In this document: one piece after another, positions 1 through 35,147 of the stretch
Numbering within the stretch: the first letter of the stretch is position 1
Layout of the letters: each line of letters starts with the position of its first letter
DNA from: Deltaproteobacteria bacterium
Lineage (GTDB): Bacteria > Myxococcota > Myxococcia > Myxococcales > 40CM-4-68-19
Direction of reading: 5' to 3'
Assembly (NCBI GenBank): GCA_005879535.1
Contig: VBKI01000005.1
Coordinates: forward strand, 1-35,147
Length of the DNA stretch: 35,147 nt
Program-made: the position numbers and the translations under genes
The notes under the pieces: generated by a model
Seen by the model: only the letters and a program-made list of their open reading frames with translations
What the model was told of the DNA's origin: nothing
The model's database searches: none

Positions 1-517
1 GCAGCGTACAGGCAAACCGGACGGCGCGGAGCGGCCTCAGCCCGTCTTCGCGAAAGCGCGCCACCGGATCGCCGACGGCACGCAAGCGGCAGCGCCGCAG
101 GTCTTCCGCGCCGGAGAAGGGATCCCGCAGCACCCCGTCGATGGGGTCCCAGGCCATCGCGTTCACTGTGAAATCGCGCCGCGCCAGATCGCCGTCGATG
201 TCGCCGAGGAACGTCACCGCGCTCGGCCGCCGTCCATCGAGATACGGGCCTTCACCGCGAAACGTGGTCACCTCGACGTTGTGCTCGCCGGTGACCACCG
301 TCACCGTGCCGTGCTGCATTCCGGTGGGGACCACGCGCGGAAAGAGCTTCACCACCTGCTCGGGAAGCGCATCGGTTGCGACGTCGAAGTCCTGCGCAAC
401 CTTGCCGAGCAAGAGATCGCGGACGGCGCCGCCGGCGAGCCACGCCTGCTTCCCCGCTGCGCGCAGCGTGCGGAGCAAGGCCATGACGTCGGCGGGAACG
501 GCTTTGGCGTCCAGCAC
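1..517 (-). CDS. cca: CCA-adding enzyme / poly(A) polymerase family nucleotidyltransferase, N-terminal part
   Basis: The gene runs off the left edge, so only about 172 N-terminal residues are visible. The translation shows the class II nucleotidyltransferase head: AGGAVRDLLLG near residue 30, the metal-binding DFDVAT (DxD) just after it, then RRDFTVNAMA and RFREDGLRPLRAVRFA, the signature of tRNA CCA transferases and poly(A) polymerases. The product adds or repairs the 3' CCA of tRNAs in the cytoplasm. The start is taken as GTG at 517, because an in-frame TAG lies just upstream; the ATG at 484 is a less likely alternative. The gene lies 24 nt downstream of a tRNA-Arg gene on the same strand, which fits co-transcription. 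CCA-adding and poly(A)-adding activities cannot be told apart from this fragment. Confidence 0.88.
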   Translation of the reverse strand, partial: MLDAKAVPADVMALLRTLRAAGKQAWLAGGAVRDLLLGKVAQDFDVATDALPEQVVKLFPRVVPTGMQHGTVTVVTGEHNVEVTTFRGEGPYLDGRRPSAVTFLGDIDGDLARRDFTVNAMAWDPIDGVLRDPFSGAEDLRRCRLRAVGDPVARFREDGLRPLRAVRFACTL

Positions 518-541
518 GCCCGTCAGCTATCACGCGTTGAA

Positions 542-618
542 TGGTGCGCCCAACAGGACTCGAACCTGTGGCCTGCGGTTTAGGAAACCGCCGCTCTATC
601 CACCTGAGCTATGGGCGC
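542..618 (-). tRNA. tRNA-Arg (anticodon CCT)
   Basis: On the minus strand a complete cloverleaf can be folded. The acceptor stem is GCGCCCA/TGGGCGC, the D-arm GCTC/GAGC, the anticodon stem GCGGT/ACCGC with loop TTCCTAA (anticodon CCT, reading AGG), the variable loop 5 nt, and the T-arm ACAGG-TTCGAGT-CCTGT. The 3' A-CCA is encoded, giving 77 nt including CCA. It sits just upstream of the CCA-adding enzyme gene. Confidence 0.97.
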
Positions 619-673
619 CCGGTGTCCGAAACTCGGGGGAATCTAGCGCATCTCGCTTCCGCCCGAGGGGCCT

Positions 674-1204
674 TCAGTACGCGATCAGCGATTCGACGGG
701 GCCGCCCGCCCCCACCAGGCGCTCGCGGCCCTTGAGGAACGTCAACTCGACGACGAAGAGGAAGGCGCCCACCTCGCCCTGCTGCTTTCGCACCAGCTGC
801 GCCGCGCCCCAGGCGGTGCCGCCGGTGGCGAGCAGGTCGTCGACGATCGCCACCTTCTCGCCCGGCCGCACCGCGTCGACGTGCGCCTCGAGAACTCCCT
901 TGCCGTACTCCAGCGCGTATTCGATCCGGTCCGTCCTGTAGGGAAGCTTCCCCAGCTTGCGGACGGGGGCGAAGCCGATCTTGAGGCGATCCGCCAAGGC
1001 GGCGCCGAAGATGAATCCTCGCGACTCGATGGCGACGATGCGATCGAACGCGCGACCGCGCAGCCGCCCTTCCATGTCGTCGAGGACGGATTGGAATGCC
1101 TTCGGCTCGCCGAGGATCGGCGTGATGTCCTTGAAGAGGATGCCAGGCTGCGGGAAGTCGGGAACGTCGCGGATCAGCGTGCGGACCTGTACCAGGGAGC
1201 CCAT
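674..1204 (-). CDS. apt: Adenine phosphoribosyltransferase
   Basis: This 176-residue protein has the usual length for APT, which salvages adenine with PRPP to AMP in the cytoplasm. The N-terminus (IRDVPDFPQPGILFKDITP) is diagnostic of the family. The PRPP-binding loop VAIVDDLLATGGTAWGAA lies around residues 118-135, and ESRGFIFGAALA around residue 60 is also typical. The start is set at the ATG giving MGSLVQVRTLIRDV; an in-frame ATG three codons upstream (1213) is nearly as good and lies directly behind GCGAGG. A strong hairpin with a six-T run ends about 15 nt before the start, so expression may be controlled by attenuation. Confidence 0.95.
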   Translation of the reverse strand: MGSLVQVRTLIRDVPDFPQPGILFKDITPILGEPKAFQSVLDDMEGRLRGRAFDRIVAIESRGFIFGAALADRLKIGFAPVRKLGKLPYRTDRIEYALEYGKGVLEAHVDAVRPGEKVAIVDDLLATGGTAWGAAQLVRKQQGEVGAFLFVVELTFLKGRERLVGAGGPVESLIAY

Positions 1205-1219
1205 TCGCCGCATCCTCGC

Positions 1220-1265
1220 AAAAAACCGGCCGCCGGTCCCATGGGGGGGTTGGGACCGACGGCCG
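1220..1265 (-). terminator. Intrinsic terminator or attenuator upstream of apt
   Basis: Read on the minus strand, CGGCCGTCGGTCCC pairs with GGGACCGGCGGCCG (13 pairs, one mismatch) around an 11-nt loop, followed by GTTTTTT. A six-T run is rare in this GC-rich sequence. It lies 70-115 nt after the stop of the upstream LysM-M23 gene and about 15 nt before apt. It could be the plain terminator of the upstream gene or a regulated terminator in the apt leader. Confidence 0.75.
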
Positions 1266-1334
1266 CGGGATCGGCCGAAGCCGGAAACCCGTGCGGTGTG
1301 TAGCAACGCGGCGCGTCGGCGGCAACGAAAAGCG

Positions 1335-2078
1335 TCAGCGCAGAAACCCCAGCGGATCCCGGGGCTGGGTACCGACGCGGACCTCGAAATGCAGGTGCGG
1401 TCCGGTGGCGTTGCCCGTCTTTCCTACCCGCGCGATCTGCTCTCCGCGCGACACCTTGTCGCCCTGCGAAACCAGGTTCTTCGCGTTGTGCGCGTACACC
1501 GTCACGACGTCGCGGTCGTGGGCGAGCAGGACCAGGTTCCCGTACCCGCGCTGCTCGCCCGAGAAGAGCACGATCCCGTCTTCGGCCGCGCGCACCGGGG
1601 TCCCCTCGGGACACGCAAGATCGATCCCGTCGTGGTGATCGCGCTCCCGCTCCCCGAATCCGGAGATGAGGACGCCCGGCGCAGGCCAGGCGAGGGGCTC
1701 GCCCAGCGCGGCGGGGTCGAGCCGCTGCACTCCCGCGCGAGGAATGGACGAAGGCGAGCGGCGGCGGACCGGAGCGCGAGTCATCAGCGGCGGATCGGGG
1801 GGCGGAATCGGCAGCTCCCGCTCCGCTCCCGGTACGAAGAGCGAGCTCCCTGCGGCGAGCTGGGCGGCATTCTCGAGGGCGTTCTCGCGCAGCATGATCT
1901 CCAGCGGTACCCCGTAGGTGCGGGCGATGCGCCAGAGCGTCTCGCCGGCGCGCACGTGGTGCACGACTCCGGCCTGCTGAATGACCTTTTCCTCGGGCCG
2001 CGCCGTGCGGTGCGCGCAGGCGCACGCGGAGACGCACAGGATGAGCGTCAGTCGCGCACGAGCCCGGGCAGCTCCCAA
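1335..2078 (-). CDS. LysM-M23 (LytM) murein hydrolase lipoprotein, NlpD-like
   Basis: The product is a predicted cell-envelope peptidoglycan endopeptidase. After a short basic N-terminus and hydrophobic segment there is a lipobox-like VSAC (Cys19). A LysM domain follows at about residues 40-83 (VRAGETLWRIARTYGVPLEIM), then a proline-rich linker and a C-terminal M23 domain (about 130-247). The zinc-binding H-x-G-x-D (HDGID, near 149-153) and GPHLHFEV (His228/His230) are intact, so it is probably catalytically active, unlike E. coli NlpD, whose site is degenerate. No ATG exists in the right place. TTG at 2078, inside the end of surE and preceded by GAGGAG, is chosen; CTG at 2051 is possible. 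The surE-nlpD order is the classical stationary-phase cluster arrangement. Confidence 0.88.
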   Translation of the reverse strand: MGAARARARLTLILCVSACACAHRTARPEEKVIQQAGVVHHVRAGETLWRIARTYGVPLEIMLRENALENAAQLAAGSSLFVPGAERELPIPPPDPPLMTRAPVRRRSPSSIPRAGVQRLDPAALGEPLAWPAPGVLISGFGERERDHHDGIDLACPEGTPVRAAEDGIVLFSGEQRGYGNLVLLAHDRDVVTVYAHNAKNLVSQGDKVSRGEQIARVGKTGNATGPHLHFEVRVGTQPRDPLGFLR

Positions 2079-2818
2079 TCCTTCAGCTCCTCGACGAGCT
2101 CCTTCCGGGTCAGGTCGAGGTGCAGCGGCGTCACCGAGATGAGCCGCCGATCGAACACCGCGTTGCAGTCGCTGCCCGGGACGTTTTCGTGCGCCTGCTC
2201 GTCTCCGCCAATCCAGTAGTACGCGCGCCCGCGAGGGTCCAATTTCTCGACGACCGCGGCCGCGTAGGACCGGCGGCCGATGCTGGTGATCTGCACGCCT
2301 TGCGGCGCTCCCGGCGGGACGTTCACGTTGAGCAGCGTCCCCGGGGGAAGGCCGTGGCGACCGATCTCGCGCGCGAGGGCAACGGCGAACTTCGCGGCGT
2401 GCGCGTAGTCGCGGGTCTTGATCAGGCTGATGGCGAAGCTGGGTACTCCGCCGACGCATCCCTCCATCGCCGCCGCGACCGTGCCCGAGTAGTGCACGTC
2501 GTTCGCGAGGTTCGGCCCCCGATTGATCCCGGAGGCCACCAGTTCCGGCGCCCGGCCCTTGGCCACGTGGTTGAGCCCGATGTAGACGGCGTCGGTCGGA
2601 GTGCCGTCGACGGACCAGCGCTCGATCTCCCCGTCCGGACCCCAGGGCGGGAGCTTCTCGATGCGCAGCGGACGGTGCAGCGAGATGCTGCGGCTGGTGG
2701 CGCTCTGCTCGCGGTCCGGCGCGCAGACCACTACTTCGCCGAGCTCGAGCAGCGCCTCCGCGAGCACCCGCAGCCCTTGCGCCTCTGCGCCGTCGTCGTT
2801 GGAGACGAGGATCCGCAT
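2048..2818 (-). CDS. surE: 5'/3'-nucleotidase SurE
   Basis: This 256-residue protein begins MRILVSNDDGAEAQGL, the SurE signature in which the adjacent Asp residues and a downstream Asn bind the divalent metal. SGINRGPNLANDVHYSGTVAAAMEG further in is the second conserved SurE block. SurE dephosphorylates nucleoside monophosphates and short polyphosphates in the cytoplasm, often under stationary-phase stress. ATG 2818 is preferred over the TTG three codons upstream because it matches the family N-terminus exactly. The 3' end overlaps the LysM-M23 gene by about 31 nt, implying co-transcription. Confidence 0.96.
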   Translation of the reverse strand: MRILVSNDDGAEAQGLRVLAEALLELGEVVVCAPDREQSATSRSISLHRPLRIEKLPPWGPDGEIERWSVDGTPTDAVYIGLNHVAKGRAPELVASGINRGPNLANDVHYSGTVAAAMEGCVGGVPSFAISLIKTRDYAHAAKFAVALAREIGRHGLPPGTLLNVNVPPGAPQGVQITSIGRRSYAAAVVEKLDPRGRAYYWIGGDEQAHENVPGSDCNAVFDRRLISVTPLHLDLTRKELVEELKDWELPGLVRD

Positions 2819-2896
2819 GGCGCGCAATGTGGCTCAGCGCGCATCCGCCCGCAACGGCCGCTTGCCGGACCTGCGCGGCGGCCGCACACTGCGACC

Positions 2897-3907
2897 ATGT
2901 CCGAAGCGCACACGCTGGCGTCGCCGCTGCCGACAGCGCCGGAGCGCCTCGCCGCCGAAGATGGAACGCCCCGGTTCGGCCTTTACGCCGGTTCGGTGGC
3001 GGATGCCCGCTTCGGAACGCTGAAGCACGTCCCGGGCCTGCTCGAGCGCCGCCTGATCGAGAAGAGATGGCAGTACGTCTTTCTCTCCACGCCGGAGATG
3101 ATGCTGGCGCTGGCGGTCATCGACTGCGGATACCTGTCGACCGGCATCTGCGCCGTCTTCGACCGCGGTTCGGGGCGAATGCTCGTCGACGACAATCCGG
3201 TGCTGCCGCCGATCTGCGCGCAGGTGGCTGAAGAACCTTCGAGCGGGATGTCGGCGCGGTTGCTCGGCCCTCGCATTCGCGCGCGGATGCAGCGGGCGGG
3301 AAGCCGCATGTCCATCCAGGCGACCTGGGCGCATGCGGACGTGGACCTGCTCCTCGAGACGGACCGGGCGCCTCCGCCGATTACGGCCATCGCTCCCGCC
3401 GGCGCTGCCGGACGCTTCGATCTCACGCAGAAGACCGTGCTGGTTCCGGCGGAAGGCGAGGTGCGCGCGGGAAACGTCCATTTCCCTGTGCACGGCGCAT
3501 TCGCCGGCCTCGACTACACGCATGGCCTGCTCGCGCGCGAGACCGCCTGGCGATGGGCGTTTGGGTGCGGACGCGCAGGTCCCCGCCTCGTCGCCTTCAA
3601 CTTCAGCGACGGCTTTCTCCAGGGCGACGGCGAGAACGCAGTGTGGATCGACGGCGAGCCGCGTGGGGTCGGGCCAATCACATTCTCGTTCGAATCGCAG
3701 GCGCCGCTCGCGCCCTGGCGCGTTCAAGGTGGGGAGGGGCGCGTCGACCTCACCTTCCACCCCGAGGGGTTCCGCGCGCAGACGATCGATCTGAAGCTGA
3801 TCGCCAGCCGCTATCTGCAGCCGTTCGGGACCTTCTCGGGCCAGATTGACGGGGTCGCCATCGAAGGCCTCCCCGGCGTCACCGAAGATCATGCTGCCCG
3901 GTGGTGA
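2897..3907 (+). CDS. DUF2804 family protein
   Basis: A 336-residue protein with the DUF2804 pattern: a two-part beta-rich protein with conserved RWQYVFLSTPEMMLALAVID near the N-terminus and a later block (AFGCGRAGPRLVAFNFSDGF, about residues 218-240) typical of the family. No signal peptide or membrane segment is visible, and the biochemical role of the family is not established. The ATG at 2897 is the first plausible start; frame upstream of it is antisense shadow of surE. It is divergent from surE across 78 nt and ends 9 nt from the convergent TRAP receptor gene, with no obvious terminator between. Confidence 0.8.
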   Translation: MSEAHTLASPLPTAPERLAAEDGTPRFGLYAGSVADARFGTLKHVPGLLERRLIEKRWQYVFLSTPEMMLALAVIDCGYLSTGICAVFDRGSGRMLVDDNPVLPPICAQVAEEPSSGMSARLLGPRIRARMQRAGSRMSIQATWAHADVDLLLETDRAPPPITAIAPAGAAGRFDLTQKTVLVPAEGEVRAGNVHFPVHGAFAGLDYTHGLLARETAWRWAFGCGRAGPRLVAFNFSDGFLQGDGENAVWIDGEPRGVGPITFSFESQAPLAPWRVQGGEGRVDLTFHPEGFRAQTIDLKLIASRYLQPFGTFSGQIDGVAIEGLPGVTEDHAARW

Positions 3908-3916
3908 CGGCCTTTC

Positions 3917-4906
3917 TCATCGCCTGTGCTGGGCGCGGTACTCGTCGCGGAGCTTTTTCACTTCGTCGTAGATCCCCGCCGGTACGACCTTGCCCCGCAC
4001 GACCTCGTTCGCTTCCTCCGCCGCCTTCTGCCACTCCTCGAGGCTCGTGGGCTGCACGACGTTGAGGCCCCGCTTCTTCATCTGCGCGATCGCGTCCTCG
4101 TTCTGCTTGCGGATGTCGTCGCGCGTCTTCTTTCCGTAGTCCTCGGCGATCTCCAGCACCTTCTGGCGCAGGTCTTCGGGGATCTTCTCCCAGGTGTCTT
4201 TCCGCACCACCGTGGCGCCGGTGAGGAATCCCCAATGCATGTTCAACATATTGCGGGCGCGGGAGTACAGGTTGGTCGTGTACGCGTAGAGCGGCGACTG
4301 GGCGACGACGTTGATCATCCCGGAAGTCAGCGAAGGGACGAGGTCGGTGGAGGAGAGGACGACCGGATGGAACCCTGCCGCCTTCCAGGCCGCCTCCGCG
4401 CCGGGATCGCCGTTCCAGGTGAAGACCTTCCCTTTCCCGAAGTCCACCGGCGTCCGGTACGGCTGGGTGGAGAAGAGATAGACGAACCCGACCTCGCCCC
4501 AATGCAGCACCTGGTAGTTGCGCCGGGCGATCGCGTCCTCCAGCTTGCCGCGGATCTTCTCATGGACGTAGTCGTACTCCTCGTAGGAGTCGATCATGAA
4601 CGGCACGTCCTCCGCCTGCGGCTCGGGCGTGATCTCGTGCAGCCCGATGGCGGTGATCGACGCGGCGTGGAGCTGCCCGATCGACATCTTCCGGATCATC
4701 TCGCCTTCGTTGCCCTGCGTGCCGCCGGCGTAGATCTTCAGCTCTACCTTGCCGTTCGTCGTCTTGGAGACGTCCTGCGCCATCGACATCAGCAGCTGGT
4801 GCCAGGTCGATCCCTGCGGCGCCAGGGTTCCGAGCTTGATGCGCACGGGCGCCTGCGCGGAGGCGGCGGTGGCGGCGAGGGTGAGCGCGAGCGCGAGTCG
4901 ATTCAT
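3917..4906 (-). CDS. dctP: TRAP transporter substrate-binding protein, DctP family
   Basis: A 329-residue periplasmic receptor. A signal peptide (MNRLALALTLAATAASAQA) is followed by the DctP fold: VRIKLGTLAPQGSTWHQLL, then GGTQGNEGEMIRKMSIGQLHAA, and the hinge region PYRTPVDFGKGKVFTWNGD near residues 150-168. TRAP receptors capture carboxylate-type substrates and deliver them to DctQM permeases driven by a sodium or proton gradient. It lies 11 nt downstream of the TatT lipoprotein gene and opposite the fused DctQM permease, so the three genes form one transporter. The substrate cannot be read from the sequence. Confidence 0.93.
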   Translation of the reverse strand: MNRLALALTLAATAASAQAPVRIKLGTLAPQGSTWHQLLMSMAQDVSKTTNGKVELKIYAGGTQGNEGEMIRKMSIGQLHAASITAIGLHEITPEPQAEDVPFMIDSYEEYDYVHEKIRGKLEDAIARRNYQVLHWGEVGFVYLFSTQPYRTPVDFGKGKVFTWNGDPGAEAAWKAAGFHPVVLSSTDLVPSLTSGMINVVAQSPLYAYTTNLYSRARNMLNMHWGFLTGATVVRKDTWEKIPEDLRQKVLEIAEDYGKKTRDDIRKQNEDAIAQMKKRGLNVVQPTSLEEWQKAAEEANEVVRGKVVPAGIYDEVKKLRDEYRAQHRR

Positions 4907-4917
4907 GCGAAGAGTCC

Positions 4918-5808
4918 TCAGTCGGGAAAGACGTCGTCCTCGTGCGCGAGCAGGTACCGGGCGCGGCGCTGGGCGAGCACGTTGACGAGACGGTTGTTGC
5001 GCGCCTTCGGCTGATCGACGTCGAACGAAGCGGCCTCCTTGAGCAGGCCCTCGTACTCGCGCTTGTTCTGCGCCGGGCCGGACACCGCCTCTGCATAGGT
5101 GACGAGCGGCGAGATTTTCTCTCCCCGGGACAGCTCCCGCACGCGGTCGAAATGCTGCCTCTGCCTTTGCGGAGTGGTCCCTTCCGGCCGCGCCGGATCG
5201 AAGGTGATGGCGAACTCGTGCAAGGCCCCGTGATCGTAAGCCTCGTCGAGCTGCAGCGCACGATCGAGCAGCGAAGCAATCAACGGAACGTCGCCGACCA
5301 GCTCGAGGTCCCGCTTGTTCGCGGCGATGGCCGCTGCCCAGGACGCGAGCGTCCAATAGAGCAGCGGGACGTCATCCTTCTGCAGCCTGGAGAGGCCCGC
5401 AGGCGTGCGCAACTCCTGAAGACCGACGCCGCGGGCGAGCTTCAGCCCCTCGGCTCCGTAGTCCCGCGCCCGCAGGTACATGCGGCGCGCGCGGAGCATG
5501 GCGGCTTGCGCCTGGTCGCGTGGCGCGCCGAGCTCCGCCGGCTGCTGCAGGAAAGCGTACGCGTACTGGGTGAAGCCCCGCGCCAGGCCGAGCCGCAAGG
5601 CGACGTGATCGTCGAGCTCGTCGGAGAGGGTCTCCATCGTCTTGAGCGCGAAGGGCACCGCGTCCCGCACCAGCTCCGGATCGTCCTCGCGCGCGAACGC
5701 GCTGCCCTCTCCGGTATCCGCGATCGCGTCGGCGACGTGGTTCAGCGCGAAGCGCTTCGGAGAGCAGGCAAGCAGGAGGAGGAGCGGAGCGAACTTGATC
5801 GCGCGCAA
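4918..5808 (-). CDS. TRAP transporter-associated lipoprotein, TatT family
   Basis: The predicted 296-residue product starts MRAIKFAPLLLLLACSPKRF, a lipoprotein signal with LLAC lipobox. The rest is alpha-helical with TPR-like repeats (for example HVALRLGLARGFTQYAYAFLQ, then AQAAMLRARRMYLRARDYG). It resembles TatT, the trimeric TPR lipoprotein that partners the TRAP receptor in Treponema, and its place directly upstream of dctP supports this. The start is TTG at 5808; no ATG or GTG gives an intact signal peptide. No Shine-Dalgarno is visible, and a promoter-like sequence ends only a few bases upstream, so translation could be leaderless. Confidence 0.82.
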   Translation of the reverse strand: MRAIKFAPLLLLLACSPKRFALNHVADAIADTGEGSAFAREDDPELVRDAVPFALKTMETLSDELDDHVALRLGLARGFTQYAYAFLQQPAELGAPRDQAQAAMLRARRMYLRARDYGAEGLKLARGVGLQELRTPAGLSRLQKDDVPLLYWTLASWAAAIAANKRDLELVGDVPLIASLLDRALQLDEAYDHGALHEFAITFDPARPEGTTPQRQRQHFDRVRELSRGEKISPLVTYAEAVSGPAQNKREYEGLLKEAASFDVDQPKARNNRLVNVLAQRRARYLLAHEDDVFPD

Positions 5809-5819
5809 GATGGGCGAGA

Positions 5820-5847
5820 GTGATATTGACGCTGCCCTGGAAGTCAA
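5820..5847 (-). promoter_or_regulatory. Putative sigma70-type promoter for tatT-dctP
   Basis: On the minus strand TTGACT (5847-5842) is followed after 16 nt by TATCAC (5825-5820). Transcription would start about 5 nt before the TTG start codon of tatT. The same 63-nt intergenic region has TTGACG on the plus strand (5826-5831), so TTGAC and GTCAA form a short inverted repeat. This is inference from consensus resemblance only. Confidence 0.35.
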
Positions 5848-5871
5848 CCTTTGCAGCGAGAGGGAGTCGGA

Positions 5872-7785
5872 TTGGACGCGCCGCCCGCAGCCGCCCACGT
5901 TGCCGGAGCGCCCGAAGCACCCGGGGAAAGACCAGCAGGCACCTCGTTCGAGCGCTGGGCGCTCGTCGCCATCGTGCTCACGATGGTGCTTCTTCCCACT
6001 CTCGAGGCGGCAGTCCGCCGGCTCACCGGCTCCGGCGTTCCCGGTGCGGCCGTCTACACCCAGCACCTCACGCTCTGGGTCGGCTTCCTCGGCGCGATGC
6101 TCGCCACTTCCAGCGGACACCATCTCGCGCTTTCCACCGTCGACTTCCTCCGCGAGGGTTGGCCGCGCGAGCTGGCGCGGTCGTTTGGCAGCGCCGTCAC
6201 GACACTGATCTGCGCCGTCCTCGCTTACGCGTCATTCGACATGGTGCTGCTCGACAAGGGCCGGGTCGACACGCTGGCCGGCGGCGTTCCCGAATGGTGG
6301 TTCGAAGTGGTGATGCCGATCGGCTTCGCGGTGATGTCGGTGCGCGGAGCGATGAAGGCACCGACCCGGCGGTCGAGGATCTTCTGCTTCGTCATCATCG
6401 CAGCGGTGCTGCCGTTCGTCGTCTCGCGCGCCCTCGCGGTCAAGGGCGCCGGCTTTCTCACCATGCCCGATGGGCCGACGCTGCTGCACGGTCACACCGC
6501 GCGCTTCGGCGCGCCCGCGGGCCTTCTCCTGTTCGCCTCGTTCCTGCTCGGGGCTCCCGTGTTCGTGGTGATGGCGGGCTTCGCGCTGCTGCTCTTCTAC
6601 CTGGCGGCGACGCCGGTCGCTTCCGTCCCGGCGGAGACCTTCCGGCTCGTGGTCTCTCCGACGCTCCCCGCCATCCCGCTGCTCACCGTGGCCGGGTACG
6701 TGCTCGCCGAAGGGGGCGCGTCCAGGCGGCTGGTGCGCGCGGCACAGGGCTGGTTCGGCTGGATGCCCGGGGGCCTCGCGGTGATGGCGGCGTTCGTCTG
6801 CGCCCTCTTCACCACTTTCACCGGCGCGAGCGGCGTCACCATCCTCGCGCTCGGCGGGATCATCCTGCCCGCCCTGATCAGCGAGAAATATCCCGAAGGC
6901 TTTTCGCTCGGCCTCGTCACTGCCGCGGGGAGCCTCGGGCTCCTCTTCCCCCCGTCCCTGCCGGTGATTCTCTACGGCGTCGTCGCCGGAGTAGCCATCG
7001 ATCATCTGTACATCGGCGGCCTGGTTCCCGGCCTGCTGATGGTCGTCCTGGTGGCCGCGTACGGGGTGTGGATGGGAATCCGGAACAAGACGCCGCGACA
7101 GCGCTTCGAGGCGCGGGAGGCGTTGCGCGCGCTCTGGGTCGCGAAGTGGGACCTGGGCCTGCCGCTCTTGATCATCGTCGCGGTGGCGAGCGGTTTCGCC
7201 ACCATCGTCGAGTCGGCAGCGCTGGGAGCGGCCTACGCCATCGTCGCCGAGATCGTCCTTCACCGGGATGTGCACCCGACGCGCGACCTCCCGCGCGTGC
7301 TCGTCCACGCTTCCACGCTGGTAGGCAGCGTCGTCATCCTGCTCGGCGTCGCCCTGGGCATGACCAGTTATCTGGTCGACGCGGAAATTCCTACCCGCTT
7401 GCTCACCTGGGTGCAGGCGCACATCCATTCGCAGTGGGAGTTCCTGCTCGCGCTCAACGTGCTCTTGCTGGTGCTCGGGAGCGTGCTCGAGATCTACTCG
7501 GCCATCGTCGTGCTCGCGCCACTGGTCGCGCCGCTCGGGGCCGCGTTCGGCGTCGAGCCCGTGCACCTGGGAGTGGTCTTCCTCGCCAACCTGGAGCTGG
7601 GATTCCTCTTTCCGCCGATGGGGCTCAACCTCTTCCTCAGCGCGTCGCGTTTCCAGAAGCCGCTGCCGCTGCTCTACCGGAAGGCGCTGCCCTTCCTGGT
7701 GATCATGGCCGTCGGAGTGCTGCTGATCACGTACGTGCCGGCGATCACCACCGGCGTGGTGTCTTTGCTGAAGCCCGCGCGTTAA
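5872..7785 (+). CDS. TRAP transporter permease, fused DctQ-DctM subunits
   Basis: A 637-residue membrane protein that fuses the small DctQ permease (about residues 25-190, four predicted helices) to the large DctM subunit (about 200-635, many hydrophobic helices, GASGVTILALGGIILPALI and LGLLFPPSLPVILYG blocks). DctM carries the sodium-coupled transport path; fusions with DctQ are known in this family. The start is set at TTG 5872, which has GAGAGGGAG 6-7 nt upstream; TTG 5851 in the same frame is an alternative. The gene diverges from tatT-dctP, and its TAA overlaps the convergent citrate synthase stop. Confidence 0.92.
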   Translation: MDAPPAAAHVAGAPEAPGERPAGTSFERWALVAIVLTMVLLPTLEAAVRRLTGSGVPGAAVYTQHLTLWVGFLGAMLATSSGHHLALSTVDFLREGWPRELARSFGSAVTTLICAVLAYASFDMVLLDKGRVDTLAGGVPEWWFEVVMPIGFAVMSVRGAMKAPTRRSRIFCFVIIAAVLPFVVSRALAVKGAGFLTMPDGPTLLHGHTARFGAPAGLLLFASFLLGAPVFVVMAGFALLLFYLAATPVASVPAETFRLVVSPTLPAIPLLTVAGYVLAEGGASRRLVRAAQGWFGWMPGGLAVMAAFVCALFTTFTGASGVTILALGGIILPALISEKYPEGFSLGLVTAAGSLGLLFPPSLPVILYGVVAGVAIDHLYIGGLVPGLLMVVLVAAYGVWMGIRNKTPRQRFEAREALRALWVAKWDLGLPLLIIVAVASGFATIVESAALGAAYAIVAEIVLHRDVHPTRDLPRVLVHASTLVGSVVILLGVALGMTSYLVDAEIPTRLLTWVQAHIHSQWEFLLALNVLLLVLGSVLEIYSAIVVLAPLVAPLGAAFGVEPVHLGVVFLANLELGFLFPPMGLNLFLSASRFQKPLPLLYRKALPFLVIMAVGVLLITYVPAITTGVVSLLKPAR

Positions 7786-9077
7786 CCCCGCTTCTCCAGC
7801 GAGACGTAGTGGGTCTCCCGCGGACCCGTATAGATCTGCCGCGGACGGCCGATCTTCGTGGAAGGATCCTCGATCATCTCCTTCCAGTGCGCGATCCACC
7901 CCGGCAGCCGGCCCAGCGCGAACATCACGGTGAACATCTGGGTGGGGATCCCCAGCGCCTTGTAGATGATGCCCGAGTAGAAGTCGACGTTCGGGTACAG
8001 CTTGCGCTCGACGAAGTACGGGTCGCGCAGCGCGGTCTCCTCCAGCTGCTTCGCGAGGTCGAGCATCGGGTCCTTGACGCCCAGCTTCTCGAGGACGTCG
8101 TCGCACGCCTTCTTGATGATCTTCGCCCGGGGGTCGAAGTTCTTGTAGACGCGGTGGCCGAATCCCATCAGCCGGATGCCGCTCTTCTTGTCCTTGACCT
8201 GGCCGATGAACTCCTGCGCGCTCAGCCCCTTCTTCCGGATGTCCTCCAGCATGTCCATCACTTCCTGGTTCGCGCCGCCGTGCAGAGGACCCCACAGCGC
8301 GCAGATGCCCGCGGAGATGCTGGCGAAGAGGTTCGTCTGGGCGGAGCCGACCATGCGGACGGTGCTGGTCGAGCAGTTCTGCTCGTGATCGGCGTGGAGG
8401 ATCAGCAATAGATTGAGCGCCCGCACCGCGACCGGGTCGGGGCGGTATTCCTCCGCCGGGACCGCGAACATCATCCGGAGGAAGTTCGCGCAATAGTCGA
8501 GGTCGTTGCGCGGGTACATGAACGGATGCCCGATGTTCTTCTTGTACGAGAAAGCCGCGATGGTGGGCAGCTTGGCGATCAGGCGCGCGATGGTGATATC
8601 GCGGTATTCGTCGGCCTTTGCGTTCAGCGCGTAGGGATAGAACGAGCTGAGCGACGACACCATCGCGGAGAGGATCGCCATCGGGTGCGCGGTCATCGGG
8701 TATCCGTCGAAGAACCGGCGCATGTCCTCATGGATCATCGAGTGGCGGGTGAGCAGCCGCTCCCAGCGGGTCATCTCGTCCCGCGTAGGCAGGTGGCCGT
8801 AGATCAACAGATACGCCGTCTCGGTGAAGGTGCTCCTCTCCCCCAGCTCCTCGATGGGAACGCCGCGGTAGCGCAGGATGCCCCGCTCGCCGTCGAGGAA
8901 GGTGATGGCGCTCTCCGTCGAAGCGGTGTTCATGAACGCCGGATCGAGCGTCACCAGTCCCGTCTTCCCGCGCAGGTCGGAGATGTCGACTGCCCGCTCG
9001 CCCTCGGTTCCCTCTATGACCTGAAGGTCCAGCAGCTCTTCCTTGCCTGCATTCATGCTGACGGTCTTCTCGGGCAC
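7782..9077 (-). CDS. gltA: Citrate synthase (type II, GltA-like)
   Basis: A 431-residue enzyme of the usual hexameric GltA length that condenses oxaloacetate and acetyl-CoA to citrate. The three catalytic residues lie in recognisable blocks: His in LWGPLHGGAN, His in MGFGHRVYKNFDPRA and Asp in LYPNVDFYSGI. HADHEQNCSTSTVRM is another family signature. GTG at 9077 is chosen because GAAGGAG lies 5 nt upstream; the ATG at 9056 is an alternative. The last codon overlaps the stop of the convergent DctQM gene: both genes share TTAA. Confidence 0.97.
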   Translation of the reverse strand: MPEKTVSMNAGKEELLDLQVIEGTEGERAVDISDLRGKTGLVTLDPAFMNTASTESAITFLDGERGILRYRGVPIEELGERSTFTETAYLLIYGHLPTRDEMTRWERLLTRHSMIHEDMRRFFDGYPMTAHPMAILSAMVSSLSSFYPYALNAKADEYRDITIARLIAKLPTIAAFSYKKNIGHPFMYPRNDLDYCANFLRMMFAVPAEEYRPDPVAVRALNLLLILHADHEQNCSTSTVRMVGSAQTNLFASISAGICALWGPLHGGANQEVMDMLEDIRKKGLSAQEFIGQVKDKKSGIRLMGFGHRVYKNFDPRAKIIKKACDDVLEKLGVKDPMLDLAKQLEETALRDPYFVERKLYPNVDFYSGIIYKALGIPTQMFTVMFALGRLPGWIAHWKEMIEDPSTKIGRPRQIYTGPRETHYVSLEKRG

Positions 9078-9138
9078 GGTCGCTCCTTCGCTCTGGATGC
9101 CTGCGGGCAACGTGGTCTCGCGCGGCGCTGGCAAAGAG

Positions 9139-9422
9139 TCAAGAGGCGAGCCGCGCGAGCAGTTCGCCCAATTGAAACGGCGCATCGCAGCTCGCGCGCA
9201 AAGGCGCCCGGCTTGTTCGTCAGCACGCCGCGGGCATGGGGAGGCCTCCGGAGCAATTCCGCGATGCCGTCGTAGACCTCCCCGATGAAGCCGTGGATGA
9301 CACGGGCGGGTTCCGCGCGGGAAGGCCCAAGCGCGCCAGCATCGCGTTCACACTGTCGGCGAGGTCGTCGCGCGAATCGACCAACGTCCCGTCCAGGTCG
9401 TAGATGACGCCCTCGAGCATCG
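9139..9422 (-). pseudogene. Remnant of a HAD phosphatase, phosphoglycolate phosphatase (Gph)-like
   Basis: The minus strand opens with MLEGVIYDLDGTLVDSRDDL, a perfect HAD motif I (DxDGT) at a Gph N-terminus. After about 38 residues the match moves to another frame (VIHGFIGE, then YDGIAELLRR, then GVLTNKPGAFAREL, HAD motif II). It ends in a third frame with a plausible C-terminus APFQLGELLARLAS and stop at 9139. About 95 codons remain of the roughly 220 of an intact Gph, so at least two internal deletions with frameshifts have occurred and motifs III and IV are gone. Intact Gph clears 2-phosphoglycolate. It lies just upstream of gltA on the same strand. Confidence 0.75.
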
Positions 9423-9487
9423 CGAACCTTTAACCCGCTTCCACGCCTGGGTGTCGTGCTGCCGGACGCTGCCTGGAGGCAACCCTG

Positions 9488-10648
9488 ATGAAGGTCACCC
9501 CGGTCTTTTCTTCCCTTCTTGCTGCCGCGGCGCTCGCCGCCTGCGGCAAGACGGGCACCACCGACGATTTCCGCGCCGCGGCGCCGACCTCGGACAAGAT
9601 CGCCATTTCCGAATACGACGGCGACCCGGTCGGCGGCACCGCCGCCGACGATCCGTCTTCGAGCGCACAGCAAGCGGCGAGGCCGGAGTGCCATCCGCAC
9701 CTGTTCGTTCGCACACACGAGATCATCGGCAGGCTCAACCGGCATTTCGACAAGCACCTGCACCATGTCGAGGAGCTGATCGAGAACAATCCGCTCAGCG
9801 ACGGGGAAACCAGGACCTGGGAGAACATCCGGGCCGGCCTGGACCGGAAGTTCACCATGACCCGCACCGCGAACCTCGACGGCTCCGTCACCTATGACTT
9901 CGAGCTCGACGTCGCGAGCGTGCCCGCCAGCGGGTCGCTCTCGTTCGTCAAGGTGATGTGGGGGTCGATCACGCATTCCGGCCCCTCCGTCGAGGCAAGC
10001 GATGCAGGAACGACCGAGGCCGTCGAGAACAAGGGCGTCGTGACGTTCGACTTCACCGCCCTCGCCTCGGTCAAGACGTCCGAGCGCGCCCGCGGGCAGA
10101 TCACCGACACGTTCGACAACGTGCGCGACCCGGCGAAGGGCGTGAAGAGGGTCGCCAGCGTCGTCCTGACCAACTTCGTGCCGGAGGAAGGAGATCCCCA
10201 CGGACCGCGGAGCGGCAGCTACTCGTGGGAGCGCGAGCCCGGCGTGGGCGGCAAGTTCCGCTTCCAGGACACCGTGACGCTATTCTGCCTGCCGAACCCG
10301 ACGGGCGTGCAGTCCGACGTCACCACCATCTCGCGCTGGTACAAGGCGGACGACGGCCAGGTGCACGGACGCAGCGACTCGATGGCGAGGGGCGGCCAGC
10401 TCCCGACCGGCGATACCTGGATGGGCGTGACCTGCGCCAAGGGCCAGACGACAGCCATGCCTGCAGAGGGCTTCTGGATGATGAAGCTCGAGGACAGTAC
10501 CGGCGCGACGCTGAGCTCGCAGATGTCGCAGGTGGGTACCGATCCTTGCGATCCGTTGCTCGGTGCCGTGCCCAGCGCCACCGGCAACAACACCGACTAC
10601 GACTTCCCCACGGATTTCAGCGCGATCACCTTCCCGGGTGAATGGTAG
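9488..10648 (+). CDS. Hypothetical lipoprotein
   Basis: A 386-residue predicted lipoprotein with signal MKVTPVFSSLLAAAALAACGKTG (lipobox LAAC). GGAGG lies about 8 nt before the ATG. I do not recognise the family. A low-complexity segment (about residues 25-65) precedes a His-rich stretch (HFDKHLHHVEELIENN) and a beta-rich C-terminal half with repeated Ser/Thr/Asp-rich strands. Two pairs of Cys (CHPH, FCLP, VTCAKG, DPCDP) could form disulfides in the exported protein. It is monocistronic: a good intrinsic terminator follows 30 nt after the stop. Confidence 0.85.
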   Translation: MKVTPVFSSLLAAAALAACGKTGTTDDFRAAAPTSDKIAISEYDGDPVGGTAADDPSSSAQQAARPECHPHLFVRTHEIIGRLNRHFDKHLHHVEELIENNPLSDGETRTWENIRAGLDRKFTMTRTANLDGSVTYDFELDVASVPASGSLSFVKVMWGSITHSGPSVEASDAGTTEAVENKGVVTFDFTALASVKTSERARGQITDTFDNVRDPAKGVKRVASVVLTNFVPEEGDPHGPRSGSYSWEREPGVGGKFRFQDTVTLFCLPNPTGVQSDVTTISRWYKADDGQVHGRSDSMARGGQLPTGDTWMGVTCAKGQTTAMPAEGFWMMKLEDSTGATLSSQMSQVGTDPCDPLLGAVPSATGNNTDYDFPTDFSAITFPGEW

Positions 10649-10679
10649 TTGTCGCTGCAGCCCCCGACGACACACGGGA

Positions 10680-10707
10680 GGCGTCCGGCTCCGGCCGGGC
10701 GCCTTTT
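10680..10707 (+). terminator. Intrinsic terminator of the lipoprotein gene
   Basis: GGCG-CCGG pairs with CCGG-CGCC (one mismatch) around a short loop, followed directly by TTTT and TGTG. It begins about 32 nt after the lipoprotein stop and ends just before the start of the next gene at 10716. Confidence 0.8.
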
Positions 10708-10715
10708 GTGTTTCC

Positions 10716-11369
10716 ATGGGACGGATGCGGATGTGCCACGTGCCGGCGGGTGAGTTCTGGATGGGGACCGATCCGCCCGAAGGCCAGCAGAACGAACATC
10801 CGCGGCGGCGCGTGACCACGGCGGCATACGCCATCGGAGAGGCGCCGGTCACCAACGCCGAGTTCGCCGCGTTCGTCGACGGCGGCGCCTACCGGGATCC
10901 CTCGCTCTGGAACGAGGCCGGCTGGCGCTGGCGCGAGCAAGACGGAATCGCCGCTCCGCGCTTCTGGAACGACGATGCGTGGCGCGACTACCTCGCGCCA
11001 GACCAGCCGGTGGTCGGCGTGAGTTGGTAGCGCCTTCCTGCGGAAGCGGAATGGGAGCGCGCGGCCCGTGGCGACGACGGCAGGCGCTTCCCCTGGGGCG
11101 ACGACTGGATTCCGGCCAACGCCGCGCACCGCGGCGGCCTCCGCCATACCCTGCCCGTCCGCTCGCTTCCTTCGAACCGCAGCCCGCACGGGCTCTACGA
11201 TTGCGCGGGCAACGTCTGGGAATGGTGCGCGGACGAGTATGCAAAGGGCTTGCGCAGCGCTCGCGGCGGCTCCTGGAACGCGCACCCTCCCCAGCTCCGT
11301 TGCGCCGCGCGCAACGCCTGGCCGCCGGACGCCCGATTTTCCAATCTCGGGTTCCGCGTCGCCCGTTGA
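10716..11369 (+). pseudogene. Formylglycine-generating-enzyme (SUMF1/EgtB-type) domain protein, interrupted by an amber codon
   Basis: The first 104 codons show a typical FGE-sulfatase domain: VPAGEFWMGTD, then APVTNAEFAAFV and QPVVGVSW. TAG follows at 11028-11030. The same frame then continues without any other stop through [44 protein letters not shown] and the usual terminus LGFRVAR to TGA at 11369. Family members carry about 12 residues (consensus like xDAxAYxxWxGK) between VSW and RLPTEAEWE; here they are missing. A deletion joining the TA of a Tyr codon to the G of a Lys codon would give exactly this TAG without shifting the frame. The intact protein would be about 230 residues; its substrate is unknown. 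Confidence 0.8.
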
Positions 11370-11376
11370 GCGGCGC

Positions 11377-12387
11377 CTAGATCGCGGTGATCAGTACCCG
11401 CTGGACGGCGTTGTTGCCGTAGCCGAGCTCGTTCCATTCGGGCTCGTCGGGCTGGGTCCTCCCCTGGAGATCAGTCGCGCGGCAAGCGAGGAGGTACCGG
11501 CCCCGCACTTTCGGCGTCCAGCGAAGCTCGAAGCGGCGCCAGGAGTGCGGCAGCGCGGGGCCCACGAGACGGGCCGGGTGGCGCTGGCCATCGATTTCGA
11601 CGTCGACACCATCGATCCCGTCGCCGCTCCACGCGAGACCCGAAAGGAGGATGCGAGCTCCGGCGCGGACCCGTTCTTCCAGGCCGGTGAACATCGACTT
11701 CACCCGCACCCGGGTCACCGGGTCGCCCGGCGCATAGACGTATTTTTCCGTCTGGAACTCGCCTTCGAACGGGCGTTCTACGGCCTCGATGCGCGCAAGC
11801 CACTTCACGCTGGCCATGCCGTACCAGCCGGGAACGATCAGCCGCAGCGGAGCGCCGAACCGGGCGGGGATCGGCTCGGCGTTCATTTCCCAGGCGAGGA
11901 GCGTGTCCGGGTCCGTCGCCACTTCCCGGGGCAGGGAACGCTGGTACCCACCTCCATCGGCGCCGGTGAACACCACTTCCACGGCGCTCTCCCGCAGCTC
12001 GAGAACGGAGCGCAGCGGGACGCCGGTCCACTGGGCCGTGCTGACGGCCCGATGCGCCCACTGCTCGCCGGACACGGGCGGATCGATCATCGCGCGCCCG
12101 TTTCCGGCGCATTCGGTGACGACGGTTTTCGTCACTGCAGGCATCCGCCGAAGCTGGCGCACGGGCACCATCCGCGGCGTGATCACCGCACCCGCGATTT
12201 CGACGGCGTGCGAGTCGCCGAGCCGCGGAATGGCGAAATGGCAGCGGAGGAAGCGTTCTTCCGCCGGCGTGATCAGCCGTCCGAACGCGGCATCGGGTGC
12301 CTCCGCGTTGACGGGGTCGCGGGAATGGATGCGCCGGCCCTCTGCATCGAGGACGGAAAGTGACTCGATCTCTGCCTGGACCCGCAT
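11377..12387 (-). CDS. Sulfite oxidase-family molybdopterin-dependent oxidoreductase
   Basis: This 336-residue protein has the sulfite oxidase fold: a molybdopterin domain with the Mo-ligating cysteine in VVTECAGNGR (Cys93), TAQWTGVPLRSVLE, and PLRLIVPGWYGMASVKWL, followed by a C-terminal Mo-co dimerisation domain (from about residue 225). There is no Tat or Sec signal, so it is predicted to be cytoplasmic, and no heme domain. CAGN resembles sulfite oxidases more than the methionine-sulfoxide reductase MsrP. It ends 7 nt from the broken FGE-like gene (convergent) and lies 80 nt downstream of the DUF417 gene on the same strand. Substrate not determinable. Confidence 0.88.
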   Translation of the reverse strand: MRVQAEIESLSVLDAEGRRIHSRDPVNAEAPDAAFGRLITPAEERFLRCHFAIPRLGDSHAVEIAGAVITPRMVPVRQLRRMPAVTKTVVTECAGNGRAMIDPPVSGEQWAHRAVSTAQWTGVPLRSVLELRESAVEVVFTGADGGGYQRSLPREVATDPDTLLAWEMNAEPIPARFGAPLRLIVPGWYGMASVKWLARIEAVERPFEGEFQTEKYVYAPGDPVTRVRVKSMFTGLEERVRAGARILLSGLAWSGDGIDGVDVEIDGQRHPARLVGPALPHSWRRFELRWTPKVRGRYLLACRATDLQGRTQPDEPEWNELGYGNNAVQRVLITAI

Positions 12388-12467
12388 TCGCCGCCGCGAC
12401 GGGAAGGTAGGTCCTCGGTGCCTCTATGTCAGGGGGCCGGCGCTTGCCCGGCTGCCACTCGGCGCCG

Positions 12468-12959
12468 TTACCGCGCGGCTTCCCGCCTGACGGCGCGGAG
12501 CGATTCGGCGGCGAGCGCGATGGCAGCACCCAGGAGAACGACGTCCTTGAGCAGGAAGCCGTGCGCCGGGTGCATGGGCGAAAGGGCGCCGGGTGTCGAG
12601 AAGAGGAACGAGACCGTGCTGACGAAGGTGGCGACCGCGAGCGCGCCGCCGATGACCGACGCACGGGCGGAGATCGGGCGGACGGCGAGGAGCGCGGCCG
12701 TGACCAGCTCGGAAGTTCCGATGATCCGGGAGACGCCTTCGTCGGTGAAGAACGCGTAGAGCCAGCTCATGAGCGGGCTGTTGGCGACGAGCGGCTTGAT
12801 TGCGGCGGCCTCGGCGGCGGTGAATTTGAGGGCGCCGAAGAGAACGAAGATGAGGACGAGCGCGTAGCGCAACACGCTGATCCCGATGGATTCGAGGGTG
12901 GCGCCGCGGTCGGCGGTGGTGGGCGAAAAAGCGGCTCGAAGCTCGACACTGGTGCTCAT
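12468..12959 (-). CDS. DUF417 inner-membrane protein (YkgB/RclC family)
   Basis: A 163-residue membrane protein with four predicted helices. The block RYALVLIFVLFGALKFTAAE followed by AIKPLVANSPLMSWLYAFF is the DUF417 signature, shared with E. coli YkgB (RclC), part of the reactive-chlorine resistance locus rclABC. The ATG is preceded by AGGAGGA at 6 nt. It diverges from a pyridine nucleotide-disulfide oxidoreductase resembling RclA, with a perfect palindrome between them. Function of the family is not established beyond its association with oxidative (HOCl) stress. Confidence 0.88.
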   Translation of the reverse strand: MSTSVELRAAFSPTTADRGATLESIGISVLRYALVLIFVLFGALKFTAAEAAAIKPLVANSPLMSWLYAFFTDEGVSRIIGTSELVTAALLAVRPISARASVIGGALAVATFVSTVSFLFSTPGALSPMHPAHGFLLKDVVLLGAAIALAAESLRAVRREAAR

Positions 12960-13023
12960 GACGATCCTCCTGGGATTGGAAGGGAAGGCAGTTCGTGCTC
13001 TTGAGGTCGCGGAAGGTCAGGAA

Positions 13024-13043
13024 ACGTTACGCGGGCGTAACGT
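13024..13043. promoter_or_regulatory. Perfect 20-bp palindrome, candidate operator
   Basis: ACGTTACGC, a GG spacer, then GCGTAACGT: nine-base arms matching perfectly. It lies in the 139-nt divergent intergenic region, 65 nt upstream of the DUF417 ATG and 56 nt upstream of the oxidoreductase ATG, the expected place for a repressor or activator dimer acting on both genes. The cognate regulator is not encoded nearby. Confidence 0.6.
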
Positions 13044-13098
13044 CAGGGTGCGTTTCCGGACTTGATCGGCGATATCGACGCAGCGTGAGGAGGCTTCC

Positions 13099-14469
13099 AT
13101 GGATGCGGACGCGATCGTCATCGGCGCGGGGCAAGCGGCCGTACCGCTCGCGGTAAGGCTCGCCAAATCCGGACGGCGGACGCTGCTGGTCGAGCGATCG
13201 CGCCTCGGCGGTACCTGCGTGAACTACGGCTGCACGCCCACGAAGACCATGGTGGCGAGCGCGCGCGCCGCGCACGTGGCGCGCACCTCGGGGCGCCTGG
13301 GCGTCGAGTGCGGAGTGCCGCGCGTGGACTTCAAGGCGATCGTCGCGCGGAAGGATGCCGTCGTGCGGCAGTGGCGCGAAGGGATTCAATCCCGGCTCGA
13401 AGGCGCTCGCGATCACCTCAGGGTCGTGCACGGACATGCCCGATTCACCGGGGAGCGCGAGATCGAGGCGGCGGGAGAGCGCCACCGGGCGGAGATCTTC
13501 GTCATCGACGTCGGCGTCCGGCCGGCAACGCCGGAAATCGAGGGGCTTGCCGCCCTCCCCTGGCTCGACAACCGGCGCGTGATGGAGCTGGAGGCGCTGC
13601 CCGAGCACCTCGTCGTCATCGGCGGCGGATACATCGGATGCGAGTTCGCGCAGATGTTCCGGCGTTTCGGAGCGGCGGTGACGGTGGTGCAGCGAGGGTC
13701 GCATCTGCTCGACCGCGAGGACCCCGACGTCTCGGAGGCGCTGGAAGGGGTCTTCAGCGCCGAAGGAATCGACGTCGTTGTCGGCGCTGGCGTGCGCCGC
13801 GCCGCGGCGGGCGCTTCCGGCGTCGCGATCACACTGCAGGACGGCCGCCGGATCGACGGCTCGCACGTCCTGGTGGCGGTGGGTCGCCGGCCCAACACCG
13901 ACGATCTCGGGTGCGAGCGCGCCGGGATTGGTCTCGATGGGCGCGGCTTCATCAAGGTCGACGACCGTTACAGGACCAGCGCGGAGGGCATCTATGCCGT
14001 GGGGGACGTCACGGGCGGTCCGCAATTCACGCACACCGCATGGGACGACCACCGCATCCTCTTCGACGTGCTCACCGGTCGATCGGCGCGCAGCCGGTCG
14101 GGGCGCGTCATCCCGTATGTCGTCTTCACCGACCCCCAGGTCGCCGGAGTCGGTCTCAACGAGCGCGAGGCCCGCGCACGCGGCGTTCGATTCGACGTGG
14201 CGAAGATGCCGTTCGGGCAGGTGGCGCGTGCCATCGAGATCGACGAGACCGCCGGTCTTCTCAAGCTTCTCGTCGACCCGCAGACGGAGCGGATCGTCGG
14301 CGCGAACATCGTCGGCGCGGAGGCCGGCGAGCTGATCCACGTGTTCGCCGCGCTCATGCAGGCGGGAGCTACCGCTCGCGCGGTGGTGGACGTGGAGATG
14401 GCCCACCCCACCTTCGCCGAAGGCGTACAGAGCGTTGCGATGCAGCTGCCGCGGTACGCCCTGGGCTGA
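13099..14469 (+). CDS. Pyridine nucleotide-disulfide oxidoreductase, RclA/mercuric reductase-like
   Basis: A 456-residue class I flavoprotein disulfide reductase. It has an N-terminal FAD-binding AIVIGAGQAAVPLA, redox-active cysteines in GGTCVNYGCTPTK (Cys40/Cys45), the NAD(P)H-binding VVIGGGYIGCEFAQMF (about residue 172), the second FAD motif GIYAVGDVTGG (about 297) and a dimerisation domain with AHPTFAEG near the C-terminus. It lacks the C-terminal Cys pair of mercuric reductase MerA, so mercury reduction is unlikely. The divergent DUF417 gene makes RclA, the HOCl-inducible Cu(II) reductase, the closest functional analogue. GAGGAGG precedes the ATG. Substrate remains an inference. Confidence 0.9.
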   Translation: MDADAIVIGAGQAAVPLAVRLAKSGRRTLLVERSRLGGTCVNYGCTPTKTMVASARAAHVARTSGRLGVECGVPRVDFKAIVARKDAVVRQWREGIQSRLEGARDHLRVVHGHARFTGEREIEAAGERHRAEIFVIDVGVRPATPEIEGLAALPWLDNRRVMELEALPEHLVVIGGGYIGCEFAQMFRRFGAAVTVVQRGSHLLDREDPDVSEALEGVFSAEGIDVVVGAGVRRAAAGASGVAITLQDGRRIDGSHVLVAVGRRPNTDDLGCERAGIGLDGRGFIKVDDRYRTSAEGIYAVGDVTGGPQFTHTAWDDHRILFDVLTGRSARSRSGRVIPYVVFTDPQVAGVGLNEREARARGVRFDVAKMPFGQVARAIEIDETAGLLKLLVDPQTERIVGANIVGAEAGELIHVFAALMQAGATARAVVDVEMAHPTFAEGVQSVAMQLPRYALG

Positions 14470-14472
14470 CGA

Positions 14473-15750
14473 TCAGGCCTCTTCGAGAGGATCGATGGGA
14501 TCGAGAACGAGACCGGACGCCAGCTTGGGGAAGAAGAAGGTCGACTTCTGCGGCATCACCTCGCCCGCGTCCGCGACCGCTTTCAGTTGGGAGATCCGCG
14601 TCGGATTGAGCAGGAACGCCGCCTGCACGTCGGGCCGCCGGGACTCTTCGAGGGCGGCGTCGAAGTCCTTCAGGTAGCGAAGATTCGTTTGCTTCTCCTG
14701 CGCGGCGCGATCGATGCCGAGCGTCTGCTCGAGCACCAGCGCGTGGAGGATGGGGACATCGAGCGTGCGGAGCGGCTCGGGCCCAGCCACGGCCGCTTCC
14801 GCTCCGGGGCGGAGGGAGAGGAGGAAGATGCGCCCGCGGGAAGCGAGGAGGAAGCTTCGTTCGCGGGACGCGAGCTTCGTGCGCAGCTCCGCGGAGCTCA
14901 TGGCCGCAAGCTCATCGACGGCGAACCGCGAGCGAAACTGCCCGAGCACGCGCTCGAGGTCGAAATCGGCAAGCCCGTGGACGACCCGATGCGTGGGCAG
15001 GATGACGACGCCGGGATCCTCCATGCTGGTGAGGAACATCGACCCGTACTCGATCGACGCTCGCGGAGACCGGGCCTGCGGCCGCAGCTCCTCGCGGATC
15101 GCCAGCATCGTCTCGTAACGATGGTGGCCGTCGGCGATGTACACCTTGCGATCGGCCATCGCTGCGGCGATCCGCTGATGCGCACCGGCATCCGTCAGGC
15201 GCCAGATCCTGTGAACGGTGTTACCCAGATGCGCCTCGAGCTCAGGTGCGCCGGAATCGACCGGGTCGAACTCGCGGTCGACGATCCTGGCAGGGTCGGA
15301 GTAGAGGCCGAACACCTGCGACAGGTGCATGCGGCAAGCGCGCGCCAGCTCGAGCCGGTCCAGCCGCGGGCCGGAGAGGGTCCGCTCGTGGGGCAGCACG
15401 ACGCGCTCGTCGAAGCGGCGCAGCCGGATGCGACAGATGAAGCCCTTGCGCGTGTGCTCCCGGCCGCCGACGGAGAAAACCTGGTGGTACCGGTAGAGGG
15501 CGGGAGCGTCGTCGCGGCGGAGGATCCTATCCTCCAGCCAGCGGCGCAGCTCGCTGGCAGCGTTCCGGTACTTCCCTTCGCGATCTCCCTGCGGAAGATC
15601 GACGCGGACGATGTTGAACGGGCTCTTCGCCTCCAGCTCGCTGCGGTCCGATTCGGCGATCACGTCGTAGGGCGGCGCGATCAATGAATCGGCGACACCT
15701 GCGCGCGAGAGGTCGTAGCGGACGGCGCGGAACGGAACCACCTCGGCCAT
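14473..15750 (-). CDS. DUF1015 family protein
   Basis: A 425-residue soluble protein of the DUF1015 family: the N-terminal MAEVVPFRAVRYD and APPYDVI, the central VYIADGHHRYETML (about residues 200-213) and the C-terminal MPQKSTFFFPKLASGLVL are its conserved blocks. Members are often found in archaea and in deltaproteobacteria near serine and phosphoserine metabolism genes, but the activity is uncertain. Here the next gene upstream encodes an ACT-domain protein. It ends 3 nt from the convergent oxidoreductase gene. Confidence 0.9.
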   Translation of the reverse strand: MAEVVPFRAVRYDLSRAGVADSLIAPPYDVIAESDRSELEAKSPFNIVRVDLPQGDREGKYRNAASELRRWLEDRILRRDDAPALYRYHQVFSVGGREHTRKGFICRIRLRRFDERVVLPHERTLSGPRLDRLELARACRMHLSQVFGLYSDPARIVDREFDPVDSGAPELEAHLGNTVHRIWRLTDAGAHQRIAAAMADRKVYIADGHHRYETMLAIREELRPQARSPRASIEYGSMFLTSMEDPGVVILPTHRVVHGLADFDLERVLGQFRSRFAVDELAAMSSAELRTKLASRERSFLLASRGRIFLLSLRPGAEAAVAGPEPLRTLDVPILHALVLEQTLGIDRAAQEKQTNLRYLKDFDAALEESRRPDVQAAFLLNPTRISQLKAVADAGEVMPQKSTFFFPKLASGLVLDPIDPLEEA

Positions 15751-15800
15751 GACGACAGTCTACAGCGCGGCCAGCTCACTTGCCCGTCCGGATGGCGCTC

Positions 15801-16211
15801 CTACACCCCGAGAGCGCGCGCCGCTGCGGCGACGTCCGACGGCGCGACCCAGACGATCATGCCGAAGCCGCCCTGGCCCGCCGATCCGTTCGCTGCGCGG
15901 ATGTTGACGCCGGCGTCGGAGAGCTTGCGCAGGCTTTCGGCGGCCGCTCCCGCCCGGTTCGGTCCCTGGACGAAGAACGCCTGCTTCCGCCCGGAGAGCG
16001 TCAGCCCAGCGGTCTTCGCCGCACGCGTCAGGGCATCGGCGTTCTGGGTGACGAGATCGATCTGCGCCTTCCCGTTGCCGGTAGGAAACGCGGTGAAGTT
16101 GAGCAGGTCGATTCCCGCTTCCTTGAGCGCGGCGAGCACCCGCACGCCCTCGCCCGGCTTGTCTGGTACCTCGACGTAGAAGTAGTCCACACGACGGATC
16201 TGGTCTGCCAT
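15801..16211 (-). CDS. ACT-domain protein
   Basis: A 136-residue protein with two ACT-like beta-alpha-beta units: RRVDYFYVEVPDKPGEGVRVLAALKEAGI (residues 6-34) and QAFFVQGPNRAGAAAESLRKLSDAGVNI (about 76-103). ACT domains bind small ligands, usually amino acids, and regulate enzymes; a free-standing pair suggests a ligand sensor. GGGAGA precedes the ATG at 16211. It lies 50 nt upstream of the DUF1015 gene on the same strand and could share its transcript. No enzyme partner is evident in the window. Confidence 0.82.
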   Translation of the reverse strand: MADQIRRVDYFYVEVPDKPGEGVRVLAALKEAGIDLLNFTAFPTGNGKAQIDLVTQNADALTRAAKTAGLTLSGRKQAFFVQGPNRAGAAAESLRKLSDAGVNIRAANGSAGQGGFGMIVWVAPSDVAAAARALGV

Positions 16212-16287
16212 GTTGAACGTCTCCCGGCTCGTTGCGAGCCGGCGGCATGCTAGATCGCCGCGAGCGATCCGTCACGCGATCCAGACG

Positions 16288-16926
16288 TTACGCGCGATCG
16301 TTGCGGTACACGTCGTACGCCGCGGAGTACTCCATGACCCGCGCGACCTCCGAGATGAACTTTTCGTCGTGCCCGGCGCGCCGCAGCAGGTGGAAGCCCA
16401 TCTCCATGCCGGACGTGATTCCTCCGGCGGTGATGATGCGGCCCTGGTCGACGACCCGCGCGCGGGAAATCCTGCACTTCGGCGCGATCTGGGCGAGACG
16501 GTCGATCGGCGTCATCCCTGGAGGTGTCTGCTCCACGCGATCCGGTTCCTTGCGATTCGTCGCCAGCAGCCCGTCGAGCAGGCCCATCTTTCCGTAGACC
16601 CATGAGCCGGTGCAGACGCTGGTCAGCAGCGTCGACTGCGGCAGAGCCCGGACGTACTCGTGGAGGCGTCCATTGTGCAGCTCCTGGCGCGTGCCGTAGC
16701 CGCCCGGGATGAGGAAAGCATCCATCGTTGGCTCGTCGCTGAAGCAGTAGTTCGGATGCACGGTGAAACCGGCCTGCGCCTGCACCGGGCGCATTGCGTC
16801 AGCGATCAGGAATGCTTCCAGCTCCGGATTGAATCGCCGCGCCACCGAGAAGACGCCATGCGGAGCGGCGAAATCGACGATTTCCACATCCTTGAATACG
16901 TAGATCCCGAGACGGAACGGCGGCAT
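16288..16926 (-). CDS. DJ-1/PfpI family protein, isonitrile hydratase-like
   Basis: This 212-residue protein has the DJ-1/PfpI fold. Its nucleophilic elbow is LLTSVCTGSWVYGKMGLLDG with Cys105; AFLIPGGYGTR and the early VEIVDFAAPHGVF (acidic residue near 18) are also conserved. The length and CTGS context match isonitrile hydratases and the amidase-like domains of GlxA-type regulators, but no AraC DNA-binding domain follows. ATG at 16926 is preceded by CGGAGG. The exact substrate cannot be read from the sequence; isonitrile hydratase is a family guess. Confidence 0.85.
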   Translation of the reverse strand: MPPFRLGIYVFKDVEIVDFAAPHGVFSVARRFNPELEAFLIADAMRPVQAQAGFTVHPNYCFSDEPTMDAFLIPGGYGTRQELHNGRLHEYVRALPQSTLLTSVCTGSWVYGKMGLLDGLLATNRKEPDRVEQTPPGMTPIDRLAQIAPKCRISRARVVDQGRIITAGGITSGMEMGFHLLRRAGHDEKFISEVARVMEYSAAYDVYRNDRA

Positions 16927-16978
16927 GGAGCACCTCCGACGGCAGCCTAGCGCACATCATTAGGTGCGTGGGCTGCCC

Positions 16979-18142
16979 TCAAAACGCCGGGAGGCCGGTG
17001 AGGGCGCGGCCGATCGAGAGCGTGTGGATCTGATCGGTGCCCTCGTACGTGAACGTCGACTCCAGATTGGCCGCGTGGCGCATGATGTGGAAATCGCCGG
17101 CGACGCCGTTCGCTCCGAGCAACGCGCGGGAGCGCCGGGCGGCGTCGAGCGCGATGCGGCAGTTGTTCCGCTTGAGGAGGCTGGTCTGCACCGGGTGGAG
17201 CTTTCCCTGCTCCTTGAGCCGGGCGTAGTGGAGCGACAGCAGAGAGGCCTTGACGACCTCGGACGCGATGTCGGCCAGCTCCGCCTGCACCAGCTGCTTG
17301 GAGGCGACGGGGACCCCGAACTGCCTGCGCTCGCGCGTATAGGCGATGGCCTGTTCGAGACACGCGCGCGCGGCGCCCAGGACGCCGAAGGCAACGCCGA
17401 AGCGGGCATTGTCGAGACAGGAGAGCGGCGCCTTCAGCCCCTCCGCCTTCGGGAGCCGCGAGCCTTCGCCGACCTTGACCTCGTCGAGGTAGAGCGCGCC
17501 GGTGACGCTGGCGCGCATGCTGAGCTTGTGGGGAATGTCGCCGGAGGCAAAACCTCCGCGGTCGCGCTCGACGACGAAGCCGGCAATGCCGTCGGGGCCG
17601 CGAGCCCAGACGATGGCCAGATGGGCGATCTGCGCGTTGGTGATCCAGAGCTTGCGCCCGGAGATGGACCAGCCCTCCTCCGTGCGCACCGCGCGCGAGT
17701 CCATCGCGCCGGGATCGCTGCCGTGCTCCGGCTCGGTGAGGCCGAAGCAGCCGATCACCTTTCCGGCGGCCATCTCCGGCAGCCACTTCTCCTTCTGCGC
17801 CTCGGACCCGTAGCGCCAGATGGCGTACATCGCGAGGCTGGTCTGCACGGAGACGAAGGAGCGCAAGCCGGAGTCGCACGCCTCCAGCTCGTGGCAAGCG
17901 AGCCCGTACGCCGTGCTCCCCATGCCCGCGCACCCATAGCCCTCGAGGTTGGCGCCGAGCAGTCCGAGCTTCGCCAGCTCCGGGATGAGCTCGGTGCCGA
18001 AGCGGCCCGCCTCGTAATCCTCGACGATGCGCGGCATGCACCGGTCCTTGACGAACCGGCGCACGCTGCTTCGCACCATCTTTTCGTCTTCGTGGAGGAG
18101 CGGGTCCCAGGCGATCAACTGCTCGACGTCCATCGTGTCCAT
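16979..18142 (-). CDS. Acyl-CoA dehydrogenase, glutaryl-CoA dehydrogenase-like
   Basis: A 387-residue FAD-dependent acyl-CoA dehydrogenase. CFGLTEPEHGSDPGAM and WSISGRKLWITNAQIAHL are the FAD/substrate blocks, and ARRQFGVPVASKQLVQ-type text marks the C-terminal helical domain. The catalytic base is the Glu in TYEGTDQIHTLSIGRALTG, at the position used by glutaryl-CoA dehydrogenase; RSFVSVQTSLAMYAIWRYGSE is also typical of that subgroup. It would oxidise glutaryl-CoA to crotonyl-CoA in lysine/tryptophan breakdown, though electron-acceptor genes are absent here. The start at 18142 (ATG) could instead be the ATG three codons downstream. Confidence 0.88.
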   Translation of the reverse strand: MDTMDVEQLIAWDPLLHEDEKMVRSSVRRFVKDRCMPRIVEDYEAGRFGTELIPELAKLGLLGANLEGYGCAGMGSTAYGLACHELEACDSGLRSFVSVQTSLAMYAIWRYGSEAQKEKWLPEMAAGKVIGCFGLTEPEHGSDPGAMDSRAVRTEEGWSISGRKLWITNAQIAHLAIVWARGPDGIAGFVVERDRGGFASGDIPHKLSMRASVTGALYLDEVKVGEGSRLPKAEGLKAPLSCLDNARFGVAFGVLGAARACLEQAIAYTRERRQFGVPVASKQLVQAELADIASEVVKASLLSLHYARLKEQGKLHPVQTSLLKRNNCRIALDAARRSRALLGANGVAGDFHIMRHAANLESTFTYEGTDQIHTLSIGRALTGLPAF

Positions 18143-18214
18143 GCGTGACCCCGCTGCGCGAGCGCGCCGCTTCGCGAGCTTTCGCAGAGCATCTACCGCA
18201 TCCGCGGGCGCGCG

Positions 18215-20050
18215 TCAGGCCTGTTCGACCGCGCGACTCCCTGCCGCGTGGAGTTGCTGGAGCAGCTCCCGATGCTCGGCGGCGAACGCGGCGCCGCGGG
18301 CGCGCATGGCGGTCGCCAGCGCGGCGGGCAGGTCGAGCGCGGCTCCCTTCGCTGCCGCACCCCGATAGGCTGCGGCGAAATCGGGCGGCACCCGCAGCGA
18401 CCAGTTCTCGGGGCTCACGGTCCCAGGGCGGTTGTAGACCTCCCGCAAGCCGAGCAAGTCGGTGAAGAAGACCATCACGTTGCGCGCGGGGCCGACGAAG
18501 AGGTCGGCGAGCTGTGCGCGCGCGAGCGCCTGCGGAGATGCCGCCATCTGCGCGATCCACCGCGGCCGCGTGCCGACATCGGGCACCAGGCGTGAGGCGA
18601 GATAGGCCGCGCGCTGTTCCGACATGCCCGATACCGCCCACCGCTCCGCGACACGCCAGATGGACTCGGTATCGTGCGTCCCGACCATGATCCAGTCCTG
18701 CGGTCGCGCGTTTTCCGCGCGGTAGACGTCGCGGGGATCGCTCAATACGGACTTCTGCGTGACACGGAAGCGGCCGAGCCCGTGCCGCTCCAGTACGCGC
18801 CGCACCGGATACGGCTGCGTGCTCAGCACCTCCGCGATGATCTCGTCGGTGCCGCGGCCGCGCGCCGCCGCCATGTCGACCAGCGCGTCGAACAGCATGG
18901 CGTACTGCTCGACTTGTGCCGGCGAGAGCACGCGAACCCTGCCGTCGGCGTACGGTAGCTCGGAAGCGTCGATCTGCTCCTGCCGCGCGATTGCCCATTG
19001 CGCCAGGTCCACCCTCTCCGGCGAGGAAAAAAGGCGCGCCCCGCCCTTCACCGCCACCAGAGGATCGGCGGCGTCCGCGGCGTACACCCAGGGATCGATC
19101 CATCCGTGCGGATGATCGACACGCAGGCCGTCGAACTCGTCGAGGACCTTGCCGACCCTTCCTGCGACGAACGCGATCGCGGGGCCCGCGGCTGATCGCG
19201 TTCCGTACAGCCGAGGATCGAGAACACCATAGCCCCAGGGCTGACCCTCGGGCGTGGTCCGGCTCGGTGGCGCGCCCATGCGCAGCGTGTCCAGGAGCAG
19301 AGCGCGATGGCTCCAAAGATCCCGATGCGAGATCCCGATCTGCAGGTCGCCGAACAGAAGAAGCCCGAGCTGATGAGCTTCGGTCCGGAACGCTTCGTGC
19401 TGCTCATGAGCAAGCAGCTGGCCGAAGCGGTAGAAGGCGATTTCGTTCGCCCCCTGCGCCCGCAACTCCTGGCCGTGCGCCCCCGCGAATTCCCGGGAGA
19501 ACAGCGATCGATCAGGCTCGGGCCACCGGCGCCAATCCGGTTCGCCGTGCAGCGCCTCGAGCACCGCGTAGAGCTCGGCACGCTCCAGCCAGGCGCGGTT
19601 GCGTTCCGTGAATCGACGCACACGCTCCTGTACGGCCCGATCGCCGCGCGCCCGCAGCCATGCCGCCGCGAGCAGCCTCCGTGCCGACTCGTGCGCATCC
19701 GCGTGCGCCGCCCGCGAGAGCGCGTCCGCCGGCCGCAGCCCGACGACGGCGCCGAGCTCCTCCTCCGTGAGCAACCCCTGTTCCACCAGCGGCGTCACAG
19801 CGATGGAGAGCGTGTTCCGGCTGAAGAGCGTCGCGTCGTACGGCGAGGGATCGTGCGGCGCCGTCTCTCCCTGCGGCCCGAGCTGGAGGCCGTGGAATCC
19901 GAGCTCGGCGGCGAAACGGAGAAAAGCGCGGCCCCCGCGCGAGAGCGGCGCCCCACGGCCGATGTCGTCGCGCGGATCGCCTGGGAACGCGAGGTCGTGA
20001 ACCGAAAGCAGCAGCCGGCGGACCCCGAGCGCCCGCAGCGCCTCGCGCAC
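18215..20050 (-). CDS. malQ: 4-alpha-glucanotransferase (GH77 amylomaltase)
   Basis: A roughly 611-residue GH77 enzyme that disproportionates alpha-1,4-glucans. The catalytic Asp lies in FDGLRVDHPHGWIDPW (the family RxDH motif), the acid/base Glu in TDEIIAEVLST and the third acidic residue in MVGTHDTES. GLLLFGDLQIGISHRDLW is another conserved block. GTG at 20050 is used; CTG at 20071, overlapping the glgB stop (CTGA), is an alternative and is closer to GGAGAAGG. It is the last gene of the glgE-mak-glgB-malQ operon and would trim or rearrange the maltooligosaccharides handled by its neighbours. Confidence 0.9.
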   Translation of the reverse strand: MREALRALGVRRLLLSVHDLAFPGDPRDDIGRGAPLSRGGRAFLRFAAELGFHGLQLGPQGETAPHDPSPYDATLFSRNTLSIAVTPLVEQGLLTEEELGAVVGLRPADALSRAAHADAHESARRLLAAAWLRARGDRAVQERVRRFTERNRAWLERAELYAVLEALHGEPDWRRWPEPDRSLFSREFAGAHGQELRAQGANEIAFYRFGQLLAHEQHEAFRTEAHQLGLLLFGDLQIGISHRDLWSHRALLLDTLRMGAPPSRTTPEGQPWGYGVLDPRLYGTRSAAGPAIAFVAGRVGKVLDEFDGLRVDHPHGWIDPWVYAADAADPLVAVKGGARLFSSPERVDLAQWAIARQEQIDASELPYADGRVRVLSPAQVEQYAMLFDALVDMAAARGRGTDEIIAEVLSTQPYPVRRVLERHGLGRFRVTQKSVLSDPRDVYRAENARPQDWIMVGTHDTESIWRVAERWAVSGMSEQRAAYLASRLVPDVGTRPRWIAQMAASPQALARAQLADLFVGPARNVMVFFTDLLGLREVYNRPGTVSPENWSLRVPPDFAAAYRGAAAKGAALDLPAALATAMRARGAAFAAEHRELLQQLHAAGSRAVEQA

Positions 20051-20067
20051 GAGCTCGCGCAGCGCGT

Positions 20068-22281
20068 TCAGCCCTTCTCCGCGACGGGGACGAGCCACAC
20101 GGTGCCGAGCGGGGGCAACGTGAGGAGCGCCGACTGCGGCTGGGCGTCCCAAGGCACTTCCTCGACTGCAATGCGCTCGGGATTGCCCACGCCGGAGCCT
20201 CCATAGGCGGGCGCGTCGGAGTTGACGAGCTCGCGGTAACCGCCGGTCTGCGGCATCGCCAGACGATACTCGTGCCGCGGCACCGGGGACAGGTTGGCGA
20301 CGCAGACCATGTGCCGGGAGCGGTCTTCCGACCAGCGCACGAACGCGAACACGTTGGCGTCCACCGCGTTGGCCTGCAGCCACTGAAACCCGCGGCCGTC
20401 ACCGTCGAGCTCGTACAGCGCCGGCTCGTCGCCCAGCGCCCGGTTGAGATCGCGGATCAGCGCCGACACTCCCGCGTGCATTCCCGACTCGAGCAGGTGC
20501 CAGTCGAGGCTGGCGTCGTGGTTCCACTCCGCGCGCTGCGCGAACTCGCCGCCCATGAAGAGCAGCTTCTTGCCCGGGTGCGCCCACATCCACCCGTAGA
20601 GCGCGCGCAGGTTGGCGAACTTCTGCCATTCGTCGCCGGACATCCTCCCCAGGAGCGACCCCTTCCCGTGCACGACTTCGTCGTGCGACAGCGGAAGGAA
20701 GAAGTTCTCGCTGAAGATGTACATGAGCCCGAAGGTCAGGTTGTTGTGGTGCCACTTCCGATGCACCGGATCCGTGGCGAAATAGTGGAGGGTGTCGTGC
20801 ATCCAGCCGAGGCTCCATTTGTAATGGAACGAGAGCCCACCCTCCTGTGCCCGGTGGGTCACCTTGGGAAAAGCAGTGGACTCCTCGGCGATCATCACCG
20901 CTCCGGGATGCAGGTCGCGGACGCGCTCGTTCACTTCCTTGAGAAATGCGATCGCCTCCTCGTTCTCGCGGCCGCCCGAACGGTTCGGAATCCACTCCCC
21001 TTCCCGGCGCGAGTAGTCGCGGTAGAGCATGCTCGCCACCGCGTCCACGCGCAGGCCGTCGACGTGGTACTGGTCCAGCCAGAACAGCGCGCTGGCGAGG
21101 AGGAAGTTCCGCACTTCATTGCGGCCGTAGTTGAAGACCAGCGTCCCCCAGTCGGGATGAGCGCCTAGCCGCGGATCCTCATGCTCGTAGAGCGCGGTGC
21201 CGTCGAACCGCGCGAGTGCGTGCGCGTCGGTCGGGAAATGCGCGGGCACCCAGTCGAGGATCACTCCGATGCCACGCTGGTGCAGCTCGTCGACGAACGC
21301 CTTGAACTCGTCGGGATGACCATGCCGTGCGGTGGGGGCGAAGTATCCGGTGACCTGGTATCCCCACGATCCTCCGAACGGGTGCTCGGCGACGGGAAGC
21401 AACTCGACATGTGTGAATCCCATCTCGCCGACGTAATCGGCGAGATGACGTGCCGCCTCCTTCCAGGTGAACGGACGGTTGCCTTCCTCGATCACGCGGC
21501 GCCACGAGCTGAGGTGCACCTCGTACACGGTCATCGGCCGGCGGATTGGATCCTGCGTCCCCCGGCGCTCCATCCACTGCTCGTCGCCCCACAGATAACG
21601 GTCGAGCTGGTGGATGACGGAAGCCGTCGCCGGCGGCACTTCGGTGCGGAAGGCGTACGGATCGGCTTTCAGCAAGTGCGCCCGGCCGTCGCCGGGGCGG
21701 ATCTCGTACTTGTAGCGCGCACCCCCTCCGACGTCCGGAACGAACAGCTCCCAGACCCCCGTCGAGCCGATGCGGCGCATCTGGTGGAGCCGCCCGTCCC
21801 AGGAGTTGAAGTCGCCGACCACAGATACCGAGCGCGCCGTCGGTGCCCAGACCGCGAACGACGTCCCGAACACTCCCTGGGAATGGCGGGGATGCGCCCC
21901 CAGGCGCTCCCAGATGCGCTCGTGGCGGCCTTCCGCGACCAGGTAAGAATCGAGCTCGCCGAAAGTGGGGAGGAAGCTGTATGGATCGCGCAGGGTGAAG
22001 CTCGCGCCGCCGCGATACTCGATCTTCAACAGGTAGCCGAAGACGTCCTTGCGGCCGTTCAGGCGGGCTTCGAACACGCCGCCTTTCCGATGGCGCGCCG
22101 GCACTTCGCCACCGAAGTCGGGCAGGATGGTGACGCGCTCCGCGTCCGGACGAAACGCCCGGATGACGACCCCGTCGCCGTCGGGATGGATCCCGAGCAC
22201 CGCATGCGGATCCGGATGCCGCAGCTCCACCAGGCGCTCGATTTCCAGGTCCACTTTCGCCAGGTCCGTCGGTCGTCTCAC
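20068..22281 (-). CDS. glgB: 1,4-alpha-glucan branching enzyme
   Basis: A 737-residue GH13 branching enzyme that makes alpha-1,6 branches in glycogen-like glucan. An N-terminal CBM48-containing region (HPDPHAVLGIHPDG; AVWAPTARSVSVVGDFNSWD near residue 130) precedes the catalytic barrel: the nucleophile Asp in GLRVDAVASMLYRDYSR, the acid/base Glu in VMIAEESTAFP and the third Asp in LPLSHDEVVHGKGSL. A C-terminal beta domain follows. GTG at 22281 is chosen because AGGAGGAA lies 5 nt upstream and its GTGA overlaps the stop of the maltokinase gene, a coupled start. Confidence 0.97.
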   Translation of the reverse strand: MRRPTDLAKVDLEIERLVELRHPDPHAVLGIHPDGDGVVIRAFRPDAERVTILPDFGGEVPARHRKGGVFEARLNGRKDVFGYLLKIEYRGGASFTLRDPYSFLPTFGELDSYLVAEGRHERIWERLGAHPRHSQGVFGTSFAVWAPTARSVSVVGDFNSWDGRLHQMRRIGSTGVWELFVPDVGGGARYKYEIRPGDGRAHLLKADPYAFRTEVPPATASVIHQLDRYLWGDEQWMERRGTQDPIRRPMTVYEVHLSSWRRVIEEGNRPFTWKEAARHLADYVGEMGFTHVELLPVAEHPFGGSWGYQVTGYFAPTARHGHPDEFKAFVDELHQRGIGVILDWVPAHFPTDAHALARFDGTALYEHEDPRLGAHPDWGTLVFNYGRNEVRNFLLASALFWLDQYHVDGLRVDAVASMLYRDYSRREGEWIPNRSGGRENEEAIAFLKEVNERVRDLHPGAVMIAEESTAFPKVTHRAQEGGLSFHYKWSLGWMHDTLHYFATDPVHRKWHHNNLTFGLMYIFSENFFLPLSHDEVVHGKGSLLGRMSGDEWQKFANLRALYGWMWAHPGKKLLFMGGEFAQRAEWNHDASLDWHLLESGMHAGVSALIRDLNRALGDEPALYELDGDGRGFQWLQANAVDANVFAFVRWSEDRSRHMVCVANLSPVPRHEYRLAMPQTGGYRELVNSDAPAYGGSGVGNPERIAVEEVPWDAQPQSALLTLPPLGTVWLVPVAEKG

Positions 22282-23576
22282 GCTTCCTCCTGCTGCAGGT
22301 CGCGCGCAGGAATCCCGACCCAATCGGGCCGGTGGCCGACCTCATACCGCAACTCGTAGAGCAGCTTCTCCAGCTCGAGCGAGGCGAGGAGGACCTTCGC
22401 CGTCCTCTCGTCATCCGGGAGCAGATGTTGCGCCCGCGACCGGTACCCCGCAAGGAATGCCTCGCGCGCAGGTCCCCGGCGATCGCCAGGAGACGCTCCG
22501 CGCTTTTCCGCCGCCGCCGCCGCATAGGCGAAAGAGCGGAGCATCCCGGCGACGTCCTTGTACGGGCAGTGCTTCTCGCGCCGTTCCGGCAGCGTCCGCG
22601 CCGGCTCGCCCTCGAAATCGAAGATCAGCCATTGCCCGCCGGAGCGCAGCACTTGCCCGAGGTGGAGATCGCCGTGCTGCCGCAGCCGCAGTCCGGCGGG
22701 GTGCGCGGTGGCGAGCCGCTCGATCCGCGCCCGCAGCGCATCCTTTCGAGACTGCAGATCCGGCACGATCGATCCGGCGACCCGCACGGTCCGATCGAGC
22801 TCCGACAGGAGTCCGAGGGTCCAGCGCTCCAGGTCCTGGCGACGAATGGGTTCCGGCGCGAACGCCGCCTCGTCCGGCGCCGCGAGCGCGCTGTGCAGCT
22901 CGCCGACGCGTGCGCCGAGCTCGCGGATCTCCCCGAGCAACGCCACCGGCGGGACGGCCTCCTTCGTGAACGCATCGACGACGTACGACCAGCCATCGGT
23001 CTCGACGCGGACGAAGCGGTGCGCGACAGCCACCGTGGCCTCCACGATGCCTTCGAGCGAGAGCGCGCCCAGCAGCGCCGGCGTGGAGCGAAAGCCCCGC
23101 CGCGCCAGCAGCGCACCGATCTCCAGCTCCGGGCTCTTTCCTTGATCGAGCTTGCGGATCAACTTGAGGATGACGGCATCGCCGAATACGAGCGAAGTGT
23201 TGCTCTGCTCCGCCGAGAGCCTGCGCACAGTGGGCCGCTCGGGCAACGAAGACAGGGGCGAGTCTGGTCCGTCGAACCGCTCCCCACGGAGCGCGCCACC
23301 GCGCGTCCGAATCGCACGGCGTCCGCGGAGGATCGCGAGAATGGCGAGGCAGGCCTGCTCATCGAGCGCCTCCTCGAGCGGAGCATCGTCCGGTTTCAGG
23401 GGCAGCAGGTACCGTTCCGCGGGACGCTCGCCGTCATAGCGCACCTCGATGGTCACGACGTGCAGGCCGTCGAGGCCGGCCTCGTCGACGACGCGCACCG
23501 CGGCGATCGGCGTGCCCTTGCCGCCGAACCAGCGTTGTCGCCGCAGCCAGTCCGGCAAGGCATCGAGATCCAGCAT
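22278..23576 (-). CDS. mak: Maltokinase (Mak/Pep2)
   Basis: A 432-residue kinase of the aminoglycoside-phosphotransferase-like fold that makes maltose 1-phosphate, the GlgE substrate, from maltose and ATP. LPDWLRRQRWFGGKG is the typical N-terminus; RLRQHGDLHLGQVL (catalytic loop, near residue 310) and WLIFDFEGEPARTLPERR (metal-binding DFE) are the kinase motifs, followed by PYKDVAGMLRSFAYAA. It is a stand-alone enzyme, not fused to trehalose synthase; no treS is in the window. It begins 8 nt after the glgE stop, and its own stop overlaps glgB. Confidence 0.93.
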   Translation of the reverse strand: MLDLDALPDWLRRQRWFGGKGTPIAAVRVVDEAGLDGLHVVTIEVRYDGERPAERYLLPLKPDDAPLEEALDEQACLAILAILRGRRAIRTRGGALRGERFDGPDSPLSSLPERPTVRRLSAEQSNTSLVFGDAVILKLIRKLDQGKSPELEIGALLARRGFRSTPALLGALSLEGIVEATVAVAHRFVRVETDGWSYVVDAFTKEAVPPVALLGEIRELGARVGELHSALAAPDEAAFAPEPIRRQDLERWTLGLLSELDRTVRVAGSIVPDLQSRKDALRARIERLATAHPAGLRLRQHGDLHLGQVLRSGGQWLIFDFEGEPARTLPERREKHCPYKDVAGMLRSFAYAAAAAEKRGASPGDRRGPAREAFLAGYRSRAQHLLPDDERTAKVLLASLELEKLLYELRYEVGHRPDWVGIPARDLQQEEA

Positions 23577-23584
23577 CCCTGCTC

Positions 23585-25518
23585 CTAGAAGTAGTAATCG
23601 AAGCCCTGTTCCGAGCGGCGGAAGCGCAGGACGGACCAAAGCGCAGCAGGCTTCTCCGGCGTCAGCTGCACGACCGCGCTGGCGCCCTGCCACAGCGCCC
23701 GCTCGCCGGAGAGGACGTCATGCACCTGGTACGTCTCGTCCTCCGGGATGCCCAGGCGGTCGAGGGGAAGCTCGAGGATTGCCTCCTGCGCCGCGTACGG
23801 ATCCAGGCTCACCGCGACGAGCACCAGGCTGGATCGGTCGGGCGTTGCCTTCGAGTAGAAGAGCACGCGCTCGTTGTTGGCGCGGTGGAACTGGAGATTG
23901 CGATACGACTGGAGCGCGGGAATCTCGCGCCGCGCGCGGTTGAGCGCCGAGATCCACGCCTTGATGTTGCCCGGGCGTTCGAGGTCCCAGTTGACGATCT
24001 GGTACTTCTCCGAATCGGCGTACTCCTCCTTCCCTGGAAGGGCGCGGTTCTCGCAGAGCTCGTATCCGCTGTAGATGCCCCAGCTCGAGCTGAGCGTCGC
24101 GGCCAGCGCCGCGCGCAGCATGAATGCAGGGCGCCCGCCCTGCTGCAAGTGCTCGGGAAGGATGTCCGGCGTGTTCGGCCAGAGATTGCCGATCATATAG
24201 TCCGCCGGGCGGCCCTGGGTCAGCTCCGTCAGGTACTCCTCCAGCTCGTGCTTGAAGTTGCGCCAGGTGAAGTACGTGTACGACTGGTTGAAGCCGGCCT
24301 TGGCGAGCGCCTTCATCACCTTGGGCCGGGTGAACGCCTCCGCGAGAAAGATCACCTCGGGGTGGCGCGCATGGACCTCCCCGATCACCCATTCCCAGAA
24401 GGGCAGCGGCTTCGTGTGCGGATTGTCGACGCGGAAGATCCGCACGCCCTGGGCAATCCAGTGCATGAACACGGAGCGCAATTCGGCCCAGAGGGCTTCA
24501 CGCGCCGGACTCATCCAGTCGAAGTTGACGATTGGAACCACTCCGGGTGCTCGCGGATGTAGGGATGGTCGGGCGAGCACTGGAAAGCGATGTCGAGAGC
24601 CACCTCCAGTCCAAGATCCTTCGCGGAGGCGACGAAGCGGCGGAAGTCCTCGAGCGTGCCGAGCTGCGGATGGATCGCCTTGTGTCCGCCTTCGGGACCG
24701 CCGATGGCCCACGGGCTGCCGACGTCGTCGGACGCCGCGGTCAGCGCGTTGTTCTTTCCCTTGCGCGCGGTCCGGCCGATGGGGTGGATCGGTGGCAGGT
24801 AGACGACGTCGAACCCGAGCTCGCCGGCGTATGACAACCATCGCTCCGCGTCGCGAAACGTTCCGTGGCGCTTCGGATCTCCGGACGTCGAGCGGGGGAA
24901 AAATTCGTACCAGGAGCTGAACACGGCGCGCTTGCGCTCTGCGAAGATGCGCAGCTCCCGGTCGAGCCGGGTGGCGACTACCCGATCCGCGTGCCGCGAC
25001 GCGGCCGCGACCAGACCGGGATCGAAGGCGGCCGAAAGCGTCGCCGGCGACTGGCCCGCGAGCAATGCTTTCTGTCCGTGGCGAAGTCTCTCCGCATCGG
25101 CGCGGACGCCGGCAGCTTCGGCGCGGGTTGCGGCGCCGTCGAGGAGGGCGGAGCCCTCGAGCAGCTCGGAGGAAACGTCGCGGCCGACGTCCACCTTGCG
25201 CTTCAGCTCGTGGACCCAGGTGCGAAACGAGTCCGGCCAGGCCTCGATGCTGAACGCGTACAGGCCGTGCCCCGTGAGCGGCAGGTCTGCCTCCCAGACG
25301 TCGTTGCCGACAAACCGCATGGGCTCCTCGCGGGCTTCCGTCGCCTGCGGAGTGAGCTGGCGCCAGCGGACCACGGCGGCGAGGTCCTCGTGGCCCTCCT
25401 TGAAGATGTCGGCCGTGATGCGCACCGGTTCGCCCGCGACGCGCTTCACCGGAAACCGGCCGCCGTCGAGCTGCGGCTGGACGTTCTCGATGATGGTGCT
25501 GCCCCTGCGCTCGGGCAT
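23585..25518 (-). pseudogene. glgE: Alpha-1,4-glucan:maltose-1-phosphate maltosyltransferase, frameshifted by internal deletion
   Basis: Frame one (25518 to about 24535, 328 codons) carries the N-terminal beta domain and first half of the GH13_3 barrel (GFDVVYLPPIHPIGRTARKG; QCSPDHPYIREHPEWF) and then hits a stop at 24511. A second frame from about 24533 to 23585 has the rest: the nucleophile in FRVDNPHTKPLPFWEW, the acid/base in FLAEAFTRPKVM, NTPDILPEHL, and the C-terminal domain. Intact GlgE has about 20 residues (consensus like RPDGTIKYAENPPKKYxD) at the join; they are missing, with a change of frame. Together the parts give about 643 of an expected roughly 663 residues. AGGAGGAA precedes the ATG. 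Intact GlgE extends alpha-glucan with maltosyl units. Unless this is an assembly error, the product is nonfunctional. Confidence 0.82.
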
Positions 25519-25660
25519 TGCTTCCTCCTGCTCCCGTGGGCTCGCCAGGGGCGTCGAACTCCGGGCCCGGGCAGGAGCACCGGTGATCGGTCATCTCCCG
25601 GTCCCCAGCGCCACTGATGGGCATTCCGTCTGTCGGAAACAAGGCGTGGTCGCGCGGCCC

Positions 25661-25688
25661 TGACCCGACCGCGGCTCGGCACCGGTCA
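25661..25688. terminator. Weak hairpin between DUF4091 and glgE genes
   Basis: TGACC and GGTCA arms with an imperfect inner pairing (CCG/CGG) enclose about 10 nt, 26 nt downstream of the DUF4091 stop on the minus strand. There is no T-tract, so it is only a weak terminator candidate. The rest of 25519-25713 shows no coding region and is the likely glgE promoter region. Confidence 0.25.
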
Positions 25689-25713
25689 GGCTGGCGAGCG
25701 AGTCAGCGCTTCG

Positions 25714-27582
25714 TCACGGTCCCGCGCTGCCGGTAATGCACTGCGCGAGCTGCACGCGGGCATTCTCCAGGTTGTCGGCAAACGTTCCAGGAGTAGAGCC
25801 CGGATAGTTGTTCGCCGCGTACATGCTGCCGGTCGGCTGTCCATTGGCTCCGATCGCTGACATCGGAAACATGCCCCGCGCGATGTTCATCGCCGTGCCC
25901 GGATTCATCGCTTTGCAAAGGGTGAGGTACTCGTAGTCCTCGAGCCCTTTGCGGATCATCTTCAGCCGGTAGCTTGCGACCGGGATATGGCTCGTCCCCC
26001 CGATGGCGTACGACGAGCCGTTCACCACCGTGGTGGGCGTGCCCGGGTAGACGAGCGTGCCGTCGCCTTGGCCCGTGAAGTCGTAGATGCCGTCGTTTCT
26101 CCAGGCATCCGGGAGCTTGTTCGAGATGTCCCAGTAGAGCATTCCGGGCGCGTCGTAGATGAAGTGCATCCAGGGCTCGGCGCGGTTCTGCACCGCCGTC
26201 GCGTCCACCATGAAGTTGGGCCAGTTGACGGCGCTCGCGTTGCTGGCGCTGCCGCAGTCGTGGACGTCGCAGCTCTGGTACATCCAGAGGGCATTCACCG
26301 GCGCATTGGAGAGGAACGCGTCGTAGTCGGCGCGGTGATTGCCCGGCGCGAATCCGTTGGGCTTCATGTCGAGGAAATCGACGGGCGGGTTCAGGATGTT
26401 CACGGCGTTCCCGGCGTTGCAAGCCAGGTAGTCCGCCACGGTGCCGGTCACCATGACGCGGAAGCTCGGGTCGACGCTGTGCGCCCAGGCCCCTTGATTG
26501 ACGATCGGGGCCCAATTGGCGCAGCTCGATCCCGGCTCATCGGGCCGCGCATAATGAAAGGTCCTGCTGAACCAGGAGAACGTCCTTCCGGCACCGGTCC
26601 TGGTGAACGTCGCCCAGTTGGCCATCTTCGCGGTGGCAGTCGATCCGTCGTCGTTGCCGTCGAACCACGGGTAGACGAGCGTGGTCATCTGCGCCCCCGA
26701 GAGACGCTGGCTCGCATCCGTGCCGTTGATCACGCTGCCGTAATCCTTGTCATATGTAGCGAACGTCGCCTGCCAATCGGACGTGTCCGGATGATCGGGC
26801 AGGAACATCGTGATGCGGTGATCGAGCAGGAATCGCCCGTAGAGTCGCGCCCAGAGATGGAAATCGGGATTGCCCCTGGCGCACCACGGCCCCGATGCGT
26901 TCCCGTGAGCGACGCACATGTGATCGATGGACACCGCAAAGGCGGTCGGCAAGGAGCTCGTCGACGGCAAGGCGAAGTTACGGACGAGCAAGACCACGCC
27001 GATCGTCCCGAGCGATTTGGCGCCATTGCTCACCCTCACGTTTCCCGTGTACCTGCCCGCCGGTTGACTCGCTGGAACATGGACGTCGACGAACACGACG
27101 AGATTGTTCCGGGCGGAGACGCTCGCCGGAAATGCATTTCTCGTCTCCCCGCTGGACGGCCCTTCGCTCCAGACGCCGTTGTTGTTGAAGACCGCAGCGC
27201 CGTCGTCGCGCCCGGGAACGAGCGCATCGGGCCACCATCCCCTGTCGCCTTCCGGATTCGAAGGGGAAGTGAAGTACATGTTCTGCTCCCGGTACAGGCG
27301 GAGCTCGGACGACGGGATCGTCGTCGTCGGGCTTCCGTCAAGCACCAGCGTCGGGGCGGTCACGGTGACCGCCGACAGCGGCGACTTTGCCGTCACGACG
27401 ACCTGGAACGACTCGAACTCGTTTCTTGCGGCGCGGATCTCGATGCTGCTGACGAGGGGCACCTTGTCCGTCTGCCGCACTTTCACGGATGACCGGATGG
27501 CGGTGACCGTCTGCGCCTCGAGAGGTGCACCCAGGAGCAGAAGCGAGGATGTGAGAGCGACCGCGAGCAACCGGACAGGCAC
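25714..27582 (-). CDS. Secreted DUF4091 protein (glycoside hydrolase-like)
   Basis: A 622-residue exported protein with a clear signal peptide (MPVRLLAVALTSSLLLLGAP, cleavage after about LEAQ). An N-terminal beta-sandwich region (IEIRAARNEFESFQVVV) is followed by a barrel-like central part with FNNNGVWSEGPS, NPDFHLWARLYGRFLLDHRI and YARPDEPGSSCANW, and the C-terminal block SYRLKMIRKGLEDYEYLTL of DUF4091. Known members are extracellular and resemble glycoside hydrolases, often in carbohydrate-use loci; substrate unknown. Many Cys residues fit an exported fold. It lies upstream of glgE on the same strand with a 195-nt gap. Confidence 0.85.
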   Translation of the reverse strand: MPVRLLAVALTSSLLLLGAPLEAQTVTAIRSSVKVRQTDKVPLVSSIEIRAARNEFESFQVVVTAKSPLSAVTVTAPTLVLDGSPTTTIPSSELRLYREQNMYFTSPSNPEGDRGWWPDALVPGRDDGAAVFNNNGVWSEGPSSGETRNAFPASVSARNNLVVFVDVHVPASQPAGRYTGNVRVSNGAKSLGTIGVVLLVRNFALPSTSSLPTAFAVSIDHMCVAHGNASGPWCARGNPDFHLWARLYGRFLLDHRITMFLPDHPDTSDWQATFATYDKDYGSVINGTDASQRLSGAQMTTLVYPWFDGNDDGSTATAKMANWATFTRTGAGRTFSWFSRTFHYARPDEPGSSCANWAPIVNQGAWAHSVDPSFRVMVTGTVADYLACNAGNAVNILNPPVDFLDMKPNGFAPGNHRADYDAFLSNAPVNALWMYQSCDVHDCGSASNASAVNWPNFMVDATAVQNRAEPWMHFIYDAPGMLYWDISNKLPDAWRNDGIYDFTGQGDGTLVYPGTPTTVVNGSSYAIGGTSHIPVASYRLKMIRKGLEDYEYLTLCKAMNPGTAMNIARGMFPMSAIGANGQPTGSMYAANNYPGSTPGTFADNLENARVQLAQCITGSAGP

Positions 27583-27703
27583 CGCTCGGTGCTAATGGGA
27601 GCACACGACTAGGGGCAAGATCTTTCGCTTTCCAGGACGTTCGGCGGTTGGTTGCCCGCCTGCTGTGCTCGAACGCACCAGCGTGATGATCTAGGCTCGC
27701 CGG

Positions 27704-29818
27704 ATGAAGAATCGCTGGTCCGACGCCGAAGCAAGACAGTATTGCGACCGCTACGCGCCGCGCTGGGGGGAAGCGCTCGCTCTGCGCGTCTACACGTCCC
27801 GCTTGATCGGCGCCGAGGCCGATCTCGTCATGCACGGCGGAGGAAACACCTCCGTCAAGATCGCCAGGGAGAACCTGCTCGGAGACCGCATCGACGTTCT
27901 GTGCGTGAAGGGCAGCGGCTGGGATCTCGATTCCATCGAACCGGAAGGATTTCCCGCTCTCGACCTCGGCTGGCTGCGGAAGCTGCGCAAGCTGGAAGCG
28001 CTCTCCGACGAGGAGATGGTCAACCAGCTCCGCACGCATCTCTTCGATGCCAGCGCGCCGAATCCGTCGGTGGAGACGCTGCTGCACGCGTTCCTTCCGC
28101 ACGCGTTCATCGATCACACGCACGCGGACGCGATCCTCGCGCTGACCAATCAGCCGGACGGCACGGAGCTGATCAGGAACGCCCTCGGCGATCGCGTGCT
28201 GGTGGTCCCCTACGTGATGCCCGGATTCCGGCTGGCGAAGCTCGCCGCGGAGATCTTCGAAGCAAAACCGGACGCGGAGGGAATGGTCCTGCTGAAGCAC
28301 GGACTCTTCACGTTCGCGGCCGATGCGCGGACGAGCTACGAGCGGACCGTCGACTGCGTCGACCGGGCGGAGAGCTTCTTGCGCTCGCGCCTGCGGGGGC
28401 GGTCCGCGTCCTCTTCGCGCGCCACCGAACCGAACGCCGCTTCGGCGAAAATGGCGCAGATCGGTCCCGCCCTGCGCGGCCTCCTGGCCTCGCCGAGCGG
28501 CAATCCCGACCAGCCGCATCGCCGCGTCATCCTCGAGCACCGCGCAACTCCGGAGATCCTCGGATTGCTGGACGCCCCGCAGTGCGCATCGCTGGCGGCG
28601 CGCGGACCGCTCACGCCCGACCACGTGATCCGCACCAAGTCGCATCATCTATTCATCGCGCAGCCAGCCCTGAACGACGCCGATGCACTGCGCAGGCAGC
28701 TCGCCGACGCCATCGCAAGCTTCCGTACGCAATACGACTCCTACTTCGCGGAGCAGGTCAGCTCGAAGGGCGTCACGCGCAGCAAGATCGATCCGGACCC
28801 CCGGGTGCTGCTCATCCCCGGCGTCGGAATCGTCTGTGCGGGCAAGACGCGCAAGGACGCCGCCATCGCCGCGGACATCGCGGAGCACACGCTGCGCATC
28901 AAGGCGGCGGCGGAAGCGATCGGCCGCTACGAGCCGCTCGGCGACGCCGAGCTGTTCGACATGGAGTACTGGAGTCTCGAGCAGGCGAAGCTGGGCAAGG
29001 AGGTGGAGAAACCTCTTTCTCGCCAGGTCGCCCTCGTCACCGGAGCAGCCGGCGCCATCGGCGTGGCCACGTGCATGGAGCTGGCAAGAGCGGGCGCGCA
29101 CGTCGTCCTCACCGACGTTGACGACGAGGCCCTCGAACGGGCGCGCGGCAAGGTTTCGCGCATCGCCGGCGGCAGCTCCTGCGCCGCGGTGAAGATGGAC
29201 GTCACCGACGAGGCGTCCGTCGCCGCGGGATTCGATCGCGCCTGCGCCATCTTCGGCGGCGTGGATATCGTCGTCGCCAATGCGGGGATTGCGCACGTGA
29301 GCCCGCTGTCGGACCTCGATACGAGCCACTTCCGCAGGGTGCTGGACGTGAACCTGGGCGGCTATTTTCTCACCTTGCGCGCCGCGGCGCGCGTGATGCG
29401 CGCGCAGGGCACGGGCGGAAACGTGGTCATCAACGCCTCCAAGAACGTCTTCGCTCCAGGCGCGGATTTCGGCGCCTATAGCGCGTCCAAGGCGGCCGGC
29501 CATCAGCTCGGCAAGGTGGCGGCCATCGAGCTGGCGCCGCTCGGGATCCGCGTGAACATGATCAACGCCGACGCGGTTTTCGCCGAGGGAGACACGCCTT
29601 CGGGCCTCTGGCAGCAGATCGGGCCGGATCGGGCCCGCTCGCGTGGCATCCCCCCGGAGAAGCTGCAGGAGTTCTACCGCGAGCGGAACCTGCTCCACGC
29701 CGAGGTTACCGGCGCGCACGTAGGACGCGCCGTCGTTTTCTTCGCTTCCAACCAGACGCCGACGACGGGAGCGACGCTGCCCGTCGACGGCGGAATTGCC
29801 GCCGCCTTCCCGCGCTGA
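27704..29818 (+). CDS. Class II aldolase / short-chain dehydrogenase fusion protein
   Basis: A 704-residue bifunctional enzyme. The N-terminal class II aldolase half (about 1-420) has LVMHGGGNTSVK near residue 42, zinc-ligand histidines in FIDHTHADAIL (His138/His140) and LLKHGLF. The C-terminal SDR half (about 440-704) has the Rossmann motif VALVTGAAGAIGVATCME, NAG, and the YSASK active-site block. Such fusions (RhaE/W or YuxG type) cleave rhamnulose 1-phosphate and oxidise lactaldehyde, or act on related sugar phosphates. No rhamnose isomerase or kinase lies here, so the substrate is uncertain. The gene is intact with a divergent promoter region toward DUF4091. Confidence 0.9.
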   Translation: MKNRWSDAEARQYCDRYAPRWGEALALRVYTSRLIGAEADLVMHGGGNTSVKIARENLLGDRIDVLCVKGSGWDLDSIEPEGFPALDLGWLRKLRKLEALSDEEMVNQLRTHLFDASAPNPSVETLLHAFLPHAFIDHTHADAILALTNQPDGTELIRNALGDRVLVVPYVMPGFRLAKLAAEIFEAKPDAEGMVLLKHGLFTFAADARTSYERTVDCVDRAESFLRSRLRGRSASSSRATEPNAASAKMAQIGPALRGLLASPSGNPDQPHRRVILEHRATPEILGLLDAPQCASLAARGPLTPDHVIRTKSHHLFIAQPALNDADALRRQLADAIASFRTQYDSYFAEQVSSKGVTRSKIDPDPRVLLIPGVGIVCAGKTRKDAAIAADIAEHTLRIKAAAEAIGRYEPLGDAELFDMEYWSLEQAKLGKEVEKPLSRQVALVTGAAGAIGVATCMELARAGAHVVLTDVDDEALERARGKVSRIAGGSSCAAVKMDVTDEASVAAGFDRACAIFGGVDIVVANAGIAHVSPLSDLDTSHFRRVLDVNLGGYFLTLRAAARVMRAQGTGGNVVINASKNVFAPGADFGAYSASKAAGHQLGKVAAIELAPLGIRVNMINADAVFAEGDTPSGLWQQIGPDRARSRGIPPEKLQEFYRERNLLHAEVTGAHVGRAVVFFASNQTPTTGATLPVDGGIAAAFPR

Positions 29819-29878
29819 GCCACCACACTGCTCGCGGGGCGCTGACGCGAGTGGCGGCCGAAGCACCCGCCGTGCACA

Positions 29879-30523
29879 ATGACGTGCATGGGTTCCCTGC
29901 GTATGCCCGCTCCGTCAGAAGCGCTTCCCGGACGCGACGAGCCGGTGCGCGTCCCGCCTCAGCACGTCGTGCTCGGTGCTCCGCTGTTGCCGCCGTTTCC
30001 CGACGGTTCCGAGCGGGCCATCTTCGCCATGGGCTGCTTCTGGGGCGCCGAACGCAAGTTCTGGAACGTCGAGGGCGTGTACACGACCGCCGCCGGCTAC
30101 GCGGGCGGATTCACCAAGAACCCCACCTACCGCGAGGTGTGCTCCGGCCAGACCGGCCACGCCGAGGTGGTGCTCGTCGTCTACGATCCGAAGCGCGTGA
30201 CTTACGCGGATCTGCTGCGCGTCTTCTGGGAGAACCACGATCCCACGCAGGGGATGCGGCAGGGCAACGACGTCGGCACCCAGTACCGCTCCGCCATCTA
30301 CACGACCAGCGAGGCGCAGAAGAAGGCCGCCGAAGCATCGCGCGAGCAATATCAGCAGGCGCTGGCGCAGGCGCGGCACGGGCAGATCGCGACCGAGATC
30401 GCCGCCGAGCCTCCGTTCTATTACGCCGAGGACTACCACCAGCAGTATCTGGCGAAGAATCCCGGCGGGTATTGCGGCCTCGGTGGCACCGGCGTGTCCT
30501 GCCCCGCAGGCCTCAGTCGCTAG
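29879..30523 (+). CDS. msrA: Peptide methionine (S)-S-oxide reductase
   Basis: A 214-residue MsrA very like the E. coli enzyme, including its N-terminal extension ([21 protein letters not shown]). The catalytic cysteine lies in [14 protein letters not shown] (Cys53). The C-terminal [14 protein letters not shown] holds the two recycling cysteines (Cys199, Cys208). It reduces S-methionine sulfoxide in proteins using thioredoxin. The start ATG lies 60 nt after the aldolase stop; its last 11 nt overlap the end of the convergent methyltransferase gene. Confidence 0.97.
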
Positions 30524-31403
30524 GTTTGCGCACGACGAAGAACGCGGCGCGCGCAAAGAGCTCATCCAGGCCCGGAATCCGGGCAACGCCGCTCAAATAT
30601 CGGAAGAGCGGGAACCGCCGGCCGCTGAAGCCGATCTGCTCGAAATGCTCGACCTCGAAGGAGGTCGTGGCGAGGAGCTTGCGGAACTCTCGAATCGTCA
30701 TCCGGTTGAGGAATTCCCGCCAGTAGGCGACGTCGCGGTACGGATTCGGTCGGCGGTTCCCTGTCTCTGCATCGAACCAGTAGAAGGCTGGGACGTGCGC
30801 GTCGGAGTCGTAGATGTCCGCCGCGGTGGCGAGGAGCGTCTCCATCGAGAACACGACGTGCGGCCAGGGGAACGGAATGATGTCTTCGAGGTGGGCGCCA
30901 TACGGCCCCAACCAGGGATGGAAGTGGATGAGGAACTGACCTCCGGGCCGGAGGATGCGGTAGCACTCGCGGAACATCTCCCGCGGCCGGCTGAGATGCT
31001 CGACGGTATCGATGGTGTACATGAGATCGACGCTCGCATCCGGCAGCGGAATCGACGTTGCCGTCGACTGCACGAAAGGGATGTGCGGATACTCCTTGGC
31101 GCCGACGCGAATGACCTTCGGGTCGTTCTCGATCCCAATGGGCGTGAACGCCTCGGAGCGGAGGAAAGCGTCGAGGATGTATCCCTTCGAGCACCCGAGC
31201 TCAGCGACGACCTTGTCGCGAAGCGTAACGAAGCGCGTGAACAGAGCGCGGTAGTCCTCGATCTGGCTCGTGCGATCGGCCACGTAGGCCGCGGCGTTGG
31301 CGTAGCGCTCGGTCGTCTCGTTGCGCAGCGCATAGCGGCGTAGCGGCGTTTCCTGAAAGAGCCGGACCAGGCCCAGACACGTTCGCTGTGCCAATGCGGG
31401 CAT
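30513..31403 (-). CDS. Class I SAM-dependent methyltransferase
   Basis: A 296-residue methyltransferase with motif [19 protein letters not shown] (about residue 65), IGIENDP, and the post-II motif [20 protein letters not shown], followed by [16 protein letters not shown]. It resembles UbiE/Methyltransf_11 proteins found with glycan and small-molecule tailoring genes. A Trp/Tyr-rich C-terminal part may bind the substrate, which is unknown. It stands alone; a decayed RibD-C fragment lies upstream on the same strand, and its end overlaps msrA by 11 nt. Confidence 0.88.
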
Positions 31404-31446
31404 TTCCCCTCCCCCTTCCCAAGGTGGGGAGGCGAATCGGCGGCGG

Positions 31447-31572
31447 CAACTGGTCTGTGATCAGGCGACGGAGCGCCCGGCTCGTCGCAGCGATCAGGGG
31501 AATGCGTTCGCCGATGAACGTCGGGACCACGTGAATCATGAAGTCGTCGATTTCGCCGGCGTCGAGAACCGA
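31447..31572 (-). pseudogene. Remnant of a dihydrofolate reductase-family (RibD C-terminal) protein
   Basis: About 42 codons translate to SVLDAGEIDDFMIHVVPTFIGERIPLIA and a short tail. The DDFMIHVVPTFIGE-IPLI block is the conserved C-terminal strand of RibD_C/dihydrofolate reductase-like proteins. No flanking sequence matches the rest, and the segment has no start or domain of its own, so it is read as a remnant. It occupies the gap between the methyltransferase and the GlcG-like gene (31404-31646). Confidence 0.6.
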
Positions 31573-31646
31573 TGATTCCGGCGCCGGTCCCTTGCGCCCG
31601 ATGCGCAATCGGGGCTGTATGTCGCATCTCACAAAAGGGGACGTCC

Positions 31647-32174
31647 ATGCTGCTGCGCTCGATGTCCATCTGCTTCGTCCTCTCGGCCGCCGTCTGCTCC
31701 GCCGCGGCGCTCGCCCAGGGAACTCCCGCTCCGGCGCCCAGCCCCTACGCCATCCCGATCGGGCCCGGCATCGGCCTGGACGCCGCGAAGAAAGTCGCTG
31801 CGGCGACTTCAGCGGAGGCGCGCAAGAACAAGTGGTTCATGGCCATCGCCGTCGTCGATCCGGCCGGCACGCTGGTCTACTTCGAGAAGGCGGACACGAC
31901 CCAGAACGGCAGCGCGAACGTCGCCATCAACAAGGCCCGATCGGCCGCGCTCTACAAGCGTCCGACGAAGGCGTTCCAGGACGCGCTGGAAAAGGGAGGC
32001 TTGGGCGTCCGAGTCCTTGCGCTCGAAGGCGCGGTGCCCGTCGATGGAGGCTTGCCGCTCCTCGTCGATGGCAAGCTCGTCGGCGCCGTCGGCGTCTCCG
32101 GCGATCTCTCCGAGCACGACGCACAATGCGCGGCGGCTGGCGCCGCAGCCTTGGCAGCGCCGCCCGCGCGGTGA
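31647..32174 (+). CDS. Secreted GlcG/HbpS-type heme-binding-like protein
   Basis: A 175-residue protein with signal peptide MLLRSMSICFVLSAAVCSAAALAQ. The mature part is a GlcG/HbpS (DUF336) domain: ATSAEARKNKWFMAIAVVDPAGTLVYFEKADTT-type strand-helix text, a central NVAINKARSAALYKRPT, and the late EGAVPVDGGLPLLVDGKLVGAVGVSGDLSEHDA block typical of the family. Members bind heme or act in oligomeric redox sensing; exported forms are common. ATG at 31647 is preceded by AAAAGGGG. It is followed closely by a convergent ABC ATPase gene. Confidence 0.88.
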   Translation: MLLRSMSICFVLSAAVCSAAALAQGTPAPAPSPYAIPIGPGIGLDAAKKVAAATSAEARKNKWFMAIAVVDPAGTLVYFEKADTTQNGSANVAINKARSAALYKRPTKAFQDALEKGGLGVRVLALEGAVPVDGGLPLLVDGKLVGAVGVSGDLSEHDAQCAAAGAAALAAPPAR

Positions 32175-32182
32175 CCCCGCTG

Positions 32183-32965
32183 CTACCACATGTGCCACGC
32201 GCCTTCGCGCTCGGCCACGTGGACATCCACCCTGAACAATTCGCTCAACGGACCGCTTCGCAGCACTTCCCGGGTTGGCCCGTCGTGGAGGATGTGGCCG
32301 TCGCGCAACGTCACGACCCGGTCGATTTCGGGGATGACGTCGTCGAGCGTATGCGTCACCAGGACCAGGCTCTTGCCCGCGCTCGCCAGTTGGCGCATGG
32401 CGGCGAGCAGCTCGCGGCGGCCGCGAATGTCGAGGCTGACGGTCGGCTCGTCCAGAACGAGCGCGCGCGGACGATGAACGAGCGCGCGGGCGATGACGGC
32501 GCGGCGCACTTCCCCGGAGGACATCTCCTTCAGCGGGACGCCTTCCAGGTGCGCAATCTCCAGCTCTCGCAGCGCGAGCCTCGCCTCCTCGCGCATCTGT
32601 TCGGTCACCTGGTGATGCGGCCAGACGCCGATACTGCTGAAGAAGCCGGATAGCACTGTTTCCAGCGCCGTGTACGGCCCCGTGCAGTCGCGCACCAGCG
32701 CGTGCGTGACGATTCCGAGCAGGTTGCGCAGCTCGAAGACGTCCCACCGGTCGCGCCCGTAGATCCGGAGCGCCGACGGGCCCATGCCGGCCGCCGGGTA
32801 GACCGCGCGCGTGAGCGCATCCACCAACGTCGACTTGCCAGCGCCGTTCGGTCCCAGGACGGCCACGCGCTCCCCGTCGTCGATGCGCAGGCTCAGTCGG
32901 TCCAGGGCGGTGACGCCATCGCGCAGGATGCTGACGCGGTCGAATTCGATCAGCGGGGTCGACAT
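32183..32965 (-). CDS. Orphan ABC transporter ATP-binding protein
   Basis: A 260-residue ABC ATPase with Walker A VLGPNGAGKSTLVDAL, Q-loop region, signature LKEMSSGEVRRAVIARAL, Walker B RALVLDEPTVSLD, and H-loop VTHTLDDVIPEIDR. It resembles ModF/YlmA-type stand-alone ATPases rather than a metal importer with its own permease. No permease or receptor is adjacent, so the partner is unknown. The ATG giving MSTPLIEFDRVS at 32965 is chosen as the family-like start; extra upstream codons are likely not translated. Confidence 0.88.
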   Translation of the reverse strand: MSTPLIEFDRVSILRDGVTALDRLSLRIDDGERVAVLGPNGAGKSTLVDALTRAVYPAAGMGPSALRIYGRDRWDVFELRNLLGIVTHALVRDCTGPYTALETVLSGFFSSIGVWPHHQVTEQMREEARLALRELEIAHLEGVPLKEMSSGEVRRAVIARALVHRPRALVLDEPTVSLDIRGRRELLAAMRQLASAGKSLVLVTHTLDDVIPEIDRVVTLRDGHILHDGPTREVLRSGPLSELFRVDVHVAEREGAWHMW

Positions 32966-33042
32966 CGGCCGGGACCATAGCGTGAGTACGCAGCGCGTTG
33001 AGAACGCATAGCGAAGCGCGATCACCGCCGCGCGTACCAGGA

Positions 33043-33058
33043 AGGCGGCGCGCCGCCT
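33043..33058. repeat. 16-bp perfect palindrome
   Basis: AGGCGGCG followed by CGCCGCCT. It could fold into a stem about 37 nt downstream of the beta-propeller gene stop (minus strand) and might help termination, but no T-tract follows. Confidence 0.35.
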
Positions 33059-33094
33059 CGAACAGGTTCGCTATGAGCGGTTCGGTCGCAAGGT

Positions 33095-34243
33095 CTAGAA
33101 ATCGATCCGGTAGATCCGCCCCGCGCCGCAGCCGAGCCAGCCCGTGCGCTCGTTGGCGAAGGCGACCGCCCAGCAGTTGGTGATGCCGGGCAACAGCGTC
33201 CAGGTCTGGCCCTCGTTGTCGGTCCAGGCCGAGCCGCCCGGGCCGGTGGCGACGGCGCGTTTCCGCACGTCATCGCCATCGCCGTCATCGTCATCATCGC
33301 CGTCGTCGTCTTCGTGGTGATTGCGCGCGTACGTCAAACCGTAGACCGCGCCGGGGAACGGCGTCGGCGTGGTCAGCTTCCACGACATTCCGCCGTCGCC
33401 CGATCGGGCCACGTTCAACTGCGGCGTGGCGGAGTCGACGACGTCGCCGCCGCCCACGAGACCGTGGCGCGCGTCCCGGAAGTCGACCGAGGCGTTGCCC
33501 GAAGTCGGCGTGCCCTGCGGCTGGATGGGCGTGGCCGACGACTGCCACGAGCGGCCCGCGTCGGTAGTCCGGAGAACGCGGGCGACGGCGGCGGCGCCGG
33601 TGGCCAGCCAGGCGTTGCTCTCGCCCTGGGTAGCCGCGCAAGTGCCGCTGGCCGCGAACGCCCCTTCGCCGGGCTGCGCCGCCGGCGGATTCCTCAGCAG
33701 CGGCCAGCCATCGTTGCCTCCGTTGTTGGTGTGCCGCAAGGGGAAATGGGCGTCGTACGAGTCGTCCATCAGGATGGCGCGCCGGGGGGTCCAGAACGCG
33801 AAGCAATCCCAGAAGTCTCGCGGATCGGTGGCCTGGGCCTGCAACCTCCAGGTGTTGCCGCCGTCCTCCGTCTTGTAGATGCGGTTGTCGGGGCCGGTCC
33901 CGGCCGACATGAGATAAGCCACATTGGCGCTGACACCCTCGACGTCGCGGAACTCCATCGTCTCGGCGCCGGCGACCTGGTGCGAGACCCAGGTGCTCCC
34001 GCCATCGAGCGTCCTGGCGAACGTACCGCCGCGCGCGCTGGCCCAGACCACCGCCGCGTTCACCGGGCTGACGGCGAAGAAACGCTGGGTGGTGCCCGTC
34101 TCCTGCGGCGTTACCGTCGGCGCGCGCGGCGCGCGAGCCTCCGCCGGCGACGTCGCCAGGAATGGCGAGCGTTGCTCCGAAGTGCAGCCCAGGCCTGCGG
34201 CGATTACGACCGCCGTAGCGATGCAATGACGGTTCGACACCAT
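33095..34243 (-). CDS. Beta-propeller (YCF48/BNR-like) lipoprotein with Asp/Gly tract
   Basis: A 382-residue exported protein. An N-terminal signal ends near LGCTSEQ; the mature part has BNR/YCF48-type repeats (TLDGGSTWVSHQ, TEDGGNTWRLQ, TTDAGRSWQSS, SGDGGMSWKL, TDNEGQTWTL), the pattern of a sialidase-like beta-propeller. Between the fourth and last repeats lies an acidic low-complexity segment (HHEDDDGDDDDDGDGDD). AGGAGG lies 7 nt upstream of ATG 34243. Such propellers are found in secreted enzymes and photosystem-assembly factors; no enzymatic residues can be recognised. Confidence 0.88.
   Translation of the reverse strand: MVSNRHCIATAVVIAAGLGCTSEQRSPFLATSPAEARAPRAPTVTPQETGTTQRFFAVSPVNAAVVWASARGGTFARTLDGGSTWVSHQVAGAETMEFRDVEGVSANVAYLMSAGTGPDNRIYKTEDGGNTWRLQAQATDPRDFWDCFAFWTPRRAILMDDSYDAHFPLRHTNNGGNDGWPLLRNPPAAQPGEGAFAASGTCAATQGESNAWLATGAAAVARVLRTTDAGRSWQSSATPIQPQGTPTSGNASVDFRDARHGLVGGGDVVDSATPQLNVARSGDGGMSWKLTTPTPFPGAVYGLTYARNHHEDDDGDDDDDGDGDDVRKRAVATGPGGSAWTDNEGQTWTLLPGITNCWAVAFANERTGWLGCGAGRIYRIDF
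33268..33318. repeat. Trinucleotide-rich tract encoding Asp/Gly run
   Basis: About 50 nt built mostly of GTC/ATC/GCC triplets on the plus strand (GAC/GAT/GGC on the coding strand) inside the beta-propeller gene. It encodes the EDDDGDDDDDGDGDD segment and is prone to slippage. Confidence 0.6.
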
Positions 34244-34495
34244 CGTCCGCCTCCTTTGAGTCGTATCTGCCCGGATCGCGGCGGAAACTGCTCCGCGTGG
34301 GGCGCCCGGTCAAGCCGCGTTGCGTCTATAGGCGTCGAGAACCGATGCGTCTGATCGCTGGGAATTCTTCCAGCTCGAGAAGCCGGCGTGTGGCCGTAAC
34401 ATCGCGAACAGTGGTCTCGCAGTGCCCGTTGAGAGTCGGGGTCGACCGGCTACGTTGCCGCGAGGACCCCACCGACACGGAAAGGCGGATACCGA

Positions 34496-35147
34496 ATGCT
34501 GTCCAAAGCAATTGTTGCGCCCTGTATTTGCCTCGCCACGGCAGCTTGCAGCGGCGGCGGGTCGACGCCTTCAGGAGGAGTCACGCTGAAGGGCCAGCTG
34601 CTTAGCTCGGCGTCCGCACAGCAATCAGATCCGCTCCTGCTCGCCATGGGTTGGTACCCGACGTTCGCCGGCACCGCGCCCGGATCGCCCGTGGGGGCGG
34701 TGATCACGCAGGCGAACATCGAGTTGCACGGGAGCTTTCCCGTCGACTTCAATTTCACGCTGACGGGGACCCCGCCCGCCGCAGCGCTCTTCGATTTGTC
34801 GAAGACGGGCGGCACGGGCCACCTTGCCTATGGCGTCCCGGCAATGACGTCGCCGTTCGGCGTTCCGGCGGAGTTCGCGTCGAAGAGGCCATTCTTGTTG
34901 ACGTCGCGGAACGCAATCCACCCCGGCCCTGAACCTCTACGCCTGTCAGGCGGCGTTCCAGGACATCGCTTGGTTCAAGCGCGCCTGCGGAATCGATCCG
35001 TACGGCGGGACGTGGCAGGCACAGGGCGCCGTCTTCAGCACGCCCACCGGCACGCAGACCCAGATGTTCGTCAACGACGCGGACGGCAACGTGGCGAACG
35101 CGTCCATCTCTTTCGATGGCGCGCCGTTCACCTACGACAATGTCGGG
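34496..35147 (+). pseudogene. Lipoprotein gene with a short internal inversion, incomplete at the window edge
   Basis: The ATG at 34496 opens a lipoprotein signal (MLSKAIVAPCICLATAACSG) and about 110 sensible codons ending GGTGHLAYG. From about 34926 the plausible frame is a different one (ALNLYACQAAFQDIAWFK, then GTQTQMFVNDADGN), open to the edge. Between them the plus strand gives nothing recognisable, while the minus strand of 34831-34920 reads FRDVNKNGLFDAN and TPNGDVIAG, a DxNxNGxxD metal-binding loop that would fit exactly there. An inversion with a small net indel explains all three facts. Family unknown; the gene continues beyond 35147. Confidence 0.55.
34831..34920 (-). other. Inverted segment inside the lipoprotein gene
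   Basis: Thirty minus-strand codons without a stop (34920 to 34831) carry FRDVNKNGLFDAN. This calcium-loop-like motif is coherent coding sequence in the wrong orientation for the gene around it. CCGG lies near both ends (about 34838-34841 and 34923-34926), too short to call recombination repeats. Confidence 0.5.

Follow-up and report, generated by a model that had tools for sequence, protein, structure and literature searches.

The window analysed here, a stretch of 35,147 nucleotides, belongs to the genome of a soil bacterium (G000) and contains two divergent genes, for a disulfide reductase and a DUF417 protein, whose start sides are separated by a shared gap of 139 nt. A gene for a molybdopterin oxidoreductase (the Mo enzyme) follows the DUF417 gene on the same strand, 80 nt downstream, and msrA lies elsewhere in the window. 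The earlier note had described this arrangement from the sequence, and the positions, strands and Pfam domains bear it out. The features are as follows.

11377-12387, minus strand: sulfite-oxidase-fold molybdopterin oxidoreductase, 336 aa (PF00174, 161.8 bits; PF03404, 25.8 bits)
12468-12959, minus strand: DUF417 membrane protein, 163 aa (PF04224, 95.3 bits; gathering cut-off 27)
13005-13031, minus strand: predicted ECF-type promoter facing DUF417, with -35 CGTAACG and -10-like GACC; box start 72 nt before the ATG
13024-13043, no strand: the 'palindrome', read here as two -35 elements back to back, with 4 nt between the CGTAAC hexamers
13036-13062, plus strand: predicted ECF-type promoter facing the reductase, with -35 CGTAACG and -10-like GACT; box start 63 nt before the ATG
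13099-14469, plus strand: class I pyridine nucleotide-disulfide oxidoreductase, 456 aa (Pyr_redox_2 and dimerisation domain)
29879-30523: MsrA

Neither sigma70-type promoters nor a terminator were seen in positions 12300-13200, and the window msrA has no promoter box within 260 nt upstream.

The reductase was originally termed RclA-like, which holds for its broad likeness (35% identity to E. coli RclA) and for the CXXXXC active site (CVNYGC, within GGTCVNYGC) that it shares with RclA, a feature of the whole class. It scores 332 bits against the RclA equivalog model NF040477 (cut-off 740), and in a tree of 25 rows it falls in a clade of 10 rows (support 100/100) separate from the RclA clade (also 100/100), both of them nested in a set with 99/98 support to which MerA, Lpd, Gor and SthA do not belong. 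By sequence, the enzyme is thus a member of a sister clade of RclA and not RclA itself. The protein has HPTFAE near the C-terminus. It does not fit a mercuric reductase, as it ends in PRYALG with no C-terminal cysteine pair and reaches 375 bits of the 454 required by the MerA model TIGR02053. The DUF417 protein, which has three hydrophobic stretches and no cysteine, is by sequence a distant relative of E. coli RclC, with 30% identity and 75.3 bits against the RclC equivalog NF040476 (cut-off 275). The Mo enzyme has the sulfite oxidase fold (Oxidored_molyb and Mo-co_dimer domains) and the Mo-ligand cysteine, the catalytic-type Cys93 (TECAGNGR) that is also present in its orthologues in two relatives of the same genus, G005 and G006; no Tat-like signal was seen by eye at its N-terminus. 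There is no terminator-like site between the DUF417 and Mo enzyme genes, and the latter is probably part of the DUF417 transcript.

The gap between the divergent genes contains, at 13024-13043, the sequence ACGTTACGC-GG-GCGTAACGT. What had been taken for a perfect 20-bp palindrome is indeed a symmetric repeat, but since it consists of 9-bp arms around a GG centre it is symmetric at 18 of 20 positions. Simulation of 3000 stretches of 139 nt gave repeats with 9-bp arms (spacer 0-8) in 35, or about 1%, and there are four in the whole window, while the palindrome itself, with up to three mismatches allowed, occurs once in the window against 0.01 expected from shuffles. The genome-wide search proposed in the earlier note gave a single perfect copy of GTTACGCNNGCGTAAC and, with up to two mismatches, seven places compared with 21 for the reversed control, and a regulon of the palindrome as such was therefore rejected. 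At the loci of G005 and G006, where the reductase is divergent from the same partner genes, the palindrome is absent and the DUF417-facing half alone is retained. G005 is the sole same-genus locus with an intact reductase-DUF417 pair, and because it keeps the DUF417-facing box without the other arm, the half-sites can stand alone. Absence of the palindrome upstream of orthologous pairs had been named beforehand as the result that would count against a palindromic operator. What is conserved is a directional half-site with a second element at a fixed distance, that is, a promoter, and the operator is for this reason unsupported.

We propose that the palindrome is probably two -35 elements placed back to back, belonging to divergent ECF promoters for the reductase and DUF417 genes, whose reader would be the type of sigma factor that we label sigB (a second ECF type is labelled sigA), itself restrained by a zinc anti-sigma factor. 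Each arm in the window forms the -35 element of CGTAACG-N15-(G)GAC directed at its own gene. Among Myxococcota loci with the short type of DUF417, 8 of 12, with G005 among the boxed loci, have a same-strand YGTAAC box 59-84 nt before DUF417, and such a box precedes 4 of 10 reductase orthologues; the background chance is 1.2% per 100 nt on one strand. The reductase-facing box is found in three Anaeromyxobacter-type genomes and is missing from the orthologues of G005, G006, G007, G008, G016 and G036, and the DUF417 gene of G010 has no box despite the presence of sigB in that genome. A second element (CAC[TC], GAC[TC] or ACAC, a pattern chosen post hoc after the locus data were inspected) stands at a fixed distance behind 18 of 24 Myxococcota boxes, being missing behind the other six, and behind 18 of 18 boxes from other loci, compared with 15% at random positions. 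The window -10 elements (GACT and GACC) are 1 nt nearer to the box than the mycobacterial CACT. The motif alone defines no regulon, because a genome scan with YGTAACGN{15,17}SACY gave 16 places versus 48 for the reversed control, and a stricter pattern gave 6 versus 14, so that neither was enriched. The 16 places include the window pair, a sigB gene (sigB-2), a VOC gene whose 61% orthologue lies in the sigB/DUF417 cluster of G008 with its own matching box, and another gene with a homologue inside the sigB/DUF417 cluster of G057.

Co-occurrence, which had been suggested as a way to the regulator, links DUF417 with sigB: sigB (E < 1e-46) is present in 9 of 9 genomes with DUF417 and 0 of 7 without, in a set of 16 genomes picked partly for DUF417 or the reductase. 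A sigB-type protein from Anaeromyxobacter soli scores 78.1 bits against the sigma70-ECF superfamily model (cut-off 42.9). Of the two sigB genes in G000 itself (61% and 55% identity), neither is linked to the window, and the copy on contig C81 has no box of its own. In several relatives the sigB and anti-sigma genes adjoin DUF417 or the reductase, with sigB itself in such neighbourhoods in G008, G033, G035, G043, G057 and G060. Across 80 public DUF417 loci, which are not independent in that 19 of the 27 sigB-bearing ones are mycobacterial, a YGTAACG box lies within 160 nt before DUF417 in 25 of 27 with sigB nearby (within the fetched flank of up to 8 kb, at a threshold of 110 bits set after inspection of the scores, which show a gap from 82 to 124) versus 2 of 53 without. 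One of these two is G005, which has its own sigB elsewhere in the genome, and two loci (L205, L234) have sigB nearby but no box. Within the mycobacteria the box is present at 19/19 loci with sigB versus 1/11 without, and at 15/15 versus 1/11 once identical upstream regions are removed. Since GC3-based gene calls in the fetched loci were partly wrong, all of these counts rest on homology matches. The small protein whose gene adjoins that of the sigma factor matches zf-HC2 and has HxxxCxxC in 36 of 36 matches, the motif of zinc anti-sigma (ZAS) proteins, and is predicted to be soluble and cytosolic. Boxes with defined direction, spacing and recurrence, and sigB and anti-sigma genes linked to DUF417 in both Myxococcota and mycobacteria, make up the sequence-level evidence.

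The promoters might instead be read by the sigA-type ECF factor (C75:14381-14908), which has a membrane anti-sigma and is related to the hypochlorite-answering ECF16/SigF group. YGTAAC with N16-17 spacing is common to both promoter classes, the ECF16 consensus is given as (T/C)GTAAC-N17-CGAA (PMC8315932), Caulobacter SigF is reported to run, via GTAACC-N16-CGAA, a Mo enzyme of the YedY type together with a DoxX protein (PMC3511200), and in Anaeromyxobacter-type genomes the sigA gene sits between that of the reductase and that of DUF417. However, the boxes of the sigA and msrB genes are of the form CGTAACC + CGTA, compared with CGTAACG + GAC/CAC for the reductase and DUF417, same-genus genomes without DUF417 carry sigA but not sigB, and the NrsF family model (PF06532) finds nothing in the one genome searched, G000; hence we regard control by sigA as unlikely. 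A gene beside sigA in G000 encodes a 38% relative of the membrane anti-sigma found in Anaeromyxobacter.

That the palindrome is after all a true operator, spanning both start regions and bound by a dimeric repressor or activator encoded elsewhere (for example of the TetR type, as RcrR), would account for a symmetric 9+9 repeat expected in so few gaps of this kind, and there is a precedent for a TetR-family repressor acting on a DUF417 gene (PMC9600549). Near-identical palindromes also occur at two further places in G000, on contigs C38 and C52, the former (C38:13731-13746) arranged back to back in the same way, with sigB-2 on one side and a GMC oxidoreductase gene on the other, and with three in one genome the symmetry could be under selection. 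Against an operator, the second arm is missing in both same-genus relatives, lone half-sites elsewhere are direction-specific (a reverse-facing box precedes DUF417 at 2 of 80 public loci) and follow the presence of sigB, and domain and family profiles recognised no regulator gene among the immediate neighbours scanned, all of which make it improbable. We give similarly little credence to a sulfite- or sulfur-oxidation unit centred on the activity of the Mo enzyme, with helper roles for the reductase and DUF417. The enzyme has the appropriate fold and cysteine and keeps 73-74% identity in G005 and G006, including where a remnant is all that is left of DUF417, and in Sinorhizobium and Starkeya ECF sigma factors are described as controlling sulfite dehydrogenases (PMC6527743). 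Yet it falls short of every relevant equivalog cut-off (SorA, 187 of 600; SoxC, 171 of 420; SorT, 164 of 570), and the sigB/DUF417 loci examined outside the genus show only ~30% matches, to a Tat-type Mo enzyme. The sulfite-linked promoters in that report are GGAAT...CGTC, unlike the window boxes, and the ECF26 sulfite sigma factors were dropped as a model. The suggestion of sulfur oxidation as a partner activity thus has the fold in its favour and nothing more specific. A chance repeat between genes that are neighbours by history alone, as the frequency of about 1% per 139-nt gap and the unenriched motif would allow, is very improbable given that the placement of box to gene recurs across genera and phyla and that the reductase gene is again linked to the DUF417 gene, at a distance of 5-6 kb, in three Anaeromyxobacter-type genomes.

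Divergent promoters under sigB would set this module apart from known DUF417 systems. DUF417 proteins guard E. coli against HOCl and HOSCN (PMC12096828, PMC9600549). The E. coli rclABC-rclR system for reactive chlorine and hypothiocyanite defence likewise has a class I flavin disulfide reductase beside a DUF417 inner-membrane protein, but rclABC is a single operon under the AraC-type activator RclR, whereas the window genes are divergent with predicted ECF-type promoters, have no adjacent rclB or rclR, and include a Mo enzyme behind DUF417 and a reductase of a separate clade. The expectation that the module is differently regulated is in this sense supported. In uropathogenic E. coli the TetR repressor RcrR controls the DUF417 gene rcrB of rcrARB, whose product is induced via this oxidant-sensing regulator and protects against HOCl (PMC9600549). 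That system has a repressor with its own operator and no reductase, in contrast to the sigma/anti-sigma pair proposed here.

In Streptomyces SigR-RsrA, too, the partner of an ECF sigma factor is a small zinc anti-sigma of the cytosol with the HxxxCxxC motif, and RsrA is redox-sensing, while the SigR promoter (GGAAT...GTT) and its target set are different. The ECF16/SigF-NrsF modules, of which we take Azospira sigF-nrsF-mrpX to be a further example, are similar in the (T/C)GTAAC -35 element and 16-17 nt spacer and in that one sigma factor controls both a Mo enzyme of the YedY type and a DoxX-type protein. They differ in the -10 element (CGAA versus GAC/CAC), in the base after GTAAC (C versus G), in having a six-helix membrane anti-sigma rather than a small soluble zinc protein, and in the clade of the sigma factor. 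Such modules include Caulobacter sigF and Brucella bcrS-bcrXQP, with HOCl induction reported in Brucella (PMC8315932, PMC3511200). Searches of the open-licence literature, including myxobacterial ECF papers and mostly without full text, found no published link between DUF417 and a sigma factor. Two apparent DUF417 papers (PMC10364804, PMC13118837) contain DUF4174 and DUF4177, as the name prefix also covers DUF4170-4179.

We envisage that sigB is held off by the small soluble zinc-binding anti-sigma with its HxxxCxxC motif, which by likeness to RsrA may sense thiol oxidation, and that on release sigB would bind YGTAACG-type boxes and allow RNA polymerase to transcribe both arms, one giving the reductase and the other DUF417, probably with the Mo enzyme behind it. 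Scattered co-targets would be one of the two sigB genes and the genes for the GMC oxidoreductase, the VOC/glyoxalase protein and a small protein that looks exported. The analogy with RclA, RclC and RcrB suggests that the products may defend the cell against reactive chlorine or similar oxidants. A role in the oxidant response, as first suggested, is plausible, and an oxidant-repair module is supported because three Anaeromyxobacter-type genomes have the reductase and DUF417 genes flanking those for MsrA, MsrB, a Tat-type Mo enzyme and cytochrome b561.

More broadly, it is a real possibility, though one that we hold tentatively, that a cross-phylum ECF sigma/zinc anti-sigma system, encoded next to DUF417 in both Myxococcota and mycobacteria and recognising YGTAACG-N16/17-(C/G)AC(T/C), represents a third control of RclC-family proteins after AraC-type RclR and TetR-type RcrR, in which a cytosolic thiol-oxidation switch would join DUF417 with disulfide reductases, Mo enzymes, GMC oxidoreductases and VOC proteins in a single regulon for defence against hypohalous acids or electrophiles. 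Two overlapping ECF promoters between divergent genes can look like a clean palindrome, and a search for operators would misread them. A conserved sigma factor, anti-sigma and promoter at DUF417 outside the enterobacteria would provide a defined regulon with a testable input signal, for which Anaeromyxobacter and environmental mycobacteria may serve as tractable hosts.

We consider it quite probable that the palindrome between the reductase and DUF417 genes represents two back-to-back promoter −35 elements rather than the operator proposed in the earlier note. The genes are present as that note had described, on contig C5, the window itself, of genome G000 (5.16 Mb in 118 contigs):

11377-12387, minus strand: Mo enzyme with a sulfite-oxidase fold
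12468-12959, minus strand: DUF417 membrane protein
13024-13043: palindrome, ACGTTACGC-GG-GCGTAACGT
13099-14469, plus strand: disulfide reductase

The palindrome, with 9-bp arms and two unpaired central bases, is unusual and is insufficient on its own: such a repeat arose in 35 of 3000 simulated 139-nt gaps, and the 35-kb window contains four perfect repeats of its size. The reductase diverges from the same partner genes in two same-genus genomes, G005 (identities of 77, 79, and 74% for reductase, DUF417, and Mo enzyme, respectively) and G006 (76 and 73% for reductase and Mo enzyme, with only a C-terminal remnant of DUF417). Both keep the DUF417-facing arm, GAAACGTTACG, and both lack the other arm together with ∼45 nt past it, and hence the full palindrome is absent at both loci, the very outcome that the earlier note had named as refuting its proposal. 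At the G006 locus (L066, G006:C346, ∼1185-1464) the DUF417 remnant is fused to its own leader, and the promoter box, reductase, and Mo enzyme are retained.

What is conserved is a directional box and not a palindrome. In three more distant, Anaeromyxobacter-type genomes (G033, G035, and G043) the reductase orthologue (63-66%) and a short-type DUF417 lie 5-6 kb apart. Their surroundings, and the stretch between them, encode two ECF sigma factors, anti-sigmas of the zinc-finger and membrane types, MsrB and MsrA, a Tat-type Mo enzyme, and a cytochrome b561. Each reductase has a single CGTAACG on its own strand 71-74 nt upstream of the start, and each DUF417 has CGTAACG 59-61 nt upstream of the matched start. 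The box is carried by four of ten reductase orthologues and 8/12 short-type DUF417 genes, against a chance expectation of 1.2% for a YGTAAC on the same strand of a 100-nt stretch. The msrA gene of the window (29879-30523, plus strand) has no GTAAC box on its own strand within 260 nt upstream, and thus gives no sign of sharing this promoter class.

The likely sigma factor for the reductase and DUF417 boxes is the second ECF sigma, sigB, which is usually adjoined by the gene for a small HxxxCxxC anti-sigma (motif in 36/36 homologous stretches). Genes for sigB lie close to that of the reductase or DUF417 in G008, G033, G035, G043, G057, and G060, and G000 has two sigB genes on other contigs:

C81:46185-46793: sigB gene, 61% identity
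C38:13795-14421: sigB-2 gene, 55% identity

Across the 16 genomes searched, a set chosen partly for holding DUF417 or the reductase, sigB (E < 1e-46) and DUF417 occur together in nine and are jointly missing from seven, and in G006, which has the DUF417 remnant, the search found no close sigB. Unlike sigB, the other sigma, sigA, has matches of 49-52% identity in genomes of the same genus that lack DUF417. The gene for a conserved protein without a Pfam match (IAYKFL...GPFTGFRWP) follows or adjoins the sigB and anti-sigma genes in ten loci (L067, L068, L069, L072, L076, L141, L142, L144, L145, and L190).

Public genomes were also scanned with a DUF417 alignment, and the best 80 loci of at least 386 relatives were kept, with sigB scored as present at ≥110 bits within the fetched flank and the box as YGTAACG in the 160 nt that precede the DUF417 match. 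Among these 80, the box occurs in 25/27 loci with sigB in the flank and in 2/53 without (Fisher p = 3e-16, to be read with caution as 19 of the 27 sigB loci are mycobacterial and some upstreams are identical). One of the two exceptions without flanking sigB is the G005 locus, where sigB is on another contig, while sigB is present and the box absent in L205 (Nitrospiraceae) and L234 (Paenarthrobacter). Within mycobacteria the counts are 19/19 with sigB versus 1/11 without, or 15/15 versus 1/11 once duplicates are removed. A promoter is directional and an operator need not be, and the rarity of an opposite-facing box in the same upstream stretch (2/80 DUF417 loci) therefore argues against an operator. 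The mycobacterial, Rhodococcus, and Polyangiaceae boxes read TGTAACG (once CGTAACG), and all 18 have a CAC[TC]-, GACT-, or ACAC-type second element versus 15% of random positions, by a pattern set after these sequences had been viewed. In L165 and L167 (cyanobacteria) and L232 (Pyrinomonadaceae), which have neither sigB nor the box, DUF417 adjoins the same GMC oxidoreductase (54-76%), and L165 also encodes the same large glucosidase-like protein (57%).

Two promoter classes can be distinguished. In front of the reductase and DUF417 genes, CGTAACG is followed by GAC, CAC, or ACAC; sigA genes (in an ECF16-like neighborhood) have CGTAACC and msrB genes [A/C]GTAACC, both followed by CGTA after 16-17 nt, and in front of cytochrome b561 genes CGTAACG is paired with CGTA. 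In L067 (8131-12298), L068, and L069, GTAACC-N16/17-CGTA precedes sigA and msrBA, and CGTAACG...CGTA precedes the cytochrome b561/Mo genes; this second class is predicted to be an ECF16-like set whose −10 is unusual. The published ECF16/SigF promoters are (T/C)GTAAC-N17-CGAA in Brucella (PMC8315932) and GTAACC-N16-CGAA in Caulobacter (PMC3511200), with the same −35 core but a different second element.

The palindrome has seven near-matches in G000. One of them, GTTACACGCGTGTAAC (C38:13731-13746), lies 50 nt upstream of sigB-2, in the stretch that separates this gene from a divergently oriented GMC oxidoreductase gene, and has the same 4-nt gap between hexamers as in the window; the chance of such a placement is ∼2 in 10,000, a rough estimate from six other places and two sigB genes with 100 nt each in 5.16 Mb. 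A third back-to-back CGTAACG pair (C52:47347-47403) has a 2-nt gap, and its flanking genes are not clearly called. Scanning G000 with YGTAACGN{15,17}SACY gave 16 places versus 48 for the reversed control, so most matches may be noise. They include the window pair, sigB-2, and a site 34 nt upstream of a VOC/glyoxalase gene on C38, the G008 orthologue of which (61%) is inside a sigB/DUF417/glucosidase cluster and has its own TGTAACG...GGACT 41 nt upstream. Another match is 68 nt upstream of the gene for a small exported-looking protein, the C-terminal part of which (85% over 54 residues) is encoded beside sigB and DUF417 in G057. The prediction held in that the scan recovered these two further genes with homologues in sigB/DUF417 clusters.

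Elsewhere in the window, an FGE-sulfatase-like gene (10563-11369, plus strand) is broken by an in-frame TAG at 11028-11030, after which the same frame resumes, representing either a pseudogene or an assembly error. A 212-residue DJ-1/PfpI protein (16288-16926, minus strand) has as its best equivalog matches the N-terminal parts of the AraC-type regulators GbdR and FtrA, and profile searches reported no helix-turn-helix match in it. A run of ORFs at 18215-25642 (minus strand) resembles glucan/maltose-phosphate metabolism by eye (branching enzyme and relatives).

The best solved relative of the reductase by sequence is the mercuric reductase 5x1y, and the second is 6kgy, which we take to be E. 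coli RclA (the database entry carries a generic name). A 25-row tree places the ten window-type reductases in a single 100/100 clade. It joins the RclA clade, a clade from Rhizobium and Mycolicibacterium, and one Deinococcus protein in an unresolved fork, which is separated with 99/98 support from MerA, Lpd, Gor, and SthA. The reductase retains CXXXXC and HPTFAE but, unlike MerA, has no C-terminal cysteine pair. DUF417 is 30% identical to E. coli RclC. The Mo enzyme has the cysteine as well as the fold of sulfite oxidase, and falls below the cut-off of every named sulfite dehydrogenase model tested. RclA reduces Cu(II) (PMC7527725) and HOSCN, loss of RclB or RclC sensitizes E. coli to HOSCN (PMC12096828), and the DUF417 protein RcrB, under a TetR-type repressor, guards uropathogenic E. 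coli against HOCl (PMC9600549). Given these roles and the MsrA and MsrB genes that adjoin the module in Anaeromyxobacter-type genomes, oxidant defense is our best guess for the module, at roughly even odds of being its function.
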